Source: Megamonas funiformis
GTDB lineage: Bacteria; Bacillota; Negativicutes; Selenomonadales; Selenomonadaceae
Length of the DNA: 64,000 bases
Reading direction: 5' to 3'
Assembly: GCF_010669225.1 (NCBI RefSeq)
Contig: NZ_CP048627.1
Coordinates: 310,001 to 374,000 of the forward strand
A program made the position numbers and the translations under genes. Below the pieces are notes generated by a model that saw only the letters and a program-made list of their open reading frames with translations, was not told the DNA's origin and did no database searches. Shown in pieces: positions 1 through 64,000 of the stretch (position 1 is the stretch's first letter; each line of letters starts with the position of its first letter).

Positions 1-43
1 TATTAATGCAGTAATGTATATCATTGATAATACACGCATTTAA
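1..43 (+). CDS. C-terminal end of an upstream gene (partial)
   Basis: An open frame enters from the left edge and stops with TAA at 41-43. Only 13 codons are visible, ending in VMYIIDNTRI, too few to name the protein. The stop lies 12 bases before cobB, so by context it is probably the preceding gene of the cobalamin operon. That is inference from spacing only. Confidence 0.4.
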   Translation, partial: INAVMYIIDNTRI

Positions 44-55
44 TAAGGTGATTTA

Positions 56-1453
56 ATGATGAAAAAAGTAAATATTCCTCGTGTAGTTATTGCAGCCACT
101 CAAAGTAGTTCAGGTAAGACTACAGTCGTTACAGGAATACTTCGTGCATTAAAAAATAAAGGTTTAAATGTACAACCGTATAAAGTTGGCCCTGATTATA
201 TTGATCCTAGTTATCATGGCATGGCGGCAGGAAGAAAAGGTCATAATCTCGATACATGGCTTGTTGATGAAAGTATGATAAATGATTTATTTGTGCAAGA
301 ATCAAAAGATGCCGATATAGCGATTATCGAAGGTGTTATGGGGCTTTATGATGGTGGAAAAAATGGTGTTAGTTCTACAGCACAATTAGCAAAAAAATTA
401 AATGCACCTGTGATTTTAGTCATCAATGTGCAATCAATGGGCGATTCAGCCGCAGCTATAGCACTTGGTTTTAAATTATATGATAGTGATGTGAATTTAG
501 CCGGTGTAATTTTAAATAAATTAGGTTCACTAACACATAAAGCTTTGATTGAAGAAGCTATGAAGAAAATAAATGTGCCTGTTTATGGTGCAATTTTCCG
601 TGATGATAGTGTGCATATGCCAGAGCGTCATTTAGGTTTGACACCAGTTGGAGAAAATAATGCACGTGAGGTCATCGAAAAGATTTCTGAAAAAATTGCT
701 CAAGAAGTGTATTTAGATGAAATCATTGAACTTGCTAAAACAGCACCAGCTATTGAAGTTGAAGAATTTGAAGCTGAAAATATCAAAAAAGATATAACTA
801 TAGGTATTGCACAAGATAAAGCTTTTTCTTTTTATTATCCAGCAAGTTTAGCTCAATTAGAAAATTTAGGGGCGAAGTTGAAATTTTTTAGTCCACTAGA
901 AGATGAAACTATTCCTGATGATGTTGATGCTTTGATTTTTGGCGGAGGTTTCCCAGAAGTTTTTGCTCAAGAACTTATGCAAAATACTTCGATGATAAAA
1001 TCCATACGCAAAGCTAATGAACGCAAAATGCCAATATATGCTGAATGTGGTGGCTTTATGTATTTAATGCAGGGAATTTATGATTTTGAGCAAAGATTTT
1101 ATGAAATGGTGGGGCTTATTCCTGCAAAAGCTCAAATGAATAAAAAATTGCAGACTGTGGGTTATGTAAAAGCAAAAATTCTGCAAGATAATATTTTAGG
1201 AAAACAAAATGATGAGATAAAAGGTCATGAATTTCATTTTTCAACGCAGATTGATACACAAGATGAAAGTTTTCCATGGGCATTTGAATTTACGAAAATG
1301 CGTAATAATATGAAATACAAAGCAGGATATGCTAAAGATAATATTGTAGGTTCATATTTGCATTTACATTTTTTAGGCTCAAAGCAAAATGCTAAATATT
1401 TTGTGGAAAAAATAAGAGCTTATAAAAAATCACTAGAGATGGAGGAAAACTGA
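56..1453 (+). CDS. cobB: Cobyrinate a,c-diamide synthase (CobB/CbiA)
   Basis: ATP- and glutamine-dependent amidation of the a and c side chains of (hydrogeno)cobyrinate in corrin-ring synthesis, cytoplasmic. The N-terminal half (about 1-200) is a dethiobiotin-synthetase-like ATPase with the P-loop ATQSSSGKTTV near residues 13-23. The C-terminal half is a class I glutamine amidotransferase: GGGFPEVF, the nucleophile cysteine in AECGGFMYL and a histidine in SYLHLHF. At 465 aa it is the usual family length. ATG occurs at 56 and again at 59; both fit the AAGG ribosome site at 45-48. It overlaps cobQ by one base (TGATG), so the two are translationally coupled. Confidence 0.95.
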   Translation: MMKKVNIPRVVIAATQSSSGKTTVVTGILRALKNKGLNVQPYKVGPDYIDPSYHGMAAGRKGHNLDTWLVDESMINDLFVQESKDADIAIIEGVMGLYDGGKNGVSSTAQLAKKLNAPVILVINVQSMGDSAAAIALGFKLYDSDVNLAGVILNKLGSLTHKALIEEAMKKINVPVYGAIFRDDSVHMPERHLGLTPVGENNAREVIEKISEKIAQEVYLDEIIELAKTAPAIEVEEFEAENIKKDITIGIAQDKAFSFYYPASLAQLENLGAKLKFFSPLEDETIPDDVDALIFGGGFPEVFAQELMQNTSMIKSIRKANERKMPIYAECGGFMYLMQGIYDFEQRFYEMVGLIPAKAQMNKKLQTVGYVKAKILQDNILGKQNDEIKGHEFHFSTQIDTQDESFPWAFEFTKMRNNMKYKAGYAKDNIVGSYLHLHFLGSKQNAKYFVEKIRAYKKSLEMEEN

Positions 1454-2985
1454 TGACTAAACATATTATGTTACAAGGTACTTCTTCTCATGTAGGAAAA
1501 AGTATTTTAACTACAGCTTTATGCAGAATTTTTTATCAAGAAGGTATGTCTGTAGTGCCATTTAAAGCACAGAATATGGCACTTAATTCTTATGTAACTA
1601 AAGATGGCGATGAAATGGGCAGGGCTCAAGTAGCTCAAGCAGAAGCAGCAGGTCTTGAGCCATTTGTAGAGATGAACCCTGTATTATTGAAGCCAACAGG
1701 AAATGCTTGTTCACAAGTTATTTTAATGGGAAAAGCTGTAGGTAATATGTCTGCACGCGAATATCATAAGGGATATTCATTAAAAGCTTTTGATACTGTA
1801 AAAGAAGCTATTCGCCGTTTAGAAGAGCGCTTTGATATGATGGTGATTGAAGGTGCAGGCAGTCCAGCAGAAGTGAATTTAAAAGCAAATGATATCGTAA
1901 ATATGCGTATTGCTAAATATTTAAATGCACCAGTATTGTTGATTGCTGATATTGACCGTGGCGGAGCATTGGCTTCCCTTGTGGGAACTTTAGAGCTTTT
2001 AGAACCAGATGAAAGAGCTTTAGTAAAAGGACTTATCATCAATAAATTCCGTGGCGATGTAACTATTTTACAGCCTGCACTTGATTTCCTCGAAGAAAAA
2101 ACGGGAAAACCAGTTTTAGGTGTAATTCCTTATTTACCTGATTTAGGTATTGAAGATGAAGACTCTGTATCTTTAGATGATAAAAAGACTCAAGCGAAAG
2201 ATAAAGTAAATGCACCAATAAAAATTGCAGTAATTCAAACTCCTAAAATTTCCAATTTCACTGATTTTGATGCTTTGAGTAAAGAAGATGATATAAATCT
2301 TTATTATGTAAAAGAAGGTCAAGAAATCGGTGATGCAGATTTAATTTTACTTCCAGGTAGCAAAAACACTACAGAAGATATGCTTTATTTGCGTGATAGT
2401 GGTATGGAAAAAGCTTTAAATGAAGCTCATGAAAAAAACATTCCTATCATCGGCATCTGTGGTGGCTATCAAATGCTTGGTGAAAAAATCAGTGACCCAT
2501 TGCATACTGAATCAGATAATGATAGCGTAAAAGGACTTGGCTTTTTGCCAATGGAAACTACTTTTGTAGAGAAAAAACTCACTTCACAAGTTGAAGCAAA
2601 ATGTCTTTCTTGGGAATTTTTAGGTGAAAAATTATCTATAGATGATTTATTTGGTTATGAAATTCATATGGGAACTACTAAATTTACAAAAGAAGCAAAT
2701 CATCCATTCATGATCACAAAACGTGCTGATAAAGATGTACAGGTGGCAGAAGGTATGATAAATCAAGAACAAAATGTCATGGGTGCATATATTCATGGTA
2801 TTTTTGATAATGATAAATATCGCCGTAGTCTGATCAATATATTGCGTAAACGTAAAGGATTAGAAGCATTACCTGTAAGTACAAATTATGCAGCAGCGAA
2901 ACAAGCAGCATTTAATCGTTTAGCAGATACTGTTCGTCAAAATATGAATATGGAAAAATTAAGAGAAATTTTACAAGAAGCATAA
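1453..2985 (+). CDS. cobQ: Cobyric acid synthase (CobQ/CbiP)
   Basis: Amidates the b, d, e and g side chains of adenosylcobyrinic a,c-diamide to give adenosylcobyric acid, using glutamine and ATP. The N-terminal ATPase domain starts with QGTSSHVGKSIL (residues 8-19) and has the AQNMALNSYVT segment typical of CbiP. The C-terminal amidotransferase domain has the nucleophile cysteine in GICGGYQMLG and the histidine motif GAYIHGIFD. 510 aa is normal for CbiP. It begins on the last base of the cobB stop and is followed directly by a strong terminator, so it ends the operon. The later steps, CobU/CobS/CobC, are encoded at 45-47 kb. Confidence 0.96.
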   Translation: MTKHIMLQGTSSHVGKSILTTALCRIFYQEGMSVVPFKAQNMALNSYVTKDGDEMGRAQVAQAEAAGLEPFVEMNPVLLKPTGNACSQVILMGKAVGNMSAREYHKGYSLKAFDTVKEAIRRLEERFDMMVIEGAGSPAEVNLKANDIVNMRIAKYLNAPVLLIADIDRGGALASLVGTLELLEPDERALVKGLIINKFRGDVTILQPALDFLEEKTGKPVLGVIPYLPDLGIEDEDSVSLDDKKTQAKDKVNAPIKIAVIQTPKISNFTDFDALSKEDDINLYYVKEGQEIGDADLILLPGSKNTTEDMLYLRDSGMEKALNEAHEKNIPIIGICGGYQMLGEKISDPLHTESDNDSVKGLGFLPMETTFVEKKLTSQVEAKCLSWEFLGEKLSIDDLFGYEIHMGTTKFTKEANHPFMITKRADKDVQVAEGMINQEQNVMGAYIHGIFDNDKYRRSLINILRKRKGLEALPVSTNYAAAKQAAFNRLADTVRQNMNMEKLREILQEA

Positions 2986-2988
2986 AAT

Positions 2989-3031
2989 AATGCACCTTAA
3001 GACTTAATATAGTTTTAAGGTGCATTTTTAT
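2989..3031 (+). terminator. Rho-independent terminator of the cob operon
   Basis: A 12-bp perfect stem (AATGCACCTTAA at 2989-3000 with TTAAGGTGCATT at 3015-3026) is followed by a T-rich tail, immediately after the cobQ stop. Confidence 0.9.
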
Positions 3032-3040
3032 TTGATAATT

Positions 3041-3058
3041 AGTTACTTTAAAGTAACT
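3041..3058. promoter_or_regulatory. Perfect 18-bp palindromic operator candidate
   Basis: AGTTACTTTAAAGTAACT reads identically on both strands. A further GTTACT half-site lies at 3061-3066 and a CTTACTTTAC segment at 3075-3084, just before and into the predicted -35 box of the next gene. The cluster looks like a binding region for a dimeric winged-helix regulator. The regulator is not identifiable from sequence. Confidence 0.6.
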
Positions 3059-3079
3059 ATGTTACTAAAAGGTGCTTAC

Positions 3080-3108
3080 TTTACAGCCGTTTTGAGTAGT
3101 TATATTAT
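3080..3108 (+). promoter_or_regulatory. Sigma-70-type promoter (TTTACA-N17-TATTAT)
   Basis: -35 TTTACA at 3080-3085, a 17-base spacer and -10 TATTAT at 3103-3108, about 45 bases before the start of the small Cys-motif gene and just downstream of the palindrome. Confidence 0.65.
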
Positions 3109-3152
3109 AAAAGTAATGAGAAAATAATACTTAGAAAGGCGATGGATTTATC

Positions 3153-3509
3153 ATGGATCAAAAAGTATTAGATTATGTTGTAGAAAAAACACATGAATTA
3201 ATGAATGCTCCTTCTTGTAGCAAAGAAGCAAAACAAGCAGCACAAAATTGGCTTGATGCTATTGGCACAGATAATCAATTAGCAGAAACTAAAAAATATA
3301 TAGCAGAGCTTGAAGCTGATATTATGCCGATTGATGGATTGATTGCTTTTGCTAATTCTGAAATGGGTTTTAAAGTTTTTGGTGAAGAAATGGCAAAAAA
3401 TGTATTAGCTCATGCTCAAGATATTAAGGCAAAAGGTGCAAAATATTGTGATTGTCCAGCATGCAAAGCTGTAGCAGATATTTTAGCGAAAAAAGAACAA
3501 ATGCTCTAA
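3153..3509 (+). CDS. Small Cys-motif protein of unknown function
   Basis: A 118-aa soluble, acidic, mostly helical protein beginning MDQKVLDYVVEKTHELM. It carries a conserved-looking cysteine in APSCSKEAK and a C-terminal CDCPAC motif (about residues 98-103) that could bind metal or form a redox-active dithiol. I recall close relatives in clostridia annotated as a molecular chaperone Hsp90; nothing in this sequence resembles the HtpG fold and the length is far too short, so that name should not be used. It stands alone between a cobalamin operon and a convergent CsoR-type gene, with its own promoter, palindromic operator and terminator. A stress- or redox-induced role is inference. Confidence 0.85.
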   Translation: MDQKVLDYVVEKTHELMNAPSCSKEAKQAAQNWLDAIGTDNQLAETKKYIAELEADIMPIDGLIAFANSEMGFKVFGEEMAKNVLAHAQDIKAKGAKYCDCPACKAVADILAKKEQML

Positions 3510-3520
3510 TAATAAAAATG

Positions 3521-3548
3521 GCGATTGATGAAAATCAATCGCTTTTTT
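3521..3548. terminator. Terminator between convergent genes
   Basis: Stem GCGATTGAT (3521-3529) with ATCAATCGC (3534-3542), GAAA tetraloop and a run of T. A-rich sequence on the other side lets it serve the convergent csoR-like gene as well. Confidence 0.9.
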
Positions 3549-3826
3549 TATGATAGTCTAGAAAAATGGTCAATGGCTTTAGCAAATTCTTCAACTGTTT
3601 TTTCTGCATCACCATGTTGAATACCATCAATTACACAGTGTTTTAAATGCCCTTCTAAAATTACTTTGCCAACACTATGTAGAGCGGATTTTGCAGCATT
3701 TACTTGCATTAAAACATTTTCACAAGGAATAGTTTCATCATCAATCATTCTATCTATGGCATTTAATTGCCCAATAATTTTTTTTATACGGCGATGGAGC
3801 TTTTCTGTTTCCATACATTGTTTCAT
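3548..3826 (-). CDS. CsoR/FrmR-family metal-sensing repressor
   Basis: A 92-aa all-helical DUF156-family repressor. The copper-sensor ligand pattern of CsoR is present: Cys35 (TIPCENV), His60 and Cys64 (EGHLKHC). Established knowledge: this Cys-His-Cys set binds Cu(I) in CsoR proteins, and binding releases DNA. The start at 3826 is supported by an AGGAG site eight bases upstream. No copper ATPase, CopZ or other obvious target is adjacent, so the regulated gene is elsewhere or is one of the neighbours. An 8-bp inverted repeat in its own promoter suggests autoregulation. Confidence 0.88.
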   Translation of the reverse strand: MKQCMETEKLHRRIKKIIGQLNAIDRMIDDETIPCENVLMQVNAAKSALHSVGKVILEGHLKHCVIDGIQHGDAEKTVEEFAKAIDHFSRLS

Positions 3827-3843
3827 AAGATAATCTCCTTTTT

Positions 3844-3863
3844 ATAATGATATAATCATTATA
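3844..3863 (-). promoter_or_regulatory. Promoter with inverted repeat upstream of the CsoR-like gene
   Basis: Perfect inverted repeat ATAATGAT-ATA-ATCATTAT at 3844-3862, overlapping a minus-strand -10 box TATAAT (3863-3858). Its position over the promoter is what an autoregulatory operator would show. It could also affect the divergent pentapeptide gene starting at 3914. Confidence 0.5.
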
Positions 3864-3913
3864 TCATGAAGATAAATACTATTAATAATGCTATTTAATT
3901 AAAGGAATATAAA

Positions 3914-4498
3914 ATGTTTAATAAAATTATTTATGAAAATGAAATATTTAAATTAGATATATTTGAAAATGATATTAAGAATATGGAATTTATCGATTGT
4001 AAATTTTATCATATGTTTTGGTGGGATAAATCAATAATCAATTGTGATTTTGTAAATTGCACATTTATAGATTGTCAAATTATTAATCCTAAAATAGAAA
4101 ATTCACAAATAAAATATAGCAATTTTTTTAATTGCAAGTTAGTAGGAATTTTATGGCAGGATTTTAGAGCGAAAATTAAGGGCATAAAAATCATAGAGCA
4201 ATTAAAAAATTGTTCTTTGGAATATAATTATTTTGAGAATTTAAAAATGGTGAATACTAATTTTGAAGATAATAAAATATATGAATGTAGTTTTGAAAAT
4301 TGTGATTTAAAAGATTGTAAGTTTAGAAAACTTGATTTGCAAAATACAAAATTTAAGCATTCTAATTTAACAAAAACAGATTTTAGAAAAGCTAAAAACT
4401 TTAAAATAGATATCACTGATTGCAATTTAAAAAATGCTAAATTTTCTTATCCTGATGTAATTGATTTATTAGATTGTTTGGAAATTGTAATCGAATAA
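3914..4498 (+). CDS. Pentapeptide-repeat protein
   Basis: A 194-aa protein made almost entirely of tandem A/C/N-D/N-L/F-x-x units (for example FIDCK, CDFVNC, CSFENCDLKDCKF, NLTKTDF, CNLKNAKF), which fold into a right-handed quadrilateral beta-helix. The C-terminal tail NAKFSYPDVIDLLDCLEIVIE-like ending is common to Qnr/McbG-like members. Those proteins mimic DNA and protect gyrase, but most family members have no known role and no Qnr-specific loop can be assigned here. The gene is visibly more A+T-rich than its neighbours, which may indicate transfer. RBS AAGGAA is upstream of the ATG. Confidence 0.88.
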   Translation: MFNKIIYENEIFKLDIFENDIKNMEFIDCKFYHMFWWDKSIINCDFVNCTFIDCQIINPKIENSQIKYSNFFNCKLVGILWQDFRAKIKGIKIIEQLKNCSLEYNYFENLKMVNTNFEDNKIYECSFENCDLKDCKFRKLDLQNTKFKHSNLTKTDFRKAKNFKIDITDCNLKNAKFSYPDVIDLLDCLEIVIE

Positions 4499-4520
4499 TA
4501 ATTCCTGTAAGAAATATTTG

Positions 4521-4548
4521 TTGATTATATATTTATATTTGTTATAAT
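4521..4548 (+). promoter_or_regulatory. Promoter of the NRAMP gene
   Basis: TTGATT at 4521-4526, a 16-base spacer and a consensus TATAAT at 4543-4548, about 60 bases before the ATG. I see no yybP-ykoY manganese riboswitch in the short leader. Confidence 0.55.
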
Positions 4549-4607
4549 TTAAATTAAATATTAATTGAGAAATATTTTCAAATAAATAAAAGTAAAGGAA
4601 TAAATTT

Positions 4608-5861
4608 ATGTTAAAAGATTATAGTAAAAAACATTCAGCAAGCGAAAGAGCTAGAGAAATTCTTCGCTATATTGGTCCAGGTCTTTTAATTACAGTTGGT
4701 TTTATTGACCCTGGTAACTGGGCATCAAATTTGGCAGCTGGTGCAGATTTTGGTTATTTATTGTTGTGGATGGTAACACTTTCAACGATAATGCTAATTT
4801 TGCTTCAACATAATGCAGCTCATCTGGGAATAGTAACAGGGCTTTGTTTATCTGAAGCATCTACTAAATATCTACCGAAGTGGCTTTCACGACCAATATT
4901 AGCAACGGCAATGATGGCATCTATTGCAACAGCTTTAGCAGAAATTTTAGGTGGAGCTATAGCACTCAATTTATTATTTAATATACCACTTGTTATAGGC
5001 TCTATAATCACAGCAGTTTTTTGTGCTGTTTTATTAAAAACTAATTCTTATCCTAAAATGGAGAAAATAATCATAGCTTTTGTATCTATTATTGGTTTTT
5101 CATTTTTACTTGAATTGAATATGGTTTCAGTTGAATGGACTGAGGCTATAAGTGGTTGGGTAACACCTTCTTTTCCAGAAGGCTCAATTGTAATTATTAT
5201 GAGTGTATTAGGGGCAGTAGTCATGCCACATAATTTATTTTTACATTCTGAAGTAATACAATCGCGTCAATGGAATTTGCAAGATGAAAAAATTATAAAA
5301 CGACAATTGAAATATGAGTTTTTAGATACTTTATTTTCTATGGGACTTGGTTGGGCAATAAATAGTGCGATGATTATTATTGCAGCCAGTGTATTTTTCA
5401 CAAATAATTTACAAGTAGATGATTTAGCACAAGCGACAGAATTATTAAGACCTATTTTAGGTGATAGTGCAGCCTTAATTTTTGCCATAGCTTTATTATT
5501 TGCAGGAATATCTTCAACAGCGACATGCGGAATAGCAGGAGGCAGTATTTTCTCTGGTATTTTTGGTGAAGATTATAATATTAAAGATTATCATTCATGG
5601 CATGGTGTATTGATAACTTATGGTTTAGCTATATTAGTTATATTATTTATTCAAGACCCATTTGAAGGTTTGATTTATTCACAGATGTTTTTAAGCATAC
5701 AATTACCAATTACTATTTTTTTATTGATATATTTAACATCTAGTAAAAAAATAATGGGTAAATTTGCAAATCATTTATATCAGAAAATAATTTTAATTAT
5801 TGTCGGTATAATTGTAACTTGCTTAAATTTAACTTTATTATGGGAAATTTTTTATAAATAA
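4608..5861 (+). CDS. mntH: NRAMP-family divalent metal transporter (MntH-like)
   Basis: Inner-membrane proton-coupled importer of Mn2+/Fe2+. The two metal-site signatures are intact: DPGN in TM1 (residues 34-37) and the TM6 stretch GAVVMPHN with MPHN at 206-209, whose methionine selects transition metals over Mg/Ca. About 11 hydrophobic segments; 417 aa is usual for MntH. Single-gene unit with its own promoter and terminator. Mn versus Fe preference cannot be decided from sequence. Confidence 0.92.
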   Translation: MLKDYSKKHSASERAREILRYIGPGLLITVGFIDPGNWASNLAAGADFGYLLLWMVTLSTIMLILLQHNAAHLGIVTGLCLSEASTKYLPKWLSRPILATAMMASIATALAEILGGAIALNLLFNIPLVIGSIITAVFCAVLLKTNSYPKMEKIIIAFVSIIGFSFLLELNMVSVEWTEAISGWVTPSFPEGSIVIIMSVLGAVVMPHNLFLHSEVIQSRQWNLQDEKIIKRQLKYEFLDTLFSMGLGWAINSAMIIIAASVFFTNNLQVDDLAQATELLRPILGDSAALIFAIALLFAGISSTATCGIAGGSIFSGIFGEDYNIKDYHSWHGVLITYGLAILVILFIQDPFEGLIYSQMFLSIQLPITIFLLIYLTSSKKIMGKFANHLYQKIILIIVGIIVTCLNLTLLWEIFYK

Positions 5862-5865
5862 GTGA

Positions 5866-5903
5866 TAAAATGGATGTATAATTTTAATGCATCCATTTTT
5901 TTG
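5866..5903 (+). terminator. Terminator after mntH
   Basis: Stem AAAATGGATG (5867-5876) with CATCCATTTT (5890-5899), extended by G-U pairs into the loop, followed by T residues. Confidence 0.8.
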
Positions 5904-5992
5904 TAAATAATAAAAGGATATATTGATGGATTTTTAGAATATTATCTAGTAGAATATATATATTATTCAGGTAGAATATTGGAGTGGTTTTT

Positions 5993-7258
5993 ATGACAGG
6001 AAATAGAGAAGTAATAACAGGTAACGATTTTAAAAGAATGATAGCAGGTGCCTACAGTGCCTTTTTATTAGAATATGAAAATATCAATGCTTTAAATGCT
6101 GATTCTTTAATGGATGAAAAAGCAGGTACACATATTTTACGTACAATTGGTGCAGCTGCGATGTCTCTTCGTGATTTACAAGCAGATAGCATTGGTGGAG
6201 TATCTAAACGTGTAGGCAGTGCGGCAGTTTTAGGTGCTCATGGCAATGCAGGTGTATTGATTTCACAAATTTTACGTGGTATTGCTAAAGGTTTAGCAGG
6301 AAAATATGATGCATCATCTTCTGTTTTTGGAAAATCTTTCCAATATGGTATTTTATATGCTCAACGAGCAGTAAATGATGAAGTAGAACGTCCTTTGATT
6401 ATTACAGCAAAAGCAGTGGCAAAAGGTGCTTATAATGCTGTTCGTGCAAATTTACCAATTGCTGAAATTTTAACAGAAGCTATCAAAGCAGGTGGCATTG
6501 CATTAAGTCAAGCTGAAAAGAAAAATGGCTTTGTAGATGCAGGGGCAAAAGCTCTAATGGTATTTTTACAAGGTTGTAGAGCTGGTTTGGATGGAAATTA
6601 TGTATCACCAGTATTATTATTTTCTTCTGGTTTTAAAAAATCTCATGATGTACCAAATCCTAAATTCGATATTGTTTATACATATGCAGTATCATTTAGT
6701 TTAGTAAAATGTCGTGCTAGTATCAGTGATTTAGAAAAAATGTTAAATCCATTAGGTAAAGTAATAGTAGTAAAATCATTAGATGATAGAATAACTGTGT
6801 ATTTACACACAGATTGCCCAGGTTTAGTAGTTGGTCAGGCTGTAGATTGGGGTCAAATCGAAGACATTAAAATTCAAAATTTGGCTATACCACATGATTT
6901 GAAAAATGTAGATAAAACTATTATGGATATCGCTATTTTAGCAGTAGCTGATGATGAAAAAACAGCTCAAAGTTTAGAACAATTAGGTGCAATTGCAGTA
7001 ATCACTCAAGATAAAGTAAGTGGCCCTGCTGTTGGTGATTTAATTAATTTAATTCATGGCGATATTGCTAAAAACTATATTATTTTATCTAATAATAAAT
7101 CAAGCTCTTTAGTTATGGCACAAGTAAAACGCTTATTAAAAAATAATATAGAAATTCTTTATACTAATAATGTAGAAGAACAAATAAAAGCTTTAAAAGC
7201 TTTTGATGTGAACGAAACTTTAAAAGTTAACTTACAGAATATGCATGAAGCTATTTAA
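5993..7258 (+). CDS. FakA-like DAK2-domain protein with degenerate metal site
   Basis: Homologous to fatty-acid kinase FakA through the N-terminal DAK2 domain (about 1-205) and the middle and part of the C-terminal domains, but 421 aa instead of about 550. The ATP/Mg motif PDGDTGTNM of FakA is replaced by MDEKAGTHI (residues 40-48): Asp41 remains, the second Asp is Lys43 and the Asn is His47. The second motif is kept as GAHGNAGVLISQ, and the later VHVHTEYPG motif appears as VYLHTDCPG. Start: an upstream in-frame GTG at 5984 lies inside the GGAG ribosome site, so ATG 5993 is chosen. Probably not an active kinase; may be a regulator or partner of a true FakA/FakB system elsewhere. Confidence 0.85.
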   Translation: MTGNREVITGNDFKRMIAGAYSAFLLEYENINALNADSLMDEKAGTHILRTIGAAAMSLRDLQADSIGGVSKRVGSAAVLGAHGNAGVLISQILRGIAKGLAGKYDASSSVFGKSFQYGILYAQRAVNDEVERPLIITAKAVAKGAYNAVRANLPIAEILTEAIKAGGIALSQAEKKNGFVDAGAKALMVFLQGCRAGLDGNYVSPVLLFSSGFKKSHDVPNPKFDIVYTYAVSFSLVKCRASISDLEKMLNPLGKVIVVKSLDDRITVYLHTDCPGLVVGQAVDWGQIEDIKIQNLAIPHDLKNVDKTIMDIAILAVADDEKTAQSLEQLGAIAVITQDKVSGPAVGDLINLIHGDIAKNYIILSNNKSSSLVMAQVKRLLKNNIEILYTNNVEEQIKALKAFDVNETLKVNLQNMHEAI

Positions 7259-7302
7259 TATCAATTATTGTATAAATAAAAGTGAAGGGACGGTGGGAAT
7301 AG

Positions 7303-8064
7303 GTGGAGATGGAAAAACGATATTGTATATTAAGTTATAAAGTATTGATTTTGGCAATTATTTGTTGTTTTATAAATGCTAATGCACAGGCGGCACCAAT
7401 ACTAAAATTGAATTCTCATGGACATGATGTAATAGTTTTACAGCAAAACCTCATTCGTATGAATTATGATTTAAGTAAAGTTAGCGGTAATTATGATAAA
7501 GAGACGCAAGAAGCAGTAAAAGCTTTTCAAAAAGATCATAAAATAAAAGTTACAGGCATTGTAAATCGTGAGACATGGAGGGCTATTAAAGGCGGAAAAC
7601 AAAATGTTATAGTCAATTCGCAGTCATCTATTAACGAAAAAATTATTTTAGATAATTTATCTTCAGTGCCATATGGCAGACAATTTTTATCTAAAAAAGA
7701 AGTCCCAGGTATTATAGCTACAGCGAAGGATTATATTGGCGTGCCGTATGTGTTTGGCGGAGATACACCAGCAGGTTTTGATTGCTCTGGTTATTTGGAA
7801 TATGTTTTTGCTAAACATGGAATTCGCATACCTCGCACGGCAGATGAACAATATAAATTAGGAAAACTTGTCGAACCAGATGATTTAGAAGCTGGAGATT
7901 TAGTATTTTTTACTACGTATGAACCAGGAGCCTCTCATTGTGGTATTTATTTAGGCAACGGAAATTTTATACATGCATCAACAAGTAGAGGTATTCGTGT
8001 AGATAATTTAGATAATACGTATTGGGCATCTCGATATTATGGTGGTAAACATATAGTAAAATAA
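7303..8064 (+). CDS. Secreted NlpC/P60 cell-wall peptidase with PG-binding domain
   Basis: Cleaves peptidoglycan stem peptides (gamma-D-Glu-diamino-acid type endopeptidase family). An N-terminal signal peptide (hydrophobic VLILAIICCFINANAQA, likely cleaved after AQA) is followed by a PG_binding_1 repeat (about 36-90, LKLNSHGHDVIVLQQNL) and an NlpC/P60 domain (about 135-250). Catalytic residues visible: Cys in FDCSGYL, His in SHCGIYLGNG, and a third polar His in FIHAS. Start is ambiguous: GTG 7303 or ATG 7309; the GGTGGG at 7291-7296 supports either. It follows the FakA-like gene after 44 bases and ends at a strong terminator. Confidence 0.92.
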   Translation: MEMEKRYCILSYKVLILAIICCFINANAQAAPILKLNSHGHDVIVLQQNLIRMNYDLSKVSGNYDKETQEAVKAFQKDHKIKVTGIVNRETWRAIKGGKQNVIVNSQSSINEKIILDNLSSVPYGRQFLSKKEVPGIIATAKDYIGVPYVFGGDTPAGFDCSGYLEYVFAKHGIRIPRTADEQYKLGKLVEPDDLEAGDLVFFTTYEPGASHCGIYLGNGNFIHASTSRGIRVDNLDNTYWASRYYGGKHIVK

Positions 8065-8068
8065 AGAA

Positions 8069-8097
8069 AACAGCAGGTTTTTTCCTGCTGTTTTTTC
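8069..8097 (+). terminator. Terminator after the NlpC/P60 gene
   Basis: Stem AACAGCAGG (8069-8077) with CCTGCTGTT (8084-8092), T-loop and T-tail. Confidence 0.92.
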
Positions 8098-8180
8098 TAA
8101 AAATGGTAAAAAGAGATGATTTCATTGTTGAAGAAATCTAGGTGTGGAAATGAATTTTTGAAATAGAAAGGTAATTGACA

Positions 8181-10907
8181 ATGAAACGTATTGAAAGGGT
8201 TTTTGAATATTTACAAGAGGTAGCAAAGAGTCAAGATAGTGAGAAGGCTCTTACAGCTACTGCTATTGCAGATAATTTAGGAATTTTACGCAGTAATGTC
8301 AGTAGAGAGTTAAATAAATTATATAGAATGGGTAAAATAATGAAGATTTCAGGTAGACCTGTTTTATATAAAATAAATGATGAAAATATCAATGATAAGA
8401 TAGAAATAAAAACTGTTAATAAAATAAATAAAATAGATAAATCTGCATTTAGTGATTTAATTGGTGCAGAAGATAGTTTGAAAACGCAAGTAGAACAAGC
8501 AAAAGCGGCAGTGATTTATCCTCCAAATGGATTACATACACTGATTGTAGGTCAAACTGGTGTCGGTAAAACGCTCTTAGCACACATGATGTTTGAATAT
8601 GGTAAAGAAGTTGGTCGTTTTGCTACGAATGCACCTTTTGTAACTTTTAACTGTGCAGATTATTATAATAATCCTCAATTGTTGATTTCACATATTTTTG
8701 GGCATATTAAAGGTGCTTTCACTGGGGCGGATAAGTCTGTACCAGGTTTAATTGAATCAGCAAATGAAGGTATTTTATTTTTAGATGAAATTCACAGATT
8801 GCCACCAGAAGGGCAAGAAATGATTTTTTATTTTATGGATACAGGGACTTTCAATCGTTTAGGTGAAACGAAAAGAGAAAGAACAGCTAGTGTGTTAATC
8901 ATTGGAGCGACTACAGAAAATCCTGATTCAGTATTGACTAAGACTTTTAAAAGACGTATTCCTAATATAATATCTATACCACCATTAGCAGAGCGTTCGT
9001 TAAAAGAAAAATTGGAAATAATGACAGTGTTATTTACAGAAGAATCACGCAGTATAAAAAGACCAGTAAAAGTTTCTTCAGATGCGATAAAAGCGATTAT
9101 CGGCAGTATTGGTAATGGTAATGTTGGTCAATTAAAATCTAATATTCGTCTTTTATGTGCACAAGCATTTTTAAACGGTATAAAGACAGATGGTCATATT
9201 GAGATAACTTATCAAATGTTGCCTGCAAATATAAAATCAGGGATTTTGCCGATGAGTCAAACGCGTGAAGATATAGCTTTGATTAGTCGTTATATTGAAA
9301 AAGGATTGTATGTAACACCATCTAGCAAAAGTAAATTGCCTCGTGAAAGCGAAGATGAGCCATTTAATTTATATCAAATGGTAGAAAATAAGGTTAATAT
9401 GCTTAAGCGAGAAGGCATAGCGGAAGAATTAATTCAACAAATTGTCGTAGCGGACGTAAATACGTATGTAAAAACTTTTTATAATCAAAAAGATGATATT
9501 TCTTTATCTGTTTATGATAGATTATTGAAAATCATTGATGCAGATATGGTGGAATTTGCTCAGCAAGTAGTATCTTTAGTGGAGCGTTATATAAAATTAG
9601 TATCAAGAGAGCGTTTTTTATATGCGTTTGGTTTGCATTTAAGTTCATTATTCAATCGCATAAAAGGAAAGCAGAATTTGCATAATGCTTTGGAAGGTAC
9701 AATTGACACAAATTCTATAGAATTTAAATTAGCGACAAAAATAAAATTGATGATTGAAGAAAAATATAAAGTATCTGTGTCAAAATCAGAAACAGAATAT
9801 TTTGCTATGTTATTGCAATCTTTAAAACAAGAAGATAAATCGCAAAAGATAGTAATAGCAGTAGCTATGCATGGTGAATATACAGCAAGTTCTATGGTGA
9901 ATGTGGCACGAAAATTGTTTAGTGCTAATAAAGCGCCGATATTAGCTTTTGATATGCCTTTAGAGTGTCGACCAGAGGATATGTTAAATCAGATTGTTGA
10001 GCAATTACAAAATATTAATTGCCAAGAAGGTGTATTATTACTAGCGGATATGGGTTCTTTATGTAGCTTTGGCCCTATATTAGAAGAAAGATTAGGTGTG
10101 CCAGTTAGGACTTTAGGCATGGTTACGACGCCATTTGTATTAGAAGCGATGAGAAAAGCAGATATTGCAGGTATCAGTTTAAGTGCTATATATGATTCCT
10201 TGAAGAATTTTAATGGTTATGAACATAACACACTATCAATTGATGACACAAATGATAGACAAAAAGCTGTAGTAACAATTTGTAGTACAGGTAAGGGAAC
10301 AGCGGAAAAATTACAAAATTTAGTGATTGATATCTTGATTGATGCTTCAATGAACCATATAAAAGTAATTCCTATAGGCATTGTAGATATGCATAAACGC
10401 TTAACGGAAATAGGGCATAAATATCAGATTATTGCTGTTGTAGGTATAAAAAATCCACATATAGATGCTCCATTTATACCAATTGAGCAAATCATCAGCG
10501 GTCAAGGTGATATTATTTTGCGTGAAATTGTGGGAGCAAAAGATATTGTAAAAAAAGACGAAACAAATATTGTTTTGAAACGTTTTTGTGAAGATGGATT
10601 GCAGGAAATGTTGTTATATTTAAATCCTAATAAAATAATTGATATTTTACTTAAATTTATCAATATTTTAGAAGAAAAATTAAAATTAACATGGGACAAT
10701 CCTCAGAAATTGCGCTTGATAATTCATATAGGCTGTGCATTAGAGCGAATGGTAATTAATAATGGACTTAAATTTAATGAAAAAAATATAGAAAATATAA
10801 ATAAAGAAAAATTAAAAGTTGTAGAAGAAGCTGCAAAAATATTTGAGGAAACATTACAAATAAAATTAACAAAAGATGAAATGTATTATATTGTAAGCAT
10901 GATTTAA
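8181..10907 (+). CDS. levR: LevR/ManR-type sigma-54-dependent PTS-operon activator
   Basis: 908-aa activator. Order: winged HTH (about 1-65), AAA+ sigma-54 interaction domain (about 85-335) with Walker A GQTGVGKT (124-131), the sigma-54 loop GAFTGA (178-183) and Walker B ILFLDE, PRD1 (about 435-550, His485), EIIA-Man-like domain (about 556-690, phosphorylatable His563 in AMHGEYTASS) and a C-terminal PRD2 (about 790-905). Phosphorylation of PRD/EIIA by HPr and EIIB is how such proteins sense sugar flux. Start: an upstream in-frame TTG at 8175 is ignored because the GAAAGG site (8166-8171) is spaced for ATG 8181. It sits directly before the PTS operon whose promoter is of the -24/-12 type. Confidence 0.95.
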   Translation: MKRIERVFEYLQEVAKSQDSEKALTATAIADNLGILRSNVSRELNKLYRMGKIMKISGRPVLYKINDENINDKIEIKTVNKINKIDKSAFSDLIGAEDSLKTQVEQAKAAVIYPPNGLHTLIVGQTGVGKTLLAHMMFEYGKEVGRFATNAPFVTFNCADYYNNPQLLISHIFGHIKGAFTGADKSVPGLIESANEGILFLDEIHRLPPEGQEMIFYFMDTGTFNRLGETKRERTASVLIIGATTENPDSVLTKTFKRRIPNIISIPPLAERSLKEKLEIMTVLFTEESRSIKRPVKVSSDAIKAIIGSIGNGNVGQLKSNIRLLCAQAFLNGIKTDGHIEITYQMLPANIKSGILPMSQTREDIALISRYIEKGLYVTPSSKSKLPRESEDEPFNLYQMVENKVNMLKREGIAEELIQQIVVADVNTYVKTFYNQKDDISLSVYDRLLKIIDADMVEFAQQVVSLVERYIKLVSRERFLYAFGLHLSSLFNRIKGKQNLHNALEGTIDTNSIEFKLATKIKLMIEEKYKVSVSKSETEYFAMLLQSLKQEDKSQKIVIAVAMHGEYTASSMVNVARKLFSANKAPILAFDMPLECRPEDMLNQIVEQLQNINCQEGVLLLADMGSLCSFGPILEERLGVPVRTLGMVTTPFVLEAMRKADIAGISLSAIYDSLKNFNGYEHNTLSIDDTNDRQKAVVTICSTGKGTAEKLQNLVIDILIDASMNHIKVIPIGIVDMHKRLTEIGHKYQIIAVVGIKNPHIDAPFIPIEQIISGQGDIILREIVGAKDIVKKDETNIVLKRFCEDGLQEMLLYLNPNKIIDILLKFINILEEKLKLTWDNPQKLRLIIHIGCALERMVINNGLKFNEKNIENINKEKLKVVEEAAKIFEETLQIKLTKDEMYYIVSMI

Positions 10908-10921
10908 AAAAAGTGTGTCTA

Positions 10922-10959
10922 AAAAAGTCTGTGTCAATTAAAAATGACACAGACTTTTT
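10922..10959 (+). terminator. Terminator of levR, containing an activator-like motif
   Basis: A 15-bp perfect stem (10922-10936 with 10945-10959) ending in TTTTT, fifteen bases after the levR stop. The stem contains GTGTCA/TGACAC, the same half-site found in the upstream activator sequences that follow, so it may double as a protein-binding site. Confidence 0.85.
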
Positions 10960-10965
10960 GTTTTA

Positions 10966-10986
10966 GTGTCAATTTTTAATTGACAC
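10966..10986. promoter_or_regulatory. Upstream activator sequence for LevR (full palindrome)
   Basis: Perfect inverted repeat of arms GTGTCAATT and AATTGACAC separated by TTT, 100 bases upstream of the -24 element. This is the position and symmetry expected of a LevR-family binding site; assignment to this activator is inference from adjacency. Confidence 0.7.
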
Positions 10987-11007
10987 AGTTTAGTAAATGG
11001 AAGAAGA

Positions 11008-11020
11008 GTGTCAATTTTTA
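11008..11020. promoter_or_regulatory. Second activator half-site (GTGTCAATTTTTA)
   Basis: Repeats the first 13 bases of the palindrome at 10966, 42 bases downstream (four helical turns), so both would face the same side of DNA. Confidence 0.55.
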
Positions 11021-11072
11021 GATAATACGCATAATTACCATTTAAAAAGTCCTTATAGTTACAGTAAAAATT

Positions 11073-11079
11073 TTGACAC
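11073..11079. promoter_or_regulatory. Inverted half-site TTGACAC beside the sigma-54 promoter
   Basis: Reverse complement of GTGTCAA, only seven bases before the -24 element. It could hold an activator or repressor contacting the promoter; it could also be chance. Confidence 0.35.
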
Positions 11080-11086
11080 TAAAAGT

Positions 11087-11102
11087 TGGCACGCCATTTG
11101 CA
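11087..11102 (+). promoter_or_regulatory. Sigma-54 (-24/-12) promoter of the PTS operon
   Basis: TGGCACG at 11087-11093, four bases, then TTGCA at 11098-11102. The invariant GG and GC are exactly ten bases apart, a textbook RpoN promoter, 41 bases before the IIA start codon. Confidence 0.95.
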
Positions 11103-11143
11103 TATAATATATAACAAGAAGAATTTTGAAAGGGGAAATTAAA

Positions 11144-11587
11144 ATGTTAGGTATTATTGTTGGTACACATGGGCATTTAGCAGAAGAATTAGTAAATACT
11201 TGTGCTATGATTTGTGGTCAGCCAGATAATTTAACAACAGTAACATTAGTACCAGGGGAAGGTCCAGAAGATTTAATGGCTAAATATAATAAAGCCATGG
11301 AAGAAATGGACACTACTAATGGTGTAATTATTTTAAATGATTTATTTGGTGGTAGCCCTTATAATGCTGCATGCCGTGTTGCTATGGAAAATGATAAATG
11401 CGGTATTGTAACAGGCGTTAGCTTACCAATGCTTGTAGAAGTAATAAATTATCGTTTATGCAATGGCGAAAATGCAAATGTTCAAGATGCAATGGAAAAA
11501 GCTGTAGAAGCTAGTGTAGCTGGAGCTCAAAAATTCCATAAAAGCCAAGTTGAAAGCGAAACAGATGACGAAGGAGACGATTTATAA
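11144..11587 (+). CDS. PTS mannose/fructose/sorbose-family IIA component
   Basis: Cytoplasmic phosphocarrier that passes phosphate from HPr to IIB. 147 aa with the EIIA-Man fold start MLGIIVGTHGHLAEEL; His9 corresponds to the phosphorylated His10 of E. coli ManX. The acidic tail ETDDEGDDL is a short linker-like end, showing IIA and IIB are separate here rather than fused as in ManX. Start: ATG 11144 follows the AAAGGGGA site; an earlier in-frame TTG at 11126 precedes that site. Overlaps IIB by one base (TAATG). Confidence 0.94.
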   Translation: MLGIIVGTHGHLAEELVNTCAMICGQPDNLTTVTLVPGEGPEDLMAKYNKAMEEMDTTNGVIILNDLFGGSPYNAACRVAMENDKCGIVTGVSLPMLVEVINYRLCNGENANVQDAMEKAVEASVAGAQKFHKSQVESETDDEGDDL

Positions 11588-12063
11588 TGAAAATTGTATT
11601 AGCTAGAATTGATGACCGTTTAATCCATGGACAAGTAGCAACTGTATGGGCAAAAGTTACTGGTTGTGAACGTATTATTGTATGTGATGATGATGTAGCA
11701 TCAGATACTATTCGTGCTACACTTTTAAAACAAGTAGCTCCTCCAGGTATCAAATCCAGTGTTGTTAGCGTAGATAAAGCTATCCGCGTATACAACAACC
11801 CTAAATATGAAAATGATAAATGCTTATTGCTCTTCACAAATCCTACAAGTGTATTACGCATGGTTGAAGGTGGCGTAGATATTAAATCTGTAAACGTTGG
11901 TGGTATGAGCTTTAAAGAAGGTAAACGCCAAATTACAAATGCTGTTTCTGTAGATGATAAAGATGTAGAATCCTTCAAAAAATTAAGTGAAAAAGGTATT
12001 GAAATCGAATTTAGAAAAGTAGATACAGATAAACGTGTTAATTTAATGGAAATTATTAAATAA
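11587..12063 (+). CDS. PTS mannose/fructose/sorbose-family IIB component
   Basis: Accepts phosphate from IIA and transfers it to the sugar bound by IIC/IID. 158 aa, beginning MKIVLARIDDRLIHGQVATVW; His14 in RLIHGQV is the phosphorylation site of this family. Coupled to IIA by a one-base overlap. A stem-loop follows in the 70-base gap before IIC. Confidence 0.94.
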   Translation: MKIVLARIDDRLIHGQVATVWAKVTGCERIIVCDDDVASDTIRATLLKQVAPPGIKSSVVSVDKAIRVYNNPKYENDKCLLLFTNPTSVLRMVEGGVDIKSVNVGGMSFKEGKRQITNAVSVDDKDVESFKKLSEKGIEIEFRKVDTDKRVNLMEIIK

Positions 12064-12074
12064 TTAAATGAAAA

Positions 12075-12108
12075 GATTAACAGCTATTAATTTCAATGGC
12101 TGTTAATC
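12075..12108 (+). other. Intercistronic stem-loop between IIB and IIC
   Basis: GATTAACAGC (12075-12084) pairs with GCTGTTAATC (12099-12108), extended inward by further pairs. There is no U-tail, so it is unlikely to be a full terminator; in an operon this shape usually protects the upstream message from 3'-exonucleases or marks a processing site. Confidence 0.7.
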
Positions 12109-12133
12109 TGCTCTTATGAATGGAGGTTTTTTT

Positions 12134-12952
12134 ATGGAACTCAGTGGAGTACAACTTATAGCTATTTTTATTGTTTCAGCAATAGCTGGTATGGGCAGTG
12201 TTCTTGATGAATTTCAGACACATCGTCCATTGATAGCATGTACATTAGTTGGTGCAATTTTAGGTGATATGACAACAGGCATTATAATCGGTGGTACTTT
12301 GGAAATGATTGCACTTGGTTGGATGAATGTCGGTGCAGCTATGGCACCTGACGCAGCACTTGCTTCTGTTATTTCTACAATTCTTGTAATTGCTGGTCAT
12401 CAAAGTATTGGTGCAGGTATTGCGATTGCTATGCCACTTGCAGCAGCAGGTCAGGTATTAACTATTATCTGCCGTACAATAACAGTAGTTTTCCAACATA
12501 AAGCAGATGGTTTTGCTCAAGAAGGTAATTTAAGAGGTATTGATATCTGCCATTTGGGTGCATTATTACTTCAAGCTTTACGTGTAGCTGTTCCATCTTT
12601 ACTTGTAGCTATGTACATTGGTACAGATGCTGTTCAAGGTTTATTAAATGCAATTCCTCCAGTAATCACAGGTGGTCTTCAAGTTGCTGGTGGCTTCATC
12701 GTTGTAGTTGGTTATGCAATGGTTATTAACATGATGAATGCTGGTTACTTAATGCCATTCTTCTTCCTCGGCTTTGTTACAGCAGCATTTACTGAATTCA
12801 ATTTAGTTGCATTTGGTGTAATTGGTCTTGTTTGTGCAATTGTTTACATTCAGCTTAGCCCTAAATATCATCAAGTGGCAGCTCCAGCAGCAGCAAGCGC
12901 TGGCAGTGCAAAAAGTGATGTAGATGATGATCTTGATGATGAATTAGACTAA
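12134..12952 (+). CDS. PTS mannose/fructose/sorbose-family IIC permease
   Basis: Membrane channel subunit that with IID binds and translocates the sugar. 272 aa, strongly hydrophobic, beginning MELSGVQLIAIFIVSAIAGMGSVLDEFQ, a standard EIIC-Man N-terminus. The C-terminus ends in an acidic cytoplasmic tail (DVDDDLDDELD). Start: an upstream ATG at 12116 lies before the GGAGG site at 12122-12126; ATG 12134 is correctly spaced and chosen. Confidence 0.94.
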   Translation: MELSGVQLIAIFIVSAIAGMGSVLDEFQTHRPLIACTLVGAILGDMTTGIIIGGTLEMIALGWMNVGAAMAPDAALASVISTILVIAGHQSIGAGIAIAMPLAAAGQVLTIICRTITVVFQHKADGFAQEGNLRGIDICHLGALLLQALRVAVPSLLVAMYIGTDAVQGLLNAIPPVITGGLQVAGGFIVVVGYAMVINMMNAGYLMPFFFLGFVTAAFTEFNLVAFGVIGLVCAIVYIQLSPKYHQVAAPAAASAGSAKSDVDDDLDDELD

Positions 12953-12968
12953 GAGGAGGTTGAAGATT

Positions 12969-13784
12969 ATGAAAAAATTAAGTTCAAATGATTTATTCTG
13001 GACCTTTATTCGTTCAAATTTCCTTCAAGGTTCATGGAATATGGAACGTATGCAGGCACTTGGTTTCTGCTTTGGTATGGTTCCTATTATTAAAAAATTA
13101 TATGAAGGCGAAGAAAGAAAACAAGCTATTAAAAGACATCTAGAATTTTATAATACACAGCCATTCGTTACAGCTCCAATCATTGGTGTAGTAGCAGCTA
13201 TGGAAGAACAAAAAGCTAATGGTAAAGACATTCAAGATGGTGTTATTAACGGTATTAAAGTTGGTATGATGGGACCTCTTGCAGGTGTTGGTGACCCAAT
13301 CTTCTGGGGTACTCTTCGTCCTATCTGCGCAGCTCTTGGTGCTTCTTTAGCTATGGGCGGTAGCTTGCTTGGTCCTATTTTATTCTTTGTATTATTCAAT
13401 GTAGTACGTTTACTTATTCGTTGGTATGGTATTAAATATGGCTACACTAAAGGTACTGATATTATTCAGGACGTAGCTGGTAATACTCTTCAAAAAATTA
13501 CAGAAGGTGCTTCTATCTTAGGGTTATTCGTCATGGGGGCACTGGTAAATAAATGGACAACCGTTAATATTCCAGTAGTTATTTCTGAAGTAACTATGCA
13601 AGATGGTAGTGTAGTTACAACTACTGTTCAATCTATCTTAGACCAATTAATGCCAGGTCTCATACCACTTTTACTTACATTCTTATGCATGAAACTCATG
13701 AAGAAAAAAGTCAATGCAATTTGGATTATCTTTGGCTTATTCGCTGTAGGTATTATTGGTTACGGTCTAGGTATTCTTAAATAA
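12969..13784 (+). CDS. PTS mannose/fructose/sorbose-family IID component
   Basis: The IID subunit unique to this PTS family, needed for sugar transport and, in several species, the receptor for class IIa bacteriocins. 271 aa; typical motifs SWNMERMQALGFCFGMVPIIKKLY and GPLAGVGDPIFWGTLRPI are present, with C-terminal membrane segments. ATG 12969 follows AGGAGG at 12954-12959; an in-frame TTG at 12960 is inside the spacer. Last gene before a terminator. Substrate (mannose, glucose, fructose or other) cannot be told from sequence. Confidence 0.94.
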   Translation: MKKLSSNDLFWTFIRSNFLQGSWNMERMQALGFCFGMVPIIKKLYEGEERKQAIKRHLEFYNTQPFVTAPIIGVVAAMEEQKANGKDIQDGVINGIKVGMMGPLAGVGDPIFWGTLRPICAALGASLAMGGSLLGPILFFVLFNVVRLLIRWYGIKYGYTKGTDIIQDVAGNTLQKITEGASILGLFVMGALVNKWTTVNIPVVISEVTMQDGSVVTTTVQSILDQLMPGLIPLLLTFLCMKLMKKKVNAIWIIFGLFAVGIIGYGLGILK

Positions 13785-13806
13785 GTTCCCCGACCAAAAT
13801 TAATAT

Positions 13807-13848
13807 AAAAAATGGTGTTGATATTTTATCAACACCATTTTTGTTTTT
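13807..13848. terminator. Terminator at the end of the PTS operon
   Basis: Long stem AAAATGGTGTTGAT... pairing with ATCAACACCATTTT (about 13807-13823 with 13827-13843), short loop and T-run. Symmetric A/T flanks let it also serve mqnA from the other side. Confidence 0.9.
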
Positions 13849-13854
13849 ACGTAT

Positions 13855-14700
13855 TTAATTTTTAGTATTTGGATTAAATATATTTAATTGTGGAAGTGCA
13901 TCAATTAGATTTAATTCAAAAGCATATTGATAAAATAAAGATAAAGCTTTGAGTTGTTCTTCTTGTAATTTCCATTGAATTATATGAAGATATTCATCTA
14001 ATTGCGTGAAAGAAAATGGTTTATCTGTAGCGATTTCTTTTATAGCCTGATGAAGGTTGGCAAAACCATTAGCAAAACCATTTTTTATATATTGCTGAAT
14101 AATAGAGGTTTTTTGAGGATTTTCTTGTGCAAAATCCTTGCGTACTACCCATACTGCATATACCATGCAAAGATTAGTGAATTCTTTCCATTGCTGACCG
14201 ATATCATAATAATATAAATTCTTATCTTGATGATATTTTAAAAAGAGAGCATCATCACCAATGAATAGAGAAGCGGTAGCGTTTTCATCAGAAAAAGGAT
14301 TTTGAGGTGAAACTTTAGCAATAGAATAATCTGGTGTAGCATGATAACGTTTATTCATGATTATTTTCAAAAGACAATGTGAAGTAGCCGATTGAGATGT
14401 GAGTAAAATCTTATCTGTGGTAATTTCATGAATAGGTTTTTTGCTGACTAAAATTATGCTTTGTACAGGGCCGTCAGCCATAATGCTGATATCGGGTAAA
14501 ATCATTAATTTATCAAAATTGCGAGCATAAATGATAGATGAAACAGGACTGATATCCAATTTATCTTGCGTGATTGCTTGATTTAAATTAGCAGGAACAT
14601 CTTTAAATAAATTGAATTTATCACTAGGATTTTTAGTGAATGTATAAGTTAAAGGAAGACAATTTAAATAATTTATATGACCAACATTTGGCTTTAACAT
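13855..14700 (-). CDS. mqnA: Chorismate dehydratase (MqnA), futalosine menaquinone pathway
   Basis: Converts chorismate to 3-[(1-carboxyvinyl)oxy]benzoate, the first committed step of the futalosine route to menaquinone. 281 aa in the periplasmic-binding-protein-like MqnA/MqnD fold; the N-terminal signature VGHINYLNCLPL (6-17) and the DISPVSSIIYA segment are characteristic of MqnA. No other mqn gene is in the window. Monocistronic by appearance. Confidence 0.88.
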   Translation of the reverse strand: MLKPNVGHINYLNCLPLTYTFTKNPSDKFNLFKDVPANLNQAITQDKLDISPVSSIIYARNFDKLMILPDISIMADGPVQSIILVSKKPIHEITTDKILLTSQSATSHCLLKIIMNKRYHATPDYSIAKVSPQNPFSDENATASLFIGDDALFLKYHQDKNLYYYDIGQQWKEFTNLCMVYAVWVVRKDFAQENPQKTSIIQQYIKNGFANGFANLHQAIKEIATDKPFSFTQLDEYLHIIQWKLQEEQLKALSLFYQYAFELNLIDALPQLNIFNPNTKN

Positions 14701-15006
14701 ATAGATACCTCTTTTATTTAAATAGATTATAAAAAATGTTATATTAAAATATTGTAAAAAATAGAATAATATAATATACTATTATATTATTTTAGCAAAA
14801 GAAATACAACAAAGGTGATTTTTGTATAGTTTGTATTGTATAATTAGATAAAAATGGTATATTGATAGATATCATTTTTTTAGATATACATATACACAGT
14901 AAGCAGATTATATGTTAAAATTAATCTGTATATTTAGGCTATTTATAAGTTATTTAATTAAATAATATTATAATTTTCATTAAAATTTTGGGAGGAAATA
15001 TCGTAT
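14701..15006. other. Intergenic region between divergent mqnA and dhaL
   Basis: 306 bases, very A+T-rich, no credible small ORF. A TATAAT box lies near 14840 on the plus strand without a good -35. It is followed by a hairpin (about 14851-14878, T-rich end) that could act as an attenuator in the dhaL leader, and a second weak hairpin (CAGATTA with TAATCTG, about 14903-14927). Function unproven. Confidence 0.4.
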
Positions 15007-15630
15007 ATGACAAGAATTAAAGATGCAGTTGAACATATAGCAAAAGCTATAATAGCCCAAAAAGATTATTTAAATATGTTAGATAAAGCTATTGGTGATG
15101 GCGACCATGGCAATAATATGGCTATTGGTTTTGAAGCTGCTTTAGAAGAAATTGACAATATGAATGATGATGGAAATCCAGCAAAAGTTTTCAAAGCTAT
15201 AGGTACAGCTTTTTCTGAAAATGTAGGCGGTGCAGCTGGTCCATTATATGCAGCAGCTTTCAACCGTGCAGCTAAAGCTTGTGATGAAAATACATCTTTT
15301 ACAGTTGATTCTGTAATTAAAGTTTTAGGTGAAGCTATCGAAGCTATTAAAAAACGTGGTCGTGTAGAACCAGGTGAAAAAACAATGTTAGATGTTTTAA
15401 TTCCTGTACATACAGCTTTTGTAAAAGGTAAAGAAAAAGATTTAACATTATTCCAATGTTTAGGTGAAGCATCAAGAGCTGCAAAAGAAGGTGCAGATTA
15501 TACACGCACTATTTCTGCAAGCAAAGGTCGTGCAAGCTATTTAGGTATCAGAAGTATTGGTCATCAAGACCCAGGTGCTACATCTTCTCTTATTATGGTT
15601 AGAGAGTTATATAACTTTTTTCAACGTTAA
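15007..15630 (+). CDS. dhaL: Dihydroxyacetone kinase subunit DhaL (orphan)
   Basis: ADP-binding phosphotransfer subunit of PTS-dependent dihydroxyacetone kinase. 207 aa with the Mg-ATP ligand motif AIGDGDHGNNM (28-38), VGGAAGPLY and the C-terminal KGRASYLGIRSIGHQDPGA that is specific to DhaL. All metal aspartates are intact. GGGAGG precedes the ATG. Unusually, no dhaK (substrate subunit) or dhaM (phosphocarrier) is adjacent: the gene has its own leader and terminator. Partners must lie elsewhere, or the subunit serves another kinase. Confidence 0.9.
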   Translation: MTRIKDAVEHIAKAIIAQKDYLNMLDKAIGDGDHGNNMAIGFEAALEEIDNMNDDGNPAKVFKAIGTAFSENVGGAAGPLYAAAFNRAAKACDENTSFTVDSVIKVLGEAIEAIKKRGRVEPGEKTMLDVLIPVHTAFVKGKEKDLTLFQCLGEASRAAKEGADYTRTISASKGRASYLGIRSIGHQDPGATSSLIMVRELYNFFQR

Positions 15631-15647
15631 TAAGCAAAGGATAATTC

Positions 15648-15694
15648 ATAAGTGTCTACTATGAGATTTTTTAGTAGGCACTTATATTTTTTTA
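15648..15694 (+). terminator. Terminator after dhaL
   Basis: 14-bp stem (ATAAGTGTCTACTA at 15648-15661 with TAGTAGGCACTTAT at 15672-15685, one G-U pair) and a T-rich tail. Confidence 0.9.
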
Positions 15695-15745
15695 TTAAAA
15701 TGTTATTTTTACAGAAAAAAATATATAAAAAAAATAATCTGATTA

Positions 15746-15774
15746 TTGCAATAAAATTTTGACTGTGCTATAAT
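15746..15774 (+). promoter_or_regulatory. Strong sigma-70 promoter with no gene behind it
   Basis: TTGCAA at 15746-15751, exactly 17 bases, then consensus TATAAT at 15769-15774. It faces the 0.55-kb stretch without a convincing gene. Confidence 0.75.
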
Positions 15775-15780
15775 AAAAAC

Positions 15781-16336
15781 AGAAAGAAAAGTTATAGTGC
15801 TTAAAACAATTGAATGTAATGATATAAAAATAGTTTATGGAGAATGAGCAATAGAAATTATTGTACAGAGGAACTAAAAATTATTTATATAGAATGCATT
15901 CGAAAGGAGTGAGGGTTATAGCGGATTTGCAAAAAGGCTTTAATGAAAGTTGCACTTAGATATCTCGTGCTGTTGAAGAAAGCAAGTTTGTAAAGAAAAA
16001 CTAGATTTTATAGATAGTAAGGCATTGTTAGTTAAAGTCTAAACTGATTTATAAGTGTGCACAAATAGTAACGTTACAAAATTTATTATTAATTCAAAAA
16101 GTGTATAATACGTATTAGGTGTATTTTAAGTTAGTTAGAATATTATAAAAGAATGTAAAAAGATGTATTTGGAATTAAATGCATATTACACACGTTAGCT
16201 GACTGATAAATACAGCAAAGACTTCTATCTTAAGGGAAGATTTGCAAAAAAATTAAATAGTGAGGTAGTTTGATGTATACACAGTATACTAGATAAAAGA
16301 CGATTAGCATGAAGATATGTTAATCGTCTTTTATTT
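15781..16336 (+). ncRNA. Candidate 0.55-kb non-coding RNA or small-peptide transcript
   Basis: Defined by a consensus promoter at 15746-15774 and a strong terminator at 16295-16337, with no ORF above about 21 codons having a usable start. The segment 15890-16000 is richer in G+C than its surroundings. It holds short palindromes (GAATGCATTC at 15892, GTAACGTTAC at 16067, TAATACGTATTA at 16107, GTATAC-ACA-GTATAC at 16275) and a direct repeat GATTTGCAAAAA (15924 and 16239). An ATG at 15894 opens a 21-codon frame (MHSKGVRVIADL...) ending in TAG, poorly placed relative to any RBS. It does not show motifs of tmRNA, RNase P, SRP or 6S RNA that I know. Exact ends are estimates. Confidence 0.4.
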
Positions 16337-16337
16337 T
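16295..16337. terminator. Terminator between the candidate ncRNA and ftsW
   Basis: Stem AAAAGACGATTA (16295-16306) with TAATCGTCTTTT (16321-16332). T-rich ends on both strands, so it can end both the rightward transcript and the leftward trmB-ftsW transcript. Confidence 0.88.
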
Positions 16338-16352
16338 GCCATTATTTATTTT

Positions 16353-17546
16353 TTATTTTAAACGATAGAGATGTTTTTTCTTGCTTAAATATTTAATAGG
16401 TGGAGTAGTTATTGTTTCATTTTTAGTACTTTTTTTTATGATATGATTATGTCGGTCTACGCTTAAAACTAAGCCTATGCTAATCATATTTAAGATAAGT
16501 GAAGTACCACCATAGCTGATGAACGGTAAAGGTACACCAACTACAGGAACAATACCGATAACCATAGCCATATTGCCAGTAGCTTGACCTACAATCAATA
16601 AAGTAATGCCACATACAAGCATTTTGCCAAAATTATCTTTAGTGCGTAGAGCAATTTTTATACAATAAAAAGCTAGTGCAATTAAAAGTAAAAAGACAAT
16701 AAAAGCGCCCATAAATCCTATTTCTTGGCAAAAAACAGCAAAGGCAAAGTCTGTATGAGATTCAGGTAGATAAGAATATTTACTAAATCCATGACCTAAG
16801 CCCATGCCAGAAAATCCTCCAGAACCAATAGCCAAGATGGATTGAACTATTTGATAACCATCTTCTTGGGAACGAGACCAAGGGTCATACCAACTATTGA
16901 TACGGTCTAAACGATATGGTTGGAAGGTTGCTAAAAGTGTAAGTAAGATAAAACCAATACCACAGATTATACCAATCCATTTTTTGGATAGACCAGCAAT
17001 AAAATACATAATGGTTGGAATACCAATGATGATAAGTGCAGTTCCCATATCAGGTTGAGCTTCAACAAAACCTGCAATTATTAGACATAGAAGAAATATA
17101 ATATTTTTTTGAGGATTTACCGTTATAGGAATTTTTTTATCTATACATTGACCAAGATAAGAAGCACTGATGATAATGGTAACAATTTTGGCGATTTCAG
17201 AAGGTTGAAATTGCATAAATCCAAGTGATAGCCAACGCTTAGAACCATTTACAGTAACACCCATAATTAATACAGCACTTAAGGATAAAATCGTTATGAC
17301 TGTAAGCAGTAAAGATTTATTTTTTAATTTTTTATAATTAAATCTAGAAGTTAAAGCAAAAGCGACAAATCCAATTAACAAACTTATTAAATGACGAATT
17401 AAAAAGAAATAGGGATTTTCAAAGTTAGTATAAGCAGTTATTAAGCTGGCACTACAAATATTTATAGTGCCAATGACAATCAGGATAAACATGATACAGG
17501 TGATAGCTTCCATATCATTTATCCAAAATTTTTGCTTAGTCAACAT
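16353..17546 (-). CDS. ftsW: FtsW/SpoVE-type SEDS peptidoglycan glycosyltransferase
   Basis: Polytopic SEDS protein polymerising lipid II with a partner class B PBP. 397 aa with about ten membrane segments. Signatures: NGSKRWLSLGFMQFQPSE, the catalytic aspartate motif QPDMGTA, and GLGHGFSKYSYLPESHTDFAFAVFCQEIGF, where LPESHTDF is the FtsW-type rather than RodA-type form. The C-terminal ISYGGTSL motif is present. It overlaps the trmB stop by one base (TAATG), so the two are coupled; trmB is an unusual partner because ftsW normally sits in the mur/dcw cluster. This may therefore be a second, non-dcw SEDS protein. Confidence 0.9.
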   Translation of the reverse strand: MLTKQKFWINDMEAITCIMFILIVIGTINICSASLITAYTNFENPYFFLIRHLISLLIGFVAFALTSRFNYKKLKNKSLLLTVITILSLSAVLIMGVTVNGSKRWLSLGFMQFQPSEIAKIVTIIISASYLGQCIDKKIPITVNPQKNIIFLLCLIIAGFVEAQPDMGTALIIIGIPTIMYFIAGLSKKWIGIICGIGFILLTLLATFQPYRLDRINSWYDPWSRSQEDGYQIVQSILAIGSGGFSGMGLGHGFSKYSYLPESHTDFAFAVFCQEIGFMGAFIVFLLLIALAFYCIKIALRTKDNFGKMLVCGITLLIVGQATGNMAMVIGIVPVVGVPLPFISYGGTSLILNMISIGLVLSVDRHNHIIKKSTKNETITTPPIKYLSKKKHLYRLK

Positions 17547-18214
17547 TATTTTTTATCCTGCTTAGTAAAAGTTACCTCACAGCGATTGATTTTTTCACCG
17601 AAACCGCTAAATTTACGTTCATATTCTGTCATGATATTGTTAGCTTGATATTCACTATTATGAAGGTCAAAAGTAAGTGCATTTACTTTTAAATTAGCAA
17701 GTTCAAATTGTTCTAATGAAAAATCAAATAGAGGTCTATTGTCGGTTTTAAAGAATAATTCCCCATTATCTTTTAAGAGTTTGCGATATTTTTCCAAAAA
17801 TCCTACATAAGTTAAACGTCTTTTTGCATGACGAGCTTTTGGCCATGGGTCGCAGAAATTGATATAAAAACGGTCAACTTCATCTTCAGCAAAGATATTT
17901 TCAATTTGTTCGATATTAAATACCATTAAGCGAACATTAGTTAAGCCAAGTTCTTTTACTTTTTTAGCAGCATAGTATAAAACATCTTGTTGAAGTTCTA
18001 TACCGATAAAATTAACTTCAGGATGAAGAGCTGCTGTTTTACTGATGAAATCTCCTTTTCCTGTGCCAAGTTCTACATAAAGAGGTGCCTGACGGTCAAA
18101 TACTTCATGCCAATGACCTTTAATTTCTTCAGAAGGACTTTGTCCTTTAGTATATACAAAATCATTAAAATCTAAAATAGCTTCATCAATCCAAGGTTTT
18201 CTTCGTAAACGCAA
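17546..18214 (-). CDS. trmB: tRNA (guanine-N7)-methyltransferase TrmB
   Basis: SAM-dependent methylation of G46 in tRNA. Rossmann-fold SAM motif VELGTGKGDFI, acidic IGIELQQDV and the family signature FCDPWPKARHAKRRL. Start: an ATG at 18244 would place the AAGGAGA ribosome site (18221-18227) inside the gene; TTG at 18214 is six bases after that site and gives the family N-terminus MRLRRKPWIDEA, so TTG is chosen (222 aa). First gene of the pair with ftsW. Confidence 0.94.
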   Translation of the reverse strand: MRLRRKPWIDEAILDFNDFVYTKGQSPSEEIKGHWHEVFDRQAPLYVELGTGKGDFISKTAALHPEVNFIGIELQQDVLYYAAKKVKELGLTNVRLMVFNIEQIENIFAEDEVDRFYINFCDPWPKARHAKRRLTYVGFLEKYRKLLKDNGELFFKTDNRPLFDFSLEQFELANLKVNALTFDLHNSEYQANNIMTEYERKFSGFGEKINRCEVTFTKQDKK

Positions 18215-18289
18215 AATAATTCTCCTTTTTATAAATATATTCAAAGATTATTTTATCACAAAAGATTTATAAATACATGGTTTTTACAT

Positions 18290-18333
18290 AAAAAGCTTCT
18301 GTTCTTTTTTAGAGTCGAGAACAGAAGCTTTTT
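18290..18333 (-). terminator. Terminator of the TauE/SafE gene
   Basis: 16-bp perfect stem (18290-18305 with 18318-18333) just beyond the gene end; minus-strand tail is T-rich. Confidence 0.92.
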
Positions 18334-18335
18334 GC

Positions 18336-19121
18336 TTAAAATAAGAGATTGCTTTCAACAATCATGCGAATACCTAATAAGAATAAAGAAATGCAAAGAA
18401 GTAAAATGATACTGCGAGGTTTAGTTTTCTTAGATAATCTAGCACCGATTTGAGCGCCGATTACAGCACCAAAACCAACAGCAAGAGCAGGTATCCAAAC
18501 GATATGATTTAAAAATATATGAGATGTAACACCCATAAAAGAGGAAACAGCTAAGACAAAATGAGATGTTGCAGTTGCCATATGTGGTGGAAAAGCAAGG
18601 GCATAAATCATAACAGGAACATGAATGATACCGCCACCAATACCAAAGATGCTAGAGATAAAACCTACAAACATACTTAAAATAATACCGAGTTTTTTGC
18701 GAGCTATAAATAAGGTTTCATCAAAATTTGTAGCGATAGCTTTTTTATTAGATGAATTCCAATACATGATAGCAGAGATGATTAAAATAAAGATACCATA
18801 ACTAAGACTGAAAGTAGGGCCTGTGAAATAATCACTGACAAGGCTACCTAAAATAGCTCCAGGAAGTGTAGCAATAGCAAAAGGAATGGCTGCTTTAAAA
18901 TAAACGCGATGTTGTTTTACATAAGCATATGTTCCTGAAAGTGCATTTAAAAATACACCAAATAATGAAGTACCAACGATTTCAGGAGCACTATGAAAAA
19001 TAGAAGGTGTGAGTGCAAAAGTAAAAAGTGGTATCATGATTAAACCACCACCAATACCTATTAAAGTACCAAATGTACCTACGCCAATACCGACGACAAA
19101 TAATACAAGAATTTCAATCAT
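18336..19121 (-). CDS. TauE/SafE-family membrane permease
   Basis: 261 aa with about eight membrane segments and the two duplicated family motifs GTLIGIGGGLIMIPLF and SSIFGIGGGIIHVPVM. Members are thought to export small organo-sulfur or carboxylate anions (sulfite, sulfoacetate and similar), but substrates are rarely known and none can be assigned here. It follows panE by about 40 bases in the same direction, so they may be co-transcribed. Confidence 0.88.
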   Translation of the reverse strand: MIEILVLFVVGIGVGTFGTLIGIGGGLIMIPLFTFALTPSIFHSAPEIVGTSLFGVFLNALSGTYAYVKQHRVYFKAAIPFAIATLPGAILGSLVSDYFTGPTFSLSYGIFILIISAIMYWNSSNKKAIATNFDETLFIARKKLGIILSMFVGFISSIFGIGGGIIHVPVMIYALAFPPHMATATSHFVLAVSSFMGVTSHIFLNHIVWIPALAVGFGAVIGAQIGARLSKKTKPRSIILLLCISLFLLGIRMIVESNLLF

Positions 19122-19160
19122 AAAAAAACCTTACTTTCATATTTTGTAATTTGTTATATT

Positions 19161-20084
19161 TTAGGCTATAAAACCAAAATGTTTAGCTACTAATTCATAG
19201 GCTGGCACAGCGATATTTTTGGCTTTTGCCATGCGAACAACTTCAAAAATGAGTCCATCAATTTCTGATTGACTGCCTTTTTGTAAGTCTTTTTGCATAG
19301 AAGCTGTAGTATCTGGTGTCATAGCATTTAATGTTTTTAAGTTTATATCAATGATATTTTCAGGAAGATTAATATTATAAGCTTTAGCTAGATTAATACA
19401 ATCTTTTGTTAAGGCAATGAATAAATCTTGTTCTTTTCCTTGTTTTTGCATGATACCTGCTGGTATATCAAAATAAGCTCCACAACTAGCATAAGGGGAG
19501 ATTAAAACGAATTTGCGGAAGGTATCTTCTGCGATATTTTCTGATAAGACAACGGAAATATTACTATCTTTAAGGTTTTGAGCAATTTGTTCTAATTGAT
19601 TTTTTAATGGAGTTTTTCCACGTGTGCCAAAGACGATGCGGAAAATATTACCTTTTTGAGATATTTCTCCAGGTGCAGAAATATAGGCAACAATATAGAT
19701 ACATCCTTCAATTACATTTGTATGAGGTAATTTAGGTGCTAGTCTATAACCTGTACCATAGATATTTAGTATAGGAATGATGATGGTATTTTCCTTGCTT
19801 ACTTTGGCTAAAAAAGGAATGATATCATCAAGAGCATATCCTTTGACAGAAATGAAAATTACATCAGGTATTTCATTTGTTTGAAGATATTGCTCTGTAG
19901 TCATTGCTTTTACGGGTTTTAAATTAAATTTGCCAATTCTATCAGAATTGATGGTAAGACCATTTTCGTTGATGGCTTCAAGATGTTTTCCACGAGCGAT
20001 AAAGGTTACATCATGATTATTTTTAGCTAAAAAACCACCGATGCAAGCTCCAGTTCCTCCAGTGCCGACAATGAGATATTTCAA
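19161..20084 (-). CDS. panE: 2-dehydropantoate 2-reductase (PanE/ApbA)
   Basis: NADPH-dependent reduction of ketopantoate to pantoate for coenzyme A. 307 aa: Rossmann motif VGTGGTGACIGG (6-17), catalytic lysine in VKGYALD, and the C-terminal SMQKDLQKGSQSEIDGLIFEVVRMA that supplies the conserved Glu. The family also contains ketoisovalerate-like reductases of other pathways, and no panB/panC/panD is adjacent, so the pathway is the usual assignment rather than proven. AGGAGG lies just upstream of the ATG. Confidence 0.88.
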   Translation of the reverse strand: MKYLIVGTGGTGACIGGFLAKNNHDVTFIARGKHLEAINENGLTINSDRIGKFNLKPVKAMTTEQYLQTNEIPDVIFISVKGYALDDIIPFLAKVSKENTIIIPILNIYGTGYRLAPKLPHTNVIEGCIYIVAYISAPGEISQKGNIFRIVFGTRGKTPLKNQLEQIAQNLKDSNISVVLSENIAEDTFRKFVLISPYASCGAYFDIPAGIMQKQGKEQDLFIALTKDCINLAKAYNINLPENIIDINLKTLNAMTPDTTASMQKDLQKGSQSEIDGLIFEVVRMAKAKNIAVPAYELVAKHFGFIA

Positions 20085-20170
20085 GAAAATCCCTCCTTAA
20101 ATATGATATAGTTATTATAGCAAAGTATAAAAGATTTTTCTTAATAAAATAAGAAAGTGAGATAAATAAT

Positions 20171-20452
20171 ATGAAAGAGATTGATTATGTAAAAATTTTT
20201 AAAGCGTTATCTGATGAAATGAGATTGAAAATTTTACAAGAAATTGCAAAACATGAGGAAATTTGTGTTTGTAAATTAATGGAAAAATTTGCTATAGCTC
20301 AAAGTAAATTATCTTATCATTTAAAATTATTGTTAGAAGCGAATTTAATAAAAGTAAAACCGCAGGGAAAATGGAATTTTTATAGTATTAATAGTTCTTT
20401 ATTGACAGAAGTATTTAGTCAAAAGGCGATAAAATTTTTTCAACATGAATAA
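20171..20452 (+). CDS. arsR: ArsR-family arsenic-sensing repressor
   Basis: 93-aa winged-helix repressor with the As(III)-binding motif EICVCKL (Cys32 and Cys34) at the start of the recognition region, followed by QSKLSYHLKLL. It controls the arsenic genes immediately downstream: two palindromic operators lie in the 69-base gap between it and the permease. I do not see the same palindrome in front of arsR itself, so autoregulation is uncertain. Confidence 0.92.
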   Translation: MKEIDYVKIFKALSDEMRLKILQEIAKHEEICVCKLMEKFAIAQSKLSYHLKLLLEANLIKVKPQGKWNFYSINSSLLTEVFSQKAIKFFQHE

Positions 20453-20458
20453 ATAGAC

Positions 20459-20486
20459 TTGTCATATCAAAAAAAATTGATATAAT
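20459..20486 (+). promoter_or_regulatory. ArsR-controlled promoter with overlapping operator
   Basis: TTGTCA at 20459-20464, 16 bases, TATAAT at 20481-20486. An inverted repeat ATATCAA-N6-TTGATAT (20464-20483) fills the space between the -35 and -10 boxes, the classic arrangement for repression by ArsR. Confidence 0.8.
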
Positions 20487-20489
20487 AAA

Positions 20490-20511
20490 CATATCAAAAA
20501 TATTTGATATG
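20490..20511. promoter_or_regulatory. Second ArsR operator
   Basis: Perfect inverted repeat CATATCAAA-N4-TTTGATATG centred 27 bases after the first operator, just before the permease RBS. Same ATATCAA core. Confidence 0.78.
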
Positions 20512-20521
20512 AGGTGAGATA

Positions 20522-21508
20522 ATGTTTGATTTTTTTGTTGAACAAATACTAGGAATGCAATGGCTAAATGATTTAGTTTGGTATGTATTAATAAATTATT
20601 TCCATGCAGACCAAAATTCAAATTGGTGGTCAAGTGCTCATTTTTTCTTTTATGACACGATAAAGATAACTATTTTATTAGTAACTTTAATTTATTTGAT
20701 ATCATATATTCAGTCGTATTTTCCACCAGAAAAGACAAAACGAATTTTAACGCATTTTGATGGTTTTACTGGAAATATAATTGCTGCACTACTTGGAACT
20801 GTAACGCCATTTTGTTCTTGTTCAAGTGTGCCTATTTTTATAGGTTTTATTAGAGCAGGATTACCTGTAGGCATGACTTTTTCTTTTTTGATATCTTCTC
20901 CTATGGTAGATGTGGCATCTATGCTTATGTTGATGTCGTTTTTTGGACCTGAATTTGCTATTTTTTATACAGTTGTAGGCGTAATATTAGCTGTTGTTGG
21001 CGGTAAAGTCTTATCGATAATGAAGGTTGAAAGATATTTGAAAAAATATGATGGAGCAATTAGAGATTTTTATGCTGAATCAGAGTATTTTAATCAAAGA
21101 CAAAGATTAAATTATGCTTTAAATGATACTAAAATTATCGTGAGAAAAGTTTTTCCTTATGTATTATTGGGCGTATTAATAGGTGCAGTAATTCATAATT
21201 GGATACCACAAGAATTTATTTTGAGTATTTTGGGAAATAATAATCCTTTTGCTGTTATTTTAGCTACAATTATTGGTATACCTATTTATGCTGATATATT
21301 TGGAACTTTGCCAATCGCTGAAGCTTTGTATTTAGTAGGTGTGCCAGCTGGTACGATTTTAGCATTGATGATGGCGATAACAGCTTTATCACTTCCATCA
21401 CTTATTATGCTCAGCCAAGTATTGCAAAGAAAATTATTGTTTTTATTTATAAGTATTGTAAGTATAGGGATTATTTTTGTAGGCTATGTTTTTAATTTTG
21501 TATTTTAA
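20522..21508 (+). CDS. ArsP/YraQ-family permease (organoarsenical efflux candidate)
   Basis: 328 aa, DUF318 permease with about eight to ten membrane segments and the hallmark TPFCSCSSVPIFIGF (cysteines about residues 98-100). ArsP proteins export trivalent methyl- and aromatic arsenicals; no ArsB or Acr3 is present, so this permease is the efflux partner of the cassette. It is separated from arsC by 16 bases. Whether it exports inorganic arsenite cannot be decided from sequence. Confidence 0.85.
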   Translation: MFDFFVEQILGMQWLNDLVWYVLINYFHADQNSNWWSSAHFFFYDTIKITILLVTLIYLISYIQSYFPPEKTKRILTHFDGFTGNIIAALLGTVTPFCSCSSVPIFIGFIRAGLPVGMTFSFLISSPMVDVASMLMLMSFFGPEFAIFYTVVGVILAVVGGKVLSIMKVERYLKKYDGAIRDFYAESEYFNQRQRLNYALNDTKIIVRKVFPYVLLGVLIGAVIHNWIPQEFILSILGNNNPFAVILATIIGIPIYADIFGTLPIAEALYLVGVPAGTILALMMAITALSLPSLIMLSQVLQRKLLFLFISIVSIGIIFVGYVFNFVF

Positions 21509-21524
21509 GATAGGAGTGTAAAAT

Positions 21525-21926
21525 TTGTTAAAAGTAGCATTTATTTGTGTGCATAATTCTTGTAGATCTCAAATGGCAGAGGTCATAGCTAAAGAAATGG
21601 GAAAAAATGTATTTGAAGCTTTTTCAGCAGGAACACAGTTAAAAAATCAAATAAATCCTGATGCAGTTCGTATTATGAAATCTTTAGGTTATGGTGATAT
21701 AACAAAGGTGCAAAGACCTAAATTATTGCAGGAATTACCAGAGATTGATATTGTTATAACTATGGGTTGTAATGTAGCTTGCCCTATGATTAAATGTAAA
21801 TATCGTGAAGATTGGGGTCTACAAGACCCTACAGGAAAATCTGATGAGGAATTTTTGAAAATTGTTGAGCAGATAAAAGCGAAAATGAATAATTTAATAG
21901 CTAGAATAAATAATAAAGAGTTGTGA
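21525..21926 (+). CDS. arsC: Arsenate reductase, low-molecular-weight phosphatase type (ArsC)
   Basis: 133 aa with the P-loop CVHNSCRS (Cys8-x5-Arg14) and the redox cysteines Cys82 and Cys86/91 in MGCNVACPMIKCKY, followed by the DP motif GLQDPTGKS. This is the thioredoxin-coupled ArsC class. Starts with TTG at 21525, eight bases after TAGGAG; no better ATG exists before the active-site motif. Co-transcribed with the permease. Confidence 0.9.
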   Translation: MLKVAFICVHNSCRSQMAEVIAKEMGKNVFEAFSAGTQLKNQINPDAVRIMKSLGYGDITKVQRPKLLQELPEIDIVITMGCNVACPMIKCKYREDWGLQDPTGKSDEEFLKIVEQIKAKMNNLIARINNKEL

Positions 21927-21933
21927 TATTGAA

Positions 21934-22581
21934 ATGGATTTTATAAAAATAGATAAAGAAAAATGGCAAAGAAAAAAAGTTTTTGAGCTGTATAGCAAAG
22001 ATGTTCCTTGCACTTATAGTATGACAATCAATTTAGATATCACAGATTTAAAAAATAAAATAGAGATAAAACAACTAAAATTTTTTCCTGTAATTTTATA
22101 TGGTTTGAGTAAGTTTGTTAATAAATATAAAGAATTCCGCATGGATTTAAATGAAGATGGAGAAATAGGATATTATGATAAAATAAATCCTATTTTTACA
22201 GTCTTTGAAGAAGCGCAAGAACAGTTTTATCAAGTGTGGACAAAATATGATGATGATTTTGAAGTGTTTTATCAAAATTATTTATTGGATATGAAAAATT
22301 ATCAACAGCAAGAGATAAAAAGCTCTAAATTATTATTAGAAAAAAATGTGTTTAATGTTTCTTGTGTTCCTTGGGTTAGTTTTACAGGTTTTAATTTGAA
22401 TTTAGCTAAAGGATATGATTATTATTTGCCTATTTTCACTATAGGAAAGTATTTTGAACAAGGTGAAAAAATATTATTGCCATTAGCTATTCAAGTACAT
22501 CATGGAGTATGTGATGGTTTTCATTTATCAAGATTTATAAATGATTTGCAAGAATGGTTGGATAAAACAGCTGAAATATAA
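21934..22581 (+). CDS. Chloramphenicol acetyltransferase (CatA) homologue
   Basis: 215 aa, the usual type-A CAT length. Catalytic signature HHGVCDGFH with His190 and structural Asp194; Ser149 in PWVSFTGFNLN and Arg13 in WQRKKVFELY match residues that bind substrate in CAT. It transfers acetyl from acetyl-CoA to chloramphenicol or a related hydroxyl acceptor. Seven bases after arsC with only a weak RBS, so translation is likely coupled. Finding a CAT gene as the last gene of an ArsR-regulated operon is unusual; actual resistance is inference. Confidence 0.87.
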   Translation: MDFIKIDKEKWQRKKVFELYSKDVPCTYSMTINLDITDLKNKIEIKQLKFFPVILYGLSKFVNKYKEFRMDLNEDGEIGYYDKINPIFTVFEEAQEQFYQVWTKYDDDFEVFYQNYLLDMKNYQQQEIKSSKLLLEKNVFNVSCVPWVSFTGFNLNLAKGYDYYLPIFTIGKYFEQGEKILLPLAIQVHHGVCDGFHLSRFINDLQEWLDKTAEI

Positions 22582-22612
22582 AAAAAGGCACTACAATTGT
22601 AGTGCCTTTTTA
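22582..22612. terminator. Terminator shared by the ars operon and pheT
   Basis: 13-bp stem AAAAAGGCACTAC (22582-22594) with its complement (22599-22611), AATT loop, T-rich on both strands. Confidence 0.93.
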
Positions 22613-22618
22613 TTTTTA

Positions 22619-25054
22619 TTAGCCACGAAGATTTGCATTGAAATCTTTTTGAAGTTTAGCCACGATTTTTTCGATTGCTGGGTCAATTTCAGCATCAGTT
22701 AATGTTTTATCATTGGATTGGAAAGTCAAGGAGAATGCTAAGCTTTTTTTGCCTTCTTCAACTTGTTTACCAGTGTAAACATCAAATAAAGTGATTTGAG
22801 TGAGATTTTGACCTGCTGCTTTAGTCATAGCTTTTTCGATATCAGCAGCATTTACATCAACATCTACGAGCATTGCAAGGTCACGGCTAGTTGCTGGATA
22901 TTTTGGTAATGCTTTATATTTGAAATCTTTAGCCATGTATTTCATAACAGTAGTAGCGTCAAGTTCAAAGATATATACAGGTTTTGTAATACCATAAGCA
23001 GAAAGTACAGCAGGATGAACTTCACCAACTGTTGCGATTACATCGCGACCTTTTTTGAAGAGAGCAGTTTTGCCTGGGTGCATAGCGTAGTGTGTACCAG
23101 CTTCAACTGTATAACGAGTTACACGAAGGTTTGCAAGTAATTCTTCGATAATGCCTTTAGCATCGTAGAAGTCTACCATATCATTTGTTTGGTTCCAGCC
23201 CTGAGCATTGCGACGACCAGTAATAGCACCTGCAATTTTTACAACTTCATCTGGAAGTTCTGTTACAGGAAGTGCTTTAGGGAAGAATACAGAACCTACT
23301 TCAAATAAAGCTACATCATCATTTTTACGAGCAAGATTGCGAGCAAGATTATCAAAAATACTGCTGAGTAATGTTGTACGAACGAGAGGATATTCGTCAG
23401 AAAGTGGGTTCATGATAGGTACAGCTTTACGAAGTGGACTATCTTGTGGAATGTTTAATTTATTGAATGTTTCTTCGTTAGTTAAAGCAAAGGAAATTGT
23501 TTCATAAAGTCCTTGGCTAGATAAGGAAGCTTTTACTTTATCGATAAATGTTTGTTTTGCAGATTGAGTTCCCTGCATAGAAACGCCATTTGGAAGCGTG
23601 GATTTAATTTTATCAAAACCATGTAAACGAGCAATTTCTTCGGAAATATCAGCCATGCAAGTTACATCATTTCTCCAAGATGGAACTTTAACAGTGATTT
23701 CATCATTTTCATCTTTTGTAACATCAAAACCAACGCTTGTAATGATATTAAGCATAACATCTTTAGCGATATTAGTGCCGAGGTGATTGTTGATTTGTTC
23801 TGGTGTGAAAGTAACATAATTAGCTTGTTTTGGATTTGGATATACATCTACAATTCCTTCGCAAACAGTGCAAGCACCCATTTCTTGAAGTAATTGAGCT
23901 GCTCTGTCGAGAGCTTTAATAGTAGTTTCGCTATCAACACCACGTTCAAAACGGCCAGAAGCTTCAGAAGAAAGACCGCAAGCACGAGCAGTTCTGCGGA
24001 TACATGGACCATAGAAATCAGCAGATTCTAATACTACAGTAGTAGTAGTGTCTGTGATTTCTGTTTCGAAACCACCCATGATACCAGCAAGACCAGCAGC
24101 TTTTTCGCTATCAGCGATTACGAGCATTTCACCTTTTGCTTTGCGAGAAGTATCATCAAGAGTATGAAGTTCTTCACCTTCAATAGCACGACGAGCAATT
24201 AATTTTTTGCCTGTGATTTTATCATAATCATAAGCATGCATAGGATGACCAAGTTCAATCATAACGAAGTTTGTAACGTCAACTACATTATTGATGGAAC
24301 GAATGCCAGCACCTTCAAGACGTTGTTGCATCCATTCAGGAGATGGGCCAATTTTTACATTTTTAAGCATACGTGTAGAGAAACGAGAGCATAAATCAGG
24401 GTCTGCGATTTCTACAGAGAAGATATCGTTTAATTTAGTGTTATCATCTTCATTAACTTTGATTTCAGGGAAATGTGGTTTGTTGCCAGTGATAGCAGCA
24501 ATTTCACGAACAAGACCGAAAACACTGAAGCAGTCTGCACGGTTAGCTGTAAGTTCAAATTCTAATACAACATCATTTAAACCTAATACATCTTTAGCAG
24601 GAATACCTACAGGAGTATCACTAGGTAAAATGAAGATACCAGTTTTTTGTTCTTCAGGTAATTTTTCAAGGTCAAGTTTTAATTCTTGAGCGGAGCAAAG
24701 CATACCATTAGAAGCTACACCACGAAGTTTACCTTTGGAGATTTTCATGCCGTTTGGTAAATGAGCACCTACCATAGCTACAGGAACAACTTGTCCTTCT
24801 GCTACGTTTTGAGCACCTGTTACAATGATGATATTTTCAGCAAGACCAACATTCATAGTACAGATTTGTAAGTGGTCAGAATTTTGATGTGGTTCAAGTT
24901 TTTCGATGCGACCAGTTACAACTTTTTCTAAACCTTCGCCAGGGTCTACAACATTTTCTACAGGAATACCAGCCATTGTGAGTTTATCAGCAAGCTGTTC
25001 TGGAGTTTCAGTAAAATCTATATAATCTTTAAGCCATTTAATAGAAACTTGCAT
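22619..25054 (-). CDS. pheT: Phenylalanyl-tRNA synthetase beta subunit (PheT)
   Basis: 811 aa, normal for bacterial PheT. Begins MQVSIKWLKDYIDF; tRNA-binding OB domain (about 40-150), B3/B4 editing domain (about 210-380, HPMHAYDYDKI), B5 domain (about 400-475), catalytic-like core and a C-terminal anticodon-binding ferredoxin-like domain (KYPATSRDLAMLVD). Forms the alpha2-beta2 enzyme with PheS, 21 bases upstream. AGGAGG precedes the ATG. Regulated by the T-box upstream of pheS. Confidence 0.97.
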   Translation of the reverse strand: MQVSIKWLKDYIDFTETPEQLADKLTMAGIPVENVVDPGEGLEKVVTGRIEKLEPHQNSDHLQICTMNVGLAENIIIVTGAQNVAEGQVVPVAMVGAHLPNGMKISKGKLRGVASNGMLCSAQELKLDLEKLPEEQKTGIFILPSDTPVGIPAKDVLGLNDVVLEFELTANRADCFSVFGLVREIAAITGNKPHFPEIKVNEDDNTKLNDIFSVEIADPDLCSRFSTRMLKNVKIGPSPEWMQQRLEGAGIRSINNVVDVTNFVMIELGHPMHAYDYDKITGKKLIARRAIEGEELHTLDDTSRKAKGEMLVIADSEKAAGLAGIMGGFETEITDTTTTVVLESADFYGPCIRRTARACGLSSEASGRFERGVDSETTIKALDRAAQLLQEMGACTVCEGIVDVYPNPKQANYVTFTPEQINNHLGTNIAKDVMLNIITSVGFDVTKDENDEITVKVPSWRNDVTCMADISEEIARLHGFDKIKSTLPNGVSMQGTQSAKQTFIDKVKASLSSQGLYETISFALTNEETFNKLNIPQDSPLRKAVPIMNPLSDEYPLVRTTLLSSIFDNLARNLARKNDDVALFEVGSVFFPKALPVTELPDEVVKIAGAITGRRNAQGWNQTNDMVDFYDAKGIIEELLANLRVTRYTVEAGTHYAMHPGKTALFKKGRDVIATVGEVHPAVLSAYGITKPVYIFELDATTVMKYMAKDFKYKALPKYPATSRDLAMLVDVDVNAADIEKAMTKAAGQNLTQITLFDVYTGKQVEEGKKSLAFSLTFQSNDKTLTDAEIDPAIEKIVAKLQKDFNANLRG

Positions 25055-25075
25055 TAAATATAATCCTCCTTAATA

Positions 25076-26101
25076 TTAGAACTGACGTAAGAAACGTACA
25101 TCATTATCATAGAATAAACGTAAATCATCAATGCCATAAGCGAGCATAGCAATACGTTCAACACCCATACCGAAAGCAAAACCGCTAACTTGTTTAGGGT
25201 CATAACCACTCATTTCAAGTACATAAGGATGAACCATACCTGCACCTAAGATTTCAAGCCAGCCAGTGCCTTTACATACACGGCAACCTTTACCTTTACA
25301 CATAACGCAAGAGATATCTACTTCAGCACTTGGTTCAGTGAATGGAAAGAAGCTTGGACGGAAGCGAACTTTTACATCTTCACCGAAGATTTGTTGTAAG
25401 AAAGTAACAAGTGTGCCTTTGAGGTCAGCAAAGCTGATGTTTTTATCAATGCAAAGACCTTCAACTTGAGTAAACATTGGGGAATGTGTAGCATCATAAT
25501 CATCACGACGATATACATGACCTGGAGCAATGATGCGAATTGGGCTATTTGGCTCATGAGCTTGCATTGTACGAGCCTGTACAGGAGAAGTCTGACTTCT
25601 AAGTAAGATATCTTCTGTGATATAGAAAGAGTCTTGCATATCACGAGCTGGGTGATCTTTTGGAAGATTTAAAGCTTCAAAGTTGAAATAATCAGATTCA
25701 ATTTGAGGACCTTCAGCGATAGAATAGCCCATGCTAGTGAAGATATTTTTTATATTATTTAAGGTAACAGTTAAAGGATGAAGATGTCCTAAACTTTGAC
25801 GACGACCAGGAAGCGTAACATCAATTTTTTCTGTAGCTAAACGATTTGCAAGTTCAGCTGCTTTTAATTCTTCTTGTTTAGCTGCGATTGCAGTTTCTAA
25901 TTCTTTACGAGTTGTATTTACCATTTGACCAACTACAGGACGTTGTTCAGGGCTTAATTTACCCATACCACGTAAAATGCTAGTCAAAGAGCCTTTTTTA
26001 CCAAGATATTTTACACGCACATCATTTAGTGCATTGAGATTAGAAGCACTATTAATATCATTAATCGCTTCTTGTTGTAAACTTTTGAGTTCTTGTTCCA
26101 T
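25076..26101 (-). CDS. pheS: Phenylalanyl-tRNA synthetase alpha subunit (PheS)
   Basis: Catalytic class II subunit, 341 aa from ATG 26101, which is preceded by AGGAGTG; an in-frame ATG at 26128 lies before that ribosome site and is rejected. Class II motifs are visible: [22 protein letters not shown]-like [35 protein letters not shown], and motif 3 [15 protein letters not shown] CxxC-type cysteine pattern ([12 protein letters not shown]) is present in the insertion, as in many Bacillota PheS. First gene of the pheST operon. Confidence 0.97.
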
Positions 26102-26130
26102 GATTTCACTCCTACAAAATTTTAACAAAA

Positions 26131-26364
26131 AATAAAAGCTCTCACCCCATGAAGGGGCGAAAGCTTGTTTCGCGGTACCACCCTAATTGATACTTAAAAG
26201 CATTAACGCGGCCAGACGCTATGACTACTTATTTTCACCATAGAAGCTCCAAAGTGAACTTCAATTAAATTTTCTTTTATTGTTCTCAGCCTAGACAATA
26301 TTTTCTGTAAAAGAAATCTTAATTTACTCTCTTTATCATCGCTTAGTTATATTACAATTTTACA
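26131..26364 (-). promoter_or_regulatory. Phe-specific T-box leader with terminator/antiterminator
   Basis: Minus-strand leader of pheS. The T-box sequence AGGGTGGTACCGCG is at 26184-26171. It is followed by a terminator stem (about 26166-26131) built of AGCTTTCGCCCC and GGGGTGAGAGCT with a T-rich tail. The 5' part has the stem I AG-rich box near GATGATAAAGAGAGTA. A TTC codon at 26258-26256 follows GAAG in the right context for a phenylalanine specifier. Uncharged tRNA-Phe would stabilise the antiterminator and switch on pheST. Confidence 0.93.
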
Positions 26365-26370
26365 GTGAAA

Positions 26371-26399
26371 AGTATATCATAAAAATTTATTAAAAACAA
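26371..26399 (-). promoter_or_regulatory. Promoter of the pheST T-box transcript
   Basis: Minus-strand TTGTTT (26399-26394), 17 bases, TATACT (26376-26371). Confidence 0.7.
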
Positions 26400-26673
26400 G
26401 ATTGAGCAAATATTGAAGATTTTTATAAAAAAATAATTTTAATTTATGTTATTTTTGTGTATTTTAGAGGCGATTTTGCGAATTATGGCATTTATAAAAA
26501 ACAAATTATAGATATAAAATACAATAAAGTATATGAAAACTAGCATTATTGTAAAAATCTCTAAAAAATAGAATGGATTTTGAAACGGAAAAATAATAGC
26601 GATAAAATATAGTCAAAGATAAAACGTTAGAAAAATAAGAATATTTATAAATTATAAAAGAGGTGCGGGAATT
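26400..26673. other. Intergenic region between divergent pheS T-box and the LDH-family gene
   Basis: About 275 bases of A+T-rich sequence. It must contain the promoter of the gene at 26674, but I see no convincing -35/-10 pair, hairpin or small ORF. Confidence 0.3.
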
Positions 26674-27645
26674 ATGTTTAATGAAGGTAAAATCGTTATT
26701 ATTGGTGCTAGTAATGTTGGTACAGCAGTATTGAATAAAATTGTAGATTTCGGTTTAGCATCAGAAGTTGTATTAATTGATATTAACGAGAAAAAATGCA
26801 TGGGTGAGTCTTTGGATACAAGTCATGCTACAGCTTGCATTAGCAGTCATAATATCTATATTCATGAAGGCGATTATGAAGATTGCAAAGATGCTAGTAT
26901 GATTATCATCACAGCTGGTCCAAGTATAAAACCAGGAGAAACACCTGATAGATTAATTTTAACTAAGACAAATTGTAAAATCATGGATAGTGTAATGTCG
27001 CAAATCGTTCGTTATACAAAAGATGCAATTATTTTAGTAGTAACTAATCCTTTAGATGTAGCTACTTATTATGTATCTGCTAATTTTGATTATCCAAGAG
27101 AAAAGATAATTGGTACAGGCACTTTATTAGAAACTTTCCGTTTACGTAGAATTTTGGCTGATTATTATCATTTAGACCCAAAACTTGTACATGGCTATGT
27201 ATTAGGTGAACATGGCAATTCTGGTTTTGTGGCATGGAGCACAGTGGACATTGCAAGTTTAGGCTTAGGCAATATGGATGAATTTTTTAATCGTGATTAT
27301 AAATTAAATAAAGGTATGATTGAACAAAAAATCATGCAAGTCGTATATGATGTAATTAATTTAAAAGGTTGTACAAATACAGGTATTGCTATGGTAGCTT
27401 GTCGTTTTATTAAAGCTATAAAATATAATGAATATACAATTTTACCAATGTCATCTATTTTAACTGGTGAATATGGCATTCATGATGTGGCTTTGAGCTT
27501 GCCTTGTATGCTTAATAACACAGGAATTATCAAGAAATTTACACCAAAATTGACTGATGAAGAAGTAGGTAAAATGATAGCTTCTGCTAAAAGTGTAAAA
27601 TTTGCTATGAAAGCTATTGAGAAAAAGACAGAAGCTGTAGCTTAA
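26674..27645 (+). CDS. Lactate/2-hydroxyacid dehydrogenase family enzyme, divergent
   Basis: NAD-dependent oxidoreductase of the LDH/MDH superfamily, 323 aa. NAD motif IGASNVGTAV (10-19) with Asp36 and catalytic His180 in GEHGNSGFVAWS. Two departures: the specificity loop reads AGPSIKPGETPDR where LDH has a Gln and MDH an Arg, closer in style to L-2-hydroxyisocaproate dehydrogenase; and the Asp that normally pairs with the catalytic His (LDTARFR) is Glu153 (LLETFRLR). Probably acts on a bulkier 2-oxo/2-hydroxy acid than lactate. Followed by a transporter and GntR regulator, with an intervening terminator. Confidence 0.85.
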   Translation: MFNEGKIVIIGASNVGTAVLNKIVDFGLASEVVLIDINEKKCMGESLDTSHATACISSHNIYIHEGDYEDCKDASMIIITAGPSIKPGETPDRLILTKTNCKIMDSVMSQIVRYTKDAIILVVTNPLDVATYYVSANFDYPREKIIGTGTLLETFRLRRILADYYHLDPKLVHGYVLGEHGNSGFVAWSTVDIASLGLGNMDEFFNRDYKLNKGMIEQKIMQVVYDVINLKGCTNTGIAMVACRFIKAIKYNEYTILPMSSILTGEYGIHDVALSLPCMLNNTGIIKKFTPKLTDEEVGKMIASAKSVKFAMKAIEKKTEAVA

Positions 27646-27677
27646 ATACAATTAGATAATTTATAAATATTTATTTT

Positions 27678-27722
27678 AATAGCGAGGTTTTTATTTAAGT
27701 AGAAAATCTCGCTATTTTTATA
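27678..27722 (+). terminator. Terminator after the LDH-family gene
   Basis: AATAGCGAG (27678-27686) with CTCGCTATT (27708-27716); inner bases also pair, T-tail follows. Confidence 0.85.
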
Positions 27723-27782
27723 GGTTTAAAATTTAAAGATAAGGTCGTGTTTTAATTGTTATGATAAGAAAGGAATAGTATT

Positions 27783-29015
27783 ATGAATACTTTGACCAAT
27801 GTAAAAAAATCACAGGGAATAATGATGTTTATTATCTTGTTATTATCGTATATAGTGTTTGCTTCAAATTGGGTGGCTGGTTCAAATTTATCCGAAAAGA
27901 TTGTATATCATTATTTTAATGGTGAACAAGTATCACCGATGGTTTCAGAAGTTATAAATTATACAATAACGATTGCTCGAATTTTTGCGAACTTAGTCGC
28001 AGCGTATATTTTATTGAAATTAAATCCGCGAAAGGCAAGTATTGTAGCATTAGTATTACTTTGTTTTTCTTTTGTTGCTGTATTTGCTACAAATTATTGG
28101 CTATATACTATTGCGCGTATGATTATGGCATTAGGCGGTTCTATGATAATGGTATATATGAATACTGTAGTAGCTAGATTTATAGCTAATGATGAAAAAA
28201 TTATAGCAAGTGCGCTAGTTACAGCTTCATATAATATTGGTGCAGGTTTAGTGGCTATTATTTTCTTTTTATATAAAGATGTGGTTATCAGTGATTGGCA
28301 ACATACAATGTATGTATTTAGCTTATTTAGTATTTTGCTTTTAGTTTTATGGACTATGTTGGCAAAGGATTTTTCACCTAATGATGAAAATACACATCAT
28401 CAAGAGGAATATAAATATAAAGATGCATTGACAGATAAATTTGTATATTGTTTTTCCATGGGCTTTGGCGGTTTTTTATTTTTATATGTAATGTCTTTAG
28501 TATCTATACCAGTAAAATTAGTTGCACAGGTCAATAATGGTTTTAATGCTGAATTTATGATATTGGCAATTACTATGGGTGGTATAGTGGGGACTTTATT
28601 TAGTATTTTAATTGGCAAAGTACCTTTTGAGCGTAAGCCGTTTTTATTAGTTCATGGTATTATGATGATTATTGCTATGGCTTTAGGTTTGTATATGGCA
28701 TATATAAATCCAGGATTAGCATACTTTTTATTTGCGATTGGCGGATTTGTGATGTTTTCTCAGTATTCTGTGTATCTGAATTTTCCTCATGAATTGCCAA
28801 ATATGAACCCACGTAAACTAACTATTATGTTTGGTGTGTTTTGGGCATTGGGCTATACTATTTATACTGTATTGAATTTTATTTGGAGTATTATACTTTC
28901 GTATTATGGTTGGGATTTATCTATGGTATTTTATATTGTATGTAGTTGCATATATATAATTTTTGTATTTACATTCCCTGCTTTAAAAGTTCAGACGAAA
29001 AGGGCATTTTCTTAA
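27783..29015 (+). CDS. MFS transporter
   Basis: 410 aa with about twelve hydrophobic segments split into two bundles by a charged loop (around residues 195-220, DENTHHQEEYKYKD). The N-terminal half resembles organic-anion MFS carriers (SNWVAGSNLSEKI, RIFANLVAAYILLKLNPRKASI). Lying between a 2-hydroxyacid dehydrogenase-like gene and an FCD-type GntR regulator, it is likely to import or export the same organic acid; that substrate link is inference. Confidence 0.82.
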   Translation: MNTLTNVKKSQGIMMFIILLLSYIVFASNWVAGSNLSEKIVYHYFNGEQVSPMVSEVINYTITIARIFANLVAAYILLKLNPRKASIVALVLLCFSFVAVFATNYWLYTIARMIMALGGSMIMVYMNTVVARFIANDEKIIASALVTASYNIGAGLVAIIFFLYKDVVISDWQHTMYVFSLFSILLLVLWTMLAKDFSPNDENTHHQEEYKYKDALTDKFVYCFSMGFGGFLFLYVMSLVSIPVKLVAQVNNGFNAEFMILAITMGGIVGTLFSILIGKVPFERKPFLLVHGIMMIIAMALGLYMAYINPGLAYFLFAIGGFVMFSQYSVYLNFPHELPNMNPRKLTIMFGVFWALGYTIYTVLNFIWSIILSYYGWDLSMVFYIVCSCIYIIFVFTFPALKVQTKRAFS

Positions 29016-29074
29016 GCTTATATGAGCTTTATATAGTATAATTAAGGAAATTATGCTTGTGGTGGTGAAAATAT

Positions 29075-29779
29075 ATGGATAAATTAGATATTGAAGCATG
29101 TAAAAAAGAAAATCCTTTTATCGTATTAGCTGACGTTATTTATAAACATTTAAAAAATGATATTATGCAGGGCTTATTATTGCCAGGTGATAAGATTGTT
29201 GAGTCAAAGATTGCACAGCAATTAGATGTGAGTAGAACACCTGTAAATATAGCTCTTAATAGAGCTTTAAAAGATGGTTGGCTTGAGCGACGCAGTAAAA
29301 GGTTTTTGACGGTGCGAAAGATAAGTCCACAAGAATGTTTTTATCTATATGAAGCTCGTAAATTTTTGGAAGGACAAGCTGCTTATTTGGCAGCTAAACG
29401 CATAACAAAAGCAGAACTTATGGGTTTAAAGGAAATTTTGTTGAACTTTCGCAAGGGCAATGACGAACCAATTGATGATGAATTGTTTTGTAAAAATGAT
29501 GAGAGATTTCATGATTTAATCGTTAAGGCTGCACATAATGATTATATTTCAGAGATGTATAAACGCATAAAACCTGATTTGCAACGATATAGATATCATT
29601 ATAAACAATTGATTATTGAACGAAATACAAATGAAAATGTCTATATGTATCATTATTCTATTTATTTAGCACTTAAAAGTAGATTGTCTGTAGTAGCTAA
29701 AGATGAGATAGAGTCAGATATTTCTAGTATGCATGGAATGATTTTTGCAGGAAATATCTTGGCTAAATTTAATTTATAA
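29075..29779 (+). CDS. GntR-family (FadR/FCD subclass) transcriptional regulator
   Basis: 234 aa: winged-helix domain (about 12-80, IAQQLDVSRTPVNIALNRALKDGWLE) and an all-helical FCD ligand domain (about 90-225) with the metal/ligand motif NDERFHDLIVKAAHNDY. FCD-type GntR proteins usually sense small carboxylates. It is 59 bases after the MFS gene and probably regulates the cluster. Confidence 0.9.
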   Translation: MDKLDIEACKKENPFIVLADVIYKHLKNDIMQGLLLPGDKIVESKIAQQLDVSRTPVNIALNRALKDGWLERRSKRFLTVRKISPQECFYLYEARKFLEGQAAYLAAKRITKAELMGLKEILLNFRKGNDEPIDDELFCKNDERFHDLIVKAAHNDYISEMYKRIKPDLQRYRYHYKQLIIERNTNENVYMYHYSIYLALKSRLSVVAKDEIESDISSMHGMIFAGNILAKFNL

Positions 29780-29780
29780 A

Positions 29781-29812
29781 AAAAGCCTTAGGAAAACCTA
29801 AGGCTTTTGTCA
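29781..29812. terminator. Terminator shared by the GntR gene and the acetyltransferase
   Basis: 12-bp stem AAAAGCCTTAGG (29781-29792) with CCTAAGGCTTTT (29797-29808), AAAA loop. Confidence 0.92.
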
Positions 29813-29814
29813 TT

Positions 29815-30450
29815 TTATTTAAAATCATTTACTAAAACATCTTTGCGGAAATATTTTTTATCATATTCGCCGATTTCACGTATTACTTTGCATGGAGAAC
29901 CATAAGCTAAGCTATTAGCTGGAATATCTTTAGTTACGATACTACCTGCACCGATTACACAGTTATCACCGATTGTAACACCAGGCATAACCATTACACC
30001 AGCGCCAAGCCATACACGGTTACCGATATGAATTGGCAAGGAGAATTGAGTACCACCAAGGCGATATTCAGGGTCTAATGGGTGACCTGTTACACAAAGT
30101 AATACATTTGGACCACACATAACATCATCGCCAATGAATACTTCACAGTCATCTACAACTTGGAAATTAAAGTTTGCATAGAAATTTTTACCGATATGAG
30201 TGTTGCAACCATAAGCAAAATGTGCAGGTGGTTCAAGATAGATACCTTTTCCTACAGAACCTAATAATTCTTTGAGAATTTTAGTTCTTGTTTCCATATC
30301 ACTAGGACGAGTATTATTAAAATCAAACATCATTTCTTTAGCATTTACACGTTGTTTTTCAATAATTTTTTCGTATTCTTGGTCAACAGGGTCTTTGTGA
30401 CCATATTCACGATAAAGTAATCCAGATTTCATTTGTTCTTCTAAACGCAT
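29815..30450 (-). CDS. Sugar O-acetyltransferase (maltose/galactoside acetyltransferase family)
   Basis: 211 aa: N-terminal Mac domain (about 1-60, KSGLLYREYGHKDP) and a left-handed beta-helix of hexapeptide repeats (IGDDVMCGPNVLL, IGNRVWLGAGVMVMPGVTIGDNCVIGAGSIVTKDIP). The catalytic His is in VTGHPLD. Uses acetyl-CoA; the sugar acceptor is unknown. It follows thiE by 36 bases and is the last gene of the leftward group. Confidence 0.92.
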   Translation of the reverse strand: MRLEEQMKSGLLYREYGHKDPVDQEYEKIIEKQRVNAKEMMFDFNNTRPSDMETRTKILKELLGSVGKGIYLEPPAHFAYGCNTHIGKNFYANFNFQVVDDCEVFIGDDVMCGPNVLLCVTGHPLDPEYRLGGTQFSLPIHIGNRVWLGAGVMVMPGVTIGDNCVIGAGSIVTKDIPANSLAYGSPCKVIREIGEYDKKYFRKDVLVNDFK

Positions 30451-30486
30451 AGAATCATCTCCCGCTCGTTAATTTACTATATTAAA

Positions 30487-31137
30487 TTATAATTTATTCT
30501 GTAATGTTTTTTCAATAGATTTTATTTTATTTACGATATCATCAGCACTGACAATTTCAGATACAATAGCGAATGTTTTAGCCCCGTGAGAAGCTACTTC
30601 GCAAATATTATGTTCTTTTATACCACCGATAGCTACAAATGGATGTTTAGCATATTTACTAGCATAATCTACATAGGAAAAACCAACAGGTACAGCATCT
30701 TTTTTTGTCTGTGTAGCATAGACAGGGCCTACACCGATATAGTCAATAATATCACCAAGTTCATTTGCTTTTTGAAGTTGAGATTCTTCATGAGTGGAAA
30801 GACCTAAGATTTTATCTTCGCCGATTAATTGACGAACTACTTGAGGTGGCAAATCTGTCTGACCGATATGCACACCATCAGCATTTACAGCCATAGCAAG
30901 GTCTACAAAATCATCAATGATAAATATAGCACCAGCTTCTTTAGTCATTTTTACTAGTTGCATACATTCTTGATAGCGTTCAAGTGCAGGCTTTTCTTTT
31001 TCACGATATTGAATAAATTTAATGCCAGCTTCGAGCATTTTGCCTACAACTTCAATATTATTGCGACCGTTAGACATTGCTTCAGCAGTTATAGTATAGA
31101 TGGGATTGTTGATAAAATGTTCCATTTCTTTACGCAT
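30487..31137 (-). CDS. thiE: Thiamine-phosphate synthase (ThiE)
   Basis: Joins HMP-PP and thiazole phosphate to give thiamine phosphate; TIM barrel, 216 aa. Signatures: FIQYREK, IIDDFVDLAMAVNADGVHIGQTDLP and GVGPVYATQTKKD, with AIGGI near the C-terminus. No other thi gene or TPP riboswitch is adjacent. A TenI-like role is possible, but the intact substrate-binding motifs favour ThiE. Sits 36 bases after the Nif3-like gene in the same direction. Confidence 0.88.
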   Translation of the reverse strand: MRKEMEHFINNPIYTITAEAMSNGRNNIEVVGKMLEAGIKFIQYREKEKPALERYQECMQLVKMTKEAGAIFIIDDFVDLAMAVNADGVHIGQTDLPPQVVRQLIGEDKILGLSTHEESQLQKANELGDIIDYIGVGPVYATQTKKDAVPVGFSYVDYASKYAKHPFVAIGGIKEHNICEVASHGAKTFAIVSEIVSADDIVNKIKSIEKTLQNKL

Positions 31138-31173
31138 GGAAAGACCTCTTTTCTAAATATAGAATTTTATTTT

Positions 31174-32292
31174 TTATTTTATAGTAGTGAAAACATCTGT
31201 TGCGTCATTATCAGCAGTGATTGTTATTTGCCATTTTTGTTTAATATTTTCTTCTTGTAAATATTGAGCTAAAGTTTCAACTATAGGTAATTCTGTGCCA
31301 AAATGACCTGCATCAATGATATTTATACCTAATTCTTGAGCATGTTGTGCTTCGTGATATTTAACATCACCAGTTATATAAGTGTCAGCACCTTGCATAG
31401 CAGCTTTATCTAAAAATTCAACACCAGCACCGGAGCAAAGGGCTACTTTTTTTACTAATTTGTCATTTCCTTTTACATAGCGGAAAGTATCACCAGGAAG
31501 ACTTTGTTTTATGCGTTGAGCAAATTCATCAAGTGTGATAGGCTCAGCAAGTTTACCAATGCGTCCAAGTCCATTTTCGTGATAAACATTTTCTGTAGGA
31601 ATGATATCCCAAGCAGGAACTTCATAAGGATGAGCTTTTAACATAGCTTTAATCACACGATTTTTTATTTTGCTAGGTAAAATAGTTTCTATGCGAACTT
31701 CTTGCACATTGGATAATTTATTTTGTTGACCGATAAAAGGATTGGAATTTTCAAGAGGTTTGAAATATCCTGTGCCATTATAAGTGAAGGAGCAATCACT
31801 GTAATTATCGATAGCACCTGCTCCCGCTTTAGCTAAAGCTTCACGAACAGCATCAGCATAATCGCTAGGAACATTGACTCCTAATTTTAAAATTTCTTCA
31901 CGGTAAGAAATAGTAAGTGGTTTTACTTCTGTGAGTTGAAGTTTTTGAGCTAAAACATCATTTACACCACCATAGGTAGTATCTAAATTTGTATGAGCAG
32001 CAAAGATAGCGATATTGTTACTGAGAATTTTTTGGAGCATTCTGCCAAGAGGTTTATCAGTAGCAATTTTTTTTATACCTTTAAATAAAAATGGGTGGTG
32101 AGAAATTATCATATTATAATTTTCACAGATAGCTTTATCAATTACTTTTTCTGTAACATCTAAGCAAGTCAAAATTTTAGTGATTTCTTGAGCAGGATTA
32201 CCGATTAAAAGACCTACATTATCCCAATTTTCAGCGAGGTAACGTGGGGCAAGTCTATCCATAGCTTCAACTACAACTTGACATTTAATCAT
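31174..32292 (-). CDS. Nif3-like dinuclear metal protein (DUF34/YqfO)
   Basis: 372 aa: two Nif3 halves with metal ligands in MIISHHPFLF, FAAHTNLDTTYGGVND and the C-terminal ITGDVKYHEAQHA, and a PII-like insert domain (about 130-230, VRIETILPSKIKNRVIKAMLKA) as in the Bacillota form. Forms hexamers; biochemical role is not settled (it has been called GTP cyclohydrolase I type 2 homologue). Overlaps trmK by four bases (ATGA), the widely conserved trmK-nif3 pairing. Confidence 0.92.
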   Translation of the reverse strand: MIKCQVVVEAMDRLAPRYLAENWDNVGLLIGNPAQEITKILTCLDVTEKVIDKAICENYNMIISHHPFLFKGIKKIATDKPLGRMLQKILSNNIAIFAAHTNLDTTYGGVNDVLAQKLQLTEVKPLTISYREEILKLGVNVPSDYADAVREALAKAGAGAIDNYSDCSFTYNGTGYFKPLENSNPFIGQQNKLSNVQEVRIETILPSKIKNRVIKAMLKAHPYEVPAWDIIPTENVYHENGLGRIGKLAEPITLDEFAQRIKQSLPGDTFRYVKGNDKLVKKVALCSGAGVEFLDKAAMQGADTYITGDVKYHEAQHAQELGINIIDAGHFGTELPIVETLAQYLQEENIKQKWQITITADNDATDVFTTIK

Positions 32293-32969
32293 AATAATTC
32301 CTCCAAAGCTTTTACATAAGTTTGTAATTGATGATAATGTGCAGTATTTTTAGCAGTCTCAGATTTTGCCATGCCGTTTAAACTGCGATTGGCTTTGGCG
32401 ATAAATTCAGCAATCATTTCTTTAAATAAAGTAGGTCTAGTGCGATTTAATACAGGCCCTATTTCAAGCTCAAGTTCAGTAGGTAAAGCTTGTTTTCCAG
32501 GTTTAGCATAAATTATTTGATAAATGCGACCATCTTCTTTTGCTATAGCTTCATCTTCGATATGCCAATCTATGCTGTAAAGATATTTTCTAAGAGCGGT
32601 AAATCCCTGTTGTGGTTGTAGGATTAGACCTTTTAAAGAATTTACAATTTCAGAGCAATCTTGTAATAATTGAACCATTAGATTTCCGCCCATACCACAA
32701 AATATAGCAATATCTACTTCGTTAGGTTGAAGAATTTCTAAACCACTACCTAAACGAATATCGATTTTATTCATCAATGAAGCATTGCGTACAGAACGCT
32801 TGGCTGCTAAATAAGGACCTTCGTTTACATCACCAGCGATTGCTTTACAACATCTTCCAGTTTTTACTAATTCTATAGGTAAATAACCATGGTCAGTGCC
32901 AATATCAGCAATGACACTGCCATGGGGTACGAACTTTGTTACAGTTTGTAATCTAGCACCTAAAGACAA
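32289..32969 (-). CDS. trmK: tRNA (adenine(22)-N1)-methyltransferase TrmK
   Basis: SAM-dependent methyltransferase for A22 of tRNA. Motifs VIADIGTDHGYLPIELV (SAM), VDIAIFCGMGGNLM (catalytic region) and the helical C-terminus. Start: ATG at 32978 overlaps its own AAGGAG site, whereas TTG at 32969 is eight bases after it and gives MSLGARLQTV, matching the family N-terminus, so TTG is preferred. In many Bacillota it follows rpoD; here tRNAs and a PTS gene intervene. Confidence 0.9.
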   Translation of the reverse strand: MSLGARLQTVTKFVPHGSVIADIGTDHGYLPIELVKTGRCCKAIAGDVNEGPYLAAKRSVRNASLMNKIDIRLGSGLEILQPNEVDIAIFCGMGGNLMVQLLQDCSEIVNSLKGLILQPQQGFTALRKYLYSIDWHIEDEAIAKEDGRIYQIIYAKPGKQALPTELELEIGPVLNRTRPTLFKEMIAEFIAKANRSLNGMAKSETAKNTAHYHQLQTYVKALEELL

Positions 32970-33028
32970 AAAAATCATCTCCTTAAAATAAATTGATTAA
33001 ATATATGATATCATGATAATAGATACAA

Positions 33029-33060
33029 AAAAAGCTGGTTCTATATTGAACCAGCTTTTT
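33029..33060 (-). terminator. Terminator of the NagE-like gene
   Basis: 13-bp stem AAAAAGCTGGTTC (33029-33041) with GAACCAGCTTTTT (33048-33060), placed just past the gene end. Confidence 0.92.
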
Positions 33061-33072
33061 ATTAATATTTAA

Positions 33073-34458
33073 TTATTTTTTAGCAATTTTTTTCATATCG
33101 TCAGCAACAGCTTCAGCTTTTGTACCAACAATTACTTGAATGCTATTTCCTTTTTTGATAACACCAGCAGCACCTAGAGCTTTAAGACCAGCTTCATCGA
33201 TTTTATCAATATCTTTAACATTTAAACGTAAACGAGTGATGCAAGAGCTGATAGTAGTTAAGTTATCAGCACCACCTAATTTATTGATAAAGGATTGAGC
33301 TAATTCATCTGGGTTAGCATTTTCAATAGCTTCGTTGTCAGATTCATTTTCAAAACGACCAGGAGTTGGAAGGTCGAAGTGAATGATTGCCCATCTGAAA
33401 ACAATGAAGTAAATGATACCAAATACTAAGCCAATTGGAATGATTAAGATAGCTTTAGTAGCAAGACCATAATTTAGTACATAGTCAATAAGACCAGCAG
33501 AGAAACCAAAGCCATGTAAAATACCAAACATATTAGCAACTGCAAGAGCAATACCTGTCATAACAGCATGGAATGCATAAAGAACAGGAGCTAAGAACAT
33601 GAAAGTGAATTCTACAGGTTCAGTGATACCAGTTAAGAAAGCTGTGAAAGCGATGGAGAACATCATACCAGCAACTTTTGATTTATTTTCTGGTTTAGCA
33701 GCACTGTACATTGCAAGTGCGATAGCAGGAACACCGAACATAAAGATAAAGTAGAAACCAGCCATGAATACACCAGCAGTTGGGTCACCAGCGAAGAAAC
33801 GATTTAAATCGCCTGTTGCAGTAACGCCTGTTTCTGGATTAGTGTAAGAACCAAATACGAACCAAACAAGAGAGTTGAGAATGTGATGAAGACCAACAGG
33901 AATAAGTAAACGGTTTAATACACCATAGACAAAGGCACCAGCAGCACCAGCACCAACAATCCATTCACCGATGCTATGAATAAAGTTTTGAATAGGACCC
34001 CAAATAATACCAAAAATAAGAGCTAAAACAACGAATGTTGCAGCAGTAACGATCGGAACGAAACGTCTGCCTGAAAAGAAACCTAAGAATTCTGGTAATT
34101 TAATATTGTAGAATTTATTGTAAAGTATACCAGAAATAATACCAACAATAACCCCAGCGAGAACACCCATATTTAAATCTTTATCGATAGCTTTGAGTGC
34201 TTCTGTTAATACTAAATAGCCAATAACCCCAGCAAGACCTGCCGCACCATTGTTATCTTTAGCTAAGCCAACAGCGATACCAACGGCAAAAATAAGTGCT
34301 AAGTTATTGAAAACAGCACCACCTGCTTGAGTAATAAATGGAATGTCGAAGACATCAGGTGCTCCTAAACGAAGTAAAAGAGCGGCAGCAGGAAGAACGG
34401 CAACAGGAAGCATTAACGCTTTACCTACAGCTTGAAGTTTGGAAAACCAACTGGACAT
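33073..34458 (-). CDS. PTS N-acetylglucosamine/glucose-family IICB permease (NagE-like)
   Basis: 461 aa. Membrane IIC domain (about 1-370; GITEPVEFTFMFLAP substrate loop, GLHHILNSLVWF) followed by a cytoplasmic IIB domain (about 385-461) with the phosphorylated Cys406 in ISSCITRLRL. The HHxLNS and GITEP forms favour GlcNAc over glucose, but this is a family-level judgement. No IIA domain is fused, so phosphate must come from a separate IIA-Glc-type protein. Single gene with its own terminator. Confidence 0.88.
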   Translation of the reverse strand: MSSWFSKLQAVGKALMLPVAVLPAAALLLRLGAPDVFDIPFITQAGGAVFNNLALIFAVGIAVGLAKDNNGAAGLAGVIGYLVLTEALKAIDKDLNMGVLAGVIVGIISGILYNKFYNIKLPEFLGFFSGRRFVPIVTAATFVVLALIFGIIWGPIQNFIHSIGEWIVGAGAAGAFVYGVLNRLLIPVGLHHILNSLVWFVFGSYTNPETGVTATGDLNRFFAGDPTAGVFMAGFYFIFMFGVPAIALAMYSAAKPENKSKVAGMMFSIAFTAFLTGITEPVEFTFMFLAPVLYAFHAVMTGIALAVANMFGILHGFGFSAGLIDYVLNYGLATKAILIIPIGLVFGIIYFIVFRWAIIHFDLPTPGRFENESDNEAIENANPDELAQSFINKLGGADNLTTISSCITRLRLNVKDIDKIDEAGLKALGAAGVIKKGNSIQVIVGTKAEAVADDMKKIAKK

Positions 34459-34594
34459 AATAGTATCCCCTCCTATAAAATTTTAGCATAAAAGTTTAAA
34501 TTTTCTTAATAAAAAGAAATTTATAGTATATAAAAACAAACTTTTACTTGCCCATAATATACTATAAATTTTATTTCACGTCAATATTACAACT

Positions 34595-34999
34595 TCAGAA
34601 AAAATTATAGAGAATGTATCCTGTAAGGATACCAATAATAGCGCCACTGATGACTTGGAAATAAGTATGACCTTCTTTTTCATGGAGGTCTGCCTTCCCT
34701 GTTAAGTGATTTAAAATAGAGGCATGTTTACCAATAGAGCGACGTAGATGAGTTGCATCAATCATAATGATAAAAGCAATAGTTACAGCTAAGATGAATA
34801 ATGGAGAATTAAAATTATCATAAAAGCCGATATAAGTTGTAGTGGTAATTATAGTAGCCGTATGTACACTAGGAAAACCACCGTTACTGAAAGATAATTT
34901 CAAATCCAAAGTAGAATAGTAAATGTAATTAGTTATAAATTTTATGATAACTGCTACAAGCCAACCAATAAAAGGAACAAAAATCATACAAGACTGCAT
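34595..34999 (-). CDS. Divergent PAP2-family membrane protein (DUF212/YuiD-like)
   Basis: 134 aa, three to four membrane segments. The divergent phosphatase motifs are GGFPSVHTATI, DATHLRRSIGKHA and a C-terminal GHTYFQV. Family members lack experimentally proven substrates; a lipid-phosphate phosphatase-like activity is possible. Start at 34999 retains an N-terminal hydrophobic segment; MIFVPF five codons later is an alternative. Confidence 0.85.
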   Translation of the reverse strand: MQSCMIFVPFIGWLVAVIIKFITNYIYYSTLDLKLSFSNGGFPSVHTATIITTTTYIGFYDNFNSPLFILAVTIAFIIMIDATHLRRSIGKHASILNHLTGKADLHEKEGHTYFQVISGAIIGILTGYILYNFF

Positions 35000-35133
35000 A
35001 AAATCACCTGGGTTTCTAAAAATAATTTAAGATAATTAAATTATAGCAAAGATTTAATTTAAACAAAATCATATTTATGTAAAATCAAAGATTAGGTATA
35101 AATATTAATTTTAAAATAGTTTAAGTAAATAAA

Positions 35134-35173
35134 AAAAGATAGATAAAAACGGAAAAATTTTTATCTATCTTTT
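35134..35173 (-). terminator. Second terminator beyond the tRNA cluster
   Basis: 16-bp perfect stem (35134-35149 with 35158-35173), eight-base loop; the minus-strand 3' side is a run of T. It backs up the terminator at 35216-35235, or ends a separate short transcript. Confidence 0.75.
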
Positions 35174-35204
35174 GTTTACATTATTGAATTTTTAGCAAAA
35201 AAGG

Positions 35205-35235
35205 CAACAAAAAAACTTCCATATTTCTATGGAAG
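35205..35235 (-). terminator. Terminator of the tRNA operon
   Basis: Stem CTTCCATA (35216-35223) with TATGGAAG (35228-35235) and a minus-strand T-run. Confidence 0.85.
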
Positions 35236-35253
35236 CTTATCATCTTTATTAAG

Positions 35254-35328
35254 TGGTGGGCCCACCTGGATTCGAACCAGGGACCAACCGGTTATGAGCC
35301 GGGGGCTCTACCGCTGAGCTATAGGCCC
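35254..35328 (-). tRNA. tRNA with CAT anticodon (Met or Ile2)
   Basis: Complete cloverleaf, 75 bases including an encoded CCA. Acceptor GGGCCTA pairs with TGGGCCC; D-arm AGCTCAGCGGTAGAGC; anticodon loop CTCATAA within a CCGG stem; T-arm GGTTCGAATCC. A CAT anticodon serves elongator Met or lysidine-modified Ile2; the sequence alone does not settle which. Third gene of the leftward tRNA operon. Confidence 0.93.
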
Positions 35329-35337
35329 AAATAAAAA

Positions 35338-35413
35338 TGGCTCCTTGAGTAGGACTCGAACCTACGACCGATCGGTTAACAGCCGATTGCTCTACCAACT
35401 GAGCTATCAAGGA
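35338..35413 (-). tRNA. tRNA-Asn (GTT)
   Basis: 76 bases with encoded CCA. Acceptor TCCTTGA/TCAAGGA, discriminator G, anticodon loop CTGTTAA (GTT, Asn), T-loop GTTCGAGTC. Second gene of the operon; nearly identical to the next copy. Confidence 0.97.
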
Positions 35414-35435
35414 ATCTTACAATCTTGTTAGAAAA

Positions 35436-35511
35436 TGGCTCCTCGAGTAGGACTCGAACCTACGACCGATCGGTTAACAGCCGATTGCTCTACCAACTGA
35501 GCTATCGAGGA
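35436..35511 (-). tRNA. tRNA-Asn (GTT), second copy
   Basis: 76 bases with encoded CCA. Identical to the copy at 35338-35413 except for one compensated acceptor pair: TCCTCGA/TCGAGGA here versus TCCTTGA/TCAAGGA there. First gene behind the promoter. Confidence 0.97.
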
Positions 35512-35534
35512 ATGTCTCATCACCAACGGAAATT

Positions 35535-35564
35535 ATTATAATACATTATTAACTATATTGTCAA
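35535..35564 (-). promoter_or_regulatory. Consensus promoter of the tRNA operon
   Basis: Minus-strand TTGACA (35564-35559), 18 bases, TATAAT (35540-35535), 24 bases before the first tRNA. Confidence 0.85.
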
Positions 35565-35595
35565 CACTTTTTTTATAAACTTTTTAAAAAATTTA

Positions 35596-35630
35596 TAAAG
35601 CCTATTTATATAAGCAATAAATAGGCTTTA
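35596..35630 (-). terminator. Terminator of the dnaG-rpoD operon
   Basis: 13-bp stem TAAAGCCTATTTA (35596-35608) with its complement (35618-35630), minus-strand T-rich tail, eight bases past the rpoD stop. Confidence 0.9.
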
Positions 35631-35638
35631 AACAAAGC

Positions 35639-36775
35639 TTATTCTAAGAAATCTTTTAATTTTTTACTACGGCTAGGATGACGAAGTTTGCGAAGTGCTT
35701 TTGCTTCAATTTGGCGAATACGTTCACGTGTTACACCAAAATTTTGACCTACTTCTTCCAAAGTACGAGCACGACCATCATCTAAACCAAAGCGAAGACG
35801 AAGAACTTTTTCTTCACGTTCAGTTAAAGTATCAAGAACATCTTCTAATTGTTCTTTTAAAAGTACAAAAGATGCTGCTTCAGCAGGAGCTGGTGCATCA
35901 TGGTCTTCAATGAAATCTCCAAGATGAGAATCTTCTTCTTCACCGATAGGTGTTTCCAAAGATACTGGTTCTTGAGCTATTTTCATGATTTCACGTACGC
36001 GATCTACACTTACGTCCATTTCTTTTGCTATTTCTTCAGGGCTTGGTTCACGTCCTAAGGATTGGAGAAGTTGACGAGATACGCGAATTAATTTATTGAT
36101 GGTTTCAACCATGTGGACAGGAATACGAATAGTACGAGCTTGGTCGGCAATAGCACGAGTAATGGCTTGACGAATCCACCATGTAGCATAAGTACTAAAT
36201 TTGTAGCCTTTATTGTAATCGAATTTTTCAACAGCTTTTATTAAGCCTAAGTTACCTTCTTGGATTAAGTCCAAAAAGAGCATGCCACGACCAACATAAC
36301 GTTTAGCAATACTTACAACAAGACGTAAGTTTGCTTCTGCTAGGCGTTTTTGAGCTTCAAGATCCCCATCTTCCATGCGTTTTGCTAATTTTATTTCTTC
36401 ATCAGCAGATAATAATGGAACACGACCAATTTCTTTAAGATACATTCTAACAGGGTCATCGATATTTATACCTTCAGGAATGCTAAGGTCAATATCAATA
36501 TCATCTTCATCATCTTTGAGATTAGAATCATCATCTGGTCCTATATCATTACCATTATCAATGATGTCAATGCCACGTTTGGTGAATGTATCGTATAATT
36601 CGTCTATTTCATCTGGTGACATGTCAACTGATTGAAGGGATTCCATAATTTCATTGTAAGTTAAAACGCCAGTTTTTTTACCTTTATCTAATAACTTACT
36701 GATTGCGTCTAAGCTGGCAGCAGCTGCTGCATTAGTATCTTTAACGGCTTTTACATTTTTTTTGGATTGAGCCAT
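35639..36775 (-). CDS. rpoD: Primary sigma factor RpoD (sigma-70/SigA)
   Basis: 378 aa, the compact SigA form of Bacillota with a short acidic region 1.1 linker ([19 protein letters not shown]). Region 1.2 [17 protein letters not shown], region 2 [65 protein letters not shown] (in part), region 3 and region 4 helix-turn-helix [30 protein letters not shown]. Start follows GAGGAGG. 64 bases after dnaG, the conserved macromolecular-synthesis order. Confidence 0.98.
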
Positions 36776-36839
36776 TATTACATGCCTCCTCTTAATTTAT
36801 TATAGGTATAGGGCTTATGTCTCCAGATTTATAGGAGCT

Positions 36840-38654
36840 CTACGAGGATAAATTATCCATTTCCATTCGTATTTGTTGACTAATTTTTAATTCTTCTAAA
36901 AATCTACTGTCGCCATTTCGTTGTAATTCATCTGCTAAAAGGCGATGTTTTTCATAATTACTATTTAGATAATAACGACGTAAAAGTTTTAGACAATCTT
37001 CAGTGAGTTGAATGTCATCATCAGTTGTAAATTCTTCAACTAAACAATGTGAAAGTTCACTATAAGCGGTATCACTTAGTTTCTCAGCAGCATCAATATC
37101 TGTAAAAGGCTGATTATTAGCAAGTGTACTTGCTAAATATTTTAGAATTTCTCCATGAGTTTTATTGGGAAATTCTTCAGCTGGTATAAGATTTAGAACA
37201 TAATCTAAAATACTAGCTTCATGCCAAATTTTTTTGATGATACATCTTCCTGCCATGGTCAAAGCATCTTTTTTTTCAGAGAATGCTTTGCGTGAATTTA
37301 TTCCAGGAAGATTATCTGTAGAGACATCATATGCATTAAATTTTCTTTGCGAATTTTGTCGTTGCAAATCACTGCGAATAACGCCTTCATCTATACCCAA
37401 AACATTTGATATACGAATAATATATTCATTGCGTTCGACAGTGTTTGTAATATTAGCTAAAAGTGGCATTAATTGGTTTACTGCTAAAAGCTTTCCTTCT
37501 AAAGTATTGCGGTCTGTTGATTTTAATACATATTGCAATTGATATTCCATTAGCGGAAGAGCTTTATCAATTAATGCATAAAATTCTTTGTTACCATGAT
37601 GGCGTAAAAATTCATCTGGGTCTTTGCCATCAGGAATGGTGATTACTTTAACATTAGCACCATTACTGCTAGCGATAGCTAAAGCTCGCATAGTAGCAGC
37701 TTGCCCAGCATTGTCACTATCATAGCAAAAATAGATATTTGGTGAATAGCGAAGAATTTTTCTACATTGTTGAGCAGTAAATGCAGTACCCAATGACGCT
37801 ACAGCATTAGTAATATTATGACTATGTAATGCGATAGCATCCATATAACCTTCAACAACAATACTGAAGTTATTTTCTTTTATTGATTTTTGTGCATGAT
37901 CTAAACCAAATAGCAAATGTCTTTTATTGAAAATAAGTGTTTCTGGTGAATTTAAATATTTGGGAGAATCATTTGGATTGATAATTCTGCCACCAAAGCC
38001 ACAGATTTGACCATGTTCATTCATGATAGGAATGATTATGCGATTGCGAAAACGGTCATAGACTTTACCAGAATCTTTTATAGTGATTAGACCTGCTTTA
38101 GCAAGTAACTCTTTAGTAATGCCTCGTTTAGTAAAAGAGGTAAATAGTTTATCCCAAAGGTTAGGAGCAAAGCCAAGTTTAAATTTCGTAATTATATCTG
38201 AATTTATTTGGCGAGAAGAAAAGTATGCTCTACCAGCTTCTCCAAGAGAGGTACGAGTTAAACAATTATGAAAAAAAGAACCCGCCAGTTCATGTATTTT
38301 AAACAATGAATCTTTTTGTTGTTCTTGTTTGAGTTCGTCAGCACTTTTTTTCGTAGTCGGTATAGGAATATTCAATCTTTGGGCTTGTAGTTTTATGGCT
38401 TCATAATAAGAAATATTCTCTATAAGAGATATAAATTTAAATAGATTACCACCAGCATGACAACCAAAGCAATAAAAAAATCCCTGTTGGGGAACTACGG
38501 AAAATGAAGGTGTTTTTTCATTGTGAAAGGGGCAACAACCCCAATAGCGATTACCTCGTTTTTTGAGATGAACGTAACTTGAGATGACAGATAAGATATC
38601 TGAAGAAGAACGCACTTGTTCAACAAAATCATCGTGCAAGTTTTGTGTACGCAT
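36840..38654 (-). CDS. dnaG: DNA primase (DnaG)
   Basis: 604 aa. CHC2 zinc finger Cys41-x2-His44 ... Cys62-x2-Cys65; RNA-polymerase domain with Toprim (about 265-345: VVEGYMDAIALHSHNI and YFCYDSDNAGQAA); C-terminal helical DnaB-interaction domain. Synthesises RNA primers at the fork. First gene of the operon with rpoD; AAAGGTGAG precedes the ATG. Confidence 0.97.
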   Translation of the reverse strand: MRTQNLHDDFVEQVRSSSDILSVISSYVHLKKRGNRYWGCCPFHNEKTPSFSVVPQQGFFYCFGCHAGGNLFKFISLIENISYYEAIKLQAQRLNIPIPTTKKSADELKQEQQKDSLFKIHELAGSFFHNCLTRTSLGEAGRAYFSSRQINSDIITKFKLGFAPNLWDKLFTSFTKRGITKELLAKAGLITIKDSGKVYDRFRNRIIIPIMNEHGQICGFGGRIINPNDSPKYLNSPETLIFNKRHLLFGLDHAQKSIKENNFSIVVEGYMDAIALHSHNITNAVASLGTAFTAQQCRKILRYSPNIYFCYDSDNAGQAATMRALAIASSNGANVKVITIPDGKDPDEFLRHHGNKEFYALIDKALPLMEYQLQYVLKSTDRNTLEGKLLAVNQLMPLLANITNTVERNEYIIRISNVLGIDEGVIRSDLQRQNSQRKFNAYDVSTDNLPGINSRKAFSEKKDALTMAGRCIIKKIWHEASILDYVLNLIPAEEFPNKTHGEILKYLASTLANNQPFTDIDAAEKLSDTAYSELSHCLVEEFTTDDDIQLTEDCLKLLRRYYLNSNYEKHRLLADELQRNGDSRFLEELKISQQIRMEMDNLSS

Positions 38655-38920
38655 ATAAACTCACCTTTCAATAAAACTATTTAATTATAGATGATTTTTG
38701 CCATAACGTAAATACATTCTACACATAATTATGAAAATCCTGCTTTATTTTTTAATTTTATTTAAAATTTTTTCGTATTTACATTTTAGGGACTTTATCT
38801 ATACTATTCAATACGTATGCTTAAATATCCTGCTTTATTAGTGTATTATGTAGTAGTTATTGTATTTTGAAGATGGATTTGCTATGATGAATAAAAATAA
38901 ATAATAAAAGAGGTATTCAT
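38655..38920. other. Divergent promoter region with a 13-base direct repeat
   Basis: About 265 bases between divergent dnaG and the acyltransferase. ATCCTGCTTTATT occurs at 38737-38749 and again at 38827-38839, exactly 90 bases apart; GTAAATAC (38708-38715) and GTATTTAC (38773-38780) are inverted copies. No small ORF is visible. Confidence 0.4.
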
Positions 38921-40048
38921 GTGAGTATAAAAAAAGAGAGAGTGCCAGCTATTGAATATATGCGTGGAATATCCATGCTAGGCGTAGTTGGTATACATGT
39001 GGGTTCACAATACTTGATGAATAATCCCACTCCTAATTTACAATTATTGGCTTTGTATGAAATTGTAACGAGATTTTCAGTACCGATTTTTTTCTTTATC
39101 TCTGCTTTTGGCTTATTTTATAATTTAGATTTACAGGAAAAATTTAATTATAAAAATTTTATGAAGCGAAGATTTAAAACAGTGTTAATCCCTTATCTTG
39201 TATGGTCTATTTTTTATATTTTGCATTATACAATAACAAATCAAACGTTGTATTTACTTCATCCATTGAATTTGATTGGCATTTTATTTTTTGGTTTGGC
39301 ATGTTATCAATTATATTTTATGATATTATTGGTTTGGTTTTATGCTTTAATGCCACTGTGGATTTTTATTGTAAAAAGATTAAATATTGTATTATTAGTA
39401 GTTTTATTCGTTTTTCAAATGGCAGTAGATTATTATTCAAGCTTTTTGATAAACCCATATGGTATTCAAAATGAAATAGTTAAAGCTATTTTTATGTATC
39501 GTTTAAATTATTGGGTAATACATTATGTATTTATCTTTTTATTAGGTGGATATGTATCTGTACATTATGATGAATTTAAAATTTTCATGAGAGATAATTT
39601 GAATAAATTAAGAGCTTTTGGTTTTATAAGCTTAATTGGGTTATTAGTATATTATTATTATTGTATTTATTACAATGGTTATTCTCCAGAAGGAGCAATA
39701 AATACTGCTCATCAATTATCTCCAGCTGGTCTTGTTTATACTTTAGGTGCTAGCTTATATTTATTTGCAGAATTTCAATATGGATTTTTAGCTAAGATAG
39801 GAACAAGTTTATTTTCTTTATTAGGTAGACATTCATATTTTGTATATTTAGCTCATCCTGTGGCAATCACTTATTTAGCTTTATTTATGGCAAAATTTAA
39901 TATAGTTATGACGGCTGTTAATTCCATGGTTTTTTATGTATTAGTAGTATTGTTTACTTTAATTGTAGCTATAATATTTAGAAAGCTTGGCAATACGAAA
40001 TATCCAAAATTAAATGAATTGACAATAGGCGTTTATCCTAAAAAATAA
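38921..40048 (+). CDS. Membrane acyltransferase (acyltransferase-3/OafA-WecH type)
   Basis: 375 aa with about ten membrane segments. N-terminal motif IEYMRGISMLGVVGIHVG supplies the conserved Arg and His; FFFISAFGLFYN and the RFKTVLIPYLVWS segment are typical. Family members O-acetylate or succinylate surface sugars. Starts with GTG 38921, eight bases after AAAGAGG; the overlapping ATG just before it runs into a stop. Stand-alone gene, so the modified polymer is unknown. Confidence 0.87.
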   Translation: MSIKKERVPAIEYMRGISMLGVVGIHVGSQYLMNNPTPNLQLLALYEIVTRFSVPIFFFISAFGLFYNLDLQEKFNYKNFMKRRFKTVLIPYLVWSIFYILHYTITNQTLYLLHPLNLIGILFFGLACYQLYFMILLVWFYALMPLWIFIVKRLNIVLLVVLFVFQMAVDYYSSFLINPYGIQNEIVKAIFMYRLNYWVIHYVFIFLLGGYVSVHYDEFKIFMRDNLNKLRAFGFISLIGLLVYYYYCIYYNGYSPEGAINTAHQLSPAGLVYTLGASLYLFAEFQYGFLAKIGTSLFSLLGRHSYFVYLAHPVAITYLALFMAKFNIVMTAVNSMVFYVLVVLFTLIVAIIFRKLGNTKYPKLNELTIGVYPKK

Positions 40049-40051
40049 GAA

Positions 40052-40088
40052 AAGCGGTAACACAAATAAGTGTTACCGCATTTTTTTA
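40052..40088. terminator. Terminator between the acyltransferase and brnQ
   Basis: 10-bp GC-rich stem GCGGTAACAC (40054-40063) with GTGTTACCGC (40070-40079) and eight T; A-rich on the other side, so it can serve both convergent genes. Confidence 0.93.
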
Positions 40089-41429
40089 ATCTTTTTTAAT
40101 AAAAGAAATAATAACGCCAATGACAAGACCGATGATGGAAGGGACAATCCAGCCCATACCCATATCAAAAAATGGCAAAGTATTTTTATATACTTCAATA
40201 ATAGCGCTGATAGTAGCTGTGTTATTTAGTCCAAAAGGTAGGGAATTTAACATATCACCAATAGCTGCAAATAAAGTGAAAAGTGTGGTTACAGAATATA
40301 CATAACGATGATAGCCAAAAATTGCACTGATAAATGCTAAGATGATAAGTGTTATAGCTAATGGATATAATAACATGAGAATTGGAATAGCTAAGAAAAT
40401 GATACTAGTTAAACCAACATTAGCAATTAAGAAAGAAACAATAGTGAAGATAAAAGCATATGTTCTGTAGCTAAAAGAGTTAGGATATAATTCACTAAAT
40501 GTAGTGGAACAAGCAGTGATAAGACCGATGGAAGTTTTTAAGCAAGCTATAGTAACAGTAAGAGCTAACAGAATATGACCAAATGAACCAAAATAATAAG
40601 TAGAGATTTGAGCAAGAGCAATACCACCATTAGCAGATAAAGTAAATTGTCCTAGACTGCAAGCGCCAATATAAGCTAAGAAACTGTAGATAATGCCCAT
40701 GAGAATTAAAACAACGATACCTGCTTTTAATGTACCATAAGCTACATCTTTTGGATTTTTTAATCCTAGATTGTGCAATGTATGAATAACAATGATACCA
40801 AAAGCAAGAGAAGCTAAAGCGTCCATAGTGTTGTAGCCTTCAGTGAAACCTTTGAAGAAAGCTTCTTGTTGATATGCTTCTTGTACAGGCATAGCATCAG
40901 GTGAACCCATTGGATTGATTAAAGCAGTTATCATTAAAATTGCAATAAATACTAAAAAGAGTGGATTTAAAATCTTACCAATCCATGTGAGAATTTTACC
41001 TGGTTTTAAAGCAAATGCTAATGCTAAAACAAAGAAAATAAGTGAAAAAATTGCTAAATAAATTGTTTGCATGGAAGCATCAACATGGCTAGATAAACCT
41101 ATTTCATAAGAAACTGCTGCTGTACGTGGAATTGCAAAAGCAGGTCCAATTGTGAGATATAGAAGTACAGTAACAAAATGAGCATAAGGTTTATTAATGC
41201 GACTAGCTAAATCAAAAAGACCTTCACTACGAGAAATCCCCATAGCGACAATACCTAAAAATGGAAGACCGATAGCAGTGAGCATAAAGCCGATATTAGC
41301 TAGAAAAATATTACTGCCGGCTTCTTGTCCTAGATGTACAGGAAATATTAAATTTCCTGCACCAAAGAACATACCAAATAGCATAGACCCAACTAAAATA
41401 TTTTGGGAAAGTGAAAGTGTTCGTTTCAT
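40086..41429 (-). CDS. brnQ: Branched-chain amino acid carrier (BrnQ/LivII family)
   Basis: 447 aa, about twelve membrane segments, Na+/H+-coupled uptake of Leu/Ile/Val. The N-terminus SMLFGMFFGAGNLIFPVHLGQEAG and AIPRTAAVSYEIG are diagnostic. Lies 40 bases after polC with no terminator visible, so some read-through from polC is possible. Confidence 0.94.
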   Translation of the reverse strand: MKRTLSLSQNILVGSMLFGMFFGAGNLIFPVHLGQEAGSNIFLANIGFMLTAIGLPFLGIVAMGISRSEGLFDLASRINKPYAHFVTVLLYLTIGPAFAIPRTAAVSYEIGLSSHVDASMQTIYLAIFSLIFFVLALAFALKPGKILTWIGKILNPLFLVFIAILMITALINPMGSPDAMPVQEAYQQEAFFKGFTEGYNTMDALASLAFGIIVIHTLHNLGLKNPKDVAYGTLKAGIVVLILMGIIYSFLAYIGACSLGQFTLSANGGIALAQISTYYFGSFGHILLALTVTIACLKTSIGLITACSTTFSELYPNSFSYRTYAFIFTIVSFLIANVGLTSIIFLAIPILMLLYPLAITLIILAFISAIFGYHRYVYSVTTLFTLFAAIGDMLNSLPFGLNNTATISAIIEVYKNTLPFFDMGMGWIVPSIIGLVIGVIISFIKKD

Positions 41430-41469
41430 GATAAATCCTTTCTGATGAGTTTTTATTTAATTTTTGATT

Positions 41470-44400
41470 TTAACTGAATAAGGAAATTTGGTCACTTTCT
41501 TGTAGACCATCTAAGCAACCATGTTCACGCAAGCGTTCAACAATTGGTGTAGATAAACTAGCACGCTTTTTGAGGTCATCAATAGAAGTGAATTCCCCTT
41601 CAAGGCGAGCTTGAACGATATTATTTGCAGCCATAGTACTGATACCAGTAAGGGCAGTAAATGGCGGTAATAGAGATTTTTCATGTAAGATGAATTTATC
41701 AGCATTTGATTTATAAAGGTCTACTTTTTCTACAGAAAAACCACGAAGATACATTTCCCAAGCAAGTTCTAAAACGACTTGGAAGCCTTTATCTTTTACA
41801 GATAGTTTTTTCTGCTTTTCAAGTTCAATAATTTCGTCTAGTTTATCACGAACAGCTAATTTACCTTTAGAAATAATATCTGCATCAAATTCAGCAGCAC
41901 GAATGGAGAAATAAGCAGCATAAAAGGCAAGTGGATAGTGAACTTTGCAAAAGGCTATGCGATATGCCATCATAACATAAGCTGTAGCATGAGCACGTGG
42001 GAAGAGATATTTTATTTTTAGACAAGAGTCAATATACCATTGAGGTATACCGCCATCTTTCATGACTTTAATATCATCTTCACTAAGACCTTTACCTTTA
42101 CGCACTTTTTCCATAGTTTTAAAGGAAAATAGTGGATCAATACCACTGTGAATTAAATGCATCATGATATCATCACGACAAGAAATCGCATCGGAAACAG
42201 TACAAGTTCCTGAGGTAATTAAATCTTGAGCATTTTCAAGCCACACATTAGTACCATGAGAAAATCCACTGATACGCACTAAATCACTGAATTTTTTAGG
42301 TTTAGTGTCATCGAGCATTTGACGTGTAAATGGTGTTCTAAATTCAGGAATACCAAATGTGCCAGATGTAGCACCGAGTTCTTCTGGCGTTACACCAAGT
42401 GCTTCTGTAGACGAAAAAATACTCATAGTAGCTGGGTCATCAAAAGGAATAGTTCTAGGGTCGCGATGAGTTATATTTTCGAGCATTTTTATTACTGTAG
42501 GATCATCGTGCCCAAGTATATCTAATTTTACTAGACGGCTACTGATAGAGTGGTAATCAAAATGTGTAGTTATCGTATTTGTCGTAGTATCGTCAGCAGG
42601 TCTTTGAATTGGTGTGAAGTGATGTACGTCCATATTACGAGGAATAACCATGATACCGCCAGGGTGTTGCCCTGTAGTGCGTTTTACACCAGTGCAACCA
42701 TTTACAAGACTGTTGATATAAGCATCACGTTTTTTAATACCTTTTTCGTCAAAGAATTTTTTTACATAACCATAAGCAGTTTTATCAGCTACAGTGGCGA
42801 TAGTTCCTGCACGGAAAACATTATCTTTGCCGAATAATTCTTCAGTGTATTTATGAGCTACTGGTTGATAATCACCAGAGAAATTCAAGTCAATATCAGG
42901 AACTTTATCGCCGTCAAATCCCATGAATACAGCAAATGGAATATCATGGCCATCTTTAATCATTTTAGTTCCGCAATGAGGGCAATCTTTATCTGGCATA
43001 TCAAAACCACAACCATAAGTACCATCTTCAATAAATTCGCTGTGGCGACAATGAGGACAGCGCCAATGTGGTGGTAGAGGATTTACTTCTGTTATATTCG
43101 TCATAGTAGCGACAAAGGAAGAACCAACTGAACCCCTAGAACCAACAAGATAGCCATCATCAAGTGATTTTTTTACGAGTTTATGAGCGATTAAATAAAG
43201 CACGGCAAAACCATGACCAATGATGGAATTTAATTCTAATTCTAAGCGGTCTTGTACTACTTTAGGCAGATTTTCACCGTATAATTCACGAGCTTTGGCA
43301 TATGACATATCGTGAATTTCTTGGTCAGCTCCTGGTATCATAGGTGAATATAATTCATCAGGAATAGGCTTGAAGACTTCTACCATATCTGCTATTTTGC
43401 GTGGGTTGGTAACGACTGCTTCATAGGCTAATTCTTCGCCTAAATAGCTAAATTCTTTGAGCATTTCATCAGTTGTGCGAAGATATAATGGCGGTTGTTT
43501 TTCCGCATCTTCAAAACCTTTGCCTTTCATTAAAATAGCACGATAAATACTATCCTTGGCATTTAAGAAATGAACATCACAAGTCGCTATGAGCATTTTA
43601 TTTAATTTTTTAGCAAGCTCAGCAACTTTTAAATTGATTTTTATTAAGTCTTCATCAGTTTGTACATCAGGGAAATTTTCGTTGCGGATTAAAAAGGCAT
43701 TATTGCCGATGGGTTGAATTTCAAGATAATCATAAAAACTAGCTATTTCTAATAATTTTTCATCGCTTTCATTATTTACAATAGCTCTGATTAATTCACC
43801 TGCTTCACAAGCCGAACCGATGATTACACCTTCACGCAATTCAGAGATGATTTTTTTCGGTAATCTAGGTCTTGATTTATAGAGATATTTCAAATGAGAT
43901 AAGGAGACCATTCGATAAATATTTCTAAGACCGATAGAATTTTTGGCTAACATGATGATGTGATTAGCTCTGCGCTGTTGATAATCATCGCCTGTCAGAT
44001 ATCCTTCAATACCATAGATTACTTTTATTTTATTATCTTTGGCAGCTTTCATCGCTTCTGGGAAGGCTTGAACGACACCATGGTCAGTGATAGCGATAGC
44101 AGGCCAGCCCCAACGAGCGGCAGTAGATATCAATTCTTTTGCTGATACAACAGCGTCCATATTGCTCATATGTGTATGTGCGTGTAGTTCTACGCGTTTT
44201 TCGATAGCTCTATCTTCTCTTTTTGGTAATTCAGACAAACAGATATTAAGTGGCATCATTACATAATCATTGAGATAAGAGTCAAAACGGATAGAGCCTT
44301 TTATTTTGATAATATCAGCTTTTTTTAGAGCAGACATTACTTCTTCAAAGTCATCTTTATTTTTTAAGAATACTTTACAAGAAATACCGTCAGATTCATC

Positions 44401-45237
44401 TGCTAGATCAAAAGTTAGAAGATTAGTTCCTGTATTGAATTCACGATTATTGATATTGAAAATGCGACCGCGTAAAACGATATTTTTCATTTCGCCATCA
44501 ATGCTAGTGATTTCAATATGTTCTTCAGGAATGTTATCAATCATTAATTTGCGTTCACTTTTGCGACGGAATTTTGGTGCAGGGTTATCTGCATTATTAG
44601 CAGGTGGTGGCGGTGTATTATTTTTGCTGACTGTATGGTTTTGTGTTTTAGCTTGTTGTTGAAGTTGACGAAGATAAGATTCAGGGTCAAAATCAGCTAA
44701 AGTATTATTTATTGCAGGTTGTTGTTGACTATCAATGCGACAGATAACATGACAAGGGCAATGTACCATAGCTTGAACAGCTTGAGATATAGTTTCTTCA
44801 ATATTATGAGAGCGTAAAATATCTTCAATATGGTCGCCTTTGAAATCTATCATGATTTTATTGCCATCAACGCTATGACTAGCTTGGTTTAAAATGGAAA
44901 ATAAAGTAGGGTTACCATTAGCTGCATTTTGAACAATGATAGACCAATGGCGGGCTACTTCTTGTGGCAAGTCCACAATATCTTGATAAAAAATTACAGT
45001 GGGAATATTGCATTTTTGCGAGATATATGATGAAGCTTTAGCTAATAATTCATCAGGTATACCATTATAAGTTTGCATGAGGATTTCCCATGAATTGTTA
45101 TTTACATCAATTTCTACATGTTTAATAGTAGCTTCTTGCATGATTTTTTGTTCTTGAGCTGTTCCGGGCATAGAAGCAAGAAGCTGACGAAATTTATCGC
45201 CACCATTTTGAGGTAAAATAAGATATTTTTTTGTCAT
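41470..45237 (-). CDS. polC: DNA polymerase III alpha, PolC type, lacking the inserted exonuclease
   Basis: Replicative polymerase, 1255 aa versus about 1437 for B. subtilis PolC. N-terminal domain (1-230), OB fold (about 240-345), PHP domain (about 346-560), palm and fingers with the Cys4 zinc motif (WRCPHCRHSEF...CPHCG) and catalytic VPDIDLNFSG, C-terminal helix-hairpin region. The 3'-5' exonuclease normally inserted in PHP is absent: EGYLTGDDYQQRRANHIIMLAKN runs straight through, with about 15 residues where about 190 are expected. All PHP metal ligands are present: His352, His354, Asp361, Asp385, His386, Glu411, His426, Cys477, Asp554, His556. Starts 15 bases after cobC. Confidence 0.95.
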   Translation of the reverse strand: MTKKYLILPQNGGDKFRQLLASMPGTAQEQKIMQEATIKHVEIDVNNNSWEILMQTYNGIPDELLAKASSYISQKCNIPTVIFYQDIVDLPQEVARHWSIIVQNAANGNPTLFSILNQASHSVDGNKIMIDFKGDHIEDILRSHNIEETISQAVQAMVHCPCHVICRIDSQQQPAINNTLADFDPESYLRQLQQQAKTQNHTVSKNNTPPPPANNADNPAPKFRRKSERKLMIDNIPEEHIEITSIDGEMKNIVLRGRIFNINNREFNTGTNLLTFDLADESDGISCKVFLKNKDDFEEVMSALKKADIIKIKGSIRFDSYLNDYVMMPLNICLSELPKREDRAIEKRVELHAHTHMSNMDAVVSAKELISTAARWGWPAIAITDHGVVQAFPEAMKAAKDNKIKVIYGIEGYLTGDDYQQRRANHIIMLAKNSIGLRNIYRMVSLSHLKYLYKSRPRLPKKIISELREGVIIGSACEAGELIRAIVNNESDEKLLEIASFYDYLEIQPIGNNAFLIRNENFPDVQTDEDLIKINLKVAELAKKLNKMLIATCDVHFLNAKDSIYRAILMKGKGFEDAEKQPPLYLRTTDEMLKEFSYLGEELAYEAVVTNPRKIADMVEVFKPIPDELYSPMIPGADQEIHDMSYAKARELYGENLPKVVQDRLELELNSIIGHGFAVLYLIAHKLVKKSLDDGYLVGSRGSVGSSFVATMTNITEVNPLPPHWRCPHCRHSEFIEDGTYGCGFDMPDKDCPHCGTKMIKDGHDIPFAVFMGFDGDKVPDIDLNFSGDYQPVAHKYTEELFGKDNVFRAGTIATVADKTAYGYVKKFFDEKGIKKRDAYINSLVNGCTGVKRTTGQHPGGIMVIPRNMDVHHFTPIQRPADDTTTNTITTHFDYHSISSRLVKLDILGHDDPTVIKMLENITHRDPRTIPFDDPATMSIFSSTEALGVTPEELGATSGTFGIPEFRTPFTRQMLDDTKPKKFSDLVRISGFSHGTNVWLENAQDLITSGTCTVSDAISCRDDIMMHLIHSGIDPLFSFKTMEKVRKGKGLSEDDIKVMKDGGIPQWYIDSCLKIKYLFPRAHATAYVMMAYRIAFCKVHYPLAFYAAYFSIRAAEFDADIISKGKLAVRDKLDEIIELEKQKKLSVKDKGFQVVLELAWEMYLRGFSVEKVDLYKSNADKFILHEKSLLPPFTALTGISTMAANNIVQARLEGEFTSIDDLKKRASLSTPIVERLREHGCLDGLQESDQISLFS

Positions 45238-45252
45238 AATAAACCTCGTTAA

Positions 45253-45891
45253 TTAAGAAAAACGACCTAATTTTGGCAATTGTGTAAGGCTAAGATGTGC
45301 TGTGCTATTTAATAACTCAACATTGATTTTATCGCCATAAAAAGTAACGATATTTACAGCTGTGTTATCTTGTCTTAAAGTCCAAATATAGCGAAGTGGC
45401 ATATGCAAAGCATAAGCAAGTAAAGTGCGTAAAATTCCACCATGAGCTGTGATGGCAATAGTTTCATCAGGGTGTTTGTTTACAATATCTAATAGAGCTT
45501 CAACGCCACGTTTTTGCACTTGAGCGAAAGATTCTCCTTCAGGCATAGTCAAAACATCTGGAGTAGAAAACATAGTTTCGATTTCATTAGGCCATTTTTC
45601 ATGAATTTCATCATAAGTTAAACCTTCCCAAGAGCCGAAAGAAACTTCACAAAGACGTTTATCTTTGATGATTGGCACATTAAATTTTTTAGCGATTATT
45701 TCTCCAGTGATATAAGCTCGTTTTAGATTACTGCTATATACTCTATCTATATGAGTAACAGGAAAATTTTCAGCTAGTTTTTCAGCTTGTGAAATTCCTT
45801 CCTGAGATAATTCAATATCAGATTGTCCCTGAAATTTTCCAGAACTATTCCAAAGTGTTCTACCATGACGAATTAAAATAAGCTTAGTCAA
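45253..45891 (-). CDS. cobC: Histidine phosphatase, probable alpha-ribazole phosphatase (CobC)
   Basis: 212 aa, phosphoglycerate-mutase-like phosphatase: catalytic RHGRTLWNSSGKFQGQSDIEL (His9), Arg in SSNLKRAYITGE, Glu in CEVSFGSWEGLT and the second His in TAHGGILRTLL. The family is broad; placement immediately after cobU and cobS makes dephosphorylation of alpha-ribazole-5'-phosphate or adenosylcobalamin-phosphate the likely role. 36 bases after cobS. Confidence 0.85.
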   Translation of the reverse strand: MTKLILIRHGRTLWNSSGKFQGQSDIELSQEGISQAEKLAENFPVTHIDRVYSSNLKRAYITGEIIAKKFNVPIIKDKRLCEVSFGSWEGLTYDEIHEKWPNEIETMFSTPDVLTMPEGESFAQVQKRGVEALLDIVNKHPDETIAITAHGGILRTLLAYALHMPLRYIWTLRQDNTAVNIVTFYGDKINVELLNSTAHLSLTQLPKLGRFS

Positions 45892-45927
45892 AGAAAATCC
45901 TCCTTAATTTTTAACTTGAAAATTAAA

Positions 45928-46722
45928 TCATATAAAAGATTGTGCTAAGACAAAAACAAATAAAACTACTAATTCACCTATTTCTGCAGTAGCACCATAT
46001 ACATCGCCTGTTAAACCTCCGATTAGATTTGCAACATAGCGATTGAACAAATACATAACGATTATAGTAAAGATAAGAGCAATAACGCCAATAGTGCCTA
46101 GAAGTAATGAAATGATAAAAGTGAAAAGAAGAGCAAAAGCCATACTTTTTTTAGAAGAATATTCATGAAAAGCTTTGCCAAGACCTTCTTTGCGAGCATA
46201 AGGGAATAAGACTACAGCAATGCTCATGCAACAACGAGCGATAATCGGCATTAAGAATAAAGCAAATAAGCTGTTGAAAAATTGAGTATGAGTAATATAA
46301 ATATTTTGATTTACCATTAAATCAGTAAACATACTATATTTGCCAATCAAAACTAGAATTAAACAAGTAGCACCATGAGCACCTACGCGACTATCCTTCA
46401 TGATTTCTAAGATACGTTCGCGTTTTCTTCCTGATAAAATACCGTCCATAGTATCAGTGAAGCCATCGCAGTGAAGTGCTCCTGTCAAAAAGATATTGCA
46501 AAATAGAAGGATAAAACCTATGAGATGTGCTGATAGATAAATATTAAAACTAGGCAATAAATAATATATCACATAACCCACTAGAACATATATTATACCT
46601 AAAATTGCACCAATTAAAGGGAAAAATTTAACACTGCCACCACAAGCTTTTTCAGACCAATCAAGATTTTTCTTGATAGTGATGCGTGTTAAAAATTGTA
46701 GACCCAATAAAAAATTATTCAC
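45928..46722 (-). CDS. cobS: Adenosylcobinamide-GDP ribazoletransferase (CobS)
   Basis: Membrane enzyme joining adenosylcobinamide-GDP and alpha-ribazole (phosphate). 264 aa, six to seven membrane segments, with the Mg-binding motif GALHCDGFTDTMDGI (about 80-94) and KDSRVGAHG. 127 bases after cobU; no terminator between them. Confidence 0.94.
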   Translation of the reverse strand: MNNFLLGLQFLTRITIKKNLDWSEKACGGSVKFFPLIGAILGIIYVLVGYVIYYLLPSFNIYLSAHLIGFILLFCNIFLTGALHCDGFTDTMDGILSGRKRERILEIMKDSRVGAHGATCLILVLIGKYSMFTDLMVNQNIYITHTQFFNSLFALFLMPIIARCCMSIAVVLFPYARKEGLGKAFHEYSSKKSMAFALLFTFIISLLLGTIGVIALIFTIIVMYLFNRYVANLIGGLTGDVYGATAEIGELVVLFVFVLAQSFI

Positions 46723-46849
46723 TAAAAAATACCTCCTTTAAAATAATATGTTCGTTTCTTTATGAAAAATTTTTATTCATTCAAAAGAAACGAACTAACG
46801 AGAATAATTTATATAATAGATGAAAAAACATAAAATATAAATATAAAAA

Positions 46850-47398
46850 TTATTTTATTTTTACAGGAATACCAGAAACAACGAGATAAACGTCAGTGGC
46901 AGCTTTAGCGATTTGTTGATTGCAAAGTCCTGCTAAATCGCGATATTTTCTAGCAAGAGCATTTTCTGGAACTATGCCAGAACCGACTTCATTAGTTACA
47001 AATACACATGTTTTATCTGCATTTTGTGCTTGTACTGCTTCAATTAGAGATGACATCATATCTTTAGCTCCAGCAGATAATTGTTCCATAGAGTATGCTT
47101 GTGTTTGTTCACTGCAAAGATAATTGCTTAAATAAAGTGTTAAACAATCAAAGAGAATTATATCGTGATGACAAAAAGCTTCATGGATAGCTTTTTCAGC
47201 GTGAAATGGTGCTTCAAATGTTTGCCATGAACTAGGACGGCGTTGTTGATGTAATTTCACGCGATAAGCCATTTCATCATCATAGATTTGTGAGGTGGCG
47301 ACATAGGCGATATTTTGACCATGAGTTTTTACATAGTCTTCGGCAAAACTGCTTTTTCCACAGCGCGCACCACCAGTTATTAAAATTATTTTGCCCAT
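46850..47398 (-). CDS. cobU: Adenosylcobinamide kinase / guanylyltransferase (CobU)
   Basis: Bifunctional enzyme activating adenosylcobinamide to its GDP form. 182 aa: P-loop TGGARCGKSSFAE (8-20), guanylylated His in KLHQQRRPSSW, and NEVGSGIVPENALARKYRDLAG. First gene of the leftward cobU-cobS-cobC-polC series, divergent from ribF. No cobalamin riboswitch (B12 box) is visible upstream. Confidence 0.95.
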   Translation of the reverse strand: MGKIILITGGARCGKSSFAEDYVKTHGQNIAYVATSQIYDDEMAYRVKLHQQRRPSSWQTFEAPFHAEKAIHEAFCHHDIILFDCLTLYLSNYLCSEQTQAYSMEQLSAGAKDMMSSLIEAVQAQNADKTCVFVTNEVGSGIVPENALARKYRDLAGLCNQQIAKAATDVYLVVSGIPVKIK

Positions 47399-47491
47399 AA
47401 CAAGGCTCCTTTGCGTATAGATTTATTTTTTAGATGAAGTATGTTATTCTAAATTATATATAAATTTTAAGTAGTAAAGAGGTAGAATTGT

Positions 47492-48427
47492 ATGCAAGTT
47501 TTTTCCTCGCTTTTGGATATAAAAAATTTAAATTTGCAAGGTAAAAATTTGGCTGTTGCTTTAGGGACTTTTGATGGTGTACATATAGGTCATCAAAATG
47601 TCATAATGCAAGCTGTCAAATTGGCTAAAGAAAATCAAGGATTAAGTGCTGTATTTACCTTTAGTAATCACCCGTTATCTGTGATTGCTCCGAAGCGTAA
47701 ACCTTTGATTATCAATGATACTTTAGCCAAGATTAGAGATATTGAAGCTTTAGGTGTAGATTTTTTATTTAATATTGAATTTAATTTAGAACTTTGTCAG
47801 ATGGAACCAGAAGCTTTCGTTAAAATGTTGAAAGATTATTTATCTCCTAAATTTTTAGTTACAGGTCCTAATTATAGTTTTGGGGTAAAAGGATTAGGAA
47901 CACCGGATTTATTAAAAGAACTTGGAGAAAAATATGGTTTTAAAGCATATATGCAACATTTTATTTATTGCCATAATAATATGGTAAGTAGCACTGTCAT
48001 TCGTAAAGCATTAGCTGAAGGTGATTTAGATTGTGCAAATAAAATGTTAGGTAAGCCATTTAGCATAGATGAAGAAGTAATTCATGGAAAAAAACGTGGT
48101 CGTCTATTAGGTTTTCCAACTGCTAATTTAGCTATAAAAGCAGAGCGTGCTATGGTGCCAAATGGTGTCTATGTTGTTGAGGCTTATGTGGAAGGGAAAA
48201 AATATCAAGCTGTAGCTAGCGTAGGTACAAATCCAACATTTGAAGATATCAGCCGTCGCGTGGAAGTAAATATTTTTGATTTTCAACAAACTATCTATGG
48301 ACAAATCATACGTGTTGATTTTCTAAAAATGCTTCGCAGGGAAATAAAATTTACTTCAGTTGATGCATTATTAAATCAAATGAAAAAAGATGTAAAACAA
48401 GCTAAAGCTTATTTTGTGAAGGAATAA
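47492..48427 (+). CDS. ribF: Bifunctional riboflavin kinase / FAD synthetase (RibF)
   Basis: 311 aa. N-terminal adenylyltransferase domain (about 15-185) with GTFDGVHIGHQNV, VTGPNYSFGVKG and SSTVIRKALAEGD; C-terminal kinase domain (about 190-305) with KKRGRLLGFPTANL and the flavin site RRVEVNIFDF. Makes FMN and FAD, needed for HydB among others. Its 3' end overlaps the convergent secreted-protein gene by 19 bases. Confidence 0.96.
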   Translation: MQVFSSLLDIKNLNLQGKNLAVALGTFDGVHIGHQNVIMQAVKLAKENQGLSAVFTFSNHPLSVIAPKRKPLIINDTLAKIRDIEALGVDFLFNIEFNLELCQMEPEAFVKMLKDYLSPKFLVTGPNYSFGVKGLGTPDLLKELGEKYGFKAYMQHFIYCHNNMVSSTVIRKALAEGDLDCANKMLGKPFSIDEEVIHGKKRGRLLGFPTANLAIKAERAMVPNGVYVVEAYVEGKKYQAVASVGTNPTFEDISRRVEVNIFDFQQTIYGQIIRVDFLKMLRREIKFTSVDALLNQMKKDVKQAKAYFVKE

Positions 48428-49032
48428 TTATAATTTATTTGGAATTTATCTTTAGCAGGAGTACTAACAGCAGAAGTATCGATTTGTTTATCTGCCATTA
48501 AAGGATTTTCTGTTTCGTCAGTGGCATCATCAGGAAGATATTCAGTCGTATCTATAGGTAATTCAACTGGTAGATTAGTTATGCGGAAGCTTTCTAAATA
48601 TTTATCTGTAGGTTCAACTTGAATGATGAGTTTTTCTTTAGCTTCATTTTTATAAATATAGCAAGTATTGCCTTCAAACATTTGTCTGTCTGCTTTACCA
48701 AATACTTGTTCTATTTTATAGGAAGTCATGCCAGTTTTTAATTTATCGTTGTGATTATAAGTATCATCGACGATAATCATATCAACTATTTTTTTAGTAT
48801 CATTATTTATGCCAATTTTGTTATTATTTTTATAAACATAATATGTGATTTTTTGACCCCAAAGATAGTTTTGTTCATCATAACGAGGCGTACCAAATTG
48901 AGCAATCATATCTTCATAATTATCGCCTAAAGCTAAGTTGTTGTAGTGCAAATTATTTTTTGTAGGAGCAAAGGTCATACCCATAGAAAGGATACTAAAA
49001 CAAAGGCAGAGAATAATTAGATAAAGTCGCAT
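48409..49032 (-). CDS. Secreted protein with two SmpA/CAP-associated-like repeats
   Basis: 207 aa from ATG 49032, chosen because AGGAG is correctly spaced there; an ATG at 49050 would put that ribosome site inside the gene. Signal peptide MRLYLIILCLCFSILSMGMTFA. Two similar segments follow: ALGDNYEDMIAQFGTPRYDEQNY and TGMTSYKIEQVFGKADRQMFEG, the xxGxxxxxxxxxFGxP pattern of BamE/SmpA-like and CAP-associated N-terminal domains. The C-terminal third is low-complexity and probably disordered. Function unknown; envelope location is inferred. Its 3' end overlaps ribF by 19 bases. Confidence 0.8.
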   Translation of the reverse strand: MRLYLIILCLCFSILSMGMTFAPTKNNLHYNNLALGDNYEDMIAQFGTPRYDEQNYLWGQKITYYVYKNNNKIGINNDTKKIVDMIIVDDTYNHNDKLKTGMTSYKIEQVFGKADRQMFEGNTCYIYKNEAKEKLIIQVEPTDKYLESFRITNLPVELPIDTTEYLPDDATDETENPLMADKQIDTSAVSTPAKDKFQINYNYSFTK

Positions 49033-49127
49033 AATAAAACTCCTTTTCATTATAAATTTTTACAAGTAAAAGACAAATTTTTCTATGATATGTATAGTAT
49101 AAATGTCTCAAAAACTACTGTCAAAAA

Positions 49128-49156
49128 TTGACAAAATACCGTAAAACCTATATAAT
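49128..49156 (+). promoter_or_regulatory. Consensus promoter of greA-lysS
   Basis: TTGACA at 49128-49133, exactly 17 bases, TATAAT at 49151-49156, giving a leader of about 105 bases. Confidence 0.9.
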
Positions 49157-49177
49157 ATTTGCTGATTGCAAAAAGGT

Positions 49178-49201
49178 AGTGTCAGGCGTTAGCTTGGCAC
49201 T
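49178..49201 (+). other. Hairpin in the greA leader
   Basis: AGTGTCAGG (49178-49186) pairs with CTTGGCACT (49193-49201) including two G-U pairs, followed by a U-rich stretch. It could be a weak early terminator controlling greA, an arrangement known for some elongation factor genes. Confidence 0.45.
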
Positions 49202-49269
49202 TCTTCTATTATTTTTAACTATTGTATGATTTTGTATAATGAATTGTATGACTGAAAGGAAGCATTAAA

Positions 49270-49746
49270 ATGGCAGATAAGCGAGTAGTTTTGACCGAAG
49301 AAGGCTTAAAGAAGCTAGAAGAAAAACTTGAATATTTAAAAAGTGTCCGTCGTTTAGAAGTTGCTGACCGTTTAAAAGCAGCTATCGCACTAGGCGACCT
49401 TAGCGAAAACTCTGAATATGATGATGCTAAAAACGAACAGGCTTTCATTGAAGGTGAAATTCTCACTTTAGAAAGCCAGATTAGAAATAGTGAAATCATC
49501 AAAGCTGATGATAGCAATAAAGATGTAGTACATCTTGGTAATACTGTAGTAATCAAAGATATGGAATATGATGAAGATGAAACATATACAATCGTAGGTT
49601 CTACAGAAGCAGATACTACAGAAGGTAAAATCTCCAATGAATCTCCTGTTGGTATGGCTATCTTAGGAAAAACTGTAGGAACAGTAGTTCAAGTAAAAGT
49701 GCCAGCTGGTACTTTAGAATATAAAATTGTAGAAATTAAAAAATAA
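49270..49746 (+). CDS. greA: Transcription elongation factor GreA
   Basis: 158 aa: N-terminal coiled coil ([31 protein letters not shown]) with the acidic tip [16 protein letters not shown] that enters the RNA polymerase secondary channel, and a C-terminal FKBP-like domain ending [23 protein letters not shown]. Rescues backtracked polymerase by stimulating RNA cleavage. 17 bases before lysS in one operon. Confidence 0.97.
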
Positions 49747-49763
49747 GAAGAGGAGGACTTTCG

Positions 49764-51254
49764 TTGGCAAAACAGCATATAGAAGAAAAACAACAAGATA
49801 TCAATGAACTTATGCAGGTGCGTCGTGATAAGATGCAAGCTTTCATAGATAAAGGTATTGAACCATTTGGTCGTAGTTATGATGTAACTCATCATGCTCA
49901 AGAACTTTTAGACCAATTTGAAACTTTAGGAGAAGAAACTGTAGTGCGCGTAGCTGGTCGTTTAATGGCTGTTCGTGGTCATGGTAAAGCTAGCTTCACT
50001 GTTGTTTCCGATCTTAGCGGAAAAATTCAAGCATATTTCCGTCTTGATAACCTTGGTGAAGAAAAATATGGTGAATTTAAATTATTAGATATCGGTGATA
50101 TCATCGGTGTGGAAGGTACTTTATTCAAAACACATCGCGGTGAAATCACTATCAAAGTATCTGATTTCTCTATTTTAGCGAAGTCCCTTCGTCCATTACC
50201 AGAAAAATTCCATGGCTTAAAAGATGTAGAAACTCGTTATCGTCAACGTTATTTAGATTTAATCGTAAATCCAGATGTACGTCAGACTTTCATCACACGT
50301 ACAAAAATCATTAAATCTATCCGTAACTATTTAGATAGCCGTAACTTCTTAGAAGTTGAAACACCTGTATTAAGCCCAATCGCTGGTGGTGCAAATGCTC
50401 GTCCATTCATCACTCATCATAATGCACTTGATATTGATATGTATCTTCGTATCGCTACAGAATTATATTTAAAACGTCTTGTAGTTGGTGGCTTTGAACG
50501 TGTTTATGAAATTGGTCGTATTTTCCGTAATGAAGGTATTGACGTAAGACATAATCCAGAATTCACATCTATCGAAGTATATCAAGCATATGCAGACTTC
50601 AATGAATTAATGGATTTAGCAGAAGGTATCATTAAACAGGCTGCAATGGATGCTTGTGGCACAACTAAAATTACTTATGAAGGTACAGAAATTGACTTAA
50701 GTAATTTCCGTCGTGTTACAATGAATGATATTGTTTTAGAAACTACAGGCAAAGACTTCAGCAAAGTTCAGACTTTAGAAGAAGCACAAGCAATTGCACA
50801 AGAATTAGCTGTTCCTTGTGAAGGTAAACATTCTATTGGCGAAATCTTATATGAAGTATTCGATGAAAAAGTAGAATCTACTTTAATTCAGCCAACTATT
50901 GTAACACAATATCCAACAGAAGTTTCTCCACTTTCAAAACGCAATAAAGAAAATCCTGCATTCACTGACCGTTTTGAAATGTTCATTTATGGTCGTGAAC
51001 TTGCAAATGCTTTCTCCGAGTTAAATGACCCAATTGATCAGGAACAACGTTTCATTGATCAACAAAAAGCTCGTGAAGGTGGCGATGACGAAGCTCATAT
51101 GATGGACCATGATTATATCACAGCTCTTGAATATGGTCTTCCACCAACATGTGGTCTTGGTATCGGTATTGACCGTTTAGTAATGTTCTTAACAGACAGC
51201 TCTTCTATTCGTGATGTACTCTTATTCCCAACAATGAAACCAATTGAAAATTAA
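49764..51254 (+). CDS. lysS: Lysyl-tRNA synthetase, class II (LysS)
   Basis: 496 aa. N-terminal anticodon-binding OB domain (about 65-170), class II motifs [29 protein letters not shown] (motif 2) and [14 protein letters not shown] (motif 3). Starts with TTG 49764, seven bases after AGGAGG; no closer ATG fits the family N-terminus. The greA-lysS order is common in Bacillota. Confidence 0.97.
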
Positions 51255-51277
51255 TTAAAAGTTAATTATAAGATAAG

Positions 51278-51312
51278 AAAACCAGTAGATTATATATCTA
51301 CTGGTTTTTTTG
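51278..51312. terminator. Terminator shared by lysS and the acetyltransferase
   Basis: Stem AAACCAGTAGAT (51278-51290) with ATCTACTGGTTT (51296-51307) and a T-run. Confidence 0.92.
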
Positions 51313-51313
51313 T

Positions 51314-51910
51314 TTAATTTTTATTATTGATTTTACGGATAACTTTACATGGATTGCCAACAGCTAATGAATTAGGTGGTATTGATTTATTAACTACACT
51401 TCCAGCGCCAATTACTGAATTTTTACCGATAGTCACTCCAGGTAAAATTATAACACCACCACCAATCCAAACATTATCTTCTATTGTTACAGGTAAAGCA
51501 TACGTATTGAAAAATGCGTGTGGATTATTATAAGACCAATTATCAAGTAGACGGTCACTAATATTTACAGGATGAGTAGCTGTATAAATTTGAACATTAG
51601 AAGCGATTAAAACATTATTGCCAATAGTTATTTTATTACAATCAACAAAGGTACAATTAATATTGATAATTACATTATTGCCAATAGAAATATGTTGACC
51701 ATAATCACAATAGAAAGGTACATCAATTTTTACATTGTTACCTATTTTGGCAAATAATTCAGATAGAATATTGTCTTTTTGTATGGTATCTTCAAATTTA
51801 GTCTGATTGTATTGTTTGGTGAGTCTGCGAGCTTTAGTAATAATAGAAACTAATTCATTATCGATACAATTAAATTGTTTACCTTGTAAGCATTTAGATA
51901 ATTCACTCAT
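51314..51910 (-). CDS. Hexapeptide-repeat sugar O-acetyltransferase
   Basis: 198 aa of the maltose/galactoside acetyltransferase family, with a shortened N-terminal Mac-like region and beta-helix repeats (IGNNVIININCTFVDCNKITIGNNVLIASNVQI, in part; IEDNVWIGGGVIILPGVTIGKNSVIGAGSVV). Catalytic His in TATHPVN. A more A+T-rich and divergent relative of the one at 29.8-30.5 kb. Divergently transcribed from an AraC regulator that probably controls it. Confidence 0.9.
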   Translation of the reverse strand: MSELSKCLQGKQFNCIDNELVSIITKARRLTKQYNQTKFEDTIQKDNILSELFAKIGNNVKIDVPFYCDYGQHISIGNNVIININCTFVDCNKITIGNNVLIASNVQIYTATHPVNISDRLLDNWSYNNPHAFFNTYALPVTIEDNVWIGGGVIILPGVTIGKNSVIGAGSVVNKSIPPNSLAVGNPCKVIRKINNKN

Positions 51911-52028
51911 GAAAATATAACCTCCTGTTATTTTTCTTTATTATAATAAATGGAGATTTTTATTTGTGTTATTATATAATTAAAATATATAAATATCTTG
52001 CAAATTTTATAAAGCGAGTGAATTGAAA

Positions 52029-52922
52029 ATGAGAGATTTATTAATAGATAAAAATAAACAAGAATTAAAGCAACATGGTAATGTAGAATTTCCTTTTAGA
52101 ATAGGATATGAAGATATTTGGCAATATTATAATGGAAAATTTGCTTGTCATTGGCATAAAGAAGTAGAGTTTACATATGTATATCAAGGTAAGATGAGAT
52201 ATCAGGTCAATGATAAAATTTATGAATTAAAGAAAGGGCAATGTCTATTTATCAATGCGAATACTTTTCATAGAGGTGAACATATCAATAAAGAAGAATG
52301 TAAATATTTTGCAATGACTTTTAATATACATTTTTTGGCTAATGAGGAAGAATTAATTTATAAAAAATATGTATTGCCTGTTATTTATAGTAAAAATTTA
52401 TCATCTTTTGTGTGTTTACCAGAAAATAAATTAGAAAAGAAAATAATAAAACAAGTAAAGTATATTGATAAATGTTACCGAAAACAGAATTTATTTTATG
52501 AATTAGAGATAAAGGAACATCTGTTAAAATTATGGCAAATTTTATGGGAAGTTTTTGAAAGTGAAATTGAAATAGATATAGATAGAAATTATTATAAACA
52601 ATTAATAAAAATAAAGCAGATAACGCAATTTATACATAAACATTATGCAGAAAAGATAACTTTGCAAAATATAGCTGATAATTTACATATATCTATAAGT
52701 GATTGCAGTCATAGTTTTAAAAAGTTTATGAAAGAAAGTATATTTGAGTATATCTTGCATTATCGTATTCAACAAAGTCTTTATTTATTACAAGATAAAG
52801 AATTATCAATTTTACAGATATCTTTAAAAGTTGGATTTAGTAGTACTAGTTATTATAGTAAATTATTTAAAAAGTATATGAAAATGACACCTAAAGAATA
52901 TAGAAAGCTCTTGAAAAGTTAG
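52029..52922 (+). CDS. AraC-family transcriptional regulator
   Basis: 297 aa: N-terminal cupin domain (about 25-105, FACHWHKEVEFTYVYQGKMRYQVNDKIYELKKGQCLFI) for a sugar-like effector and two C-terminal helix-turn-helix motifs (about 200-297, ITLQNIADNLHISISDCSHSFKKF and SILQISLKVGFSSTSYYSKLFKKYMKMTPKEYRK, in part). Start at ATG 52029; an in-frame TTG at 52023 is less well spaced from GCGAGTG. Likely regulator of the divergent acetyltransferase. Confidence 0.9.
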   Translation: MRDLLIDKNKQELKQHGNVEFPFRIGYEDIWQYYNGKFACHWHKEVEFTYVYQGKMRYQVNDKIYELKKGQCLFINANTFHRGEHINKEECKYFAMTFNIHFLANEEELIYKKYVLPVIYSKNLSSFVCLPENKLEKKIIKQVKYIDKCYRKQNLFYELEIKEHLLKLWQILWEVFESEIEIDIDRNYYKQLIKIKQITQFIHKHYAEKITLQNIADNLHISISDCSHSFKKFMKESIFEYILHYRIQQSLYLLQDKELSILQISLKVGFSSTSYYSKLFKKYMKMTPKEYRKLLKS

Positions 52923-52949
52923 AGGTATTTCTAAAATCAAGAGCTTTTT
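52904..52949. terminator. Terminator overlapping the araC-like gene end
   Basis: AAAGCTCTTGA (52904-52914, inside the last codons) pairs with TCAAGAGCTTT (52937-52947), followed by T. Also suitable for the convergent lysE gene. Confidence 0.75.
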
Positions 52950-52952
52950 AAA

Positions 52953-53570
52953 TTAACTTATGATTAGGGCTAAGCTGATAAAGAGTAAAACAATACCTTG
53001 AATATAGCCCATTATTTTGTTGAAGTTTTTTACGTTTAAAATATAGTCACGGACTTTGCCAGCACAGATAGCGACTAGGGAAAATATTATAAGTGTTTGT
53101 AAGCCAAAGATAAATCCTAAAAATGCAATTTGAAGGCTGACACTATCAGAATTTAAATTGACAAATTGAGGTAAGAAGGCTAAGAAAAATAATAATACTT
53201 TAGGATTTAAAACATTCATGATGAGCCCACGACGATATAATTTAAAAAAGGAAGTACTATTATTTACAGCATTTAATTTTAAATTGCCTTGAGCATGGAA
53301 TGCTCCCCAAGCAAGATATAATAAATAAGCAGCACCAATATATTTTAAGGTGGCAAAGGCAAGTGGTGATTGTTGAATGATAGCAGCAACACCAATGATT
53401 ACAAGTGTTGTATGAAAGATAAGACCAGTCGTTAAGCCTAGGGCTAAGCTAATACCAGCTTTAGTGCCATCAGCTAGACTTTTAGCAAGTAAATACATGA
53501 TATCTGGGCCAGGTGCTAAAGTCAGTAGCACAGAAGCTATCAAAAAATATAAAAGAGTAGTTAATTCCAT
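52953..53570 (-). CDS. LysE/RhtB-family amino-acid exporter
   Basis: 205 aa, five to six membrane segments. Family signature LTLAPGPDIMYLLAKSLADGTKAGISLALGLTTG (in part) and the later GLIMNVLNPKVLLFFLAFLPQFV. Exports amino acids such as lysine, threonine or homoserine lactone; the substrate cannot be told. Stand-alone gene. Confidence 0.9.
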   Translation of the reverse strand: MELTTLLYFLIASVLLTLAPGPDIMYLLAKSLADGTKAGISLALGLTTGLIFHTTLVIIGVAAIIQQSPLAFATLKYIGAAYLLYLAWGAFHAQGNLKLNAVNNSTSFFKLYRRGLIMNVLNPKVLLFFLAFLPQFVNLNSDSVSLQIAFLGFIFGLQTLIIFSLVAICAGKVRDYILNVKNFNKIMGYIQGIVLLFISLALIIS

Positions 53571-53597
53571 AGATAAACACCTCGATATGTATAAAAT

Positions 53598-53629
53598 AAA
53601 ACCGCACTTAAGTTAATAAATGCGGTTTT
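53598..53629 (-). terminator. Terminator of the GNAT gene
   Basis: AAAACCGCA (53598-53606) with TGCGGTTTT (53621-53629), 14-base loop, minus-strand T-rich end. Confidence 0.8.
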
Positions 53630-53645
53630 GTATTAGTATTATAAA

Positions 53646-54044
53646 TTAACGAGCTAATACTTTAGCACCATCTAATACATTAAATCCTAATTTGGAGAAG
53701 AAGGAAGCATGGAAATCATCTGGAGCAAAAGCAAAAAGATAAGGATAATTTTCGTATTTAGCTTTTACTTGAGCAATTAATTCATCATTGATGCCTTTAC
53801 CACGATAGTTTGGTGCAACAACAAGATAGCGAATATAAGCTGTCATTTTGCCATCATCAACTACAGTGATAAGTGCAGCAAGTTCATTTGTATCTTTATC
53901 CCATGCAGAAACTACAGTGCCTGCATTGTTGATAGCTTCAACTAATGTTTCTTCGTATTTAGCATCAGGATTACCAGATACTGTGAAGAAATCTAAAAGA
54001 GTTTTTGCATCAAAATTTTTTTCTTGAGAGTAAGTGATATTCAT
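53646..54044 (-). CDS. GNAT-family N-acetyltransferase
   Basis: 132 aa from ATG 54044; an in-frame GTG at 54056 lies inside the AAAGGTG ribosome site and is rejected. The GNAT acetyl-CoA motif A is LVVAPNYRGKGINDELIAQVKAKY, with YLFAFAPDDFHASFFSKLGF following. Acceptor unknown. It starts one base after the stop of the secreted-protein gene upstream, so the two are coupled. Confidence 0.88.
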   Translation of the reverse strand: MNITYSQEKNFDAKTLLDFFTVSGNPDAKYEETLVEAINNAGTVVSAWDKDTNELAALITVVDDGKMTAYIRYLVVAPNYRGKGINDELIAQVKAKYENYPYLFAFAPDDFHASFFSKLGFNVLDGAKVLAR

Positions 54045-54045
54045 A

Positions 54046-54675
54046 TTATAATTCACCTTTCTTTATTTTTATTGATTGTTTTAATAGCGATTTTAGTTCA
54101 GCTTTTTTATTGAGATTTGATGAAGCATCTTTAGCAAGTTCAGTTAACATTCCCCATGTAGAGATTTCATCAAAATATTGACGTCTATCAGAGATTTTAA
54201 ATGTTTTATTCAATGGGCGATAATATACCCAAAGGTTTACTGATATATAACTATTTAAAAGCGGAGAACCATCTAAACGAGAGATGGAATGATAATAATG
54301 TTGATACATAGTAGGGATAGTATAACCAACTACGACATCAGCATCTAATAAATCAGCTGTATCTTTTAGTGTATCAAGATTTTGATTATAAGTAAAGTTG
54401 GATTGTTTTATCGCAGAATAAATACTGTTTTCATCAATATATTCAACTGCTTGTAAAGTATCATTTAGAGGAATATACATTTCTTGGGTTAAATTGTTAT
54501 AGAGTAATTGATTGACATCTGGATAGCGTTGGCTACTGGAAAGCGTAGGTAAAATAGCCACTTTCAATGTCTGTTTTTGGGGTGTTTCTTGTTTGATAAT
54601 GTCTTGAGCAAAACCTATTTGCATAAAGCAAAGATAACAGCAAAAGCATATTAAAGTCATAACTTTTTTTAACAT
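54046..54675 (-). CDS. Secreted protein of unknown function
   Basis: 209 aa from ATG 54675 (AAGGAG seven to eight bases upstream; the in-frame GTG at 54684 overlaps that site). Signal peptide LKKVMTLICFCCYLCFMQIGFA. The mature part starts with a beta strand KVAILPTLSSSQRYPDVNQLLYNNL and later DADVVVGYTIPTMYQHYYHS, a pattern reminiscent of LpoB/CsgG-like envelope proteins that compute a variable N-terminal domain; this similarity is weak. No lipobox at the cleavage site. Probably periplasmic; function not recognised. Confidence 0.78.
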   Translation of the reverse strand: MLKKVMTLICFCCYLCFMQIGFAQDIIKQETPQKQTLKVAILPTLSSSQRYPDVNQLLYNNLTQEMYIPLNDTLQAVEYIDENSIYSAIKQSNFTYNQNLDTLKDTADLLDADVVVGYTIPTMYQHYYHSISRLDGSPLLNSYISVNLWVYYRPLNKTFKISDRRQYFDEISTWGMLTELAKDASSNLNKKAELKSLLKQSIKIKKGEL

Positions 54676-54758
54676 AAAAATCACTCCTTAAAGCTAATAT
54701 ATTCTATAATTATTATATATTATTAATCGATTGATATATATAATAATTTTTATAGCTA

Positions 54759-54767
54759 TGATATAAT
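54759..54767 (+). promoter_or_regulatory. Extended -10 promoter
   Basis: TGATATAAT (TG at 54759-54760, TATAAT at 54762-54767) with no good -35 box, 34 bases before the AdoMetDC-like gene. Confidence 0.6.
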
Positions 54768-54800
54768 ATTAGTAAATTTTAAGGCAGGGAGAGAAGCGAT

Positions 54801-55268
54801 GTGAAGATTTTAGCTAGACAATTAACTGTAGATATGTACGATTGTAAAAATAAAGATTTAAGTAATTATGAAGATTTGCGTGAGTCCTTGGACATGGCGA
54901 TGAATATGGCTGGATATACACCGATAGAAGTTCGTGCTCAACTATGGAATGAAGAACAAGCTATTGTATTTATTTTACTTCAAGAAGGTCATGCAGTAGT
55001 GCGTACGTATCCAAAATTAAAATATGTTGCTAGCGATGTATTTATTTGCCAAGAAGATGGTAAACCTGAAAAAGCAATTAAGGCTTTGAAAAAATTAATG
55101 AAGCCAGAAAAAATAAGAATGACTTATTTAAAACGTGGCGATTTTGGTACGGTCAAAGATGTTAAACCACGTATAAAAATTCGTATTGCACCACTTAGAC
55201 CACTTCGCAGTATAAAAAATAAAGGTGCTAAAGTTATTAAAACTGTAGCACGCAGAATAAAATTATAA
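54801..55268 (+). CDS. AdoMet-decarboxylase-like protein lacking the pyruvoyl serine
   Basis: 155 aa. The first 115 residues align with bacterial SpeH/SpeD AdoMet decarboxylase: LTVDMYDCKNKDL, then QEGHAVVRTYPKLKYVASDVFIC where active enzymes have ESHxSxHTWPExxYxxxDxFxC. The serine that self-cleaves to the pyruvoyl cofactor is Gly63 and the processing His68 is Arg68; Cys83 remains. Autoprocessing is therefore impossible by the known mechanism. A lysine/arginine-rich tail (about 118-155, PRIKIRIAPLRPLRSIKNK) is extra. Starts with GTG after GGGAGAGAAGCG. No spermidine-synthase gene is adjacent. Possibly a regulator or nucleic-acid-binding derivative of the fold. Confidence 0.85.
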   Translation: MKILARQLTVDMYDCKNKDLSNYEDLRESLDMAMNMAGYTPIEVRAQLWNEEQAIVFILLQEGHAVVRTYPKLKYVASDVFICQEDGKPEKAIKALKKLMKPEKIRMTYLKRGDFGTVKDVKPRIKIRIAPLRPLRSIKNKGAKVIKTVARRIKL

Positions 55269-55277
55269 TTTATGAAA

Positions 55278-56480
55278 TTAAAAATCAGAAAATACATGTA
55301 AGGTTCTATTTAAAATGCCGTGAATATAGGCAATAGTAGTACCGTAATTGCTCATGGGTATATTTTGCTCATGAGCTTTTTTTAATCTTGATTGCATTTC
55401 CGCTTGATTGAGCATACAGCCACCGCAGTGAATGATTAATTTATATTTAGATAAATCATCAGGAAATTCTGTGCCAGAGGTAAAAATAAATTCTGGGTTG
55501 GCTTTAGTATAATTTTTTATCCAATTAGGTAATTTCACAGTGCCGATATCATCACATTGGCGGTGATGTGTACAGCCTTCAGCAATTAAAATTTTATCAT
55601 CATCTTTGATAGTATCTAAGACTTTAACAGCATTTACTTGTCGCTTTAAATCTCCTTTATAGCGGGAAAAGAGAATTGAAAAAGAAGTTAATTCTATATC
55701 TTGAGGAACGATTTTATTTACTTTGCCAAAAACTTGGCTGTCCGTGATGATGAGTTTTGGTTTAGTTTTTAGATTGGCTAAAGTATTTTCTAAATTATCA
55801 TCTTGAGTCATGATGGCAGTAGCACCAATATCGAGCAATTCGCGAATTACTTGTTGTTGAGGTAAAATAAGTCGCCCTTTAGGAGCTGCTTTATCAATAG
55901 GAATTACCAAAATTACAGTATCTTTGGGATTTACGATATCTTTTAAGATAAATTTTTCTTGTTTAGTTTTGGCTACTTGTACAAGTTTAGATTTTAATTC
56001 TTCAATACCTGTTTTTTCTTTGGCACTGATATATACATATTGTTTAATATTTTCATTTTTAGGTTTGAAATCAGGCACTAAATCGACTTTATTATAAGCT
56101 ACGATATAGGGAATGTTTTTATCAGTGATTAATTTTAAAATATCTCGGTCAAAATCGGTAAAATCTAAAGTAGCGTCAATGACTAAAATAGCGATATCAG
56201 TTTTATTTAAAATTTGTTTAGTTTTTTCTATACGCAATTTGCCAAGTTCGCCAATATCGTCAAGACCAGCTGTATCAATGATATTTACAGGACCAAGTGG
56301 TAAAAGTTCCATGGCTTTATGCACTGGGTCTGTTGTCGTTCCTTTGATTGGAGAAACTACAGCGATATTTTGATTAGTTAAGGCATTCATAATGCTAGAT
56401 TTACCAGCATTACGAATACCAAAAAAAGCGATATGGGTGCGATTGGCAAATGGAGTTTGATTTAAATCCATAATATACAC
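55278..56480 (-). CDS. hydF: [FeFe]-hydrogenase maturation GTPase HydF
   Basis: 400 aa. GTPase domain (about 10-170: P-loop GIRNAGKSSIMNAL, GTTTDPV, DTAGLDD, YNKVDLV), dimerisation domain, and C-terminal Fe-S scaffold with EGCTHHRQCDD and IHCGGCMLN. Carries the [2Fe] precursor to HydA. Last gene of the hyd operon, 11 bases after hydG; its stop is 9 bases from the convergent AdoMetDC-like gene with no hairpin between. Confidence 0.96.
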   Translation of the reverse strand: MYIMDLNQTPFANRTHIAFFGIRNAGKSSIMNALTNQNIAVVSPIKGTTTDPVHKAMELLPLGPVNIIDTAGLDDIGELGKLRIEKTKQILNKTDIAILVIDATLDFTDFDRDILKLITDKNIPYIVAYNKVDLVPDFKPKNENIKQYVYISAKEKTGIEELKSKLVQVAKTKQEKFILKDIVNPKDTVILVIPIDKAAPKGRLILPQQQVIRELLDIGATAIMTQDDNLENTLANLKTKPKLIITDSQVFGKVNKIVPQDIELTSFSILFSRYKGDLKRQVNAVKVLDTIKDDDKILIAEGCTHHRQCDDIGTVKLPNWIKNYTKANPEFIFTSGTEFPDDLSKYKLIIHCGGCMLNQAEMQSRLKKAHEQNIPMSNYGTTIAYIHGILNRTLHVFSDF

Positions 56481-56491
56481 CTTATTTTTTA

Positions 56492-57919
56492 TTAAAATCT
56501 GAAATCACGTTGACCTTCAGCGATTAAATGAAGTTGTTTAGTTACGATATCGCGAACTTTATCGCTTTTAATTTGCGCTAATTGTTCATGAATTAATTTA
56601 TAGCCTACTTGTTTTGTATCATCACTAGCATAATCGCAAAGATATTCTTTAAGTGTCATTAAAGCGTTAGGTAAACAGCAATTGGAGATTTGACCACTTT
56701 TGCATAAGCTCATAAATCTATCTCCTGTTCTACCTTCGCGATAGCAAGCTGTACAGAAGCTAGGTACAAAACCTAATTTCATAAGCCAATTTACGACTTC
56801 ATCTAAGGAGCGATTATCGCTTACATCAAATTGGCTGGAATTTTCTTCGGGAGCTTCTTTTTCGGCATAGCCACCAACGCTAGTGCGAGAGCCACCACTG
56901 ATTTGAGAGATACCAAGTTGCAATACTTTTTCACGACAAGCTTGGCTTTCACGAGTGGAAACAATCATGCCAGTATAAGGAACAGCAATGCGGATACAAG
57001 CTACGATTTTGGCAAAAGTATCATCATCAATACCATTATTAAAAGTAGATGGATCGATATCATCAGCACGACGGATACGAGGAACGCTGATAGTATGAGG
57101 ACCTACGCCAAAGCGTGCTTCGAGATGTTCTGCGTGCATGAGTAGACCTGCAAATTCATAGCGATATTTTTCTAAGCCAAATAATACGCCACAGCCAACA
57201 TCATCAATGCCACCTTCCATAGCTCTATCCATAGCTTCTGTATGATAAGCATAATTATGCTTTGGCCCTGTTGGGTGAAGTTGTTCATAGCTTTCTTTAT
57301 GGTAAGTTTCTTGGAATAAAATATAAGTGCCGATACCTGCTTCTTTTAATTTGCGATAATTTTCAACAGTTGTAGCAGCAATATTGACATTGACACGGCG
57401 AATAGCACCATTTTTATGTTTTATGCTATAAATAGTTTTGATGCTTTCAAGTACATATTCGATAGGATTATTTACTGGGTCTTCGCCTGTTTCTAAAGCA
57501 AGGCGTTTGTGTCCCATATCTTGAAGGGCGATAACTTCGCGTTTGATATCTTCTTGAGTTAATTTTTTTCTAGCAATATGTTTATTTTTAGCATGATAAG
57601 GGCAATATACACATCCATTAACACAGTAATTAGAAAGATAAAGTGGCGCGAATAGAACAATTCTATCGCCATAAAAATCATCTTTAATTTTTTTTGCTAG
57701 AGCGAAAATTTCTTTATTGAGTTCAGGAATATCACAAGCTAAAAGCACAGAAGCTTCACGGTGAGAAAGACCTTTTTCAAGTTTTGCTTTAGCTAAAATT
57801 TCAGTGATTAAAGCTTTATCATGTTTATGTTCATCAGCATAAGCAAGAGTAGATAAAATTTCTTCATGATTGATAAATTCTTCTGCTTTAGAGGATTTTG
57901 GATTGTACAAATCTATCAA
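56492..57919 (-). CDS. hydG: [FeFe]-hydrogenase maturation radical SAM protein HydG
   Basis: 475 aa. Lyses tyrosine to make CO and cyanide for the H-cluster. Radical-SAM cysteines Cys99-x3-Cys103-x2-Cys106 (YCVNGCVYC), ThiH-like TIM barrel, and the HydG-specific C-terminal cluster motif CTACYREGRTGDRFMSLCKSG. Between hydE (22 bases) and hydF. Confidence 0.97.
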   Translation of the reverse strand: MIDLYNPKSSKAEEFINHEEILSTLAYADEHKHDKALITEILAKAKLEKGLSHREASVLLACDIPELNKEIFALAKKIKDDFYGDRIVLFAPLYLSNYCVNGCVYCPYHAKNKHIARKKLTQEDIKREVIALQDMGHKRLALETGEDPVNNPIEYVLESIKTIYSIKHKNGAIRRVNVNIAATTVENYRKLKEAGIGTYILFQETYHKESYEQLHPTGPKHNYAYHTEAMDRAMEGGIDDVGCGVLFGLEKYRYEFAGLLMHAEHLEARFGVGPHTISVPRIRRADDIDPSTFNNGIDDDTFAKIVACIRIAVPYTGMIVSTRESQACREKVLQLGISQISGGSRTSVGGYAEKEAPEENSSQFDVSDNRSLDEVVNWLMKLGFVPSFCTACYREGRTGDRFMSLCKSGQISNCCLPNALMTLKEYLCDYASDDTKQVGYKLIHEQLAQIKSDKVRDIVTKQLHLIAEGQRDFRF

Positions 57920-57941
57920 CTTCTTTCTTTAGAAATATATA

Positions 57942-59015
57942 TTAAGACATTAAGCTATCTCCTCTACTAGAGGTTACATGATAGCCATGTTCTTGCAAGG
58001 CATTTGTTAATTTTATGATACCTTCTAAAGATTCGCCACCTGTTATTTTTTTATTATTATATAAAGTATAAAGTGAACGAATATTTAAAGGTGAGATATT
58101 AGGCATGATGACATTAGCGCCAGCTTCAAGACCTTTTATAGTTCCATTCGGAGCTAATGTGGCAAGTGCAGTTGTTGCTGGCAATAAAACTTTAGGCAGT
58201 AATAAACGAATTATAGCCAAGATGACTAAAGTCAAATCAACGCTACCTGCCGTTTTATCTTTAAACGGTGTTTGTTCATGCGGAATAAAAGGGCCAGTGC
58301 CTATCATATGAGGTTGAAAATCACTTAAAAATTCTAAGTCAGTCAATAAATCAGCTAAAGTTTGATATGGCGAGCCAATCATCATACCAGCTCCCACTTG
58401 ATAGCCAATATCTTTTAAATTTTTTAGGCAGTTTAAGCGATTATTTAAATCCATTTTTGCTGGGTGAAGTTTTTGATAATGTGAAATATTAGCTGTTTCA
58501 TGACGAAGCAAATATCTATCTGCTCCAGCGTCAAAATATTTTTGATAGCTTGCTCTTGTCTTTTCACCGATGGATAAAGTGATAGCACATTCGGGATATT
58601 TATTTTTTATTTCTTTAATTATTTGTATCATTTTATCATCAGAAAAATACATATCTTCGCCTCCTTGTAAGACAAAGGTGCGAAGATTATTTTTATAGCC
58701 TATTTCACAAGATAATAATATTTCTTCTAAAGATAGGCGATAGCGAGTAGCTTTATGATTAGAACAGCGAATACCGCAATAATAGCAATCATTTTTGCAG
58801 TAATTGGTAAATTCAATAAGACCGCGCAAAAAGACATTATGTCCGTATGATTTTTCACGAACAAAGCGAGCCGCTGCAAATAGATATTTGCTAAGCGGCC
58901 CTGCATAGGCTTCTTGAGATAATTCATCAAGAAGTTTTTTTATTTTTGATTTATTAAATTGGGGATTGATGACTAAATCATCAATAATGTTTAATGAATT
59001 TAATTTAGTTTCCAT
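57942..59015 (-). CDS. hydE: [FeFe]-hydrogenase maturation radical SAM protein HydE
   Basis: 357 aa. Radical-SAM motif Cys73-x3-Cys77-x2-Cys80 (YCKNDCYYC) followed by the BioB-like barrel (TFVLQGGEDMYFS, GAGMMIGSPYQT). Builds the dithiolate-bridged diiron precursor. 19 bases after hydA. Confidence 0.96.
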   Translation of the reverse strand: METKLNSLNIIDDLVINPQFNKSKIKKLLDELSQEAYAGPLSKYLFAAARFVREKSYGHNVFLRGLIEFTNYCKNDCYYCGIRCSNHKATRYRLSLEEILLSCEIGYKNNLRTFVLQGGEDMYFSDDKMIQIIKEIKNKYPECAITLSIGEKTRASYQKYFDAGADRYLLRHETANISHYQKLHPAKMDLNNRLNCLKNLKDIGYQVGAGMMIGSPYQTLADLLTDLEFLSDFQPHMIGTGPFIPHEQTPFKDKTAGSVDLTLVILAIIRLLLPKVLLPATTALATLAPNGTIKGLEAGANVIMPNISPLNIRSLYTLYNNKKITGGESLEGIIKLTNALQEHGYHVTSSRGDSLMS

Positions 59016-59034
59016 AATGAATTATTTCAATAAA

Positions 59035-60777
59035 TTATTTTTCAAAATCAAATTGTTTTTTACGTGCTTGGTAATGAGTATGCAATAATTTATGAGCAAT
59101 TTCACTACCTGGTTTTTCAAGAAAATCTTTATAGAGTTGTTTTAAATATGGATTTTCATGAGATTTACGATATTTAGTATTTTTATCTATTTGATAGATG
59201 GATTCCATACGTTTTTTATTTACTTCCATAGTAGTGCCTATTGGTTGACCACCGCCACCTAAGCAACCACCTGGGCAAGCCATTACTTCAATGAAATCAT
59301 ATTTACATTCGCCAGCACGCAATTTATCCATGAGGATTTTAGCATTATTTAAAGTATGAGCTACAGCGATGTTGATAGTTTTATCGCCAATATTGATTTG
59401 AGCTTCTTTGATACCATCAAAACCGCGAACAGGAGTGTATTCAACATTTTTCATTTCTTCTCCTGTGAGCCATTCGTAAGTAGTACGAAGTGCAGCTTCC
59501 ATAACGCCACCAGTAGCACCAAAGATAGCAGCAGCACCTGTAGCAGTACCCATAGGATTATCAAATTCACTTTCAGGAAGATTTTCAAAATCAATACCGA
59601 TATATTTAATGAGTTTGATTAATTCACGAGTTGTCAATACTGCGTCAGTATCAGGACGACCATCATGAGCCATTTCAGGACGAGTGATTTCATATTTTTT
59701 AGCGATACATGGCATGATTGCTACAGTGAAAATATTTTTAGGGTCGAGATTTTCTTGTTTTGCATAATGTGTTTTAGTGATAGCGGAGAAAATCTGCATA
59801 GGAGATTTTGTAGTAGATAAATGGTCTAAAAGGTCAGGATAATGTTTTTCCATATAATTTACCCAACCAGGACAGCAAGAAGTAGCCATTGGCATTTTTT
59901 TGCCAGATTTTATGCGTTCGATTAATTCATTAGCTTCTTCAGTGATAGTGAGGTCAGCACCGTAGTTTGTATCAAATACTTTATCAAAGCCAATCATGCG
60001 AAGTGCAGTAACCATTTTTTTAGTTACGATAGAGCCTTTTGGCATACCGAATTCATCGCCTAAAGCTATACGCACACTTGGAGCTGTTTGAACGATAACA
60101 GTTTTATTAGGGTCGAAGATGGCATCAAGAACACGGTCAGTATCATCTTTTTCTACTAATGCACCTACAGGGCAAGCAAGACTACATTGTCCGCAAAGCA
60201 CACATTTTGTATTATCAAATTCAGCATCAAATGGAGTTGTTACATGAATATTTGTACTGCGTCCAGCAAAACCTAAAACTTCAATACCTTGAATTTCTTT
60301 ACAAGCACGGATACAACGACCGCATTTAACGCATTTTTCAGGGTCATGTACTAAGCTTGGATTAGCACCACGTTTTTCGATATGTTGACCAACATGAGGA
60401 ATGTTTGGACGAAGTACATTGAAACGGCTACAGAGTTGTTGAAGCACACAGTTGCCATTACGAGGACAAGTCAAGCAATTTTCTTCATGGTCAGCCATGA
60501 TTAATTGCAAAATACCACGTTGAGTATCGCGTACAACTTTTGTATCAGTGAATACTTCCATACCTTCCCAACATTCAGTAGAGCAAGCTGCAAGTAAACG
60601 GCGTTGACCGACAACTTCTACAGAGCAGATACGGCAACGTGCTTTGATGCGTTGATCAGGATGATAACATAAATGGGGAATATCTATATGAAGCATTTGA
60701 GCTGCTTGTAAAATTTTAGTGCCTTTTTTTACACTTATAGGCATATTATTTATTTTAAGATTAATTAACTCTTCCAT
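59035..60777 (-). CDS. hydA: [FeFe]-hydrogenase catalytic subunit HydA
   Basis: 580 aa, cytoplasmic. N-terminal [2Fe-2S] (Cys37, 48, 51, 65), His-Cys3 [4Fe-4S] (HEENCLTCPRNGNC), two ferredoxin-type [4Fe-4S] (CVKCGRC, CVLCGQC), then the H-cluster domain with all three motifs: L1 TSCCPGW (299-305), L2 MPCIAKKYE (355-363) and L3 EVMACPGGCLGGGGQP (497-512). Encoded with NuoE- and NuoF-like subunits, so it exchanges electrons with NAD(H). It lacks the extra C-terminal [2Fe-2S] domain present in the longer Thermotoga HydA. AGGAGG precedes the ATG. Confidence 0.96.
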   Translation of the reverse strand: MEELINLKINNMPISVKKGTKILQAAQMLHIDIPHLCYHPDQRIKARCRICSVEVVGQRRLLAACSTECWEGMEVFTDTKVVRDTQRGILQLIMADHEENCLTCPRNGNCVLQQLCSRFNVLRPNIPHVGQHIEKRGANPSLVHDPEKCVKCGRCIRACKEIQGIEVLGFAGRSTNIHVTTPFDAEFDNTKCVLCGQCSLACPVGALVEKDDTDRVLDAIFDPNKTVIVQTAPSVRIALGDEFGMPKGSIVTKKMVTALRMIGFDKVFDTNYGADLTITEEANELIERIKSGKKMPMATSCCPGWVNYMEKHYPDLLDHLSTTKSPMQIFSAITKTHYAKQENLDPKNIFTVAIMPCIAKKYEITRPEMAHDGRPDTDAVLTTRELIKLIKYIGIDFENLPESEFDNPMGTATGAAAIFGATGGVMEAALRTTYEWLTGEEMKNVEYTPVRGFDGIKEAQINIGDKTINIAVAHTLNNAKILMDKLRAGECKYDFIEVMACPGGCLGGGGQPIGTTMEVNKKRMESIYQIDKNTKYRKSHENPYLKQLYKDFLEKPGSEIAHKLLHTHYQARKKQFDFEK

Positions 60778-60793
60778 TAACTTCCAATTCCTC

Positions 60794-62035
60794 CTAGTTT
60801 TTTATTTTAAACGTATCAGGGAAAATTTTCATAGCGGATTTTAAAGCGTTTTGAGCTGTTTCTCCTAAACCACAAAGTGAAGACATAGGCATAACTTTGG
60901 CAAAAGTTTGCATAGTTTCTAAGTCTTCTTGTGTATGAGTTTGAGCTTTGATTTTATCTAAGAACATTTTGATATGGCGGTTACCTTCTCGACATGGAGT
61001 GCATTGACCACAACTTTCATGTAAAAAGAAATCTTGAGTATAACGTAAGAAATCTATTACAGAAGTACGTTCATCGATTACAAGAATAGAACCAGAGCCG
61101 ATGACTAAATCATGTTCTTTGAAATCTTCATAAGTATAAGGAACATCTAAAATACTATCATCAGCTATTTTTCCAGAAGCACCACCGAATTGAATGAGGC
61201 GAATTTTGCGATCACCTTGAATACCACCAGCTAAATCGTAGATGATTTCACGGATTGTAGTACCGAATGGAATTTCATATACACCAGGTTTTTTTACGTT
61301 ACCGCCAACGCTTACAAGTTTTGTACCTAAGGATTCACCTACACCGTATTTCATGTAAGTTTTAGCACTATCACGAAGTAAATGAGGTACGATAGATAAG
61401 CTTTCTACGTTATTCATGCAAGTAGGGCGAGCGAATAAACCACTTTGTTTCATAAATGGTGGTTTCATGCGAGGGCGACCAGCTTTACCTTCCATAGAGC
61501 GGATAAGAGCAGTACCTTCACCACAAACGTATGCGCCAGCACCAGAATAGAGATGAATTTTGTAATTCCAACCAGTGCCTAAAATATTTTCACCTAAAAA
61601 ACCATTTTCTTCAGCTTGTTTGATAGCATTTAAAAGGCGAGGGCGGAATCTGCTATATTCTGAACGCATATAAATATAACCATCTTCAGCATTTACTGCC
61701 CAACCAGCAATGATGATGGCTTCAATTAGATTGAAAGGGTCATTTTTTATTAATTCACGATCTTTAAAAGTACAAGTTTCCCCTTCATCAGCGTTACAAA
61801 TTACACAATGATGAGGACGTTCTACAGCACGAGCTTGAGACCATTTACGTCCCATAGGATATGCTGCACCACCGCGACCTTTGATTTTTGCTTCAGTTAA
61901 TAAACTAGCAATATCTTCTTTATCCATAGTAATTGCTTTTTTCAAAGCAGAAAAACCACCGATATTCATATATGATTCAATGGAAAATACATCATATTTA
62001 CCAAAATTTTCAGTTATGTATTTTACACTACTCAT
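60794..62035 (-). CDS. hydB: Hydrogenase NADH-binding flavoprotein subunit HydB (short form)
   Basis: 413 aa, NuoF-like. FMN/NADH site GRGGAAYPMGRKW and ADEGETCTFKDRELI, GAGAYVCGEGTALI, and the [4Fe-4S] cysteines ESCGQCTPCREG...LCGLG. It has neither the N-terminal thioredoxin-like [2Fe-2S] domain nor the C-terminal 2x[4Fe-4S] extension of the about 600-aa HydB in known bifurcating enzymes such as that of Thermotoga. That suggests a simpler NADH-linked hydrogenase; the biochemical type is inference. GGAGG before the ATG. Confidence 0.95.
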   Translation of the reverse strand: MSSVKYITENFGKYDVFSIESYMNIGGFSALKKAITMDKEDIASLLTEAKIKGRGGAAYPMGRKWSQARAVERPHHCVICNADEGETCTFKDRELIKNDPFNLIEAIIIAGWAVNAEDGYIYMRSEYSRFRPRLLNAIKQAEENGFLGENILGTGWNYKIHLYSGAGAYVCGEGTALIRSMEGKAGRPRMKPPFMKQSGLFARPTCMNNVESLSIVPHLLRDSAKTYMKYGVGESLGTKLVSVGGNVKKPGVYEIPFGTTIREIIYDLAGGIQGDRKIRLIQFGGASGKIADDSILDVPYTYEDFKEHDLVIGSGSILVIDERTSVIDFLRYTQDFFLHESCGQCTPCREGNRHIKMFLDKIKAQTHTQEDLETMQTFAKVMPMSSLCGLGETAQNALKSAMKIFPDTFKIKN

Positions 62036-62052
62036 GAAAATACCTCCGTTTC

Positions 62053-62553
62053 TTAGATGAATTTTTGTAATAAATCTCTAATTTTTTCTTCGCTGTCTAA
62101 ATGACCATATACTGTGCCGTTTATTTTTACTGCTGGAGCAACATCACAAGCACCAAAGCAAGATACTTTTTCTAAAGTGAATTTACCATCATAAGTTACA
62201 GTATCAAAATCAATATTTAAAAGACGACGCAATGTATCAATTAAGAATTCATTATTATTTACTTTACAAGCGATGCTATCGCATACTTCAATTGGGTAAC
62301 GTCCACGAGGTTTATCAGATAAAGTATCGTAGAAAGTTATACAGTCATAAATGACAGAAAGTTTTACGTTAGGAAGTTTTTCTACAATATAGTAAGCTAC
62401 AATTTTAGGAATATAATGTTGGGGAATTTGTTCTTGAACTTCTACTAGAATACCAACAATTTGAGTGTAATCATAATCGTGAGCTTGTAAGATATTATCA
62501 ATTTTTTCTTTGAGTTCATCTGTTAGCTCAAATTTTGTGCTATCCTCAATCAT
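62053..62553 (-). CDS. hydC: Hydrogenase [2Fe-2S] subunit HydC (NuoE-like)
   Basis: 166 aa, thioredoxin-like [2Fe-2S] protein; ligands Cys-x4-Cys (CDSIAC) and Cys-x3-Cys (CFGAC). N-terminal helical part KIDNILQAHDYDYTQIVGILVEVQEQIPQHYIP is typical NuoE. First gene of hydCBAEGF; passes electrons between HydB and HydA. Confidence 0.96.
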   Translation of the reverse strand: MIEDSTKFELTDELKEKIDNILQAHDYDYTQIVGILVEVQEQIPQHYIPKIVAYYIVEKLPNVKLSVIYDCITFYDTLSDKPRGRYPIEVCDSIACKVNNNEFLIDTLRRLLNIDFDTVTYDGKFTLEKVSCFGACDVAPAVKINGTVYGHLDSEEKIRDLLQKFI

Positions 62554-62590
62554 GTCATCAACCTACCTTTATATAATATATACAGATAAT

Positions 62591-62682
62591 AATTTTACTT
62601 AACTGACTAAATAAAATTTATGTTAGTAATATATTAACATAATTTAGATTTAGAGTGAATATAAAAAAGTGTAAACTTTACA
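62591..62682. promoter_or_regulatory. Cluster of inverted repeats upstream of the hyd operon
   Basis: Three symmetric elements within 92 bases before hydC: an imperfect 28-base palindrome (62591-62601 with 62608-62618, one mismatch per arm), ATGTTA-N9-TAACAT (62620-62640) and TGTAAA-C-TTTACA (62670-62682). The second resembles a Rex box but has the wrong spacing. They probably bind redox- or growth-phase regulators of the hydrogenase. Confidence 0.5.
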
Positions 62683-62695
62683 ATTAAATTAAGAG

Positions 62696-62742
62696 TGTAA
62701 AAAATAAGAGCATTGATTAATATAATGCTCTTATTTTTTACA
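62696..62742 (-). terminator. Terminator of the altronate-dehydratase-type gene
   Basis: 19-bp perfect stem (62696-62714 with 62724-62742), nine-base loop, T-run on the minus strand, 58 bases past the gene end. Confidence 0.93.
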
Positions 62743-62799
62743 TTTTATTAGTTGATTTTTTATTCAGATAAATTTATTTTAAATAATAATATATTACTA

Positions 62800-64000
62800 T
62801 TATTCAGTAATACCATCTTTCATTATAGCTATTTCATTGAAATGCATTTGTTCAGATTTTGTTAATTTACCTGAAATAATAGTTAATATATAATCAAATA
62901 GTTCATTACGAAGTTTTTCCATAGAGGATTTTTCAATTAATTCGCCTGCATTAAAGTCAATCCATTTGGATTTATGCTGTGCTAATTTACTATTGGTTGC
63001 TATCTTAATAGTAGGAACAATTGTACCCCATGGTGTACCACGTCCTGTAGAGAATAAGATTATTTGACAGCCAGAAGCTGCTAAAGCTGTTGTAGATACT
63101 GAATCATTGCCAGGAGCATTTAATAATTGAAGACCTACTTTATTGATAGTATCGCCATAATCTAATACATCAACAATAGGAGCATGACCACCTTTTTGAA
63201 CACAGCCCAAAGATTTGTCTTCTAAAGTAGTAATTCCACCAGCCTTATTACCTGGAGAGGGATTATCAGATATAGGTTGGTCATAACGTTTAAAATATTG
63301 TTTAAAATTATTGATTAAATCCACCGTTTTGTGAAAAATATCTTCATTAATAGCTCTATTCATTAATAAAGTTTCAGCACCAAACATTTCAGGAACTTCA
63401 GTAAGCACAGTAGTAGCACCACTACCAATAGCTAAGTCTGACAATTCACCAATTAAAGGATTAGCTGTAATGCCAGAAAAGCCATCAGAACCACCACATT
63501 TTAGACCAATGCGTAGTTTACTAATAGGACAAGTAGTTCTAGTGTATTTATTGGCAAATGTAGCTAATTCTGTTAGTAGTTGCTTCCCGATGATATCTTC
63601 ATCTTCAACTTCTTGAGTTACTAAAAATTTAACACGGTCAGAATTGTAATTACCAAGAATTTTTTTAAATTCAGTTAGATTATTGTTTTCACAGCCAAGA
63701 CTGATGACTAATACTGCACCAGCATTAGGATGATTAACAATATCAGCTAAAATTTTTTGAGTCATTTGATAATCTTTGCCGATTTGTGAACAACCATAAG
63801 GGTGAGTAATGCCAATACAGTCATCAATATTAGGATAATTTTTTATTAATTCTTTACCGATTTTTTCAAGGTAACGAACGGTACTGGTAACGCAATTTAC
63901 TGTAGGTACAATCCATAAATTATTACGAATGCCAACATCACCATTTTCTCGTTGATAACCTTTGAAGGTGCAGTTTTCAATTTTAGGTAAATTTGATATT
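62800..64000 (-). CDS. Altronate/galactarate dehydratase family protein (UxaA-type), 5'-truncated
   Basis: The frame is open from the window edge to the stop at 62800: 399 residues visible. Residues before the first internal Met (63765) continue the family: FKGYQRENGDVGIRNNLWIVPTVNCV and IGITHPYGCSQIGKDYQ. Later signatures are SLGCENNN, IGLKCGGSDGFSGITANP and STGRGTPWGTIVPTIKIATN. UxaA-type enzymes are iron-dependent dehydratases of D-altronate or related aldonates in uronate breakdown. The N-terminal SAF region lies outside the window or is a separate gene. The exact substrate is undetermined. Confidence 0.9.
   Translation of the reverse strand, partial: ISNLPKIENCTFKGYQRENGDVGIRNNLWIVPTVNCVTSTVRYLEKIGKELIKNYPNIDDCIGITHPYGCSQIGKDYQMTQKILADIVNHPNAGAVLVISLGCENNNLTEFKKILGNYNSDRVKFLVTQEVEDEDIIGKQLLTELATFANKYTRTTCPISKLRIGLKCGGSDGFSGITANPLIGELSDLAIGSGATTVLTEVPEMFGAETLLMNRAINEDIFHKTVDLINNFKQYFKRYDQPISDNPSPGNKAGGITTLEDKSLGCVQKGGHAPIVDVLDYGDTINKVGLQLLNAPGNDSVSTTALAASGCQIILFSTGRGTPWGTIVPTIKIATNSKLAQHKSKWIDFNAGELIEKSSMEKLRNELFDYILTIISGKLTKSEQMHFNEIAIMKDGITE

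Follow-up and report, generated by a model that had tools for sequence, protein, structure and literature searches.

A conserved AdoMet decarboxylase homologue with a basic tail in Megamonas funiformis is very probably a pseudoenzyme of the Negativicutes

The stretch of Megamonas funiformis DNA analysed here (64,000 nucleotides of contig NZ_CP048627.1, called the window below) carries on its plus strand, at 54801..55268, a gene whose product resembles S-adenosylmethionine decarboxylase (AdoMetDC) and has no serine at the position from which that enzyme forms its pyruvoyl group. Is this an enzyme, the relic of one, or an old enzyme fold given a new use? The gene, taken from the list of open reading frames, begins with GTG, has a purine-rich stretch close upstream of this start, and encodes 155 amino acids. 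The protein scores 76.8 bits against the Pfam profile AdoMet_dc (PF02675, cut-off 25) and 78.1 bits against the NCBIfam profile TIGR03330, barely above the curated cut-off of 75.65, so an automatic pipeline would call it adenosylmethionine decarboxylase.

The alpha/beta core of AdoMetDC occupies residues 1-116 (54801..55148, plus strand), matching residues 1-117 of the Thermotoga maritima enzyme in the profile comparison, and AlphaFold models it with pLDDT mostly above 90. Foldseek places the protein on the T. maritima structure 1tlu (E 6.7e-11, TM 0.88 on the target) and also matches 1tmi, the S63A mutant that does not process itself. Beyond about residue 117 the model is of low confidence and shows a strand (124-129) followed by a helix (142-154); modelling a Ser63-type homologue leads to the same result. 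Placed in register with T. maritima AdoMetDC, codon 63 (GGT, 54987..54989, plus strand) encodes glycine in place of the pyruvoyl-forming serine, codon 68 (CGT, 55002..55004, plus strand) encodes arginine in place of the processing histidine, and codon 83 (TGC, 55047..55049, plus strand) keeps the cysteine. The substrate-loop region, residues 48-55 (54942..54965, plus strand), reads LWNEEQAI, which according to the column table and the loop tally replaces the canonical F49-x-P51-x-G53-x-S55. The protein is therefore like class 1b SpeD/SpeH (T. maritima 1tlu/1vr7 and 1tmi; TIGR03330, PF02675) in the fold and length of its core, in His64, Asp79 and Cys83, and in an RG at the end of the core, but differs by Ser63 to Gly, His68 to Arg, Glu11 to Asp, the lost loop and a basic tail of about 38 residues. 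The original prediction, made from the letters of the DNA, had described just this fold with S63G, H68R, Cys83 and a basic tail; the profiles, the register and a tail with 14 Lys/Arg confirm it, and structure prediction gives a confident AdoMetDC core with a low-confidence tail. Known self-processing is impossible with Gly63 in place of Ser63, as was also predicted. Judged by these residues, the window protein is very probably a pseudoenzyme.

The C-terminal motif and basic tail, residues 107-155 (55119..55265, plus strand), are specific to the class and were followed through 48 class-wide sequences. In the window protein the tail proper (about residues 117-155) holds, besides the 14 Lys/Arg, one Asp, giving a net charge of +13. 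Solved AdoMetDCs, whose match to the profile stops at residue 117-118, have nothing that corresponds to it, and a relationship to any other solved protein was rejected, the best match (E 0.54) not being credible. The best-kept stretch of the family straddles the boundary between core and tail, with the motif T-x-(L/I)-K-R-G-D-F-G-x-x-K-D-(M/V)-K-P. In the 48 sequences D11, C15, R112 and P123 are invariant, and Y13, H64, H68, D79, T108, G113 and D120 are found in at least 90%. Ser63-type proteins with Cys83 have tails with a median net charge of +7, Gly63-type proteins +10 and the rest +11; for the nine-residue C-terminal ends of canonical proteins the value is about 0.

We placed these proteins on trees built from the core alone with column 63 omitted (116 columns, many open forks). 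The tailed proteins group together in a single clade (support 100/99), and one change on the tree accounts for the tail, which was seen in Negativicutes only. By this reconstruction the tail was gained once, in the ancestor of the Negativicutes, before Ser63 was lost. The Lys/Arg-rich extension that the prediction regarded as an addition is thus real and conserved, but it is a single ancestral gain at the level of the class, older than the loss of Ser63, and was not added in this strain.

Of the 153 distinct tailed proteins, 112 have glycine at position 63 and 31 have serine; the other 10 have A, T, C, F or H. The full set of S63, H68 and C83 is present in 21 of the 153; going by their residues, these proteins may still be enzymes. 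All three residues are kept in 30/30 untailed homologues (29 from the phylum plus that of T. maritima). Every distinct row of family f1, to which the window protein belongs (57 rows), and every row named as Selenomonadaceae (20 rows) has Gly63, and the possibility raised with the prediction, that only this strain carries the substitutions, is ruled out by this family-wide occurrence. The two substitutions differ in age and reach: both are present as predicted, Gly63 being general in the family, but Arg68 is a late change at the level of the genus. His68 is kept in about 95% of Gly63 proteins, and Arg68 was found only in Megamonas (the window protein and its congener) and in one divergent homologue (L098, family f13), making it essentially genus-specific. 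The FxPxG loop is absent in 103 of the 112 Gly63 proteins and present in 9, several of which sit near S63/C83 proteins on the tree; among the S63/C83 proteins themselves, 18 of 21 keep it. The pattern looks as if Ser63 had been lost first and the pocket had eroded later. Glu11 is replaced by Asp in practically all tailed proteins, those of the Ser63 type included, which suggests that even the latter may differ from the canonical enzyme.

The catalytic site has died along different routes. Ser63 was replaced by glycine with Cys83 kept (family f1, most of f2, and others); Cys83 was lost with Ser63 kept (in f25, f22, f6 and f34); or Ser63 was replaced by A, T, C or F together with C83F (in f32, f33 and f35). 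In five proteins from f25, f22 and f6 (L121, L124, L127, L122 and L096) Ser63 and His68 are kept, and Cys83 is replaced by R, L, Y, S or F. Such proteins are possible intermediates that might cleave themselves but not turn over substrate. Mapping residue 63 on the tree, with its one tailed clade, gives 6-8 changes by parsimony. A single clade of all proteins without Ser63 is rejected (p 4e-55); a single clade of the Gly63 proteins alone is not rejected (p 0.23). Several losses of Ser63 are likely, and we make no claim about the number of Ser-to-Gly events. Most tailed proteins retain His64, His68 and Cys83, so the old site may still carry out some chemistry or bind a ligand.

A gene that has lost its catalytic residues might simply be decaying. 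Between the window gene and that of its congener omega is 0.133 (core 0.147, tail 0.070), and ten other usable pairs give 0.009-0.180; these are rough values, obtained by NG86 with dS near or above 1 in several pairs. The tail has a lower omega than the core in 11/11 usable pairs. The window gene is under purifying selection and is not decaying. The lost catalytic residues are what a decaying relic would show, but with omega at 0.01-0.18 in eleven pairs, no internal stop among the matches listed and 97% presence across the class, we give this reading a negligible probability; omega and distribution together rule out decay. The prediction had itself named a sign of decay, a functional relative at the same locus. 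Intact S63/H68/C83 orthologues are indeed found at a ctsR-linked locus in other families, yet the gene is under purifying selection. With Gly63 family-wide and selection acting, the proposal of a conserved, repurposed pseudoenzyme stands.

Homologues of the tailed protein were found in 357 of 380 Negativicutes genomes and in 228 of the 234 good ones (97%). Named relatives come from Propionispira, Megamonas, Pectinatus, Selenomonas, Mitsuokella, Anaerovibrio, Schwartzia, Propionispora, Pelosinus and Phascolarctobacterium. A scan of 84,980 species placed 73/73 confirmed loci in Negativicutes or in records labelled only Bacillota or Selenomonadales; it used the narrow alignment A2, the alignment A1 being too diverse, and so favours near relatives. 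No relatives were found in viral contigs, and the best named viral structure matches are annotated phage AdoMetDCs; phage origin or spread was rejected on these grounds.

In the window the gene stands alone among unrelated genes, with lysS 3.5 kb away. Directly downstream, at 55278-60777, lies a run of minus-strand genes that read as those for a maturation GTPase of [FeFe]-hydrogenase, for two radical-SAM proteins resembling HydG/HydE and for an iron hydrogenase that has ferredoxin domains. Elsewhere in the class the tailed gene lies near ctsR-mcsA-mcsB-clpC (neighbour names read from size and order), divergent from it and separated by zero to few genes. This locus is held by Sporomusa-type genomes with Ser63 or Gly63, by Propionispira and Pelosinus with Gly63, and by one genome with Phe63 (G363). 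The common locus suggests that the Ser- and Gly-type genes are most likely one gene by descent. In many Selenomonadaceae the next gene upstream, in the same orientation, is lgt (identified by Pfam). A conserved operon partner was rejected, as no gene accompanies the tailed one throughout the class; the linkages, to lgt, ctsR-mcsA-mcsB-clpC, an NMO/FabK-like gene and rRNA operons, are all local. The tailed gene is often near an rRNA operon (as at L215, L217, L219, L220 and L231), and because of this closeness assemblies frequently break beside it. The proximity explains the contig ends and is not counted as a sign of function.

Is the protein tied to spermidine synthesis? The prediction that no spermidine synthase is nearby holds: there is none within the 64-kb window, and the only SpeE match of the genome lies at C1:752640-753452. 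Near it, at C1:750343-751131, is an intact class 1a (E. coli-type, TIGR03331) SpeD. This protein belongs to the same superfamily as the tailed one, but is the product of another gene, with 262 amino acids and an intact KSHITVHTYPE. The window gene is thus a second AdoMetDC-family gene, far from the spermidine genes. Of the 234 good Negativicutes genomes, 198 have SpeE, 154 class 1a SpeD and 228 the tailed protein. Some of them, for example G172, G173, G182 and G184, have neither SpeE nor class 1a SpeD, and the tailed protein is their only PF02675 match. Its retention thus does not depend on spermidine synthesis. Three AdoMetDC-family genes were seen in some Sporomusa-type genomes, one tailed, one class 1a and one canonical untailed class 1b (for example L218 in G308, at C1:1547679-1548017, and L141 in G314). 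The Veillonella transcript Vpar_0438, named SAM decarboxylase (PMC6529473), could be either the tailed or the class 1a gene and was left out of the argument.

One observation runs against the pseudoenzyme reading. Several Selenomonas-group genomes have SpeE above the curated cut-off, and their Gly63 protein is the only AdoMetDC-family member. The source of decarboxylated AdoMet in these SpeE-bearing genomes without a Ser63 SpeD is unexplained, and they are the best argument for testing the protein. They would suit an active decarboxylase that works by an unusual route, at least where it is the sole AdoMetDC-family protein, as would the fact that H64, H68 and C83 are mostly kept. We consider such an enzyme very improbable: no pyruvoyl group formed from glycine is known, the substrate loop is lost, and SpeE has as neighbours a decarboxylase of basic amino acids and a carboxyspermidine-dehydrogenase-like gene, which would be another route to spermidine. 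SpeE operons of this kind, in genomes without class 1a SpeD, were seen at L273 (Selenomonas-group genome G146) and L271 (G116), where, read by sequence, the decarboxylase is of the aminotransferase-fold type that acts on basic amino acids and the other partner resembles carboxyspermidine dehydrogenase.

Three non-catalytic roles have to be weighed against binding of RNA or the ribosome, and docking on the membrane is the main alternative. Here the helix of the basic tail would attach the pseudoenzyme to the inner membrane, perhaps in connection with polyamine-modified peptidoglycan. The predicted C-terminal helix (residues 142-154), the co-oriented lgt gene that immediately precedes the tailed gene in many Selenomonadaceae, and the class restriction speak for it, the last because Negativicutes peptidoglycan carries cadaverine or putrescine (PMC10628300). 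However, the confidence of the helix is low, the lgt linkage is limited to part of one family, and the hydrophobic moment of the tail exceeds that of shuffled tails (5% level) in only 4 of 18 proteins, for which reason an amphipathic membrane helix was dropped as a firm claim. We regard docking on the membrane as unlikely, though it has to be taken seriously. A ligand sensor, in which a ligand bound by the core (AdoMet, decarboxylated AdoMet or a polyamine) would send a signal through the tail to a nucleic acid or protein, would agree with the nearly invariant H64, D79, C15 and D11, with the retained fold of the T. maritima S63A mutant (1tmi), and with the binding of putrescine by the trypanosome prozyme. 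The absence of FxPxG in 103/112 Gly63 proteins argues against AdoMet as the ligand, and this role seems rather improbable.

Less likely than membrane docking is a prozyme-like activator, a dead homologue that pairs with class 1a SpeD and raises its activity or controls its level. To our knowledge the E. coli class 1a enzyme needs no partner, and the tailed protein is kept where class 1a SpeD is absent, for example in Selenomonas ruminantium-group genomes as well as in the four genomes named above. Although the genome of the window has both proteins and trypanosomes offer a precedent, in which a dead AdoMetDC paralogue activates the enzyme and binds putrescine (PMC5201418), we find such an activator distinctly improbable.

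Our preferred reading is that an ancient class 1b AdoMetDC has become a pseudoenzyme whose folded core carries a conserved basic tail that binds a polyanion, probably RNA; for this statement as a whole we estimate a probability of about 0.5. An old enzyme fold was probably given a new use. In the ancestor of the Negativicutes forms, a class 1b AdoMetDC would have gained the basic C-terminal extension and the change of Glu11 to Asp. Later, pyruvoyl chemistry would have been lost in most lineages through Ser63 changing to Gly, Ala, Thr, Cys, Phe or His, through loss of Cys83, or both; the substrate loop would have worn away, with selection continuing to act on fold and tail. The protein would then act without catalysis, its core displaying Lys/Arg-rich tails to a polyanion, with RNA the likeliest candidate (rRNA or ribosomes, for instance), and a ligand in the old pocket would possibly influence binding by the tail. 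Related AdoMetDC enzymes are dimeric, and the core may display its tails as a dimer. We read the protein as a binding protein because it combines a folded core and a conserved, strongly basic tail with no conserved operon and no dependence on spermidine genes. RNA or the ribosome is suggested by the lack of a signal sequence in the reading frame and by a tail rich in Lys/Arg with hardly any acidic residue. Among the partners that the prediction suggested for the tail (RNA, DNA or membrane), RNA is a first guess, held with appreciably less than even confidence.

The closest precedent is the AdoMetDC prozyme of trypanosomatids, the one described dead AdoMetDC that we found. Both are catalytically dead AdoMetDC homologues under selection, and the window protein shares the prozyme-type feature of an AdoMetDC homologue without the pyruvoyl residue. 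The prozyme, however, is a eukaryotic paralogue that acts through an active partner, whereas the tailed proteins form a single bacterial clade with a basic tail and occur in many genomes without active SpeD. The neofunctionalised SpeD homologues SpeDC and SpeDA, which are pyruvoyl-dependent ornithine or arginine decarboxylases (PMC10407285), are similar in that they occur beside a second SpeD or without SpeE, but they form their pyruvoyl group from an internal serine; their processing set S63/H68/C83 is absent from the window protein, which has G63 and R68. The text of that paper mentions neither Negativicutes nor glycine, inactive forms or pseudoenzymes, with the exception of one Victivallis fusion domain that has lost its active-site residues. 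We found no report of a bacterial dead SpeD or of the tailed Negativicutes clade in the open-access literature, which does not prove absence. The window protein belongs to this tailed SpeH clade, defined here by the C-terminal motif, the basic tail and a single origin.

Annotations of the tailed gene as SpeD or SpeH in Negativicutes, many of them commensals, are probably wrong, and metabolic models or polyamine surveys that count it as an AdoMet decarboxylase would be misled. What appear to be intermediates survive in one orthologous gene: some tailed proteins have all catalytic residues, others differ at Ser63 alone or at Cys83 alone, and in others the entire substrate site has eroded. The route from enzyme to pseudoenzyme is thereby open to direct testing. 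Found in 97% of good genomes of the class, more than its parent pathway, the gene is probably important there. At a little under even odds, its product may be a core component of the class, in which one gain of a tail made a non-catalytic binder of RNA, ribosomes or envelope out of an AdoMetDC fold, and the pyruvoyl site then died repeatedly and independently in the descendants.
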